Of a stretch of 36,451 bases of DNA, positions 1-36,451 are shown one piece after another (the stretch's first letter is position 1; every line of letters starts with the position of its first letter). The stretch lies in IMG/VR virus record IMGVR_UViG_3300048591_000380, positions 1-36,451 of that record; one strand, 5' to 3'. The position numbers and the translations under genes are program-made. The notes beneath the pieces were generated by a model. It was not told the origin of the DNA. It did not search any database and saw only the letters and a program-made list of their open reading frames with translations. This DNA comes from a virus.

Positions 1-83
1 AGCGTCTCCAGGCTGCCCCAGCTCACCACATAGGCGCTCAGGTCCACGCCCTTGACCGTCAGCACAGGCGCGGCCACGGTCAA
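1..83 (-). CDS. Tail protein, N-terminal fragment cut by window edge
   Basis: Only the first 27 or so codons are present before the window ends. The readable start gives residues such as APVLTVKGVDLSAYVVSWGS. The start could be TTG at 83, which overlaps the TGA of the adhesin gene, or GTG at 77. The position directly after the tape measure and adhesin genes suggests a distal tail or hub component, but that rests on gene order alone. The frame is open to base 1. Confidence 0.5.
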   Translation of the reverse strand, partial: MTVAAPVLTVKGVDLSAYVVSWGSLET

Positions 84-3000
84 AGCTCCTGCAAGACGAT
101 GGAGCCGATGGGCCGGTCCACGTCTGTGCTGGTGTAGCCGCCGCCGATCTCGTCATTGATGAGCTGGTTGGACTTCACCACCGCGCAGGTGATGAACTCG
201 CAAGCATCGGTGAACGCAACTTGAACCTCGCCCTCGTTGGCGTAGAACTCCTTCAGGGCAATTCGTTGTTCAAGAGGCATAGGGTTTGCCTCGCCCCACT
301 CCAGCGTCCAGCGGCGCTTGATGGCCTTGGCCGTGGAATACATGGAGCCCGAAGGCTTGAAACCCTCGGCCACGTCGACGGCCACGTCTTCTTCAGGGAT
401 GCTGTCCGGGTTGGTCCAATCGGAATAGGCGGCAAAATCCAGCTCAATGAAGTCGCGGAACAAGGAGCCGTATTCGGCTTCGTAGGCCCCCATGTCACCG
501 CCGTCTGAGGCCGTCCCCTTGGCGGGTGACTGGAAAGCGTATCCGTCTTCCAGCGTCATGATGCGCAGGTCGCCCGTGTATGGGGAGCGATACAGCGGGT
601 CCAGCCTTGTGGACGTGGCATTCACCACGACATCATCCCCCACGCTTCCCACGGCGCTGTAGGCCACGGCCTCGTTGACCTGAGCATCGACGCCGTTGTT
701 GGCATGAACTTCGTTGCTCATGCTGCCCACGGCCCCGGATGCATCGTAGTGGCCGTATTCACAGCCCCACGTGGAGTTGTTCGCGGCCTGAAGGTCCGGC
801 GCTCCGTAGACGAAGCCTGCGCCCGCACAGCCGTGGGCAATGGACCTGCTCACGCTGGACGATACCCCGCCGATGCGGAAGGCCGGCCCGTTGGTGCCGT
901 CACCGTCGCATGCTTCAATCGTCATGCCGTCGCGGCCCAAGATGCCCGCCACGCCCAGGCCAGCCAGCGTCAGGAACTCGGCTCGCGTCGCCACGCCGCT
1001 GACGTTCTCCAGCCCGGCGCCCATGTTGATGGGCCCGCTGAACGTCAGACCGTTGAAGACCGCGTCTGCGACTTGGTTGCAGGCCCAGGCCCAATTGATG
1101 CCTTGGTCTGTGATGCCGGAAGTGTCGCCGTTGAACAGGCAGGGCGATAACGCCGACAACGCCGCGTTGACGCTCCCGCTTGCGGCAGCAAGGAAATTAG
1201 GGCCGGTTGTGCTCATGGCCGACCCGGTCAACGAAGTAACCGCTGTTCCGGTCGAAAAACTGGCGGTCTGTGCGGATGATGCGAAAAGGATGTTCGATGC
1301 CAGGCCCGTGAATTGATAGCCTGCGTCCTGGTCGAAGCTCCAGAACCCATAGGTCTCGGCATCGGGTGCGGAAAAGTTTTTGACCTTGCTGATCGTGCCC
1401 GTGACCGTGCCACCCGTGCTTACCGAAACGCGCGTGAACGCTCCGTAGGTTGCCCCGCTTGACGCGCAATTCGTAATTGCCATCCACGGATTCGCAGCGG
1501 GGGAGCCAATAGGGTTGTAGCTCAAACAAATCGTATCAAAGGCCGTAACGCTGGAAACGGTGGCCTCGACATAGCAGGACGCGAAACTGGAAAAGTTGCG
1601 TAGGAAATTACGGTCCGTTCCGCCTACCGTCGTGATGTCCTCGTTCAGAACCGCTGTTCCGGTTGCCTGATACAGGAAACCGAGGCCGGCCGCGTTGCAG
1701 ACGGCCTTGCATCCGTAGACGTTGTAGACCTTGTTGTCTGAGGATGCCCCGGTATATCCGCCCCCCATCCAGAACGCCTTCTGGCTCCCTCCGTTTGTCT
1801 CAGCCAAGCAGTAGAGCATGTAGGTGGTTTTTTCAGCCGTGTCGTTGGCCGTGGCGAGGCATCCACGGAAAGCGTAGCCTGCCGCCCCGGTCGCTGTGCG
1901 GACGGTGCAACGCTCGACCCATGATCTGCCGCCATTCATGTTGATGACGGCATCGTTTCCGAAGTAGCAATTACGGACCGTTGCTGTTCCTGTGCCTGTG
2001 AAAGAAACGCCGCCGCCTGTCCCGCTGATATACCCGCTCAGCGAGCAATTTTCCAAACGGTAGACTTGGTCAGCTCCAGCCAACGTCAGATAGACGTTCT
2101 CAAAAGTGCAATCCTGCCACCAGAGTTCGCCAGAAGGGCTTGACAGAGCCCCGGGCGCATAGGTGCGACTGGCTCCAGATGCTTCTCGATTCCCGCTGAT
2201 GATGAGGCCCAAGAAATAGAACGGGCCCGTGATGAACGTCCCGGAGCCACTTTGCCGGATTGTTGGCGTCTCCCCTTCCGCCGCCCCGATTACAACTTCA
2301 CCGCCAGAACCATCAATGTTCTCGGTGTAGACGCCGCTATCCAATATTTGGACTTGCGCGCCTCCCCCGCCAATGGTGGCTGTGATTGCCGCCTGAACCG
2401 TAAGATAAGGGAGTGTTGAGTCACCCAGGGTTCCGGTGCTGTCGTTGCCTGTTTTGGATAGAAAAGCCGCGGTGGCGGCTGTTCCAAAGGTCAACTCCCG
2501 GCCAGGACGTGCGCCAAAAGTCCCGGGCTTTGCCCCAATTCGTGGAGACATGACAGGCGCGCATCCGTCGTTGGCGTAGATCGAAAATCCGGCGGAGTTT
2601 AGGTTCAGCGCATCTTCGTATGTTTCGCTGTCCAGGATGCAGAGATATTTAAAATCGACGTTGCCTTCAATAAATGGAACCGTCTGAAAAGCGTAGAGGC
2701 CCGCCCCGGATACGTCCTTATCGCGCCATGTGAACGGTAGAGCGGATGCACTAGACGCCACCGCACTTGTGTACAAAAAGGCGTTGCAGACAAAGCCTTG
2801 CAGAGATCGACCTGCATTTGCGCGGTCACGCCCAATCCTGTTGGACGTATTGGCTCCAAACGTGGCTGATTGAGTGGTGTCGATGACAAGCACAGAGGCT
2901 CGGCCAGCCTGGGCTACCCAAACCCGCTTCGTGTCTCCTGTCGTTGATTTCTCGACCGTAATCACAGACCATTGTTTTTCTTGGATGACGCCAGCCGCGC

Positions 3001-4567
3001 TTGTCGCCGTGGTTCCGTGAATGTTGAAGTTCACCGCGCCCGTGGTGGCGACTGAAACGACGACATCGCCGGTGGCGTTCTGCCAGTCCCAAATCGTATT
3101 GATGGCCGCCAAGGATTCTATCCACACGGCAAATTGTAACGTGAGCTCGTTTGACGATTGCCACGCCGACCCAAAAGTTGATGGGATGCTCAGGTAGTCA
3201 TTGTCGCTGAAAGGTCCGGCCATATAGTTGCTTTGGAACGGCTTGGCCCAGCCTTCCCATTGAAGAGGGACAAAGCCTGTTTCGGTCAGAGCCGCTCCGG
3301 CCGTTTGGCTTTCAAGCGTCGGAGTAGTCCGCAGGCAACCCGCGAGGCTCTTCTTGGGGAGCGCATACGTTCCATCCCCTTGGTCGTTATACAAGCCGGT
3401 AGCGTTGCTGACAAAGACGGTGTTGTCGTCGCGGAACAGAGGGAACGGAACGGACCCGGCCCCGCCCTGCGTCACCGTGGTCGCGCCGATCCCGTTGAAG
3501 TCCGCGAAGGACCCGCCCACAAAGGCCGTGGACTTGTAAAACAGGATGCTGTTGCAGGCCGCATCAAAGCCAGGCGTCCAGGGTAGGGCCGTTCCGTCCA
3601 TGCCCACAGCCGCGGCGCCGCCGCTGAAATCGCCCGCGTAGAAGACACGGTCCTTCACGGTGTCCAGGCTGATTCCGCGCACGTCATCGGCAGGCGAGGG
3701 GTCAAAGGACGTGGCCGCTGCCGCCTGGTTGATGCACGCCAGGAAGGCCCGAGCCGAACCGCCGATGTTGGCAAAGGCGCCGCCCACGTAGACCAAGGGA
3801 TAGTCCACGGCGATGGAATACACCGTGCCGTCAGAATCCGGATCCCAACTCTCCAGGGCCCCGGTGTCGCCGTCCAGTTTGGCGATGTTGTTCCTGGCGG
3901 TCCCGTTCACCGATGTGAAAGTCCCGCCCATGTAGAGCATGTTCTCTGACAAATTGTATGCGAGTGCGTTGACGTTACTGAAAACGCCGAAGCCGCCCGC
4001 GTCCCACGCCGAAGCAAACCCGGTGGAGCTTGAAACCTCGGCCACCTTGTCGCGGCTCTCGCCCCCTGCCACAGTGAACCCGCCCGCCAGGTAGACCGCG
4101 TTGCCGCCCGTCTTGACCGCGACAGCCGTCCCCAGCGCATTTGCCGTGACAAGCCAGTCCTGCACCAAGTTCCCGTGGGCGTCGAGCTTGATGAAATAGC
4201 TCATTCCGCTGATGGACCCAACGTCCACAAAGGAGCCGGCGGCGTAAAGGCTCGTCCCATCCGTAGCCAAGCCAGCTACCTCGGCGCTCAGACTCAGGTT
4301 GAAGGACGTGTCCACCACGCCATCTTCCAGGTTCATGCGGAACAGATAGGGGATGGCCGCACCGCCTACGGTGGTGAACGCCCCGCCCACGTAAAGCCAC
4401 TTCTTGACCCGCACAAAGGCCTTGGCGGCCCCATTCAGGCTGGGAAGCTGCGGATACCAGCCCCTCCGATACGCTGACGCCTGAGCGCCGACGCCCTGCG
4501 GCTGCCATGTGCCCGGGTAGCTGTCTTCGAAGTTGTAGCGCAGTTTCAGCTTTGCGTGGGGAGCCAT
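80..4567 (-). CDS. Composite tail adhesin: propeller, LamG-like and beta-helix domains
   Basis: A protein of 1,495 residues, probably displayed at the tail tip for host recognition (inferred). Residues about 30-400 hold recurring VGGAF(T/A)xVGG motifs spaced 40-55 residues apart, as in delta-60/kelch-like beta-propellers. Residues about 450-620 look like a LamG/concanavalin-type domain (ELTLQFAVWI, KQWSVITVEK). Residues about 690-1380 look like a right-handed parallel beta-helix, opening with GNDSTGTLGDSTLPYLTVQA as in pectin-lyase-fold proteins. The last ~110 residues are a separate domain (KRRWTLEWGE) that could dock on the tail. The ATG at 4567 has AGAGG upstream and starts 2 bases after the tape-measure stop; an ATG-frame extension to 4618 exists but lacks that ribosome site. 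No catalytic residues were identified, so a depolymerase role is unproven. Confidence 0.8.
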   Translation of the reverse strand: MAPHAKLKLRYNFEDSYPGTWQPQGVGAQASAYRRGWYPQLPSLNGAAKAFVRVKKWLYVGGAFTTVGGAAIPYLFRMNLEDGVVDTSFNLSLSAEVAGLATDGTSLYAAGSFVDVGSISGMSYFIKLDAHGNLVQDWLVTANALGTAVAVKTGGNAVYLAGGFTVAGGESRDKVAEVSSSTGFASAWDAGGFGVFSNVNALAYNLSENMLYMGGTFTSVNGTARNNIAKLDGDTGALESWDPDSDGTVYSIAVDYPLVYVGGAFANIGGSARAFLACINQAAAATSFDPSPADDVRGISLDTVKDRVFYAGDFSGGAAAVGMDGTALPWTPGFDAACNSILFYKSTAFVGGSFADFNGIGATTVTQGGAGSVPFPLFRDDNTVFVSNATGLYNDQGDGTYALPKKSLAGCLRTTPTLESQTAGAALTETGFVPLQWEGWAKPFQSNYMAGPFSDNDYLSIPSTFGSAWQSSNELTLQFAVWIESLAAINTIWDWQNATGDVVVSVATTGAVNFNIHGTTATSAAGVIQEKQWSVITVEKSTTGDTKRVWVAQAGRASVLVIDTTQSATFGANTSNRIGRDRANAGRSLQGFVCNAFLYTSAVASSASALPFTWRDKDVSGAGLYAFQTVPFIEGNVDFKYLCILDSETYEDALNLNSAGFSIYANDGCAPVMSPRIGAKPGTFGARPGRELTFGTAATAAFLSKTGNDSTGTLGDSTLPYLTVQAAITATIGGGGAQVQILDSGVYTENIDGSGGEVVIGAAEGETPTIRQSGSGTFITGPFYFLGLIISGNREASGASRTYAPGALSSPSGELWWQDCTFENVYLTLAGADQVYRLENCSLSGYISGTGGGVSFTGTGTATVRNCYFGNDAVINMNGGRSWVERCTVRTATGAAGYAFRGCLATANDTAEKTTYMLYCLAETNGGSQKAFWMGGGYTGASSDNKVYNVYGCKAVCNAAGLGFLYQATGTAVLNEDITTVGGTDRNFLRNFSSFASCYVEATVSSVTAFDTICLSYNPIGSPAANPWMAITNCASSGATYGAFTRVSVSTGGTVTGTISKVKNFSAPDAETYGFWSFDQDAGYQFTGLASNILFASSAQTASFSTGTAVTSLTGSAMSTTGPNFLAAASGSVNAALSALSPCLFNGDTSGITDQGINWAWACNQVADAVFNGLTFSGPINMGAGLENVSGVATRAEFLTLAGLGVAGILGRDGMTIEACDGDGTNGPAFRIGGVSSSVSRSIAHGCAGAGFVYGAPDLQAANNSTWGCEYGHYDASGAVGSMSNEVHANNGVDAQVNEAVAYSAVGSVGDDVVVNATSTRLDPLYRSPYTGDLRIMTLEDGYAFQSPAKGTASDGGDMGAYEAEYGSLFRDFIELDFAAYSDWTNPDSIPEEDVAVDVAEGFKPSGSMYSTAKAIKRRWTLEWGEANPMPLEQRIALKEFYANEGEVQVAFTDACEFITCAVVKSNQLINDEIGGGYTSTDVDRPIGSIVLQEL

Positions 4568-4568
4568 C

Positions 4569-6320
4569 TTAACCGCCTCTCTTGGAACGCGCACCTTTGC
4601 GCCGATTCGCGCCGTCAATGACGCTCAAAACTTCACGGGCCGCCCGGCCCAGCATTCCGGCAGCATCCCGGGCATCCTTGACGCCGTTGAAGACCATGCC
4701 GCCAAGGTTGATGGAGCCGCCGCCATCCCCGCCGCCTGCTGCCTTGCGGACCTGGGCCATAGCGCGGGGGTCGTCCAAGGGGGCGACAATCTCGTTCTTC
4801 CTAAGCAGGGTCGGAATGGTGTCAAATTGGTCGTTGCCGCCCACCGTCACGCCGCCTTGATTCAGTCCAGCCGCCACAGCCTTGATACCGCCGCCAGCCG
4901 CCGCCAGGGACGCCCCGGCACCAAACAGCCCGGGAGCCGCAGGCGCATTGACAACTGAAATCAGCGCCGCAATGGCCTTGGCCGTGTAGGCCGCACCCTC
5001 TTGAATCAGCCCGTCACCAAGCGCCGAGACCGTGGACTTTAGGAATGCCCGCCCAAGTTGCTCCAGCGCCTGACTGCCCTGCATCGTGCCCTCTTTCAGG
5101 GCCGTGAAATAAGTCTGCATTTCGTTGGCCTGGACGTTCGCCATAGTGGAGCCGATGGCCTCAAACTTGGCCTCTTGCTCTTCCAATAGACGGTTGGCCT
5201 CGTCTAAGTTGCGCTGGTGTTGGTCGGCCTTTTCGTTCTCGGCCTTGGTGGCCCGTTCAATCATGGCATCGACCTGGGCCATGCCGTCGGCGATTTCGTC
5301 ACGGATGCGCTTTTCTTCGTCCAACGCTTTCAACTTGCGTTGTAGCTCCAGCCGAGCTTTCTTGTTCTCTTCGGTCTCGTTGCTGGCCGCGCTTAGGATT
5401 TCATCGCGCTTTGCTTTTTCCGCAGACAATGAAGCCAGGATTTTTTCTCGTTCGGTCAAAAGACGCTGACGCACTCCCTCGGACTTTGCAAATTGAAGGT
5501 CCGAATCAACTCTGGACAGCATTTTTTCATAGGCTTCTACCAGCCCTTCGGACTGTGCTAGTCCGTCGCCAAGTAGGCCGCTTAAATCCCTGGCAATTCC
5601 TTTGAAAAATCTGCTAAACCCGCTTGCGGCTGGGCCGAGTTTTTCCCCTATCGTCTCGCCGAGATTGCCCCAGGCATCATCAAGGCTCTTGGCCTCTTGC
5701 GCCGCCTTATCGGTAGCCTTGGCGGCCCCGCTGAACTTGGTCTCAATCTCCGTCAGCGTTTCGGCCAGCCCTTTGCCTTCTTTCTGGCTCAGGCCGAACT
5801 GCTTGTTGAGCTGCAACATGGCGCGCTCGTCACCGCTAAAAGCGCGCCCGAGCATGTCCGCAACAACGTTCAAATCCTTGCCTGTGGCCGTGGCAACGTC
5901 AGCCGCGATGTTGTTGAGCACCATCGCCTGGGTGAGGTCCTTGGTGAAGATGATAAGGCTGTTGGTCGAATCGACAGCCTGCTCCCCCGTGAACTTCGTC
6001 AAGGCCTCAAGCGACTTTCCGTAATTGTCAATTTTGCCGCGCAGGTCAACGGTGGTATCGCCAAAGCGGCGGGCATTGTTCTCCAATACCGTGATGCCTG
6101 CGCTGGCGATCAGAAAATCCTGGCGGCCCTTCTTCGCAAATTGAAAAAGCGCCGAGCCTGCCTTGGTCAGAATTGACCCAAGCCCAAAGCCCAGCGCTGT
6201 CTCAGCTACCTTGCGAAAATCAAGCGTGCTCTTCTTGGCCCCGTCAAGGCCAGACTTTAGGCCCGAGGCATCGGCAACAATTGGAACCGCGATTTCGCCT
6301 ACATTGACCGGCTCAGTCAT
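4569..6320 (-). CDS. Tail tape measure protein
   Basis: Sets tail length and is threaded through the tail tube before DNA ejection (family knowledge). The 583 residues begin with a short IAVPIVADASGLKSGLDGAKK segment typical of tape measure N-termini. Small-residue helical stretches follow, then a charged coiled-coil block at about 260-400 and a Gly/Ala-rich hydrophobic segment near 440-490. The C-terminus is basic (RRKGARSKRG). It follows directly after the G/GT chaperone genes, overlapping them by 8 bases, which is the conserved position. At roughly 0.15 nm per residue, 583 residues predict a tail near 90 nm; this figure is inference. The ATG has AGAGGG five bases upstream. Confidence 0.85.
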   Translation of the reverse strand: MTEPVNVGEIAVPIVADASGLKSGLDGAKKSTLDFRKVAETALGFGLGSILTKAGSALFQFAKKGRQDFLIASAGITVLENNARRFGDTTVDLRGKIDNYGKSLEALTKFTGEQAVDSTNSLIIFTKDLTQAMVLNNIAADVATATGKDLNVVADMLGRAFSGDERAMLQLNKQFGLSQKEGKGLAETLTEIETKFSGAAKATDKAAQEAKSLDDAWGNLGETIGEKLGPAASGFSRFFKGIARDLSGLLGDGLAQSEGLVEAYEKMLSRVDSDLQFAKSEGVRQRLLTEREKILASLSAEKAKRDEILSAASNETEENKKARLELQRKLKALDEEKRIRDEIADGMAQVDAMIERATKAENEKADQHQRNLDEANRLLEEQEAKFEAIGSTMANVQANEMQTYFTALKEGTMQGSQALEQLGRAFLKSTVSALGDGLIQEGAAYTAKAIAALISVVNAPAAPGLFGAGASLAAAGGGIKAVAAGLNQGGVTVGGNDQFDTIPTLLRKNEIVAPLDDPRAMAQVRKAAGGGDGGGSINLGGMVFNGVKDARDAAGMLGRAAREVLSVIDGANRRKGARSKRGG

Positions 6321-6750
6321 TGACGCCCTCTTGGATGCCGTATTTCACGATGGACCGCAGATATTTGGCCTTCTGCATCGCCTTTTCGGAAGCTGCTTTG
6401 TTCCCGAATGCCAGCGCTGTTTTGGCCGTGTTCTCCATCTGCCGAGCTTCAATGATGCGCGGGTCCAGGTCCTCTTCGTCTTTCGGTGGCTCGGATGCCT
6501 CGCCTAGGGCCTTCAGCCAGGCCACAAAATCCTTGTTCCAGCCCTGCACCGCCCGCGCCATAAGCAAGGCGTCGTGCCGCTTCCCAGCCTTGTCTCGCCG
6601 GGCCAAAAGAAGAAGGGGCCGGACTTCGTGCCAGACGCAGGCGTTCACGTCAGCCGGGGTCCAGCCCCAGGCAGAAGCGAACTCTGCCTGCATCTCCGTT
6701 TCGGTTATCTGTTTTCCTACTGGACGATGGGAGCCAGTAGGGCGTCCACT
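6313..6750 (-). CDS. Tail assembly chaperone T part, made as G-T by -1 frameshift
   Basis: This frame is open from 6750 to the TGA at 6313 and continues the upstream chaperone after a -1 slip on seven A residues (6756-6750). The fused G-T product would be about 263 residues. A free-standing ATG exists at 6693 (126 residues, MQAEFASAWGW), but its GGAG sits directly against the ATG, too close to work well. That fits expression by frameshifting rather than by a separate start. In lambda and many other long-tailed phages, G and GT coat the tape measure during tail assembly. The sequence has the expected helical, charged character and ends 8 bases inside the tape measure gene. Confidence 0.8.
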   Translation of the reverse strand, partial: SGRPTGSHRPVGKQITETEMQAEFASAWGWTPADVNACVWHEVRPLLLLARRDKAGKRHDALLMARAVQGWNKDFVAWLKALGEASEPPKDEEDLDPRIIEARQMENTAKTALAFGNKAASEKAMQKAKYLRSIVKYGIQEGVND

Positions 6751-7103
6751 TTTTTTGCGGCTTCTGCCTCGCCCGGGTCTGCGTTCGCCGCCAAGAACTC
6801 GGCCACCCAGCCCAAGAGCTCGCTGGGTTTTCCGTCGAAGGCATCCAGATCAGCAGACGAGACGCCCGCCGCCAGAATCACGGCTTCGTGAACCGCCTCC
6901 AGTTTCGTGGCGCCCGTAGCCAGAATGGCGCCGTATTCCTCGACCGCAGCTTCGATGCCTTCCGGGCTTGCGGCCAGCTCTTGCAGGCGCTTTCGGTTGG
7001 CCTCGTCGCGGGCAAAGACCATTGACAAACCGCGTTTCAGGTCCTTCCGCTGGCCCCAGGTCAGTCGATGCCGGGGCAGGTCTTGCAGGCTCAGCGCTCC
7101 CAT
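6717..7103 (-). CDS. Tail assembly chaperone G
   Basis: A protein of 128 residues, alpha-helical and acidic (VDALLAPIVQ at the end), lying between the tail tube and the tape measure, where gpG-type chaperones are found. Start: ATG at 7103 overlaps the tail tube stop as TGATG; a GTG sits one codon upstream. There is little ribosome site of its own, so translation is probably coupled to the tail tube gene. The codons GCA AAA AAA GTG, 11 codons before its TAG, form the slip site for the G-T fusion. In this family most ribosomes stop here, giving an excess of G over GT. Confidence 0.8.
   Translation of the reverse strand: MGALSLQDLPRHRLTWGQRKDLKRGLSMVFARDEANRKRLQELAASPEGIEAAVEEYGAILATGATKLEAVHEAVILAAGVSSADLDAFDGKPSELLGWVAEFLAANADPGEAEAAKKVDALLAPIVQ
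6750..6756 (-). promoter_or_regulatory. Programmed -1 ribosomal frameshift site (A7)
   Basis: On the minus strand, seven consecutive A residues read A AAA AAA in the G frame, fitting the X XXY YYZ slippery rule. After a -1 slip, reading continues AGT GGA CGC and stays open into the T frame to 6313. Position, phase and gene order all match known G/GT frameshifts. No strong pseudoknot was recognised by eye downstream. Confidence 0.8.
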
Positions 7104-7957
7104 CACGCGGTCGTGAAGCTGCTCTTAGCGCCCGCGAAGGCAACGCCAGAGACGTTCTTAACCGCCGTGGTGATGATGAGCTCGTAGAGCGTGGAAGCGC
7201 TCAGGTTGGCCGAAGGCGTGAACGTGATCTTGGAGGTGGCGACGTCGTAGCTGACCACGCCGGCCACGGGCGTCTGCGGGCCGCTGGAGTCGGCGCCCAG
7301 CATCAGCAGCACCGAGCCGTTGTTGATGGTGCCAGGGTCCAAGGCCTCGTTGAAGGTCGCGTTGACCGTGGCGTCCACCGCCACGCCCGTGGCATCGTCC
7401 AGCGGCAGGTAGGTGCTGACCGTGGGGGCCGAGGTGTCAGCCGCGACGTTCGGGTCGCCGAAGCGGCCGATTTTCTCGCCGCTGTTCTTCGAGCTGTCCA
7501 CCTGGCACTTCAGGGTCACTTCGAGCTTCTGCGTCTCGGCGTTGTAGCTGATGGCCCCGGGGCCGTCAGGGACGCACTTCCACAGGGTCAGGGTGCCGAT
7601 CTCGCCGCTCAGCGCCATCTGGCTTTGCGGGGTCACAGTCACCTCGACGGGCGTGATGGGCGTCCCAGCCAGCTTGCCAAAGCCCAGGGCGCTGTCCGTG
7701 CCGTCCGTGATGACCGAGGTCCCACCGATCAGCTTCTGATAGGTGGTGATGGTGCATTCGTGCTTGGTGAAGGTCAGCGTGCCGCCCACGGCAAGCTCCC
7801 AGGACTTGATGGGGGTGTCGCCGTATTCGGCCACCATCGCCTCGATCTTGGAATAGCTCGGGGTGAAGACGGCGTCCTGCACATAGCCCATATCGACGCC
7901 GCCCACGGTGATATCGCAGGGGCCGAGAACCAGGACGTTTGCGTCTGTCTTTGCCAT
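7103..7957 (-). CDS. Major tail tube protein with C-terminal Ig-like domain
   Basis: A protein of 284 residues. Residues 1-170 look like a tail tube protein (KTDANVLVLGPCDITVGGVD at the start, then a beta-rich body with TLTFTKHECTITTY). Residues about 172-284 resemble a bacterial Ig-like domain of the Big_5 type: APTVSTYLPLDDATGVAVDA, NATFNEALDP and ITFTPSANLSASTLYELII are hallmarks. Ig-like additions decorate the outside of some phage tails and can bind host or environmental sugars (family knowledge). The gene lies between the tail terminator and the chaperones, the standard place for the tube gene. The ATG at 7957 follows a GGAGAC ribosome site. Confidence 0.85.
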   Translation of the reverse strand: MAKTDANVLVLGPCDITVGGVDMGYVQDAVFTPSYSKIEAMVAEYGDTPIKSWELAVGGTLTFTKHECTITTYQKLIGGTSVITDGTDSALGFGKLAGTPITPVEVTVTPQSQMALSGEIGTLTLWKCVPDGPGAISYNAETQKLEVTLKCQVDSSKNSGEKIGRFGDPNVAADTSAPTVSTYLPLDDATGVAVDATVNATFNEALDPGTINNGSVLLMLGADSSGPQTPVAGVVSYDVATSKITFTPSANLSASTLYELIITTAVKNVSGVAFAGAKSSFTTA

Positions 7958-7966
7958 GTCAGTCTC

Positions 7967-8476
7967 CTAGGTGGTCTGTCTGAGTGGGTCGATGTAGAGG
8001 ACCCGGAATTGAAGCAGATACTGGTTCCGTTGCGCGCCGTCCACGCCAGCCCAAGCGTCTGAAATCTCTGTGATGCTGAGCACCCGGCGCCCGGACGGAA
8101 GTTCAAAGTGGGCCTTGTTCCTGCGGTCGCTGTCTCGCAGCAGCTCTTGGACGGCCTTGCTTATTGCCGAGGCCCGTGCCCGCGAACCGCCCGTTGACCG
8201 CTCCGCGGCCCGCACAAGCAGGCTGAAATCTGCGCTCCTGACGGGCACGGCCGGCTCAACTTCGTTGTCGTCGCTGACCGTCACGATGATGGCGTCGTCA
8301 GGGGCGTCGTCGCTGTAGGCAAGCAGCAGGTGGACCGTGTCGTCTTGTTGCTCGTCGCTGGACGTCTCGCCGTCGATGAACAGCGGAACGCTCCCCGCAC
8401 CCAGGCCGTTGGCCACGATCCACAGCAGGAAGTCATACGCCAGGTCATTGGTGGACGGCAAAAGGCTGAGTGTCAT
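7967..8476 (-). CDS. Probable tail terminator protein
   Basis: A protein of 169 residues (MTLSLLPSTNDLAYDFLLWI at the start) with an acidic middle (SDDAPDDAIIVTVSDDNEVE) and a closing beta segment (QYLLQFRVLYIDPLRQ). It overlaps the upstream connector gene by 4 bases and lies immediately before the tail tube gene. That is where gpU-like terminators, which cap the finished tail and join it to the head, are encoded. The assignment rests on position, length and fold-like pattern rather than on a diagnostic motif. Confidence 0.6.
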   Translation of the reverse strand: MTLSLLPSTNDLAYDFLLWIVANGLGAGSVPLFIDGETSSDEQQDDTVHLLLAYSDDAPDDAIIVTVSDDNEVEPAVPVRSADFSLLVRAAERSTGGSRARASAISKAVQELLRDSDRRNKAHFELPSGRRVLSITEISDAWAGVDGAQRNQYLLQFRVLYIDPLRQTT

Positions 8477-8862
8477 ATCGCCGCCCTTTCCAGAGCCGTC
8501 CTGACCGCATCCGCTATCCGCTTTTCATAGCGGTCCTTGCGCTCTTCAAGCGGCCCGCTCAGGTATTTTGGACCGCCGCCCTTGGGGTGGTTGAAGTCCA
8601 TGTTCTCGTGCTGCACCAGGGCGTAGGGCGTGGCCGCGATGACGTTCTTGCTGACCGTGCCCTTGATTTGGTCCACCCTCAGCGCCACCTCGGGGTCGAT
8701 GTTCGCCCGCAGGTTGTCCGTGTCCACCGGAGCCCTGTTCGTGCTGGCCTGGGCCGCAACATCGTAGGCAATTTCGCTGACTGCCAACCCCAGTTCTTGG
8801 ACCGCCGCAGCAAAGAACTTGTCTGCGCCCACCTCGAAAGGCCTACCGGGTTTCCTTGCCAT
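8473..8862 (-). CDS. HK97 gp10-like head-tail joining protein
   Basis: A protein of 129 residues. The pattern IAYDVAAQASTNRAPVDTDNL followed later by TPYALVQHENM is typical of the HK97 gp10 / neck-protein family. In that family an alpha-helix is followed by the APVDTGxLR-like motif and a YAxxVHxG-like motif. Members sit at the head–tail interface. The end overlaps the tail terminator gene by 4 bases and the start overlaps the stopper gene by 20 bases. AGGTG precedes the ATG. Confidence 0.75.
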   Translation of the reverse strand: MARKPGRPFEVGADKFFAAAVQELGLAVSEIAYDVAAQASTNRAPVDTDNLRANIDPEVALRVDQIKGTVSKNVIAATPYALVQHENMDFNHPKGGGPKYLSGPLEERKDRYEKRIADAVRTALERAAI

Positions 8863-9280
8863 TGATGCACCTGGCGGTTTGGAGCGTGTCGTTGTTGCCG
8901 TTGTCTTTGTGGAGTGACACGCTGACCACTTCCAGGACCCGCGTTCGCTTGACCTCGGGGTCAGTCCCGGCCTCTTCCAACTCGCGCGTGCCCCTGTGCT
9001 CTGTGACCGTCAGGCGGTAGCGTTTTTCCGGCTCCGTGATAGTGGCCGTGGCCTCCATCAGGACAATAGAGCTGTATTGCTGCTCAACCCCTTGCGGGTT
9101 GCGGGTCCAGCCGCTGCTTTCCCGGTAGCGACCCCGCACCGTGCCGACAAGCGCCCAATCCGTGGTTCCCGGATTGCCGTTGGAACCCCTGCCCGCATAC
9201 CGCTCGACCTTCACCTCGTCGAGCAAATAGCGGCCCACAAAGCGGCCCACGCTTCGAAGTGTCAGACCCGTGATGCTCAC
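8843..9280 (-). CDS. Probable head-tail stopper/adaptor protein
   Basis: A protein of 145 residues, beta-rich (VKVERYAGRGSNG, YSSIVLMEATATI, KRYRLTVTEHRG), in the connector block between the gpW-like and gp10-like genes. Length and location match head-closure (stopper) proteins that plug the portal after packaging. No diagnostic motif is certain, so the role is inferred from gene order. It overlaps the preceding gene by 4 bases (ATGA). Confidence 0.55.
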   Translation of the reverse strand: MSITGLTLRSVGRFVGRYLLDEVKVERYAGRGSNGNPGTTDWALVGTVRGRYRESSGWTRNPQGVEQQYSSIVLMEATATITEPEKRYRLTVTEHRGTRELEEAGTDPEVKRTRVLEVVSVSLHKDNGNNDTLQTARCINGKETR

Positions 9281-9516
9281 CAGCTGCCACCCAGCGGGGC
9301 CGTGGCGCGGGCTGTGTCGCCGACCGAGCCCCCGGCGTCCACGTTGTTGATGCGGGCTTGCAACTCCAGCCGCCGCTCGCGCAGGACTTGAAGCGCTTCG
9401 GTCTCGCTCGTGGAAAAGCCGTCAACAGAGACGTCAACCGCGCCCACCATTTCGCGGATTTGGTCCTCGACCTCAGCCAGCTCTAAGGCCAGGTCCTCGC
9501 GGTTGCGCTCTGTCAT
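9277..9516 (-). CDS. gpW-like head completion protein
   Basis: A protein of 79 residues with two helices: ELAEVEDQIREMVGAVDVSV, then a turn with DGFSTSETEAL, then QVLRERRLELQARINNVD. The lambda gpW family is of similar size and has the same helix, beta-turn, helix plan with a V/F-rich turn. gpW-like proteins join the portal and help retain DNA. Its place just before the stopper gene supports this. The secreted-protein gene ends 9 bases upstream of its start. Confidence 0.6.
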   Translation of the reverse strand: MTERNREDLALELAEVEDQIREMVGAVDVSVDGFSTSETEALQVLRERRLELQARINNVDAGGSVGDTARATAPLGGSW

Positions 9517-9525
9517 GTCAGCCTC

Positions 9526-10206
9526 TTATTGCCCGTTCAGGACGCCGCCAGGGCGGTAAACGAACCATGCCCGGACCAATTGCAGGGTGGTCGTCGATCC
9601 AGTCTTTTGAAGCAGGAACCGCGCCGCCTGGTGCGGGGTGTAAGTGGCCCCGGTAATGGTCGGCGTGATGGTCAAGAACCGCACTTCGGCCAGCGTCGGA
9701 ACCTGCAAGGCCGTCCCAGCCACAAGCGCCGTGGTGGTCGCTGAATTGAACGAGTTGAGAGCCACGGACGCCGTAAGCGAAAGCTGGCCTAGGGTGATGG
9801 CCGCCCCGGTATGTGCGGCTACAACAAGCCGGCCGCCGCTTCGGTAATTGTGGGGCACGGTGTAGCTGATAGCCGCGATGCCCGTGTCCACCTCGGCCGG
9901 GAACACCACAGCCGCGTTGTTGGTCAGCCCCGTCACCTGTCCGATGTAAAGGCCCGTGGTGATGGCCGTCCCAGCAAGAACCGTGGTCAGATTGGCGCCC
10001 GTCAGGATGTTGGTGAGCGGCAGCTCGTCCCAAACCTCCGACACGCCCGTCAGATAGGTGTAGGTGCTGCTGGGCACCGAGCCCACGCCGATGCTGCCAA
10101 AATTGGTGTTGGCGCTCCGGCCCGTGCTAGGCAGGCCCGCCAGGACGAAGCCCATGACCAACGCTAAGACGGCCAGGGCGCTTTTGAAGATGCGCAGGTT
10201 GAACAT
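9526..10206 (-). CDS. Exported protein with signal peptide inside the late operon
   Basis: A protein of 226 residues. The N-terminus has Lys/Arg (residues 5 and 8), a hydrophobic core from about 9 to 24 (SALAVLALVMGFVLAG) and a likely signal peptidase I site after Ala32 (GRSA). The mature part is rich in Thr, Ser, Ala and Gly with beta-like alternation (TTTLQLVRAWFVYRP near the end), and has few charged residues. I do not recognise the family. The gene has an excellent AAGGAG ribosome site and follows the capsid terminator. It may be a late-expressed moron (host envelope change, superinfection exclusion) or a virion protein with a membrane-inserted precursor. Confidence 0.75.
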   Translation of the reverse strand: MFNLRIFKSALAVLALVMGFVLAGLPSTGRSANTNFGSIGVGSVPSSTYTYLTGVSEVWDELPLTNILTGANLTTVLAGTAITTGLYIGQVTGLTNNAAVVFPAEVDTGIAAISYTVPHNYRSGGRLVVAAHTGAAITLGQLSLTASVALNSFNSATTTALVAGTALQVPTLAEVRFLTITPTITGATYTPHQAARFLLQKTGSTTTLQLVRAWFVYRPGGVLNGQ

Positions 10207-10230
10207 GGGATTCTCCTTGGGGGTCAGGTG

Positions 10231-10274
10231 AAAAGAAAAAGGGGGCGGCCCGGCGTGTGGGCCAGACCGCCCCC
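10231..10274 (-). terminator. Intrinsic terminator after the major capsid gene
   Basis: On the minus strand an 8-bp perfect stem (10274-10267 with 10248-10241, GGGGGCGG/CCGCCCCC), extended internally by GGCCC/GGGCC, is followed by TTTTTCTTTT at 10240-10231. It lies 29 bases after the capsid stop codon and 25 bases before the next start. A strong but leaky stop here would keep capsid mRNA more abundant than the connector and tail mRNA. Confidence 0.85.
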
Positions 10275-10302
10275 AGGTCTTAGGGGGTGCTGTCCTGGAG
10301 GC

Positions 10303-11244
10303 TTAGGCCACCAGCTTTTTGCGGTAAGCGCTGCGCCAGTTGAAGCACTCGGCCACGCCCTCGTACTCGGCGCTGGCCAGGTAGTGCCGCTTGTCGTTGT
10401 CGAACCAGACCAACGGGCTCAGCGGGCTCTTGGTCCAGTAGAACAGCCCGTTCTCGCCACGCTTCGTGTTGAAGGCGTAGAGGTAACGGGTCGTCCCGCT
10501 GGCCGGAGCCAGACGCCGCCAGCGCATGGGCAGCAGACCCAGGTCAGCAAGCGTGTTCTTGTCGTTGTTCGCCACGCCAGCCCGCTTTTCGGACATGAGG
10601 ATGGCCTTCAGCTCGTGCTCATCGTCGAAGTCGTGAACCACTAGGTGCGTGGCCTCGTTGTCGATGGGCTCGCCGCTCTCGTCGTAAGCAGCGGTCTCGG
10701 TCATGCCCTTCAGCGCGGCCCGGACCACATCGGGCGAAATGGCCTCGGCGGTGTCGTCCAGGTTGCTGTAGGTCTCGCCGGCCTGAGCGCGGCTGAGCTG
10801 ACGATGCGAAGCGCTGAACAGCGCCACGCCATCGTAGCCGTTGGCCGTGCTCTTGATGCGGGTCGCGCATTGCTTGTCCCGGCTGGATGCGTACTGGCTC
10901 ATCCAGTTGTCGGTCAGCGTCTGCAAATCGCCGTTCATGGCCGCCTGGACTTCCTCGACGGTCTTGAAGTTGAAGCTGCGCTTGCCGCCCAGGGTCTCGG
11001 GGTAGACCGTCAGCGGAGCGCCTTGGAAGACGTTCTGCATCGGGGTGTCCTCGCCCTTGCGGTATTTCTGGAACGAACCCTCGGCGTGCAGGCTGCTCAT
11101 TTTGATGAACGCCCGCTCGTCGAAGAGCTCGCTGAAGATCTGCATCCCCTTGCCGGGGTCCACGCGCTCGGCGCTGACCGCGATCAGGGACCGCAGACTG
11201 CTGTCGAGAGCGTCGCTGACGTTGCTGTTGACGACCATGGACAT
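10303..11244 (-). CDS. Major capsid protein, Mu gpT-like
   Basis: A protein of 313 residues that forms the head shell. It matches the Mu-like major head subunit (gpT) pattern: an N-terminal helix with SSLRSLIAVSAE, FDERAFIKMSSLHAEGSFQK, a conserved middle with DVVRAALKGMTETAAYDESG, and a late THLVVHDFDDE–DLGLLPMRW segment. It ends in a beta-rich PLVWFDNDKRHYLASAEYEG. The fold would be HK97-like (family knowledge). The start has GGAGG five bases upstream. It follows the scaffold and cement genes and is closed by a strong terminator, as expected for the most abundant late product. Confidence 0.9.
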   Translation of the reverse strand: MSMVVNSNVSDALDSSLRSLIAVSAERVDPGKGMQIFSELFDERAFIKMSSLHAEGSFQKYRKGEDTPMQNVFQGAPLTVYPETLGGKRSFNFKTVEEVQAAMNGDLQTLTDNWMSQYASSRDKQCATRIKSTANGYDGVALFSASHRQLSRAQAGETYSNLDDTAEAISPDVVRAALKGMTETAAYDESGEPIDNEATHLVVHDFDDEHELKAILMSEKRAGVANNDKNTLADLGLLPMRWRRLAPASGTTRYLYAFNTKRGENGLFYWTKSPLSPLVWFDNDKRHYLASAEYEGVAECFNWRSAYRKKLVA

Positions 11245-11304
11245 GATGTCCTCCGTTGGTGAAATGTGAAGCCGGAAGCGATGGCCCCCAGCCTTAAGCC
11301 TGGC

Positions 11305-11712
11305 TTACGCCGAAATCTTGTACTCGATGCACTCGGCGAAGCCCTGGTCGGTGTCCACATTCACCACCGTGAGCAGGAGCTGCGTTGTGTTCGCCACGTC
11401 CAGCGTGCGCTGATCGCTGATGCCGTAGCTGGTGCCGACGACCGGGGTGCCGCCCGTGTAGGCGATGCGCACCACGGCGTCTTCCAAGGGCACGACCGTC
11501 GCGCCCAGGTTCTGCGACTTGAGTCCCAAGGCGGCGGTGTTCGCCAGCGACACGAAGACGCGCAGGTTCTCGTCGTTGTCTGCGGCGGGGTCCATGACGC
11601 CAGCGGTGCCAAACTTCAGCAGGTCGCCGTTGAGGATAGCGGTCGCGCCAGCGTCGAACTGCTGGACACGGGCCGGGTTGTAACGGATGGCTCCAGCGAT
11701 AACCGGATTCAT
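11305..11712 (-). CDS. Probable capsid decoration/cement protein
   Basis: A protein of 135 residues, low in charge and rich in Ala, Thr, Val and Gly (GLKSQNLGATVVPLEDAVVR, TGGTPVVGTSYGI). It resembles small beta-barrel head-decoration proteins, such as the DUF2190 or lambda gpD-like types, and lies between scaffold and capsid where these are usually encoded. The ribosome site AGGAGG is four bases before the ATG. The assignment is by composition and context. Confidence 0.6.
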   Translation of the reverse strand: MNPVIAGAIRYNPARVQQFDAGATAILNGDLLKFGTAGVMDPAADNDENLRVFVSLANTAALGLKSQNLGATVVPLEDAVVRIAYTGGTPVVGTSYGISDQRTLDVANTTQLLLTVVNVDTDQGFAECIEYKISA

Positions 11713-11760
11713 CGTGCCTCCTGGGTTGTTTTCGCCGGGCTCATTCGTCCTGGCGGTTGT

Positions 11761-12441
11761 CTACTTGGTTCCGCGTGGCTTCAAAAAGCCCTTCGCGTCG
11801 TACTCCTTGAGCAAGGCCAACTTGCGAGCCCCGCTGATTCCTGCGATGACGCCTTTCAGGTCAGGCCGGAAGGTGTTGAGCTTCTGTTCCAGGCTGGCGA
11901 TCTCCGTCTCGACGTTGGCGTCGATGGAACCGCCCGAGCCCGTGAAGCCGCTTCCTACTGCCGGCTTCTGTTCGGCCGCCTTCTTCGGGTCGATGCCGAG
12001 GCGCTTGAGCAGGGCCTCGTTGTCGGCCTTCGCTTTCTCGATGGCGGCGTCCAGTTCGTCGGCGGTGGCGCCAGCCTTGACCTGGATGCGTTCGCGGATG
12101 ATGGGGTCCAGCGTGAGCCCAGCATCCTGGAGCTTGGCGTTGAGCTGCTTTTCCGTGTTGCTCAGCGCCACCTGCTCTTCGAGCTCTTTCAGGCGCTTGG
12201 TCAAGGCCTCGTCCACCGTGGTCTTCCCGCCCTTGGCGGCCTCGGCTTCGGCCTTGAACTTCTGGAGCGCTTCCTCGTGCTGCTTCATGAGGGTGGCATT
12301 CTCCCGGGCCAGGCGGTCTTTGATCTGTGCGTCGAAGGCGGCCTGGTCCACTTCCACCGTGGTCTTGATGGTGGCCTGCTCTCCGGCCTTGTAGTCTTTA
12401 TCGAGCGTGACAGTCGCGTTGACGTTCTCAAACTTCGGCAT
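11761..12441 (-). CDS. Capsid scaffolding protein
   Basis: A protein of 226 residues, strongly helical and charged. Residues about 35-130 are a likely coiled coil (LMKQHEEALQKFKAEAEAAK, LTKRLKELEEQVALSNTEKQ). A Gly/Ser linker (GSGFTGSGGS) and a short basic C-terminal part follow, which would bind capsid. Scaffolds in the gpT-capsid group have this plan. Mu itself has a protease-scaffold, but no serine protease motif is visible here. The gene directly follows a clear promoter and has GGGGGAG before its ATG. Confidence 0.7.
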   Translation of the reverse strand: MPKFENVNATVTLDKDYKAGEQATIKTTVEVDQAAFDAQIKDRLARENATLMKQHEEALQKFKAEAEAAKGGKTTVDEALTKRLKELEEQVALSNTEKQLNAKLQDAGLTLDPIIRERIQVKAGATADELDAAIEKAKADNEALLKRLGIDPKKAAEQKPAVGSGFTGSGGSIDANVETEIASLEQKLNTFRPDLKGVIAGISGARKLALLKEYDAKGFLKPRGTK

Positions 12442-12507
12442 GTTCGGTGCTCCCCCTGCATCCCTTTACCCAGGTCGCGCAGGTATGCTCCCTGGAGGTA
12501 TGAGCAG

Positions 12508-12536
12508 AAAATACGGGCTAGTGGGTTTTGCGTCAA
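12508..12536 (-). promoter_or_regulatory. sigma70-like promoter for scaffold–capsid genes
   Basis: On the minus strand TTGACG (12536-12531) and TATTTT (12513-12508) are separated by exactly 17 bases. The -35 matches consensus at five of six positions and the -10 at four of six. It sits in the 141-base gap between the MuF-like and scaffold genes, 67 bases upstream of the scaffold ATG. It would give extra transcription of the scaffold, cement and capsid genes, which the terminator at 10231-10274 then limits. Confidence 0.7.
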
Positions 12537-12582
12537 GCGGGGGGCAAGTAGTTTTTTAACAAATCGTATTTTTTTGGCGGGG

Positions 12583-13506
12583 CTACTTTTTGTACTTGGC
12601 TTGGAAGGCAGTCAGCCTTTCGTTGAACGCAGGCTGAGCCTTGACGAGCTGATTGATGGCCGCTCGGCCCCCGTTGAGAGACGGAATCCACGGAGCCACG
12701 ACATGGGCGCAGTTCGGATGCCAAGGCGGCAGGCCATACTCCGCCGGCAACGTCTCAATGCCCAACGGGTCGTTATCGTGGAGGGCAAAGACGCGGCCTT
12801 GAAGCAGGTAGCAAATATCATCTGGCTCCACTCCGCCGTGGGAACTCGTCTCGATGTAGCGGAATCCGTTCGCGCTGTATTCCTCGGCCTTGCCAAGGTT
12901 CATGGCCTCCATGCGCTTTGTGCGGCTGACCGTCTCGGCGTAGGCGCTGGCCTCCATCCTTCGCCCGGACATGAAAAGCACGCGGTCGCCCTTGGTCAGG
13001 CCCAGGTCTGCCAGCAGGCGCTTGGCGGCCTGCCTTGGGGTGTCGGTGGCAATGGCTCCGGCCTGAAGGCTCAGCGCCACGTTGCGGTTCAGGAGCTTCA
13101 ACGCCTTTGTGGAGCCGCTTTCTCGGATGGCTCGGATGGCCGTGGCCTCCTTCAAGGCTCGGGCCAGGAAGGGCTTGGTGCTCTCGGCCGCCGCTGCCAA
13201 CCTGGGCGCGGTCTCCAGGGCCAGCTTTTCAATGAGCCTGATATTTGGGCCGCCGAAGCGGATGCCCAGCTCCCTAGCCGCTTGCATCTGGCCTTGGATG
13301 ACGGTGCGTGTGACGCTCTCCACCAACCAAGAACGGCCGGCCGACTTCATGGCGTTGCTGGCCCTGAGCGCCTCTTGCTCAAGGACGGCCCGGGCGTTCT
13401 GTTGCTCTGACGGCGCGCCTGAAATAATCACGGGCAGGAGCTCGCGGAGCTTATCCGCAAATCTCCTGCCCGCTATCGCAAAGCCGCGCTCAAGCGCGTC
13501 AGGCAT
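12583..13506 (-). CDS. MuF-like minor head protein
   Basis: A protein of 307 residues. The C-terminal half holds the MuF/minor head signature: AYAETVSRTKRMEAMNLGKA, then FRYIETSSHGGVEPDDICYL and the closing PPWHPNCAHVVAPW. In the family the Cys and His residues (D/C.YLLQG, WHPNC) are conserved. MuF proteins bind portal, enter the head and sometimes carry a fused effector; here the C-terminal extension is only about 45 basic residues, so no toxin domain is present. It overlaps the portal end by 8 bases, the normal arrangement. Confidence 0.85.
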   Translation of the reverse strand: MPDALERGFAIAGRRFADKLRELLPVIISGAPSEQQNARAVLEQEALRASNAMKSAGRSWLVESVTRTVIQGQMQAARELGIRFGGPNIRLIEKLALETAPRLAAAAESTKPFLARALKEATAIRAIRESGSTKALKLLNRNVALSLQAGAIATDTPRQAAKRLLADLGLTKGDRVLFMSGRRMEASAYAETVSRTKRMEAMNLGKAEEYSANGFRYIETSSHGGVEPDDICYLLQGRVFALHDNDPLGIETLPAEYGLPPWHPNCAHVVAPWIPSLNGGRAAINQLVKAQPAFNERLTAFQAKYKK

Positions 13507-15025
13507 TGGTTGGCTCCGGCTGGGGAACTTCCGGCGTGGCCAAGATGCGGTCCATAGCCGCCCGGGCCTCGGCGCTCAATGCCCGTTCGTCCAGCATCTG
13601 CCCCTGACGCCGCGTGCCGCGCATGGCCTGAATCTCGTCCAGGCTTTCCTCGTCATGCCCCAAAGCCATAAGCCCTTGCTCTTCGTATCCCTGATTGAAA
13701 TACAGGGACGCCAGCGCCATCTTCTGTTCCTGGGTCAGGCCCACGCTCAGGTCGTAGTCGATGGTGATATCTTCGGGCTTACAATCCACGCCCTCTAAGC
13801 GCAGGCACTTGGACAGCAAGCGCTGGAGGAACGGTCCCTCGCTTTGGGTGAAGGCCAGGGCGTAGTTGATTTCCTTCTTCCCCATCTGCGCCAGCGCCAC
13901 GCCAGATGCTGGGTCGCTTCCAGCGCCCTCGGCTGTCCGGCGCCTGGACGGCAAAGCGGCCTCGTCGTAGAGCTCGTCGATGGCATCCAGGTATTCACGC
14001 TGCGCCGGGCCATCATCGAACTGGGTGCCCTCGACCTTAAAGTCAGCCACCTTGTTTGCGGTATCGGTCAGGTTCACCAAGCCGCCGGCAGGGACAGGGG
14101 TGCTGATGCCCTCGGCGTTCTTCACGACTTGGATGCCGGCCCCGGAGCGCTTGACGCCGCCCTTGCGCACCAATGCCGCAGTCAGCACGTCCAGCACCTT
14201 TTCCCGGAGCCGGTTCATGAGCGGGATTCCGCGTGGGTTGCCCTCGCGTTCCTCGAAGCTGAAATGCTCGGCCGGGATGAAGGGCGTGGTGACGGGCTTT
14301 TCTTCAACGATCTGCCCGCCTACCGCTGTTGGCAACACGCGCTTCCAGGTCTTGTAGTTGATTTCCTCGACCACCCAATTGCTCGCCTGCCCGGCGTTGT
14401 TGAGCACGCCGTCAACAGGATACTGAAAGCGATAGCCTGCAATGACCTTCTGCCGCTTAGCGTGAGGTAGGAGTTGCGTCCATTGGCTGCGCATGCGCTC
14501 AGGTAATACCTGGCCCACCTTGATATTGGGGTCAGGCGATTCTTTCAAATCTTCGGCGCTGGCCACAGGGAGCTTGAAGAAGCTTCCGCCTGTCACTAGC
14601 ACAAAGGCGCGCCACCATGACAACGCGGCCCACAGGCTCTTTTCGCCTTCCCAAACGTTGCGGTCAATCAGCTCTTTCAGCTTGGCTTCCAGGATTGCCC
14701 GTTTCTCGGTCTTCGCGGTCTCGGCATCCTCGTTGGGCTCTTCGCCAGGCTTCAGCGGGATGTCCCCGTAAGAATCCGACAAGCGGATAGCAGGCGTGGG
14801 AAAGGTGAAAGCGCGTTCCAGGATGACCATGCGCAACGGATTGCCGCGCGGAAAATTGCGCTCAAGGTAAGCGGCCTCTGCGCCCGTCACGCTTGGGCAG
14901 ACCTCACCATGCCAAAAGTTAAAAAGGTTCCCGGCCTGCTCGAACAGTCGCAGGTTTAGCTCGATAGTGGCCGTGTCCAGCACGGCGTTGGAGCGGTTCT
15001 GTGACTGTGTGACGTTGAGTGTCAT
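13499..15025 (-). CDS. Portal protein
   Basis: A protein of 508 residues that would form the dodecameric ring for DNA entry and tail attachment. It follows the terminase and precedes the MuF-like gene. Features fitting portals: an early membrane- or DNA-facing segment ALSWWRAFVLVTGGSFFKLP, a beta core with IAGYRFQYPVDG and EHFSFEEREGNPRGIPLMNR, and a long helix after LREKVLDVLTAALVRKGG. An acidic, Arg-rich C-terminal tail ends in PEVPQPEPTNA. TAGGA precedes the ATG. Confidence 0.85.
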   Translation of the reverse strand: MTLNVTQSQNRSNAVLDTATIELNLRLFEQAGNLFNFWHGEVCPSVTGAEAAYLERNFPRGNPLRMVILERAFTFPTPAIRLSDSYGDIPLKPGEEPNEDAETAKTEKRAILEAKLKELIDRNVWEGEKSLWAALSWWRAFVLVTGGSFFKLPVASAEDLKESPDPNIKVGQVLPERMRSQWTQLLPHAKRQKVIAGYRFQYPVDGVLNNAGQASNWVVEEINYKTWKRVLPTAVGGQIVEEKPVTTPFIPAEHFSFEEREGNPRGIPLMNRLREKVLDVLTAALVRKGGVKRSGAGIQVVKNAEGISTPVPAGGLVNLTDTANKVADFKVEGTQFDDGPAQREYLDAIDELYDEAALPSRRRTAEGAGSDPASGVALAQMGKKEINYALAFTQSEGPFLQRLLSKCLRLEGVDCKPEDITIDYDLSVGLTQEQKMALASLYFNQGYEEQGLMALGHDEESLDEIQAMRGTRRQGQMLDERALSAEARAAMDRILATPEVPQPEPTNA

Positions 15026-15031
15026 GGTGTC

Positions 15032-15394
15032 CTACCAAGAAGGCTGAGTGACCCTTGCGTGTGCTGGCGGCTCGTCCGGAATTTCCTTATACGACTTGAA
15101 GCGCCTCGCGTCCAGACGGTAGCACCCGCCTTTATGCTCGACCTCAAAGACCGCCCCGCCGTCATCCTCGCTGAACACCGCCTTTGTCGGCTTGGGCAAA
15201 GTGACCTTGAGGCCGTCATTGCTCTCCAACACTCCCAGGTCAGGACCCAGCCCCAGCTTGCGGCCAAAGCCCGTGCTACCAGCCGCCCGTAGCTGTGCCC
15301 TGACCGCCCCGGCCAAAGCCTTGAACGCGGACTTCGTTGAGGATGCTGGCGTAGACGCCGCAATGGAATTGGTGGTCTGGCTTTCCTGGGTCAT
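15032..15394 (-). CDS. Unknown protein overlapping the terminase 3' end by 119 nt
   Basis: A protein of 120 residues, not recognised. The first ~40 residues are Ser/Thr/Ala-rich and apparently unstructured (TNSIAASTPASSTKSAFKAL) and lie entirely inside the terminase reading region in another frame. The remainder looks like a compact beta domain (GLKVTLPKPTKAVFSEDDGG, FEVEHKGGCYRLDARRFKSY). The ATG at 15394 has GAGGTGG upstream, and no better start is visible after the terminase stop, so the overlap is probably real. It ends 6 bases before the portal gene. It could be a small head-completion or terminase accessory protein; no evidence decides. Confidence 0.65.
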   Translation of the reverse strand: MTQESQTTNSIAASTPASSTKSAFKALAGAVRAQLRAAGSTGFGRKLGLGPDLGVLESNDGLKVTLPKPTKAVFSEDDGGAVFEVEHKGGCYRLDARRFKSYKEIPDEPPAHARVTQPSW

Positions 15395-16904
15395 GAATCC
15401 ACCTCATGGTAGGCCGCCCGTGCCTGTCGAACTCGGTCACGCGGCGTGGGGATTTCAGATGCGAGTATAGCCTGCTTTTTTGGTCTGTCACCAACCTTGC
15501 TGGAAAACGGATCTTGCGGCCTCTGACGTTGGATGCGAACAGGTCAAGCGCCGCCGTTCGGTTGGCGTCTATCAGGTCGTCCTCTTTGTCGTTTGGGCGC
15601 CAGTCTGGCTGGCCTGGGGTGTCCGGCATAGAGTAGGAGCAGCGCCACCACTTCTGGCCCTTGGCCCGTTGTGTTTTGACGAAAGCCAAGGCCGACTTCA
15701 TTTCTGGCATGTAGTCCACCATCCCCCACTCGACGCCCGCCAGGTCAGCTAGCGCCCCCAACTCGGCGAAATCGTTGACCGTGCCGCTCCAGCAGCAAAC
15801 TAGCGTTCCGTCAGGCCATGGCTTTTCGTAAATCTGGACATCGTAGAGCGCGCCGGGGTCACAGACGATGAGCCCGCCCACGGCCCGCTGGCTCCAGATA
15901 GGTCCGGCATCGCTGGCCTTGATATCGCTGTCTGAAATTCCACCGTCCCGTTCGAGGAATGGTAAGCCGCGGTCCATGCGGACAGCTGTCGCTTTCTTAA
16001 TTTCGTTGGGGCTGTTCAGCTCTTCCTGCATTTCCTTGATGTTGCAGACGTGGGTCATGAGCCGATGCAGGTGGTAGCCCGGATGGTCGCCCTTTGGATT
16101 TGTGGGCTCCCACCAGCCGGCCGCCACGGCCTTCAAACGGTCAAAGCTCTTGTGGCACTTCGGGCATTCCGTGCGGAACAGTTTTTCGTTGATGTGGGTG
16201 TCCCAGTCCAGCGCCGCCTTCTTGCCACAATGCGGGCACTCGACGAACCAGCGGCGTTGGTCAGACCTCAGCCAGCGGGCATGGATGCCGAAGTCTGGTA
16301 CCGATGGGTTGGCAAGGTAGCGCTCAATGGGCTGGCCCGCAGTAGCCAGGCGCTTGCGGACCAGGGCTACGATGTTCTGGTCCATACGGTCCAGCTCGTC
16401 AAAGATTGCCACCTTGGCGTGGTAGCTGTAGCCCACGGACTCGCTGCCCATGCCTAAAAAATAGCCATGGGAGCGGCCTATCTTTTTGAGCTTAATGTTG
16501 TCCGTCTCGCCTTTGTTGATGGCCTGGAAATAAGGATTGTTCTTGAAGTTCGGGTTGACGCGCTCTTGCACAAGCAGACCCGTCTTGGTGTCGGATTCAA
16601 AGCCGTAGATGAAAGGGTAGCCCCAGGCCGCGTGCGCCAATGCCCAAGGAAAGAAGAACTCGGTCTTTCCGGTGCCGGCCCCGCTCATGACCGTCACTTC
16701 TTTGGCCCGCTGCAAGCCGATCTCGCGCAGGAATGGATAGTTGGTCAGGCGGTATGGCTGGCTGGGATCGCCGTTGATGGTCCAGCAACTTTCGGCCCAC
16801 AAAGGAGTATTGTAATTTTTTTTAGCTACCTCGGCAGTATAGAAGCGGCGGGCCAGTAGGGTGCGCTGGACTTGCGCGGCAAGTCGTTCTTGCGGGCTCA
16901 TCAT
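15276..16904 (-). CDS. Terminase large subunit, lambda gpA-like
   Basis: ATPase and nuclease that packages DNA into the prohead. In 542 residues: Walker A SGAGTGKT at 74-81; Walker B VAIFDE at 165-170; a four-Cys zinc ribbon C223/C226 and C247/C250 between the ATPase and nuclease parts; and a nuclease acidic motif LIVCDPG near 345-351. A C-terminal PDHQFHCGVYAS segment near 510 matches the gpA-type DHxxxAxxYA motif. The order is that of the GpA family rather than the T4 type. Translation is coupled to the small subunit through ATGATG at the junction. Confidence 0.92.
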   Translation of the reverse strand: MMSPQERLAAQVQRTLLARRFYTAEVAKKNYNTPLWAESCWTINGDPSQPYRLTNYPFLREIGLQRAKEVTVMSGAGTGKTEFFFPWALAHAAWGYPFIYGFESDTKTGLLVQERVNPNFKNNPYFQAINKGETDNIKLKKIGRSHGYFLGMGSESVGYSYHAKVAIFDELDRMDQNIVALVRKRLATAGQPIERYLANPSVPDFGIHARWLRSDQRRWFVECPHCGKKAALDWDTHINEKLFRTECPKCHKSFDRLKAVAAGWWEPTNPKGDHPGYHLHRLMTHVCNIKEMQEELNSPNEIKKATAVRMDRGLPFLERDGGISDSDIKASDAGPIWSQRAVGGLIVCDPGALYDVQIYEKPWPDGTLVCCWSGTVNDFAELGALADLAGVEWGMVDYMPEMKSALAFVKTQRAKGQKWWRCSYSMPDTPGQPDWRPNDKEDDLIDANRTAALDLFASNVRGRKIRFPARLVTDQKSRLYSHLKSPRRVTEFDRHGRPTMRWIHDPGKPDHQFHCGVYASILNEVRVQGFGRGGQGTATGGW

Positions 16905-17503
16905 TTGGGAGCCCCCGGCAAAGCAGGAGCCGCTACTGCATCCATGCCGCCAGCATCTTTAATCGCTTGGGCTAGCAACGCCTCTTGCTCCTGCACCTGC
17001 TTCAGCAATTCGTCCAGGGTGCCGCTGTCCATGAGCCCGCCCATCGGGTCTGGCCGGTCATCGCCCAAGACGCGAGCTTTGTCCTTTGCGCTCAGGCGGG
17101 CGTTGGTGCGGTCGCCTGCCTCGACGGAAAGCCTGTAGACGTGGTCGAAACGAGCCGAAGTCTCTTTGATGCGCTTGGCTTTGTCGGCCTCTTGCTGCTG
17201 CCAGACCTCGGCCTTGGCTGTAGCCCAGGCTCGATCGATCGTGATAGCAGAACAATCATAGCGCGCCTTGCACCACGCCTGAACTTCCCTCCGCTGGTAG
17301 CCACGCAGATAAAGCTGGATGCATTCATCCACCAAAGGGGGCAGGTGCTCGGTCGTTCCGTCTGGCTTCTTCCACTTCAAGCCGCCAGCCTCAATATCAA
17401 GTTCGGGTGCAGCAGGCCTGGGCTTCTTAGTTTTCCCGGCCTGTTTCACCATCTTAGGCTTGTTGCGTCTCCGAGGTTTGGCTCTCTTATCCGGTTTTAT
17501 CAT
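16901..17503 (-). CDS. Probable terminase small subunit
   Basis: A protein of 200 residues directly upstream of and overlapping the large subunit. A very basic N-terminus (about 16 Lys/Arg in the first 30) precedes a helix-turn-helix-like segment near 58-95 (LVDECIQLYLRGYQRREVQA, then TIDRAWATAKAEVW). A long helix follows, with a C-terminal coiled coil (LDELLKQVQEQEALLAQAIK). This matches small terminase proteins that recognise the packaging site and oligomerise. The DNA-binding site itself (cos or pac) is not identified. Confidence 0.7.
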   Translation of the reverse strand: MIKPDKRAKPRRRNKPKMVKQAGKTKKPRPAAPELDIEAGGLKWKKPDGTTEHLPPLVDECIQLYLRGYQRREVQAWCKARYDCSAITIDRAWATAKAEVWQQQEADKAKRIKETSARFDHVYRLSVEAGDRTNARLSAKDKARVLGDDRPDPMGGLMDSGTLDELLKQVQEQEALLAQAIKDAGGMDAVAAPALPGAPK

Positions 17504-17510
17504 GGTCGTT

Positions 17511-17711
17511 TCAGCGCTCGGAATGCTCGTTGTGTGGTTGGGCAGATTCTTTGAACTCCACTTTGTATCGAATGTCTACGGTCCCTATCACCTGCCCGTT
17601 CACCAGCAACTGGAGCTTTGGCCGAGTTACTTTTTGCCAGCGGCCTGCGTGGTCCTGTTGGGACACAGGCAAGCCGCTGGCGTCTAAGAGCTCGGCCCTG
17701 AGAATGTTCAC
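17511..17711 (-). CDS. Small unknown protein
   Basis: A protein of 66 residues, GTG start overlapping the upstream stop as GTGA, so coupled to that gene. The sequence alternates as in a beta domain (KLQLLVNGQVIGTVDIRYKV). No family recognised. It lies between an unknown gene and the small terminase in the packaging leader. A longer alternative frame (17500-17781) has poorer coding character and is rejected. Confidence 0.5.
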   Translation of the reverse strand: MNILRAELLDASGLPVSQQDHAGRWQKVTRPKLQLLVNGQVIGTVDIRYKVEFKESAQPHNEHSER

Positions 17712-18112
17712 TTTTTCTTGCCGGGCTTTTTCTGCGTTGCTTGTGCGACGGTGGGCGCTTGGGGCTGAGTCGCGCCTTCAAGCCTGGGCTCTTCCTTGAC
17801 CAAGTAGTCCTTGTGGTAGGGGGCGTCAGTCTGGCGGATGGTGCCGCACTCCCTGGCCCAGCGGTTGAACAGGGTCAGCGTTTGTTTGGCGTGCTCGATG
17901 ATGACGTCCTCGGCGTCTCGGTCGGTGGCCTCGTTGATGTATAGGGCCAGGGCTCGGGCCGCTGCAGGGTCAGAGGCCCGCAGGATGAAGAAGGGCTCAG
18001 TCTCGCCTTTTGGCGGGTCGCCTTCGAGGGCCACCAGCAAACCGTGGACGGTCAGCTCGGCTTCTTGGTCGCCCTTACTCAGCTTTGAGAATGATCTTAG
18101 CCGTGTGCTCAC
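17708..18112 (-). CDS. Unknown protein in the packaging leader
   Basis: A protein of 134 residues, not recognised. The N-terminal two thirds look like a small alpha/beta domain (ELTVHGLLVALEG, PFFILRASDPAAARALALYI). The end is a Pro/Gln/Lys-rich tail (KKPGKKK). The start is GTG at 18112 with a perfect AAGGAGG six bases upstream, although this start lies 38 bases inside the preceding gene. That ribosome site is stronger than most here and decides the start. Confidence 0.6.
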   Translation of the reverse strand: MSTRLRSFSKLSKGDQEAELTVHGLLVALEGDPPKGETEPFFILRASDPAAARALALYINEATDRDAEDVIIEHAKQTLTLFNRWARECGTIRQTDAPYHKDYLVKEEPRLEGATQPQAPTVAQATQKKPGKKK

Positions 18113-18557
18113 TGATTGCCTCCTTGGCCTTGCGTTCCCGCTCGGCGTCAGCCTGGTCTTTTATCTGGTCAAGGCGCTCCAGGCTGTCAGTATGCGCGTT
18201 TCCCAGTCCACCCTCTTCGAAGCCGGGGAATTGCTTGTTTCGTTCGAAGTTTTTTCTCACGGCTTTCCAGCTTGAAGTGTCGATGGGCCCGCTCAGCCAG
18301 CGACTGCCGGCGGGGAATCGGACTTCCCATAGCTGGCTCTTCCTGCCTGCCCGGGGGGTCAAGGGTTGCAAGTAAGCCCTGAACCGCTCATAGAGACGGT
18401 AGATACGGCCAAGCTCTTGCTCGGCAAAACTTTCGTCCAGCGTCATGGCCTTAAGTTCGGCAGGCGTCTTGCTCTCCACCCAATCCTGCTCTCGGAGCGG
18501 AATGGGCGCCAAGCGGACCATCTGGCCATCGTTGGCCCTATAAGCTGCCTCACGCAT
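18075..18557 (-). CDS. Unknown protein in the packaging leader
   Basis: A protein of 160 residues, not recognised. It is charged and mainly helical. Aromatic-rich central stretches (RIYRLYERFRAYLQPLTPRA, SRWLSGPIDTSSWKAVRKNF) are followed by a C-terminal Lys/Glu helix (DQADAERERKAKEAISEHTA). The start overlaps the HNH-like gene by 8 bases. Position just before the terminase genes suggests a packaging or late accessory role, but this is only context. Confidence 0.6.
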   Translation of the reverse strand: MREAAYRANDGQMVRLAPIPLREQDWVESKTPAELKAMTLDESFAEQELGRIYRLYERFRAYLQPLTPRAGRKSQLWEVRFPAGSRWLSGPIDTSSWKAVRKNFERNKQFPGFEEGGLGNAHTDSLERLDQIKDQADAERERKAKEAISEHTAKIILKAE

Positions 18558-18879
18558 GCGCTTGACCCTCTCTGTCGGAATTCTTTTTGCCGTGATGGAC
18601 TTTGCAGAGCCAGATCACAGCCAGCGGCTTTTCGTAGTCCGTGTGGTAGGCTAAAACTTCTTCGGCCCCGCAGGCCTCGCAGGGGCCCTTGGTGACTTTG
18701 CCGCGCTTCACGTAAACATGCAGATACGCGCGGGCGTTAGAGCGCTTTCGGGCTTCGTCGCTTTGGACGGCCGTCTTTCGCCACTCTCGCATATTTGCCG
18801 CATGGCACGGGTTGCAGTAGCCGCCCCCACCCTTGCGCGGTATTCCTCCGCAAATGCTACAGGTGCTTTCTTTCTTCAT
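18550..18879 (-). CDS. Zinc-binding HNH-like protein
   Basis: A protein of 109 residues with two metal-binding parts. Residues 7-25 hold CSICG and CNPCH, a treble-clef or ribbon. Residues about 67-97 hold GPCEACG, then AYHTDYEKPLAVIWLCKVHH, the spacing seen in small phage HNH-like proteins (CxxC, H.DY.KPL, WLC..HH). HNH proteins beside terminase genes often assist packaging cleavage (family knowledge). The first catalytic His of a true HNH is uncertain here, so nuclease activity is not assured. It is the first gene after the terminator at 18925-18956. Confidence 0.7.
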   Translation of the reverse strand: MKKESTCSICGGIPRKGGGGYCNPCHAANMREWRKTAVQSDEARKRSNARAYLHVYVKRGKVTKGPCEACGAEEVLAYHTDYEKPLAVIWLCKVHHGKKNSDREGQAHA

Positions 18880-18924
18880 GCGCGAACCCTACCACAAATG
18901 TTCCACGTGTGTCACCACAATAAC

Positions 18925-18956
18925 AAGAAGGCCCCACCTTTCGGCAGGGCCTTCTT
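18925..18956 (-). terminator. Intrinsic terminator between middle and late regions
   Basis: A 10-bp perfect inverted repeat, AAGAAGGCCC/GGGCCTTCTT, with a 12-base loop, followed on the minus strand by TTGTTATT. The strand symmetry means it could also act on plus-strand transcripts. It lies between the KTSC gene stop at 18984 and the HNH-like start at 18879, so it separates the middle region from the packaging and structural genes. Confidence 0.7.
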
Positions 18957-18983
18957 TGGGATTGAATGGCGAAGTCTTCTTGC

Positions 18984-19340
18984 TCAGGGCTTTGGGGGCA
19001 GGGTCGCCCCCGTCTCGGGGTCCACCTTCGCCCCGAAAAACAGCTTGTTTCCTCGTATGTTCTGGTTGAAGAACGAGCCGATGCTCTCAGCCTTCAGCAT
19101 GGCCCGCATCATGCCTTGCGGGACGCCTCCGTAATCGTAGCGGGTCCCGTTGACGAAGCGGACGCAGAGCTTGCCTTGGTTGGCGTTCTCGATGACCTCG
19201 GTATGCCCGGCCAAGTCTTCGCGTAGCAGGTCTTCCCCGGCGGGCCCGAGCCACGCGAACGCCTTGATGTTACTGCTGGGCTTCAGCGGAGTGCGGAAGC
19301 CTGATGGCAGGTTCGTTGGTTGTCCAAGGGGCTTTTCCAT
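18984..19340 (-). CDS. KTSC-domain protein
   Basis: A protein of 118 residues. Residues about 23-98 fit the KTSC domain: SSNIKAFAW early, LCVRFVNGTRYDYGGVPQGM in the centre, then LKAESIGSFFNQNIRGNK. The domain is named after a C-terminal region of lysyl-tRNA synthetases and occurs in many small phage and bacterial proteins. Its biochemical role is not established. It is interesting that a tRNA-like element lies just upstream of the gene. AAGGAG sits nine bases before the ATG. Confidence 0.8.
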   Translation of the reverse strand: MEKPLGQPTNLPSGFRTPLKPSSNIKAFAWLGPAGEDLLREDLAGHTEVIENANQGKLCVRFVNGTRYDYGGVPQGMMRAMLKAESIGSFFNQNIRGNKLFFGAKVDPETGATLPPKP

Positions 19341-19366
19341 GCTGACGTTCTCCTTTTCGATGTAAG

Positions 19367-19444
19367 TGGGTGCAGGGGCGAGGGTCGAACTCGCGTCTCC
19401 AGGCGCTTGCGGGTTCTGGCGGCCTACCGTTGGCCTACCCTGCG
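19367..19444 (-). tRNA. tRNA-like element with abnormal anticodon arm (possible pseudo-tRNA)
   Basis: Read on the minus strand. The acceptor stem pairs GCAGGG (19443-19438) with CCCTGC (19377-19372), with one C·A mismatch at the end, and is followed by C and encoded CCA (19369-19367). T8 and A9 are present. The D arm is GGCC-AACGGTA-GGCC with the GG of the D loop. The T arm is GCGAG-TTCGACC-CTCGC (19394-19378), fully canonical. The anticodon arm is abnormal: CCAG and CTGG flank 13 bases instead of 9, and no U33-like T or clear anticodon is present. The folded core says tRNA ancestry; the amino acid cannot be assigned. Confidence 0.6.
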
Positions 19445-19451
19445 ATGCTCG

Positions 19452-19479
19452 TTTTAAAACCTGAAAAGGCCCTTTTCAG
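19452..19479 (-). terminator. Palindrome with T-run: terminator or operator
   Basis: On the minus strand, immediately after the TAA of the 75-residue gene, CTGAAAAGG and CCTTTTCAG form a 9-base-arm palindrome with one central base. GTTTTAAAAC, itself a palindrome, follows. The stem (8 bp, 3-base loop) plus TTTT could terminate transcription just before the tRNA-like element. The lack of a GC-rich stem base makes it a modest terminator. Confidence 0.5.
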
Positions 19480-19480
19480 A

Positions 19481-19708
19481 TTAATTAGCCCTATCCAGGG
19501 CGCTGGGTTGGACCCGCCTTCGCAGGGGGATGGACTGCTTGAAGCCGAAGGCCCGGCTGGTGGGGCTGAGGCGCTGGTAGTGGTGGAGCTTGTGGCGCAG
19601 GCGGTCCCTGATGAGCAGGTCCCAGCGGGTGGAGGCCTCGCGGGTGGTGCGGTAGGTCTGGCAGGCGGGGCCACCGACGAGCTCGATGGTGACGGTCTCA
19701 GCGTTCAA
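19481..19708 (-). CDS. Small unknown protein
   Basis: A protein of 75 residues, start TTG at 19708 with GGGGA upstream, overlapping the RuvC-like gene by 11 bases. The codons are strongly C/G-ending through most of the frame, which favours coding. The sequence is basic and ends RRRVQPSALDRAN. No family recognised. It may work with the RuvC-like protein, on which its translation seems to depend. Confidence 0.5.
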   Translation of the reverse strand: MNAETVTIELVGGPACQTYRTTREASTRWDLLIRDRLRHKLHHYQRLSPTSRAFGFKQSIPLRRRVQPSALDRAN

Positions 19709-20351
19709 GGCTGGTCCCCAGCAGCAGCAGGGCGGCGTCGCCCTCGTCCTCTTTCAAGCCCAGCAGGCCCAGCTCCAACAGGCGGGCCTTGGCGCGGCCC
19801 TTCATGAAGCCGTCGCGCTCGCCTTCGCGGCGTTTGCTTGTGTCGACGCCGGCGGCCTTGCGGGCCGTGATCTCGGCCACAGGATAGACCGGGATGCCCA
19901 GGCCCGCCAGTGAGGCCATGACCGCGCCGCGCAGGCTCGCGTTGGTGCGGAAGGCCAGCATGAATTTTGCGTTGTAGAACTCGTTGAAAATAACGGCCTC
20001 GCACTCGGCGCTCTTGATGACGCTGAGGATCTGCGCGGTGTGCCAGCGCAGGCGCTCGGCCTCGGGCAGTTTCTTGGTGGCCGCGTCCTCGGTCACCGTC
20101 CAGGTGCCCTCGGGCTTTTCGCCGAGTTGGCCCCAGGCCATGCCGGTCTTGCTCAGGCTCAGGTCCAGGGCCATGACGCGGGTGCCTGGCTGGATGCGGC
20201 CCGTGGGCGCCGCGGCCGTGCGCTTGGCCGGGCTGGCCTTCTTGCGGGCCGGGGCCAGTGGCGCCGCGGACTTGGGCGCGCGGCCAATGATGCGCAGGCC
20301 GTGGCGCGCGCGGATCGCGCTGAACTCGGCCGCGCTCATGCGGACCGTCAC
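19698..20351 (-). CDS. RuvC/RNase H-fold Holliday junction resolvase-like protein
   Basis: A protein of 217 residues. A disordered Ala/Lys-rich N-terminus (about 55 residues) precedes a RuvC-like domain. Strand one holds MALDLSLSKTGMAW with Asp63, strand four AVIFNEF with Glu124, and the last helix EDEGDAALLL with Asp202/Asp205. These acidic residues fit the metal-binding set of RuvC-like nucleases. Phage members cut branched DNA before packaging or during recombination (family knowledge). It overlaps the methyltransferase gene by 4 bases. Confidence 0.75.
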   Translation of the reverse strand: MTVRMSAAEFSAIRARHGLRIIGRAPKSAAPLAPARKKASPAKRTAAAPTGRIQPGTRVMALDLSLSKTGMAWGQLGEKPEGTWTVTEDAATKKLPEAERLRWHTAQILSVIKSAECEAVIFNEFYNAKFMLAFRTNASLRGAVMASLAGLGIPVYPVAEITARKAAGVDTSKRREGERDGFMKGRAKARLLELGLLGLKEDEGDAALLLLGTSLER

Positions 20352-20995
20352 AGCAGCACCTCCTGCCGCAACCGCTTAACGGCTATCTCGCAGTATTTTT
20401 CTTCAAGCTCTATGCCGATGGCCTTGCGGCCTAGGTCCTTCGCGGCTCGGAGTGTGGTGCCGGAGCCCATGAAGGGGTCGAGGATGGTCTGCATGTCAGC
20501 TCCCCCACCCCCACCCCCCCCCATCTTTTCGATGCACCACTTCATCAGCTTCAGGGGCTTCTGTGTTGGATGCTCTCTCCCCGGCTCCGAGCGTGGACCA
20601 TTCCAAACACGAATGACCATGTCCTTATTCGTCCAGGCCAGCTCGGCCTCGGCAAGAGTAAAGTTCCTTTCGGGCTTCTCCCAAACCAGCCATCCGCGTG
20701 ACGGCGGGAGTAGAAAGTAATTTCCGCCCCAGATGCAGGCAAACTTCGCGGCGGCTTGGATGGCCTCAAAAACATCAGCAGCAGGAGCTTCTTTGTCCCA
20801 CTCATTTCTCAAACCTGCTTCCTTCCCGGCTTTTTTCCAGCCACCTTTAAACCCACCTACCCACAAATGCCCAATTCCATACGGCGGGTCCGTCAGCACC
20901 AAGTCCACCTTGGGAAGCAGCGGCAGGATTTCTCGGCAGTCGCCGTGGTAGATGGTGCAGGCATCATCTTGGTAGTAGGGGGCTGGCACCGTCAC
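20348..20995 (-). CDS. DNA methyltransferase (DPPY type), with a G9 tract
   Basis: A protein of 215 residues, SAM-dependent amino-methyltransferase. The catalytic motif IV VLTDPPYG is at 33-40, HPTQKP at 142-147 and the SAM-binding motif I DPFMGSGTT at 173-181. Motif IV before motif I is the beta-class order. The motifs are typical of phage N6-adenine or N4-cytosine enzymes; the target cannot be read from sequence. Residues 159-165 are seven glycines coded by a G9-T-G5-T-G5 stretch, just before the SAM motif. Phages use such enzymes to resist host restriction. It overlaps neighbours by 4 bases on both sides. Confidence 0.85.
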   Translation of the reverse strand: MTVPAPYYQDDACTIYHGDCREILPLLPKVDLVLTDPPYGIGHLWVGGFKGGWKKAGKEAGLRNEWDKEAPAADVFEAIQAAAKFACIWGGNYFLLPPSRGWLVWEKPERNFTLAEAELAWTNKDMVIRVWNGPRSEPGREHPTQKPLKLMKWCIEKMGGGGGGGADMQTILDPFMGSGTTLRAAKDLGRKAIGIELEEKYCEIAVKRLRQEVLL

Positions 20996-21216
20996 GGCAG
21001 CAGCTCCTTGACCGGGACCTTGTGGAAGTTGGCCAGGTCCAGCAGCTTGCGCAGGCTGGGCAGGCGCTGGCCGGTCTCCCAGCGCAGGTAGGCCCTCGGC
21101 GCCACGTCCGCGCCCTGGGTCACGGCTCCCTGGCTGAGTTCTCCGCGCATGGCCTTCAAGTGCGGCCCAAGCTGGGCGGCCAGCTCGGCCTCGGTCGTCG
21201 GTTTGAATTTTGCCAT
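20992..21216 (-). CDS. HTH (XRE-like) transcription regulator
   Basis: A protein of 74 residues (MAKFKPTTEAELAAQLGPHL at the start). The helix-turn-helix is LSQGAVTQGADVAPRAYLRW followed by ETGQRLPSLRKLLDLANFHK, the usual WExGxRxPS pattern of XRE/Cro-like regulators. The ATG at 21216 has AGAGG upstream and lies 25 bases after the predicted transcription start region. The in-frame GTG at 21276 lies inside the -35 box and is rejected. A palindrome over the promoter suggests autoregulation. Confidence 0.8.
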   Translation of the reverse strand: MAKFKPTTEAELAAQLGPHLKAMRGELSQGAVTQGADVAPRAYLRWETGQRLPSLRKLLDLANFHKVPVKELLP

Positions 21217-21231
21217 TGATGCCTCTAAGGG

Positions 21232-21276
21232 TTTTTGGATGTGTCCAAAAATATCATGCTCTTTTGAGCTTGTCAC
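21232..21276 (-). promoter_or_regulatory. Promoter with overlapping palindromic operator
   Basis: Minus strand: GTGACA (21276-21271), 17-base spacer, TATTTT (21253-21248). A perfect palindrome TTTTTGGA-tgtg-TCCAAAAA covers 21232-21251 and overlaps the -10 box by four bases. The arrangement is typical of a repressor site that blocks its own promoter. The regulator gene begins 16 bases downstream. Confidence 0.7.
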
Positions 21277-21554
21277 GTATTCTTTGCTGGGACGCCGCCC
21301 AGGTCTCGTTCGACTTTAGGCGGCGAGGCTGGGCGCGAAGGCAGCATGCCGGGGGCGCCGCGCATGAGCCGCAGGGCTTGGACGGCCTCGTTGAGCGACT
21401 TCACCACGATCCACCAGCCATGAATGTCAGAGGGTTCTTTTGCCTTTTGGGCCGCGCGTTTGTTCAGCATGGCGTCGGTCTGGAGGCGTAGGCAGATGCG
21501 CTCGGCCCGGGCCAGCTCTTTGCGGCGCTCACCGCCTTGTCGTCGGGCCGTCAT
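21273..21554 (-). CDS. Unknown small basic protein
   Basis: A protein of 93 residues, not recognised. The N-terminal helix is very basic (ARRQGGERRKELARAERICL). A Trp-rich centre follows (DIHGWWIVVKSLNEAVQALR), with a Pro-rich tail. Its last codons overlap the -35 box of the next gene's promoter. It might bind nucleic acid, but only charge suggests this. Confidence 0.55.
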   Translation of the reverse strand: MTARRQGGERRKELARAERICLRLQTDAMLNKRAAQKAKEPSDIHGWWIVVKSLNEAVQALRLMRGAPGMLPSRPASPPKVERDLGGVPAKNT

Positions 21555-21581
21555 GACGCCCTCCGAGCAGAGTTGCCGTTT

Positions 21582-21896
21582 TTAGGATTGTTGGGCATGG
21601 CTGCTCTCAAAGAGGGGTAGCTGGCCAGGGCGACGGCGGGCTATGCGGTACTCCCAACGCCCTCCACCGATGGGGCGGCTCTCAAATTCCAGCCACAGGT
21701 GGGCGTGGTGGTAGTCGTTCAGCTCGCGCATCTTGCTCAGGCAGGTGCCCACCCGGGCGCCGATGGCCTTGGCGGCTTCGTCCATGTCCACCCAAGGGCC
21801 CGCGTCCTGGCCGTCCTTGGGGACGAGCTTTTCCAGCAGGCGCTCTCGGATCGGGCGGGTGCGGGCGCGGTCGGCGTCGGTGTAGTGCTCAGCCAC
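21582..21896 (-). CDS. Unknown protein, possibly winged-helix-like
   Basis: A protein of 104 residues. The centre reads as helix-turn-helix followed by a wing: WVDMDEAAKAIGARVGTCLS, KMRELNDYHH, then RPIGGGRWEYRIARRRPG. The pattern fits a winged-helix fold, but no specific family is recognised. The 5' end overlaps the HNH-like gene by 8 bases. Either a DNA-binding or a structural accessory function is possible. Confidence 0.55.
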   Translation of the reverse strand: MAEHYTDADRARTRPIRERLLEKLVPKDGQDAGPWVDMDEAAKAIGARVGTCLSKMRELNDYHHAHLWLEFESRPIGGGRWEYRIARRRPGQLPLFESSHAQQS

Positions 21897-22371
21897 GGCT
21901 TGCTCCTTTTGAAATCAGGCGTTCCAGATCGTGCTTGTCCTGGCCTTCCAGCTTCACTTGCAGACCGTTGGCCGAGTTGGCCGCGTCTTGCTCCACCATT
22001 GCAAAGCGGCGGGCCTTGTCGGGGTCTTTGGGTCGCCCCATGCCGTTGCGCTCGTGAATGAAGGCCAGGTGCAGGCCGTAGTGGCAGACTATCAGCCTGT
22101 GGGGCGCGTCTACGTTCTTACATCCGGCCTTGCGTAGCTCCGACCGTGGCGTTTTGTGATGCAGGTTCGCCGCCCCCTCGCTGACCGGCAGGCCCGTGAG
22201 CTGGCACGGAACCCAGCGCACACCGTCTGAATCCTCCCATCCGTGGCGGGCGTAGTAGGCTTCGAAGGAGGCTGTCATGGCTTTACGCTTGTCATGGGTC
22301 TTTTTGCCGGGGCCTAGCGCCTTGCCGCGCCTCATCGGCTTTGTGCGAGGCTTAAAGCCGCTGCGCTTCAT
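21889..22371 (-). CDS. HNH-like endonuclease/recombination protein
   Basis: A protein of 160 residues. The N-terminus is very basic (MKRSGFKPRTKPMRRGKALG, as in many phage HNH and NinG-like proteins). The core holds VPCQLTGLP, then ANLHHKTPRSEL and RLIVCHYGLHLAFIHE, giving His-His and a distal Cys/His/His set expected of an HNH (treble-clef) fold. It could trim recombination intermediates. AAGGGAG precedes the ATG, and the 5' leader carries a strong inverted repeat. Confidence 0.65.
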   Translation of the reverse strand: MKRSGFKPRTKPMRRGKALGPGKKTHDKRKAMTASFEAYYARHGWEDSDGVRWVPCQLTGLPVSEGAANLHHKTPRSELRKAGCKNVDAPHRLIVCHYGLHLAFIHERNGMGRPKDPDKARRFAMVEQDAANSANGLQVKLEGQDKHDLERLISKGASRG

Positions 22372-22393
22372 CCTACTCCCTTAGAAAGTATTC

Positions 22394-22459
22394 GGGCTTG
22401 GGGGCGTCTGCTGGACTACCAGCCTCGCATAAGTTACGGGTCTTCCCACCCCCAAGCCC
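22394..22459 (-). ncRNA. Structured 66-nt spacer/leader upstream of the HNH-like gene
   Basis: An 11-bp perfect inverted repeat (GGGCTTGGGGG/CCCCCAAGCCC at 22394-22404 and 22449-22459) encloses 44 bases. Inside it, GCTGG-acta-CCAGC (22410-22423) forms a second hairpin. No T-run follows on the minus strand, so it is not a standard terminator. It ends 23 bases before the HNH-like ATG, so it may be a leader element or a small RNA. No ORF fits the gap. Confidence 0.5.
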
Positions 22460-22477
22460 TCGCGGCTGGTTGCTCCG

Positions 22478-22717
22478 CTAGATTAAATTTTTTGCCATAG
22501 AAGCAATGTCCATGAGCTTGCGTTTCAATTCTTCCACTTCTAATTCAACTTTTTCAATGCGTTTGCGGCTCCAATCCATGTCTTCCTCTGCGCTAACCAG
22601 CGCGTCCAATAGCGCAGCCTCTTTGGTGGAGCCTTGGCCATAGAAGTGTTTTGTCTCCACAGTCAACTGCGACTTTTCAGACTTCGTGCGTCCAAACTTG
22701 ACTTTAGACTTCTTCAT
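22478..22717 (-). CDS. Small coiled-coil protein
   Basis: A protein of 79 residues with a basic start (KKSKVKFGRTKSEKSQ) and a C-terminal coiled coil (DMDWSRKRIEKVELEVEELK). The AGGAGG ribosome site is eight bases before the ATG. No family recognised. Base composition is lower in GC than its neighbours, as are the two genes upstream, hinting at separate origin. Confidence 0.6.
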   Translation of the reverse strand: MKKSKVKFGRTKSEKSQLTVETKHFYGQGSTKEAALLDALVSAEEDMDWSRKRIEKVELEVEELKRKLMDIASMAKNLI

Positions 22718-22759
22718 CTTCCCATCCTCCTATGTATCACTCGCCCGAAATTGGGCCGT

Positions 22760-22975
22760 TCAGTTTTCGTTATGCGTGATGTGGAAATTAAGCGTCACCT
22801 TTGTCAGCCCATCGTCAATCCACGTGGCCTTGGGCATTGTGACCTTCACGCCCATTGCTCTTGCCGCGCTCAGCTTTTGAAGCTGTGGCAAAAGCTCAGC
22901 CAAGCACGTCTCAATGCGGTCTGCTGGTATGTTTGCCAAATCGTCCAGCTTCTCCATTTCGTATCTTTCGCTCAT
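22760..22975 (-). CDS. Small unknown protein
   Basis: A protein of 71 residues: a helix (CLAELLPQLQKLSAARAMG) then two strands (VKVTMPKATWIDDGL, TKVTLNFHIT). Not recognised. AAAGGGGGTAGGGA sits before the ATG. The gene lies three bases after the preceding small gene. Confidence 0.55.
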   Translation of the reverse strand: MSERYEMEKLDDLANIPADRIETCLAELLPQLQKLSAARAMGVKVTMPKATWIDDGLTKVTLNFHITHNEN

Positions 22976-22978
22976 TCC

Positions 22979-23206
22979 CTACCCCCTTTCTGCAACTCGA
23001 GCTAGAATTTGCTTCTGTTCTTCCTGGAAACAGGCGGCATCCGACAATCTAAAACTAAATTTTTCCTCTTTCTTTTCCACTTTAGGCGTGTAGCCTTGGC
23101 TCATGCAGATAAAATAAAGCCCCTCTTTATACATTAGCCTGGAAATCCGAAGCATCCTTTCCCAGCCGCTTGCCGTCCACGGGTCTAGACCTGTCTCGTC
23201 AATCAT
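22979..23206 (-). CDS. Small unknown protein
   Basis: A protein of 75 residues (MIDETGLDPWTASGWERMLR at the start), not recognised. It overlaps the Lar-like gene by 4 bases and uses a GGGGGTAGGGG ribosome site much like its downstream neighbour, suggesting duplicated translation signals. Codon use is more AT-rich than in the structural genes. Confidence 0.55.
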   Translation of the reverse strand: MIDETGLDPWTASGWERMLRISRLMYKEGLYFICMSQGYTPKVEKKEEKFSFRLSDAACFQEEQKQILARVAERG

Positions 23207-23973
23207 CCCCTACCCCCTTCCGTGGTGGGCTTTGCGGGGCGGCACTTGGGGCAGTCTGTCCAAGCGTTCTCGCTGTCCCGAAGTTCGCGCACCTTCCCAT
23301 CCACGCACCCCGGCACGTCACACTTAGGGTGGCACTTGGGGCAGTCAGAAGAAGTGGCGCTGTTCTCCCCGGTCCACGTCCATACCCTCCCATCCACGCA
23401 TCCAGGCACGTCACACAGCGCCGGGGCGGGTGCTATTCCGCGCACCTTGTCCATCTTGTCCAGCATGGCCTTCGTAACGGGCGCACAGGCACAGCTCATG
23501 CTGGTATGGTCCTCGCGGGTGTAGCCGTGGATGTGAAGGCACCAAAGCGCGGCCTCGTCATCCTTGGCGCGTTGCTCCCGGTCCACCTTCCCTTCCTGCT
23601 CCCGTAGCTCGGCAAGCATGGCGCTTTGTTTCTGCCACAGGGCAACGGGCATCGAAGTTCCACACTCCCGACAAACTACATATTCCCCGCAGGGACCAAC
23701 AAGCGTTCCTTTTTTCATGCGGACAAGTCCGCCTTGGTTCGGATGCACCCATTGATTTGGGCACGGCAGTAGCGCCTCGATGCGCTTCTCGTTGTCGGCG
23801 CTGGGCATGGAGCGGGTGTTCCAGGCAAGGATGGCGGCTGATGCTATCGGAAACGGCCCCATGCTGGCCCAGCAACCGCCGCAAGAAACCCACCACATCG
23901 TATCTATGCGTCTTTCAAGCTTTGCCAATTGCTTGCAGAACGGGCACGGCTTCAGCTTCTGGTTGTCGGTCAT
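23203..23973 (-). CDS. Lar-like restriction-alleviation protein with extra zinc ribbons
   Basis: A protein of 256 residues. The first ~55 residues fit the Lar family: LKPCPFC (Cys10, Cys13), SCGGC (Cys31, Cys34) and a closing AILAWNTR. Lar proteins modulate type I restriction in enterobacterial prophages (family knowledge). More Cys pairs follow: VVCRECG, SCACAP, and a tandem pair of CDVPGCVDG…CPKC ribbons near the end that look like a recent internal duplication. ATG at 23973 has GAGGTG upstream and overlaps the ASCH gene as ATGA. Whether it alleviates restriction here is unproven. Confidence 0.7.
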   Translation of the reverse strand: MTDNQKLKPCPFCKQLAKLERRIDTMWWVSCGGCWASMGPFPIASAAILAWNTRSMPSADNEKRIEALLPCPNQWVHPNQGGLVRMKKGTLVGPCGEYVVCRECGTSMPVALWQKQSAMLAELREQEGKVDREQRAKDDEAALWCLHIHGYTREDHTSMSCACAPVTKAMLDKMDKVRGIAPAPALCDVPGCVDGRVWTWTGENSATSSDCPKCHPKCDVPGCVDGKVRELRDSENAWTDCPKCRPAKPTTEGGRG

Positions 23974-24743
23974 GGCTTCACCTCGATTCGTTTGAAGGAG
24001 ACCACCCACACCCACGGGTTGGCGTCCCGGCCGTAGCCTCGGGCCTCGTTGATGCTGTCCCAGAGCTTCCGGAAGGAGTCCTTTGGGCTGACGTCAAATA
24101 ACTCCCGCCCATCATCTGGCCCCACCATGTAGCCCACCATGTCGGGGTAGTCTCCGGTGGCTGGGATGTCACATTCAACGATGCCCTCGTGCATGGCGTC
24201 CGCCTCACTAATGTCCTGCACCCGCTCCACCCGGACCTCCGTCACCTCTAGCAAAATGCGGCTGGCCCAGCGGGGCATGTGGATGGAGGGTCGTTTGACC
24301 CATCCGAAGCCGCCGCCCTTCGACAGCAGCAGCGTGGGCGGTGCATCCTGGTAACGGACCCGCTTTTGGTCGCTGGCCCTGAATCGCCACCGTTTCCGTC
24401 CACTTCGATTCTTCCCGTCTTCGACCCAGGTGCCTAAGATGTAGCACGTCTCCCTCACCCAAAGGCGGTCGCCGGGCTGGCCGTAGGGGCAGAACTCCAT
24501 GAACTCGCTTTCGCTCAGGCGGTCACCGTCTTGGTCCACCACGGCCAATCCGTCCTGCAAGCGCGGGTGGTTGATGTGGTGGCCGATGTAACCGTTGACG
24601 CCCGTGCTCTTTTGCTTCTCGCCTCTGGGCGCGGTGTAGTCATAGGTGTAGGCCACCTTCACCACCCGCCGCGTCATCGTCTTGCGGTTGTCCAAGATGG
24701 CCCGGACCATCGGCCCGCTGAAAAGTATCGGTCGCTCCTTCAT
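23970..24743 (-). CDS. ASCH-domain-like protein
   Basis: A protein of 257 residues. It starts ERPILFSGPMVRAILDNRKT followed by MTRRV, a hallmark of phage ASCH proteins. GDRLWVRET follows, then a middle RPSIHMPRWASRILLEVTEV and the closing LWDSINEARGYGRDANPWVW. ASCH domains share the PUA-like fold and probably bind RNA or modified bases (family knowledge). The phage role is unknown. ATG at 24743 with GGGGGAAG upstream; an upstream in-frame extension to 24839 lies over the previous gene and is rejected. Confidence 0.75.
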   Translation of the reverse strand: MKERPILFSGPMVRAILDNRKTMTRRVVKVAYTYDYTAPRGEKQKSTGVNGYIGHHINHPRLQDGLAVVDQDGDRLSESEFMEFCPYGQPGDRLWVRETCYILGTWVEDGKNRSGRKRWRFRASDQKRVRYQDAPPTLLLSKGGGFGWVKRPSIHMPRWASRILLEVTEVRVERVQDISEADAMHEGIVECDIPATGDYPDMVGYMVGPDDGRELFDVSPKDSFRKLWDSINEARGYGRDANPWVWVVSFKRIEVKP

Positions 24744-24937
24744 GGCTTCTTCCCCCTCTTGCTGGCTCGGATGGCGGCGTCGATGGCGGCGCGGGGGGAT
24801 TTGGCTTTGCAAAAATCTCCCGTGCCCCACGCCTCCCACTTTCCATTGGTATCAGGTTGGTTCTTCGACCGAATGGGATATGGCACCGTTGTCCTCGTCA
24901 GCCAATCCAGCCGTTCCTTGTCCGTTATCTTCTTCAT
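24740..24937 (-). CDS. Small unknown protein
   Basis: A protein of 65 residues (MKKITDKERLDWLTRTTVPY at the start; end AAIDAAIRASKRGKKP). It resembles small phage proteins in which a Trp-containing N-terminal segment precedes a closing RxAIDxAI helix, but the function is unknown. It overlaps the ASCH gene by 4 bases. Confidence 0.6.
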   Translation of the reverse strand: MKKITDKERLDWLTRTTVPYPIRSKNQPDTNGKWEAWGTGDFCKAKSPRAAIDAAIRASKRGKKP

Positions 24938-24946
24938 GCTTCCCTC

Positions 24947-25288
24947 TTAGTGTGCGGGTGGCGCTGGGGTGGTAGTCAGCACTATTCGGCGGCTAAAAAC
25001 CTTAATCATCTTCGGGTCCTCGGCTGGCCCATACCAGCGCAAAAACTCAATTCCATCTCTGGTTTGACATGCCCACATCTTCCCGTCATAGGTTCCAGAA
25101 GGAAGCGTGCTGTCATAGTGCGCCAGCTTTTTAAACGCGGATTCGGTCATCAATGCTTCTTCGCCACGTATTTCAATCTCTGCCCTTTCAGGCTGGACCC
25201 AAAATCTCCCGAGCGGGTCGGTGATTGGTGGAATCGGATGAACGCTCCCGTTCACCCTGTCAAAAATAGTTGCTCTCATTGAAGCCAT
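24947..25288 (-). CDS. Unknown protein
   Basis: A protein of 113 residues, not recognised. A beta-rich core (RATIFDRVNGSVHPIPPITD, TYDGKMWACQTRDGIEFLRW) ends in a short Pro tail (TTPAPPAH). The Pro tail is coded within a 21-bp sequence that recurs at 25305-25325 upstream of this gene. AAGGAGG precedes the ATG by four bases. Confidence 0.6.
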   Translation of the reverse strand: MASMRATIFDRVNGSVHPIPPITDPLGRFWVQPERAEIEIRGEEALMTESAFKKLAHYDSTLPSGTYDGKMWACQTRDGIEFLRWYGPAEDPKMIKVFSRRIVLTTTPAPPAH

Positions 25289-25325
25289 ACTGCCTCCTTG
25301 GTAAGTGCGGGTGGCGCTGGGGTGG
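24952..25325. repeat. 21-bp direct repeat pair
   Basis: The 21 bases at 24952-24972 (GTGCGGGTGGCG…GGGGTGG) recur exactly at 25305-25325. They flank the whole 24947-25288 gene. Recombination between them would delete that gene cleanly. Confidence 0.8.
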
Positions 25326-25490
25326 AAGGGGTGCCTAGCGGTGTTTCGGCCCTACGTTTTCCCTTGGTCAGGGTGACGGTCGCCACCGTCTCGCGCCGCA
25401 ACTTTCTCCTTCCACTCCCTGCGTGCTGGTCTCCCAGCGCCACCCGGCCAAGTTTCCTTGGCGGGGCACAGTCCTACTCCTCGGTGTCGG
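25289..25490. other. About 200 bp without a convincing gene; repeat-containing remnant
   Basis: No frame here has convincing coding character. It holds a 6-codon ATG frame overlapping the previous stop, and a GTG frame of 33 codons with a ribosome site copied from the 25694 gene. It also has a second copy of the 21-bp sequence found at 24952-24972. It looks like debris of a small gene lost by recombination. Confidence 0.5.
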
Positions 25491-25704
25491 TCATGGCTTC
25501 GGCTCGATGCTGTTCTGTGTCCGGGCCAGCAAGCCGTCCAGAAAATTCCTTTTGGCCACCAGCGCCTTGAGCCCCTGCTGTTGCCCAAGGCAGACGGCTT
25601 GATCAAATAGGCTTTCAATGGCTCTCTGGGTTTCATTGGTCTGGAAGATGATAGCTTCCAGAATTGCGTTGCGGTCCTCGGCGTCCATTTTCACAGTCCT
25701 ACTC
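25467..25704. repeat. 14-bp repeat of a translation start region
   Basis: CACAGTCCTACTCC occurs at 25467-25480 and again at 25691-25704. On the minus strand each copy reads as a GGAG ribosome site plus GTG start. Only the second serves a convincing gene. This supports a local duplication followed by decay. Confidence 0.7.
25491..25694 (-). CDS. Small helical unknown protein
   Basis: A protein of 67 residues, GTG start at 25694 with AAGGAG seven bases upstream; an ATG two codons on is an alternative. It is helical throughout (RNAILEAIIFQTNETQRAIE, FLDGLLARTQNSIEPKP). No family recognised. A longer upstream extension covers the previous gene and is rejected. Confidence 0.55.
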   Translation of the reverse strand: MKMDAEDRNAILEAIIFQTNETQRAIESLFDQAVCLGQQQGLKALVAKRNFLDGLLARTQNSIEPKP

Positions 25705-25977
25705 CTTCTCGTCTTGTGGGGGCGGGGTGGCTCTCGCCCAGGTTGCGTTCCAATGTCTGATGGCGGCCCTCTCTGCGTTAGCCATGTCGTCCAGGTCTGG
25801 TGTAATTGCAACGGCGTAAGGGCCTTGTGCGCCGCAATTCAGGCACCTGATGAAGTGTCTGGTCATGGTGCCCATGTGCGTCTGCAAAGTATGTTTTTTG
25901 CAATTGCTCGACTTGCACCACGGGCAAGAATCTACCCCGTTCTCATTTGGAATTCCGTGCGCTGGCAATCTAGCCAT
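25699..25977 (-). CDS. Second Lar-like zinc-finger protein
   Basis: A protein of 92 residues with DSCPWCKSSNC, then RHFIRCLNCGAQGPYAVAI and AIRHWNATWARA. The Cys-pair, Cys-pair, A..WN order is that of the Lar family, though shorter than the Lar-like gene at 23203-23973. A single-zinc protein of this kind may alter restriction or bind a host factor. It ends in acidic QDEKE. Confidence 0.65.
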   Translation of the reverse strand: MARLPAHGIPNENGVDSCPWCKSSNCKKHTLQTHMGTMTRHFIRCLNCGAQGPYAVAITPDLDDMANAERAAIRHWNATWARATPPPQDEKE

Positions 25978-25983
25978 CTCTCC

Positions 25984-26220
25984 CTACTCCTTCCCCTGTG
26001 GCGGCCCAATGGCCTTGAGCGCGGCCAGGAATGCGTGTTCCTTTTCGTAGTTCCAGTTTCGCTTGCCGTTGGTCAGGTCGCTCAAATAAGCCGCGCTGAC
26101 GCCCATGATTTTTGCCACGTCCCGCAAGCTGTATTTGCTGGCCTGCAATTTCGCCTTGGCAATCTTGGCGGTCGCCGCGTGGTCGATGTAGCGGATGGAT
26201 TTGCGCTTGGTGACAATCAT
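25984..26220 (-). CDS. HTH (XRE-like) protein
   Basis: A protein of 78 residues. After a basic start (TKRKSIRYIDHAATAKIAKA), residues about 30-55 form a helix-turn-helix: YSLRDVAKIMGVSAAYLSDL followed by TNGKRNW. This is the S.xdvA...gVS.aYLSdLe.GkR pattern of XRE-type regulators. It overlaps the DUF551-like gene by 4 bases. No operator was recognised near it. Confidence 0.75.
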   Translation of the reverse strand: MIVTKRKSIRYIDHAATAKIAKAKLQASKYSLRDVAKIMGVSAAYLSDLTNGKRNWNYEKEHAFLAALKAIGPPQGKE

Positions 26221-26816
26221 GGCTTCCCCTGTGGCGGCTGTGGCAACGGCATGAAGTGGGTTGGGCGCGTCTCGTCACCATCCTCGTTTGACCATCCCTC
26301 GCTCCCATCGAAGTATTTTCGCCAGTAAGCACCCCAGGGCAAACTGCGGTCATCGTTCCTCATGCAGATAATTCGCGCCCCATCCTTCGGCGCTTCCGAT
26401 ATGTCCCTCCACCCGTCAGCAGGCTTGGCGGATTGCAGGGCGGCTAGCATCACCTGGGCACGGCGTTCAGCCATTGCCTTGCCTTTCTCGCCACGGCCAA
26501 CGCCGATTGCATAGCACACTTCCGCGCCCACGCTGGAATCGTCCAGAATCGGACAGAGCCAGCGCTCGATGTGTGTCAGGTATTCGGCGCGTCCAATCCG
26601 TAGCCCCGCCCCCGCCGTCTCTGCTTGCGGCGGGGTGGTGAGGGCGCGAAGCTTCGCCAAAGCTTCTTCAGCCCTTGCGCTTGCGTTGGCGGCGGCTGTC
26701 CTTTTGTAGGCACCTTGTCGGCTCGGAAAGCACTCAACGCTGATATATTCGAGCGCCGATGTGGCCCCGGCCAGCGCCCCCTCTAGCTCCCTAATCCGTG
26801 CGGCTTGGTCGGTCAT
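26217..26816 (-). CDS. DUF551-like phage protein with N-terminal coiled coil
   Basis: A protein of 199 residues. The N-terminal helix (ARIRELEGALAGATSALEYI) is coiled-coil-like. The C-terminal ~60 residues fit DUF551: GWRDISEAPKDGARIICMRN, then GAYWRKYF and closing RPTHFMPLPQPP. DUF551 proteins are common in phage accessory regions, function unknown. ATG at 26816 has AAGGAG upstream and overlaps the zinc-ribbon gene as ATGA. Confidence 0.7.
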   Translation of the reverse strand: MTDQAARIRELEGALAGATSALEYISVECFPSRQGAYKRTAAANASARAEEALAKLRALTTPPQAETAGAGLRIGRAEYLTHIERWLCPILDDSSVGAEVCYAIGVGRGEKGKAMAERRAQVMLAALQSAKPADGWRDISEAPKDGARIICMRNDDRSLPWGAYWRKYFDGSEGWSNEDGDETRPTHFMPLPQPPQGKP

Positions 26817-26962
26817 GGGCGGATCTCCTTGGGTTTGCAGCCGTTGGGGCACTTGCGGCGCTCAACGCGGCGGCTGTCGTCCTGATCGTAGCGGGGGTCG
26901 GTGATCTCCACCGTGCCGGTGTCGTTGCACTTCAAGCACTTGGGGTCCTTGTTGGTGTCCAC
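26813..26962 (-). CDS. 49-residue zinc ribbon protein
   Basis: A short gene, GTG start at 26962 with AGGA seven bases upstream. Residues 9-12 are CLKC followed by NDTGTVEI, and residues 40-44 are CPNGC, giving a four-Cys zinc ribbon of the DnaJ/RecR-like CxxC…CxxxC kind. Codons are cleanly C/G-ending. It is translationally coupled to the DUF551-like gene. It is first after the helicase and follows an extended -10 promoter. Confidence 0.65.
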   Translation of the reverse strand: MDTNKDPKCLKCNDTGTVEITDPRYDQDDSRRVERRKCPNGCKPKEIRP

Positions 26963-26977
26963 TATTTATCCTGAGTG

Positions 26978-26992
26978 AGTATAACAAATACT
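26978..26992 (-). promoter_or_regulatory. Extended -10 promoter with palindrome
   Basis: Minus strand: TG-T-TATACT (26986-26978), an extended -10 element with one mismatch to TATAAT. AGTAT-ttgtt-ATACT, a 5-base-arm palindrome, covers the same bases (26978-26992). No good -35 is present. It lies 16 bases before the zinc-ribbon start, so a transcript beginning here would have a very short leader, and the palindrome could bind a regulator. Confidence 0.45.
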
Positions 26993-27019
26993 GCCCTTTT
27001 GTGCACCGCTTAATTGTGC

Positions 27020-28336
27020 CTATTCTTCCCGCGTGGCCTTTTCGAAGCGGCTGAACCTCTTGACAAATCGCAGTTCGGCCCGCCCTGTTGAACCCATGCG
27101 CCGCTTGGCACAGGTGACGATAATAAGGGGCTCGGGGTCTGCTATGGCGTCGGCATCGTCTGTCTGTATTAGGCCGATGATATGGGCGTCCTGCTCGATC
27201 TGGCCCGAACCGCGCAGGTCGCTGATACGTGGAGAACGGCGCTCCCCTTTTTCTCCCGAACGGTTGAGCTGAGCAGCGCAGACCACGGCAGGCCCGAGCT
27301 GCTGGGCGATAAGACGCAATCCAGAGCTGGCCTCGGCTATCTGCTGTTCCATCGTCTCGGCTTTCCCGTTGGGCTGGACTAATTGCAGGTAGTCCACTAG
27401 CACAACCTTTGTATGGTTCTTGCGGATGCTGGCCCGCACGCGGGCACGTAGTCGGCCAATCGCGAGGCCAGGGACATAAGAGGCCCGGAACGGCCACGCC
27501 CGCATCTGCTCCCATGCCCTCTTGGCGGCGTCCAGCTCCATCTTGTTCAAAGGACCTTCAATCAACTTCGTGGCGTCACACCCGCTATGCCAGGCCGCGG
27601 CTCGGGCGCGTAATTCGGTCATGTTCATTTCTAAACTTAACAGCAAAACCTCAACGCCCTGCTTGGCCAGCTCTAGGCCAAGGTGTAACAGTAAAGCGCT
27701 CTTGCCTTCGCCAGGACGGCCAGCAAGGACCACCATGCGGCCAGGGACAACGGGGCCAATAGTGGCGCACAGGTTTGCGGGCTCATATGTGAAGCCGCGT
27801 TGCTTGCCGATCACCAAATCCTGGAAATCCTGCTCTTCATCTGCCGTCACCTCGGCCAAGGCTTTTTCATCGGAGCCCTTGTCATCCCTGCTGGCAATGT
27901 GGTGCAGGGCTTCGGCGGCTTCGTCTAGGACGTTCAGGATGGATTCCTTGCGACTAGCGGCGGCGCTTGCAAGCTGCTGGCCAACGGCCTGCAAGCGCCG
28001 GGCGTCGGCATTCTCCAGGACGATGCGAACATAGGCCTCCACATTGCCGGCGGAGGCCACCTTTTCGGTGAGCCCGGCCAGGCCCGACGGGCCGCCCACG
28101 GATTCCAGCATGCTGCGGCTGGCCAGCCAGTCCTGCACGGTGACTAGATCCACCGGCCGGCTGCCCTTGTGCAGGTCGGCCACGGCCTGGTAGACCTTTT
28201 GGTGGGCGTTCTTGAAGAAATCGTCCGAACGCAGGGCGTCCAAAACTATGTCCAGGGCGTTAAGGTCCACCATACAGGCCCCAAGAACTGCGGCCTCGGA
28301 ATCGGTGTCGAACGGGACATTCTGAGTCTGACTCAT
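27020..28336 (-). CDS. DnaB-type replicative helicase
   Basis: A protein of 438 residues that would unwind DNA at the phage fork. The N-terminal DnaB domain spans about 8-105 (SEAAVLGACMVDLNALDIVL). The RecA-like core has Walker A GRPGEGKS at 206-213, Walker B VVLVDYLQL at 311-319, AAQLNR at 354-359 and SDLRGSGQIEQDAH at 372-385. Start: ATG at 28336 overlaps the initiator stop as ATGA; another ATG lies two codons upstream. The initiator–helicase pair means replication is initiated without a separate loader visible here. The gene ends in TAG. Confidence 0.92.
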   Translation of the reverse strand: MSQTQNVPFDTDSEAAVLGACMVDLNALDIVLDALRSDDFFKNAHQKVYQAVADLHKGSRPVDLVTVQDWLASRSMLESVGGPSGLAGLTEKVASAGNVEAYVRIVLENADARRLQAVGQQLASAAASRKESILNVLDEAAEALHHIASRDDKGSDEKALAEVTADEEQDFQDLVIGKQRGFTYEPANLCATIGPVVPGRMVVLAGRPGEGKSALLLHLGLELAKQGVEVLLLSLEMNMTELRARAAAWHSGCDATKLIEGPLNKMELDAAKRAWEQMRAWPFRASYVPGLAIGRLRARVRASIRKNHTKVVLVDYLQLVQPNGKAETMEQQIAEASSGLRLIAQQLGPAVVCAAQLNRSGEKGERRSPRISDLRGSGQIEQDAHIIGLIQTDDADAIADPEPLIIVTCAKRRMGSTGRAELRFVKRFSRFEKATREE

Positions 28337-29118
28337 TTCCATGTGACCACCCCGCAAGCCTTGCACTTGTGGGCCGCCGTGTCCCCACGCCGTTCTGTGA
28401 TCTCGCAATCCGTATGCCTGCATCCTCGCTTGCCTTGGGTGCCGCTCCCTTTGGACGCCCACTTGTTGAGCTGGGCCAGCATGAGGCTGAGCGTGAAACC
28501 AGCCTCGGCCACAAAGGCGTCCTTGCTGGACAGGTAGGCGCGGGCCGCAGGACGGAACCAGGCTTCGTCATAATCCTGAACGAGCTTCGCCTGCCCGGCA
28601 TCTTTTCCTGAAACCCTATAAGTGCTGCTTTTTAGGTTGGTGTGTTCTTCACAAAAAACCTTTATTAGTTTTGAAGGCGCTCCCGCGTTAGCGGTAGTCT
28701 TCTCTTCAGTCTGTCTCTTAGAGTCTGTACTAATAATATCCGCGCCAACTTGGCGTGATGTTTGCGCCAACTTGGCGTCATCATTTGCGCCAACATGGCG
28801 CGGATGTAAAGTGGCGCGGAAGTCACGAAAGCTCAGGTCTTCAAAGGCCAGTCCAAAGGTTGACGGCCTCCCATAGCCACGCTCCATGATGACCAAGCCC
28901 GACGCCTTGAGTGATGCCAAAGCCCGCTGGATGGTCCTACGTGGCATCTTAGGCAACGCCAAACAGAGCATATCCAAACCCGCTTCCTCGTCGGCGTCTT
29001 TGACCCAATGAATGGCCTGGATCGCGGCCACCACCATAAATTCGTTGGGGTCGCAGGCCCAAAAGGCCCGCATGTTCACGGGCACCGAGGGGCTTGTGAT
29101 TTTATTTTCCCGCTTCAT
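28333..29118 (-). CDS. Replication initiator-like protein (lambda O-like role)
   Basis: A protein of 261 residues. The N-terminal winged-helix-type domain (VPVNMRAFWACDPNEFMVVA, LPKMPRRTIQRALASLKASG) would bind DNA. A linker lies over the iterons, then a helical part, then a C-terminal zinc motif (CRHTDCE…HKCKACG). Gene order initiator, helicase and iterons inside the gene match lambda O/P-like replication modules. ATG at 29118 has GGAG nine bases upstream; a TTG five codons earlier is possible. The role is inferred from context and the HTH pattern. Confidence 0.75.
   Translation of the reverse strand: MKRENKITSPSVPVNMRAFWACDPNEFMVVAAIQAIHWVKDADEEAGLDMLCLALPKMPRRTIQRALASLKASGLVIMERGYGRPSTFGLAFEDLSFRDFRATLHPRHVGANDDAKLAQTSRQVGADIISTDSKRQTEEKTTANAGAPSKLIKVFCEEHTNLKSSTYRVSGKDAGQAKLVQDYDEAWFRPAARAYLSSKDAFVAEAGFTLSLMLAQLNKWASKGSGTQGKRGCRHTDCEITERRGDTAAHKCKACGVVTWK
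28742..28800. repeat. Three palindromic iterons, probable phage origin
   Basis: GCGCCAACTTGGCG at 28742-28755 and 28764-28777, and GCGCCAACATGGCG at 28787-28800. Each is a 6-base-arm inverted repeat with a one-base centre. Spacing is 22 and 23 bases, about two helix turns, so copies lie on one DNA face. The middle copy is read in a different frame from the others. A visibly more AT-rich stretch, about 28610-28740, lies beside them as a possible unwinding element. Confidence 0.75.
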
Positions 29119-29131
29119 CAAGGTCTGCTCC

Positions 29132-29239
29132 AAAAAAAACCCGCTGACAGGGTGGACTAGGGCTGGGAAGCCCTAGCATCGGGTCTAGGGGTCGCGTCCT
29201 AAAACGCGACTTCCCTAGTCCACCTTGCCAGCGGGGTTT
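29132..29239 (-). terminator. Large folded leader ending in T8: terminator/attenuator
   Basis: Minus strand: bases 29239-29213 pair with 29162-29137 over about 25 bp with one mismatch and one bulge, including a perfect 12-bp part (GGTGGACTAGGG/CCCTAGTCCACC), and are followed at once by T8 (29139-29132). Inside are GTCGCGT/ACGCGAC (29191-29210) and CTAGGGCT-ggga-AGCCCTAG (29157-29176), which competes for the outer arm. The T8 directly precedes the GGAG of the initiator gene. It fits a terminator or a regulated attenuator of replication genes. Confidence 0.65.
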
Positions 29240-29292
29240 GCTGGCCCGATATCCCGCACTTCCCAATGCGGCTGAATTTCAAAAAGATTTTA

Positions 29293-29529
29293 CTAGCCCA
29301 TCCGCCCCTTCGTCAAGCCCTCCAAACGCATCTTGCCCAGCTCGGTCAAGGACAAGGCCTGAGCCTTACCGCCTTCGGAGCGGACCAAGCCAGCCCCCTT
29401 CTACCGCTTCACGCGATCCTGAACGCTGCCGAGATTGATGCACAGCTCTGCCGCCATTTCGCGCAGGGTCGGACGTGGGGCCAAGCGCATCATCTGCATC
29501 ATGAGGATGTATTTCCCGTCCAGGTCCAT
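29293..29529 (-). pseudogene. Winged-helix HTH gene with one in-frame amber codon
   Basis: ATG at 29529 (TGATG overlap with the upstream gene) begins MDLDGKYILMMQMMRLAPRP, then a helix-turn-helix LREMAAELCINLGSVQDRVK and R. TAG follows at 29403-29401. The same frame continues with KGAGLVRSEGGKAQALSLTE, LGKMRLEGL and ends in TAG at 29293. Joined, the two parts read as one winged helix, recognition helix plus wing (RVKR-x-KGAGLVRSEGG). A hydrophobic residue, probably Leu, is expected at the stop. Either a recent nonsense mutation, or readthrough yielding short and long forms. Confidence 0.65.
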
Positions 29530-29909
29530 CAATGCCCTCCACCGTCCAGCAGCTTCAAGTGCTGCGCCACCTTCATGCTCCTGCTGTAGAGAGCCTTGCA
29601 AAGCCCGCGCGTGTTCTCGCGGAGCTTTAATTCAGTAGCGCAGTAGGTCTTAGCCGCTTCCAGCGCTACGCCTTTGCTGAAGCCGAGATTAAGCAAGCGG
29701 TCGAACTCCCGGCGCTTGGCGTCGTAGTAGTAGGCCTCGGCATCGGCTCGCGCCACTTCTGCGTCGAACAGGATGGGCTCGATCTGCTGGGCATCCAGTT
29801 GAAGCGGCCCGATTTCCGAGCCCAGGTCTTTCTGGCAGATGGCGGCCGCCCGGCTCCACAATTCACGGTAGCCGGACAGCCATTGCTCGAAGGTCTTGGG
29901 CGTTTTCAC
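29529..29909 (-). CDS. Unknown helical protein
   Basis: A protein of 126 residues, mainly helical (FEQWLSGYRELWSRAAAICQ, ADAEAYYYDAKRREFDRLLN). No family recognised. It overlaps the coiled-coil gene by 4 bases and the interrupted winged-helix gene by TGATG, so all three appear to be one translated block. Confidence 0.6.
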   Translation of the reverse strand: MKTPKTFEQWLSGYRELWSRAAAICQKDLGSEIGPLQLDAQQIEPILFDAEVARADAEAYYYDAKRREFDRLLNLGFSKGVALEAAKTYCATELKLRENTRGLCKALYSRSMKVAQHLKLLDGGGH

Positions 29910-30829
29910 CGCCCGGACCCCGTCAGCAACTCAGCGATCTGGAAGGCCTTGACCCCGGGCGTGGCCAGCGTCACCACGCCGTCCAGGATGTGGCGCTTGA
30001 GCAGGGTTTCATTGGCCGTCAGGTAGGCCGGCGGCAGCGCGGCCACGTCGTAAGCCAGGCCGTCCACCACTCGCTTGGTCTTGAGGCCCTTAGTGGGGGC
30101 GGGCGCGGCCATGACCACCGGGGCGGGCGCGGTCATGACCACCGGGGCCAAGGACTGCCGCTGGGCTTCGTCGGCTTCGCGCTGGGCCTGTTCGGCTTCG
30201 AGCCGCGCCGCTTCAGCCTTGCGGTCCAGCTCTGCCGCTTCTTCCAGGGCCTTTGCATTCGCCGTCACGTCCGCCGCCTTCTTGTTGCCCTTCAAGATTG
30301 CCTCGGCTGCCAAGCGCTCCCGCTCCTGCGCTTCCCACGCCAAGCGTTCCTGTTCGCGACGCAGGGCTTCGGCTTTGGCCGCCGCTTCCGCCGCCACCTT
30401 CTCGCGGGCCTGCCTCTCGGCCTCGGCCTTTTGGCGGGCCTCCTCCTCCAGGCGGCGCTGTTCAGCCAAGATGCGCTGGCGCTTGGCTTCCTGCTGCTCC
30501 TGATAGAGCTTGATCTTCGGTGCCAGGATTTCGTGCGCGTCCAGGATGTTCTGTTCAAGGGGGCCCGCGCTGTCGCTGATGGCCTTGGCGAAGGCCAGGA
30601 CCGGACGGCGGGCCTCGGTGACGGCATCACCCAGCACGGTCTTGCTCTTGGTGAGGCTGTTCAGGCACTCCCGGCTGGCCGCGTAGCTGTCATCGTCCAG
30701 CACTTCCAGCGTGACGGCCCGGCGCACAGCGTTGATGATGAAGTCCCGCGTGGTCGGGCTGATGACCGTGATGACCTGAAGCAGGTCGGCGGGGGGCATG
30801 ACGGACAGGGCTTGCTCTTGTGTCTGCAT
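29906..30829 (-). CDS. Large coiled-coil protein between RecT-like and replication genes
   Basis: A protein of 307 residues. An N-terminal helical domain (ISPTTRDFIINAVRRAVTLE) precedes a long Ala/Glu/Arg coiled coil at about 85-215 (LAEQRRLEEEARQKAEAERQ). A duplicated Pro/Val linker APAPVVM, coded by a 24-bp tandem duplication near 30096-30143, leads into a C-terminal domain of about 60 residues (AYDVAALPPAYLTANETLLK). Such coiled-coil proteins often accompany phage recombinases, sometimes as a nuclease partner, but no nuclease motif is seen. Function unknown. Confidence 0.65.
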   Translation of the reverse strand: MQTQEQALSVMPPADLLQVITVISPTTRDFIINAVRRAVTLEVLDDDSYAASRECLNSLTKSKTVLGDAVTEARRPVLAFAKAISDSAGPLEQNILDAHEILAPKIKLYQEQQEAKRQRILAEQRRLEEEARQKAEAERQAREKVAAEAAAKAEALRREQERLAWEAQERERLAAEAILKGNKKAADVTANAKALEEAAELDRKAEAARLEAEQAQREADEAQRQSLAPVVMTAPAPVVMAAPAPTKGLKTKRVVDGLAYDVAALPPAYLTANETLLKRHILDGVVTLATPGVKAFQIAELLTGSGR

Positions 30830-30857
30830 GTTTCGTTCTCCTTGGGATGGGTTAGGC

Positions 30858-31823
30858 CTACAGAGTTGCTTCTTTGTCGCGCCGGGCCTTGGCGAGGCTT
30901 GTCATCGTCTTAGTGTCCAGGGATTTCTGGACCTTCAAGATCACGGCCCAGGCCGCAGCCAGCGCCGCTTTGCTCTCGGCGGTCTGAATGGCCGTAGCCA
31001 GGGCCAGCGCGTCAACATCACCGACCTGGACCTCGGGCAACTCGGGAGCCGCTTCCTGAGCGCGGCCGACCTGGAATTCGGCGGGCACCAGATACCACTT
31101 GTCCGCCTTGGTGGGGTCCTTCTTGCGGTGACGGACCTGGACCTGCCAGCCTTGGGCCTGCGCGGCTTCTTTTTCCTCGGGGGTCAGCGTGAAGACAGGC
31201 TTCCATTCGCCTTCGGCGAGGCCCGGGTCCTGGGCGGGTGTAGGCGTCTCAGCGGCGGGGGGCGCTTCGGGCAAAGCCCCGGCCACAGGCGCGGACTGCG
31301 GCAGGATTTCAACGTGGGCCTGCTGCACGTCCACCGTCCGAGCCCCCGCAACGCTGGGCGCTTCGCTTTCGTCCAGCATCCCCAGGCCGCAGATACTCAG
31401 CGTCACCCGCCGCTTGGCCTTTGTCTCGGCTTTCATGATGGCGTTGGCCTTGGCCTCGCCAGCTAAGCCTTTGAGCGGCACCGCCCCGGTGCTGGTGTCA
31501 ACGCGACCCGTCTTGTCACAGGCCGTGGCCGTGACGATGTAGAGGTCATCCACCAGACGGCCCTCTAGGCTCTGGATGCTCACGCCGTTCACCTTGCGGA
31601 GTTGCTCGGTGCATTCGCGCTTGGCGTAGAGCGTCAGCTTCCCCTGGAGCTCGATGTAGCCGAAGGGCTGGGTATGCGGGTTCAAGCCCAGGCTGTTGCA
31701 GACGTTCATGTAGTGCGTCATGCGCTCGGCCGGGTTCAAGTCTTTCAGGTTGCCGTTGATGATGGCCTTCTCAACGAGCGAGAGGGCCGGGGCTTGCTGG
31801 GTGGTGCTGAGCTGGGCAGTCAT
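30858..31823 (-). CDS. RecT-like single-strand DNA annealing protein
   Basis: A protein of 321 residues. The core (about 25-150) has LNPAERMTHYMNVCNSLGLN, PFGYIELQGKLTLYAKRECT and ANAIMKAETKAKRRVTLSIC followed by GLGMLDESE. These are the conserved helix, strand and closing MKAETKAxRR.LS elements of the RecT/Redbeta-like annealing family. A Pro/Ala-rich linker follows. The C-terminal part (PVFTLTPEEKEAAQAQGWQV, SKAALAAAWAVILK) probably contacts partners. It would anneal phage DNA ends for replication and repair. Neighbouring genes for replication support it. Confidence 0.8.
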   Translation of the reverse strand: MTAQLSTTQQAPALSLVEKAIINGNLKDLNPAERMTHYMNVCNSLGLNPHTQPFGYIELQGKLTLYAKRECTEQLRKVNGVSIQSLEGRLVDDLYIVTATACDKTGRVDTSTGAVPLKGLAGEAKANAIMKAETKAKRRVTLSICGLGMLDESEAPSVAGARTVDVQQAHVEILPQSAPVAGALPEAPPAAETPTPAQDPGLAEGEWKPVFTLTPEEKEAAQAQGWQVQVRHRKKDPTKADKWYLVPAEFQVGRAQEAAPELPEVQVGDVDALALATAIQTAESKAALAAAWAVILKVQKSLDTKTMTSLAKARRDKEATL

Positions 31824-31838
31824 GATGGGTGACTCCTT

Positions 31839-32084
31839 TTAGAGTTTGGGCCTTCCGCTTTTCTTGCTCGGCAGTCCCTTGAGCGCCGCCCTGATTTCGG
31901 GCAGCCGGTCGGTCTTGAAGTAATGCCTGGTGTAGACGTTGGTCTGTTCCAGCTCATCGGGCTTGATCTCGGGCTCGCCGTTCTTGCGGGCTCGCCGGTT
32001 GAACTCGATGAGCTTGCGGCTCAGCGTGCCACGAGGGATTCCGAGTTTTTGCGCCAGCTCTATGTAGGTCAGGTAGCCGTCCAT
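31839..32084 (-). CDS. Small HTH protein
   Basis: A protein of 81 residues. TYIELAQKLGIPRGTLSRKL is a helix-turn-helix of the MerR/excisionase or sigma-like kind. It is followed by a basic linker (RRARKNGEPEIKP) and a KSGRPKL tail. Could be a regulator or excisionase-like accessory factor; no attachment site is seen nearby. It ends 15 bases before the RecT-like gene. Confidence 0.65.
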   Translation of the reverse strand: MDGYLTYIELAQKLGIPRGTLSRKLIEFNRRARKNGEPEIKPDELEQTNVYTRHYFKTDRLPEIRAALKGLPSKKSGRPKL

Positions 32085-32240
32085 CTAGGGCCTCCAGAAC
32101 GCGGCCAGCATCATGCAGGCCGTCAAGAGGACCCAGCGCCCAAGCTTCGGGCGCGCTGGCCTGGCGTTCAATTCGGCCCAGCCTTGATGCATGAACATTG
32201 TGCCTTTTTGCGCGGTATCTGGCAATGTCTTTTTGTGCAT
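32085..32240 (-). CDS. Small membrane protein
   Basis: A protein of 51 residues. The C-terminus is one likely transmembrane helix (WVLLTACMMLAAFW) after a basic stretch (RPARPKLGR), so the positive side would stay in the cytoplasm. AAGGAG sits nine bases before the ATG at 32240. It could alter the host membrane or be a small regulator. An upstream extension covers another gene. Confidence 0.45.
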   Translation of the reverse strand: MHKKTLPDTAQKGTMFMHQGWAELNARPARPKLGRWVLLTACMMLAAFWRP

Positions 32241-32244
32241 CTTG

Positions 32245-32553
32245 TCATTCTCCTTGGTGGGGCGGCTGTAGGGGCGGCTTGCCCTTGTCCCAGCAATACC
32301 ACCACGTTTTTTTGAAGCCATCGGTCAGGACGTTGATGGGGCCTGCCGGGTAGAGCAGGTATTGCTCGGGGTCCAGGCCCCGCAGGCGCATGACGGCCTC
32401 GCGGTCCTGGTGCCCGTAGAGCGCGTGCTTGGCCTCGGCCCAAAGCACCAGCCAGTCGCCGCGGTGCTCGTCGCCGTGGGCGCGTAGGGTCGGGACCTGG
32501 TAGTCGCCGGCGTGCTCGGGCGGGGAGCTGAATAGGTCGAGGCTGTCGGTCAT
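32245..32553 (-). CDS. Unknown protein
   Basis: A protein of 102 residues (MTDSLDLFSSPPEHAGDYQV at the start), with a His-rich middle (THGDEHRG-like, AHGDEHRGDWLVLWAEAKHA) and Trp-rich end (KKTWWYCWDKGKPPLQPP). The opening MTDxLDLF is shared with the next upstream gene (MTEQPDLF). That suggests a common short motif, perhaps a sliding-clamp-binding QLF-like peptide; this is speculative. It overlaps that gene by 4 bases. Confidence 0.55.
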   Translation of the reverse strand: MTDSLDLFSSPPEHAGDYQVPTLRAHGDEHRGDWLVLWAEAKHALYGHQDREAVMRLRGLDPEQYLLYPAGPINVLTDGFKKTWWYCWDKGKPPLQPPHQGE

Positions 32554-32738
32554 GACATCCTTTCTTTCTCTGCCGGCCAATGCGGCATGCCAATACTTTT
32601 TGACCAGGCCCGGCGCTCCTCGACCGTGGCCGCGTTCCATGCCAGCCGGGCGTTCTCGCAGTCGCGCCAGTCCCAGTCTGCCAGGGCGTATTCGGCCAGC
32701 GGCTTGGGCTGGTTGAAAAGGTCGGGCTGCTCAGTCAT
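32550..32738 (-). CDS. Small unknown protein
   Basis: A protein of 62 residues ([20 protein letters not shown] at the start), with WDWRDCENARLAWNAATVEE in the middle. Not recognised. The QPDLF start is similar to the QxxLF clamp-binding motif and to the neighbouring gene's start. It overlaps the methyltransferase by 8 bases. Confidence 0.5.
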   Translation of the reverse strand: MTEQPDLFNQPKPLAEYALADWDWRDCENARLAWNAATVEERRAWSKSIGMPHWPAEKERMS

Positions 32739-33750
32739 GGTCGATGTACTCCATCACGGCTTTGATGAAGGTCGCCGCGACTTGGGGAACGATTGCATTG
32801 CCGTAACCGCGCAGGCGTCCCACTCTTGCGGGAACCCCATGAGCCAGCGGGAATGCGCCGGGTTCAAGCGAGGCCCGCCGCGTTCCATCCGAGCACTCAA
32901 TGAATCCAGTGGGGCCGTTCCAGGCTGGACAACCAGCTTGCATTGCAGGTCCAAGCTGTCTGCTATCCCCTCGGCGGCTCTCGCTATGCTCACGCCGTTG
33001 CCCTTGTGGTCTCGGGCTCGGGGTGTCGCCCAGCCCTTGCAGGTCCTCGCTGTGTCGTTTAGATTGCTGCTGGCGTTGGGCCGCGTCAGGCGTTTCTCCA
33101 GCCCGGCCTCGGTCTGCGGGGTGCCTTTGTGGTCCCGAGCTGCTGGTGTGGGCCAGCCTTTGACCTGACACGCTGCCACTCGCGCCAATGAGGGACGATG
33201 CCTTTTGGCTGGGTCCTTGTTCACCCCTTCGATATGCGTGTCCTCTGTCTTTGGCGTAGGCCACCCAATACAGTCGCTGTCGGATGTGGGGCGCGCCCTC
33301 GCCCGCAGCGCACAAATCTGCCCCCCCCGTTTCATATCCCAGCGCTTCCAAGTCAGCGAATACTCCAGCGAGCCATTCACGTCCAAGCTTTGAACTAACC
33401 TGTTCTCCAAAAATGACTGGAGGCCGGTGACGGGCAATGAGCCTACGGAAATCTGGCCAGAGGTGGCGCTCGTCCGCTTCGCCGAGACCTTTGCCTGCCG
33501 AGCTGAAGGGCTGGCAGGGGCAGCTTCCAGTCCAAACAGGTCTATCTGCTGGGAAGCCTGCAAGCTTGAGGGCTCGCTCCCAGCCGCCGAGGCCGGCGAA
33601 GAAGTGCGCGCGCGTGAATCCATCTGGAATCTCCTGAAGGTTTTTGATGCTCGTTTCGTCCACGTGGCCGGGCATGATGTGGCCCTGGGCCGCAAGCTCT
33701 CGAAGCCATGCGGCCGGCTTCTTGTCGAATTCGTTGTAGTAGGCCTTCAC
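32731..33750 (-). CDS. Cytosine-C5 DNA methyltransferase
   Basis: A protein of 339 residues, adds methyl to C5 of cytosine using SAM. Motif I FAGLGG at 51-56; motif [10 protein letters not shown] at 76-83 with the catalytic Cys79; motif VI is GEQV at 115-118 in place of the usual ENV; motif [13 protein letters not shown] near 157; motif [15 protein letters not shown] close to the end. The target-recognition part is short, about 165-290, and Ser/Arg-rich. A GTG start at 33750 overlaps the previous stop (GTGA). It presumably protects phage DNA from host restriction; with the amino-methyltransferase it would give two marks. Confidence 0.88.
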
Positions 33751-34055
33751 GCCGCCACCCGATGGAATCCCTGCCCAATCCGATACCGCCAGCCAACCGC
33801 CACGGCCTTGTTGATGAAGCTGCTTTCCACTTTTTGGCCCCAATCCAAGAACACCACTTGCATCACCATCTTTTCGCCCTCGGATTCCATGACGTCGAGG
33901 CTCAGCGCCGTATTGTTCTGACGGGCTATTTCAACGGCCACGATGACGTTGGCGCCAAAGTTTATTTCTGCTTGGGACAGCGTGCAGCGCTTTGCCATTG
34001 CGACAAAATCTGCTGGCGTGGTGGCGTTGGCGGGGTCGGTCTCAGGGGTAATCAC
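33747..34055 (-). CDS. Unknown protein
   Basis: A protein of 102 residues: an acidic N-terminus (TPETDPANATTPADFVAMAK) and a beta-rich second half (MVMQVVFLDWGQKVESSFIN). Not recognised. It overlaps both neighbours by 4 bases, so it is translated with the methyltransferase. Confidence 0.55.
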   Translation of the reverse strand: MITPETDPANATTPADFVAMAKRCTLSQAEINFGANVIVAVEIARQNNTALSLDVMESEGEKMVMQVVFLDWGQKVESSFINKAVAVGWRYRIGQGFHRVAA

Positions 34056-34354
34056 GGCTGGTCTCCTGTGATGCGGTGGTTCTGCGATTGGCAGTTATCG
34101 CAGATGGCGGCGTTGGGGGTGTGGCCCTGCTGGGCGTGGCAGATCGGGCACGTCCACTCCGGGAAGGCCCCGCGCAGGGCGGCGTCCAAAGCGGCGCGCG
34201 CCTTGCGCCAGTCCTCGGGCGTCGGCTGGCCCGAGCGCAGGCCCTCGTCCTCGCAGGTGTGCAAAAACTCTAGACCGCTTGCCGCCTTCCAAAGATTTTC
34301 GAGCGCGTCCAGGATGGCTCGACGGTCGCGCGGGTCGGGGTGGGTGTCGGTCAT
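34052..34354 (-). CDS. Zinc-ribbon protein
   Basis: A protein of 100 residues. An N-terminal helical part (RRAILDALENLWKAASGLEF) is followed by WTCPICHAQQGHTPNAAICD and NCQSQ, a four-Cys zinc ribbon (CPIC…CDNC). Such ribbons bind nucleic acid or protein. Gene function unknown. Confidence 0.6.
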   Translation of the reverse strand: MTDTHPDPRDRRAILDALENLWKAASGLEFLHTCEDEGLRSGQPTPEDWRKARAALDAALRGAFPEWTCPICHAQQGHTPNAAICDNCQSQNHRITGDQP

Positions 34355-34356
34355 GA

Positions 34357-34779
34357 CTAGCGGACCTCCGCTTTGGCGATGATGGCGCGGGCTCGCGGTA
34401 AGGCGGGATGGCCCTTGTCCATATAATCGAGCCCCGTCATGACCCGCTTCAACGCATCCAGCATTTCAGGCGCGGCGGCGATTAGGGCGGCGTTGGCGGC
34501 GGCTTCGCCGGGATTGTCGATGCTCTGGACAAAGCAGATGCGGTGGGGGCCGTCAACATCTTCCCCATAGGTCCAGACTTCCAAAGGCAGATTGGGGTTA
34601 TTGGTCCAGCGCCCTTTCGTGTGCTTCGCTTCGTTGCTCATGGCCTCCTCTGACGGTATGAAAACTCCGCATCCGCAAAGACTGTCATCCTCTCTTTCAT
34701 CCATGTAGCAGATGCCCAAGCATCCCATGACTCCGTGGTCGTCCCTGCTGTGGCCGCACGTGCAAAGCTCGTTGCTCAT
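34357..34779 (-). CDS. Small Cys-rich protein with AANAALIAAAPEML domain
   Basis: A protein of 140 residues. The N-terminus has many Cys and His (LCTCGHSRDDHGVMGCLGIC, SLCGCGVFI), probably zinc-binding. The second half contains KGRWTNNPNLPLEVW and the conserved phage segment EAAANAALIAAAPEMLDALK. That segment occurs in many accessory phage proteins of unknown function. AGAGGTG precedes the ATG. Confidence 0.6.
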   Translation of the reverse strand: MSNELCTCGHSRDDHGVMGCLGICYMDEREDDSLCGCGVFIPSEEAMSNEAKHTKGRWTNNPNLPLEVWTYGEDVDGPHRICFVQSIDNPGEAAANAALIAAAPEMLDALKRVMTGLDYMDKGHPALPRARAIIAKAEVR

Positions 34780-35582
34780 TCCGTCACCTCTTTAGGCTTG
34801 TGGTTTTCGTCCAGCCGATAGGGCTTGTTCGGCTTGATTCCGTCCTCGCCCACATAGGCGATAACAACGCGGGTCCGCTTGCCGTCCCAGTATGAGAATT
34901 GAAGCACAGCGGAGTAGCCGCCCGTCATCGTGGCGGAGTAGCCGCCCGTCATCTTGGCGAAGTCGCCGCCCGTCATCGTGGCGTAGTCGCCGCCTGTCAT
35001 CGTGGCGGAGTAGCCGCCCGTCATCGTGGCGTAGTCGCCGCCTGTCATCGTGGCGGAGTAGCCGCCCGTCATCGTGGCGAAGTTGCCGCCTGTCATCGTG
35101 GCGGAGTAGCCGCCCGTCATCGTGGCGTAGTTGCCGCCCGTCATCGTGGCGAAGTCGCCGCCTGTCATCTTGGCGGAGTAGCCGCCTGTCATCTTGGCGG
35201 AGTAGCCGCCCGTGGCAATCAGGCCTTCCACCACGGCTCGGGGATTGGCAAGCGCGATTAACTGCGTGGCGTTCTCGCGGGTGCCAGCATAAACCACTTC
35301 GCATGACGGAAATTTAACCTTGCGACCAAGGTCCACACAGTCAGACAGCTTCACTTTGCAGACCATCCAGACGGCCTTTTCATCGTAGGACATGAGCGAC
35401 CCGTCACCTTCGCCCCAAAGCAGGCCGTGAAGGCCGTTGCCGCACTCTTTGGACGGCGACCAATCTGGCGCTTTGACCTTCCCCTTGGACGGCCACTTAA
35501 AGCCGCCGTGCGCTGTCATGTCGGCGTTGCAGGTCCGCAAGACTAGCGCCTCGCCTTTCTTCAGCTTGATATCGTTGCTCAT
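34776..35582 (-). CDS. DUF7666-like protein with 13 octapeptide repeats
   Basis: A protein of 268 residues. Residues about 8-115 are a domain starting GEALVLRTCNADMTAHGGFK with APDWSPSKECGNGLHGLLWG. A run of 13 octapeptides (pattern TGGYSATM, variants TGGDFATM and TGGNYATM) then covers roughly residues 123-226. A closing beta segment follows (VLQFSYWDGKRTRVVIAYVG). The repeats likely form an elongated solenoid. The domain recurs in the next gene upstream, where the repeats stand before it instead. Function unknown. AAGGGAG precedes the ATG. Confidence 0.65.
   Translation of the reverse strand: MSNDIKLKKGEALVLRTCNADMTAHGGFKWPSKGKVKAPDWSPSKECGNGLHGLLWGEGDGSLMSYDEKAVWMVCKVKLSDCVDLGRKVKFPSCEVVYAGTRENATQLIALANPRAVVEGLIATGGYSAKMTGGYSAKMTGGDFATMTGGNYATMTGGYSATMTGGNFATMTGGYSATMTGGDYATMTGGYSATMTGGDYATMTGGDFAKMTGGYSATMTGGYSAVLQFSYWDGKRTRVVIAYVGEDGIKPNKPYRLDENHKPKEVTE
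34903..35214. repeat. 24-bp coding tandem repeat, 13 units
   Basis: Tandem 24-bp units of the type GTAGCCGCCCGTCATCGTGG plus four bases, with changes mainly at two or three positions. All stay in frame, so each adds eight residues to the encoded protein. High similarity suggests recent expansion and probable length variation between related phages. Confidence 0.85.
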
Positions 35583-35585
35583 GGT

Positions 35586-36451
35586 CTAGGCTCCCTTCTT
35601 GAGTTCGCGCCCGATGCTGTCGCACTCGTAAAGAACGGTGCCTTTGCGGAACGCCACTTTGTGCGGATAGCTGCGATTACCGGGCCAGACGAACAAGTCC
35701 TTGACTGCCACGCTCAAGGCGATGTAGCGGTCCCCCACGGTGTCGCGGAATTCGTCACAGAACCGAGCCTGTGAGCAGGCGTGAAACTTTCCGCGTCCGC
35801 ATTCTTCGCCCTTGGGGTCGTAGTTGGCGTGTTCCAGCGTCAGCCCCGGCGTCCAAGCTGTTTCGTTCTCGCTGCCTTCTTGCGTCTTGAAATCCTTTGA
35901 AACGCGCTTGAAAACGATGACGTTGCCGCGCTTGACTTCGACACCTTCCTCTGACAGCCAGTCCTTGGCATTGCGGGACTGCTTGGGCTTGATGATGGTC
36001 GCCGTCTTGGCCTTCTTGATGGCCTTGGCAGTCACAGCCATGAGCAACGCCACGGCGAAGCCGAACAGGTCAACCGTGGCGCTGTCCGAAGCGTGGACCG
36101 TGGCGCTGCCCCAAGCGCGGACCGTGGCGCTGCCCGAAGCGTGGACCGTGGCGCTGCCCGAAGCGCGGACCGTGGCGCTGCCCGAAGCGCGGACCGTGGC
36201 GCTGTCCGAAGCGTGGACCGTGGCGCTGCCCGAAGCGCGGACCGTGGCGCTGCCCGAAGCGAGGACCGTGGCGCTGCCCGAAGCGCGGACCGTGGCGCTG
36301 CCCCAAGCGCGGACCGTGGCGCTGCCCGAAGCGCGGACCGTGGCGCTGTCCGAAGCGCGGACCGTGGCGCTGCCCGAAGCGCGGACCGTGGCGCTGTCCG
36401 AAGCGTGGACCGTGGCGCTGCCCGAAGCGCGGACCGTGGCGCTGCCCGAAG
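35586..36451 (-). CDS. DUF7666-like protein with N-terminal octapeptide repeats (5' end outside window)
   Basis: The reading frame is open from the stop at 35586 to the window edge, at least 288 codons. The visible N-terminal part is about 16 octapeptides of type SATVRASG (variants SATVHASD, SATVRAWG, SATVLASG). Then comes a hydrophobic turn VDLFGFAVALLMAVTAKAIK, a basic linker and a domain of about 110 residues (GNVIVFKRVSKDFKTQ, WTPGLTLEHANYD, GRGKFHACSQARFCDEF). An ATG at 36053 would give a 155-residue protein without repeats, but the frame clearly continues upstream. The domain is a distant relative of the one in the downstream gene. The hydrophobic turn could be a membrane segment. Confidence 0.65.
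   Translation of the reverse strand, partial: SGSATVRASGSATVHASDSATVRASGSATVRASDSATVRASGSATVRAWGSATVRASGSATVLASGSATVRASGSATVHASDSATVRASGSATVRASGSATVHASGSATVRAWGSATVHASDSATVDLFGFAVALLMAVTAKAIKKAKTATIIKPKQSRNAKDWLSEEGVEVKRGNVIVFKRVSKDFKTQEGSENETAWTPGLTLEHANYDPKGEECGRGKFHACSQARFCDEFRDTVGDRYIALSVAVKDLFVWPGNRSYPHKVAFRKGTVLYECDSIGRELKKGA
36073..36451. repeat. 24-bp coding tandem repeat, 15 full units and a partial one
   Basis: Unit ACCGTGGCGCTGCCCGAAGC plus GCGG, 24 bases, repeated without gaps to the window edge. Variation is confined to a few positions (tccg/cccc/cccg; gcgtgg/gcgcgg/gcgagg). The minus-strand frame gives SATVRASG octapeptides. The array extends beyond the window, so its full length is unknown. 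Confidence 0.9.

Follow-up and report, generated by a model that had tools for sequence, protein, structure and literature searches.

A bistable terminator-like stem in the leader of a putative phage replication initiator gene, a candidate transcription attenuator

The window analysed here is the whole of a 36,451-nt viral record (IMGVR_UViG_3300048591_000380), in which every recognised gene lies on the minus strand. The element described below separates two co-directional blocks, with recombination genes upstream and replication genes downstream. Read 5' to 3' on the minus strand, the leader contains a promoter-like site, a small hairpin (29271-29254, predicted fold), the hexamer GCCAGC, an interrupted stem, a run of eight T residues (T8), a Shine-Dalgarno (SD) sequence and the ATG of a putative replication initiator gene. 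Directly upstream of the element lies a small winged-HTH-like frame (29529-29290, minus strand), which overlaps the stop of the preceding gene (TGATG) and carries an in-frame TAG at codon 43 (29403-29401). This frame gave a weak match to HTH_24 (E 0.14). The TAG may have arisen by nonsense mutation or through an error in sequencing, and TAG is used as the stop in 9 of the 36 other frames listed for the record. Elsewhere in the window, the minus-strand frames 34776-35582 and 36070-36306 are built of repeats (TGGYSATM-like and GQRHGPRF repeats).

The putative initiator gene (28333-29115, minus strand) encodes 260 amino acids from the ATG at 29115, with a TTG at 29118 as another possible start. 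No significant family match was obtained for it; its best PHROG matches were sub-threshold (replication initiation, E 0.07; O-like, E 0.10), and Pfam helix-turn-helix matches appeared only at E 0.12 and above. Modelling its structure from the single sequence gave a pLDDT of 39, too low to permit a fold search. The C-terminal part of the protein (28333-28420, minus strand) contains paired cysteines (CRHTDC, CKACG) in a zinc-ribbon-like arrangement and was the sole region of the model with good confidence. Directly downstream, in an overlapping open frame with its real start inside (27020-28462, minus strand), lies a DnaB-like replicative helicase, recognised by PF03796 (E 3e-51) and PHROG 19 (E 1e-75).

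Inside the initiator gene, we found three palindromic 18-bp iteron-like repeats (28742-28804; starts at 28742, 28764 and 28787, 22 and 23 bp apart). Beside them is an A+T-rich stretch (28617-28736), a possible unwinding region, with an A+T content of 60% compared to 39% for the record, which places it in the top 0.08% of the record's 120-bp windows. The iterons and the A+T-rich stretch together are a probable replication origin of the phage. Because palindromic iterons inside the initiator gene and an adjacent A+T-rich region reproduce the layout of a lambda-O type origin, and because DnaB is encoded next, the frame at 29115-28333 is likely to encode an O-like initiator.

Immediately before this gene, the minus-strand sequence can form an interrupted stem of 22 bp, in which a 5' arm (29235-29213) pairs with a 3' arm (29162-29140) and encloses two further hairpins; both arms were recovered from the inverted repeat and from the folds. 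The 3' arm leads straight into T8 (A8 on the plus strand, 29132-29139), the predicted termination site, which lies 16 nt before the ATG and is directly followed by the SD sequence GGAG (29131-29128). The arrangement, a G+C-rich stem with a T tract right behind it, is that of an intrinsic (Rho-independent) terminator. The first-pass annotation had described a long stem ending in a T8 that abuts the ribosome site of the initiator; this description is borne out, and the feature proved stronger than stated there and belongs to the minus strand, which had been left unspecified. T8 is the sole run of at least seven T on the minus (coding) strand of the 36-kb record, and, judged from the sequence, canonical terminators seem otherwise scarce on that strand of the phage.

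The minus-strand RNA of the element was predicted to fold at -68.5 kcal/mol (z = -7.45), and 0 of 200 shuffled sequences were equally stable. When the minus strand was scanned in 15-nt steps, the element was the most stable 110-nt segment of the record. With the search settings applied, eight inverted repeats were detected in the record, and that of the element (27-nt arms, 89%, 50-nt spacer) ranked first, as the best short-range one. A second long imperfect inverted repeat (17620-17697; 32-nt arms, 72%, 14-nt spacer) lies just upstream of ORF 16901-17503, which precedes the terminase gene. A survey under one rule of about 1 Mb in 83 sequences, this record included, revealed 98 terminator-like sites, of which just two had a start codon with an SD sequence directly behind them, a rare position: the present site, with 22 pairs and -64 kcal/mol, and another with 8 pairs. 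No Rfam family matched any part of the record at the gathering score, and the sub-threshold matches on the element (mir-3165, parechovirus CRE, PyrR) were judged to be chance. The two leading G of the SD sequence are mostly paired in the predicted fold of the read-through transcript, so a second, translational layer of control is possible.

The promoter-like site TTGACG-18-TAAAAT (29316-29287, minus strand) lies 35 nt upstream of the element, with a start predicted near 29280. It was detected with a sigma70 weight matrix and a consensus scan and is the best sigma70 matrix match of the record on both strands, under promoter and SD models that were borrowed from E. coli with approximate weights and may not fit the host of the phage. 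The best minus-strand match just downstream of the element (29127-29099) scored far below it and would start transcription inside the initiator gene, after the start codon. Since T8 touches the SD sequence, no promoter could fit between the two, and the initiator mRNA therefore probably must read through T8. The read-through transcripts would probably come from the promoter at 29316 or from upstream genes. No convincing antisense promoter across the leader was found in the sigma70 matrix scan of the record; the best plus-strand match over the region (29075-29105, 19-nt spacer) was weak and ranked 41st in the record. The record's best inverted repeat, its only such T-run and its best promoter-like match lie within 185 bp in functional order. 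Any one of them could be luck; all three together are, in our judgement, hard to ascribe to chance.

The four CTAGGG/CCCTAG modules named in the first-pass annotation are all present, with CTAGGG at 29157-29162 (module 1) and 29185-29190 (module 3) and CCCTAG at 29171-29176 (module 2) and 29213-29218 (module 4); the whole record contains eight such hexamers. Module 4 is part of the 5' arm of the terminator stem and module 1 of the 3' arm. The folds also revealed two local hairpins as alternatives to the long stem, one formed by modules 4 and 3 (29218-29185, minus strand) and enclosing an 8-bp GTCGCGTT hairpin, the other a 9-bp hairpin formed by modules 2 and 1 (29177-29156, minus strand). Pairing of 1 with 4 and 2 with 3 gave -65.3 kcal/mol and pairing of 1 with 2 and 3 with 4 gave -64.2 kcal/mol, a gap of 1.1 kcal/mol. 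After 2000 shuffles of the 50-nt loop, a gap as small was reached in 1 of 2000 and an alternative as stable in 0 of 2000. Bistability of the module pairings is a real property of this sequence.

These results uphold part of the earlier proposal, in which modules 1-2 and 3-4, or else 1-4, would pair. The alternative pairings exceed chance, but the 2-3 pairing and the outer stem kept in both conformers had been overlooked. Ten bp next to T8 and five more are kept in both module folds. Because the base of the terminator stays closed in both, the CTAGGG swap alone is not the switch. The attenuator reading that went with the proposal is the best supported one, given the promoter, the terminator before the SD sequence and the O-like layout, but the envisaged exchange between 1-2/3-4 and 1-4 leaves the stem base closed in the equilibrium fold. 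An RNA antitermination site had been named as another option, and nothing in favour of such a put-like site was found.

A better switch candidate than the module swap, with modest support, is the segment GCCAGC (29245-29240, minus strand), which can pair with 29232-29227 at the base of the 5' arm and may act as a pre-emptor (anti-terminator). This pairing appears in transcript prefixes before the 3' arm has been made. It comprises only 6 bp, and shuffling the upstream sequence 1000 times produced 26 competitors as good. The trapped fold, in which the segment is combined with the local hairpins 4-3 and 2-1, was computed at -66.6 kcal/mol versus -75.8 kcal/mol for the terminator fold, and the barrier was estimated at about 7-10 kcal/mol; a barrier of 35 kcal/mol computed for a start at 29340 was not trusted. 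In a small co-transcriptional kinetic model, a slow rate constant gave 13-30% terminator closure at 50 ms and one ten times faster gave 69-94%; shortening the pre-emptor produced no consistent change in closure. The modelled kinetics would permit a choice, without proving one or establishing a role for the pre-emptor.

With the queries used, IMG/VR, GTDB genomes and INPHARED yielded no relative near enough for its leader to be compared. IMG/VR was searched with the proteins of the initiator, DnaB, ORF 29909-30829, the terminase, the portal and ORF 29532-29909, and GTDB genomes with the terminase and the initiator. These protein searches yielded one DnaB with 29% identity (L005) and one partial match of 51 residues (L004), neither of them usable. 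A RecT query returned 80 distant loci; none of the 50 RecT-matched records searched contained the terminase or the initiator, and the leader was absent from all of the RecT loci that were compared. The terminator arms, used as a DNA pattern, had no match in IMG/VR contigs, and INPHARED gave no match to the initiator, the initiator region or one further protein, apart from one insignificant initiator match (E 0.3).

We also surveyed 17 other phages with DnaB, at 19 start sites of initiator or helicase genes, and a comparable inverted repeat was present in one phage only (L057). Its arms are 20 nt long with a 49-nt spacer, and it lies 42 nt before an O-like gene containing three palindromic repeats with a spacing of 22/23 bp, the same as here (L057 5980-6215, minus strand, and 5558-5622); the DnaB of this phage is 25% identical. 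In L057 the SD region AAAGGTGAAC resembles the 5' arm of the repeat and is a possible pairing partner of its 3' arm. The repeat was not counted as the same element, being without a T-run and having a fold that is not bistable. The L057 repeat may be a parallel, translational version or a coincidence.

Taken as a whole, the locus suggests that transcription of the replication initiator gene of this phage is attenuated within the gene's own leader, a reading drawn from sequence to which we assign a probability of roughly 0.5. From the sequence elements and the predicted folds we infer promoter activity, termination, read-through and any trigger, in the following scheme. RNA polymerase would start near 29280 and transcribe a leader about 149 nt long. 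Closure of the large hairpin (29235-29140) would end transcription at T8, so that a short non-coding RNA is made and the initiator is not. Should 29245-29240 instead hold the 5' arm while the hairpins 4-3 and 2-1 persist for long enough, polymerase would arrive at T8 with the stem still open, and transcription would continue through the initiator gene, DnaB and the origin region. The choice might be triggered by an antisense RNA, a protein or polymerase speed, or might amount to a fixed read-through fraction.

A strong terminator between two co-directional gene blocks, and one that stays closed in both module pairings, could also be a plain insulator between the recombination and replication genes, its own RNA containing no switch. 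Transcription would then reach the replication genes by constant partial read-through or by an antitermination system acting elsewhere, like N/nut or put, which are antitermination systems of lambdoid phages. We regard this explanation as rather unlikely: the best promoter match of the record sits between the upstream genes and the terminator, where an insulator would not need one, the bistable interior exceeds chance, and no antitermination gene was recognised in the record. Promoter-like site and terminator do form a complete unit, and its very stable fold could belong to a small regulatory RNA, the terminated product of about 149 nt being the main one and acting in trans while the initiator is made from leftover read-through. 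This is improbable in our judgement, since the RNA reaches the gathering score of no Rfam family and offers little unpaired sequence for target pairing, and since the initiator has no other promoter.

The repeat might also act as DNA, in a protein-binding array or a cruciform near the origin, with the RNA fold as a by-product. Such a role would fit the four CTAGGG half-sites in alternating orientation and the position of the record's best inverted repeat about 330 bp from the iterons, as well as the comparable repeat, lacking a T-run, before the iteron-bearing O-like gene of the distant phage L057. We nevertheless consider it very unlikely, because no comparable repeat precedes the initiator or helicase genes of the 16 further phages and because the only coding-strand run of at least seven T lies exactly at the stem end before the SD sequence, pointing to RNA.

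Accounts of how lambda-like phages enter replication are usually given in terms of promoters, repressors and the antitermination of long early transcripts. Placed at the ribosome site of the initiator, as the attenuator reading supposes, a terminator would put the replication choice into a single short leader RNA. Efficient initiation in lambda itself requires that the origin be transcribed (PMC3985674), and such a gate could therefore control both initiator supply and origin activation. The fuller proposal, a phage with a plasmid-style attenuator whose nested bistable terminator forms a single gate for initiator synthesis and transcription through the origin, is tentative and to us somewhat doubtful. 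If true, it would link plasmid copy-number control with phage replication control. Attenuator logic is already known from plasmids, and what may be new is its use in a phage with a nested bistable terminator; a limited literature search revealed no phage example of a terminator at an initiator start with a competing segment, which is weak evidence of novelty.

In the lambda origin, an A+T-rich part lies beside the iterons. The iterons are inside the O gene (PMC3985674), and the present locus resembles the lambda/P22 O region in its O-like gene with internal iterons, the helicase function encoded next and a hairpin close to the upstream end of O. The oop RNA of lambda is antisense to cII (PMC3985674), and the terminators annotated close to the start of O in the P22-like phage L have the opposite orientation. 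In the present locus, the T tract runs in the sense direction and abuts the SD sequence. The put RNA of HK022 is, like the present element, a structured phage RNA of adjacent hairpins connected with termination, but put, a cis-acting RNA of two stem-loops, makes polymerase resistant to terminators that lie farther along the transcript and does not itself terminate (PMC9378689), whereas the element here ends in its own T8.

The closer parallels appear to be with the plasmids pT181 and pIP501, and they concern attenuation logic; we claim neither family membership nor sequence similarity. In both plasmids an antisense RNA drives termination (PMC5703833). The similar pIP501 repR attenuator, with CopR (PMC5703833, PMC4981023), shares with our locus a leader, an inverted repeat and a T tract just before the initiator start, and a small HTH protein gene upstream; the HTH-like frame here differs in having an in-frame stop, running in the same direction and having no known role. 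As described in PMC5703833, the pT181 repC attenuator of staphylococcal plasmids (Novick 1989) has a terminator-like stem immediately before the initiator start codon and, farther upstream, a pre-emptor able to base-pair with the terminator's 5' arm; antisense RNA triggers termination. Our locus differs from pT181, a rolling-circle plasmid, in belonging to a phage with an O-like, iteron-type origin, in lacking a convincing antisense promoter and in a terminator that holds two more hairpins sharing one stem sequence. It resembles pT181 in the terminator placed right before the initiator start and, as a candidate, in the upstream segment that competes for the 5' arm.
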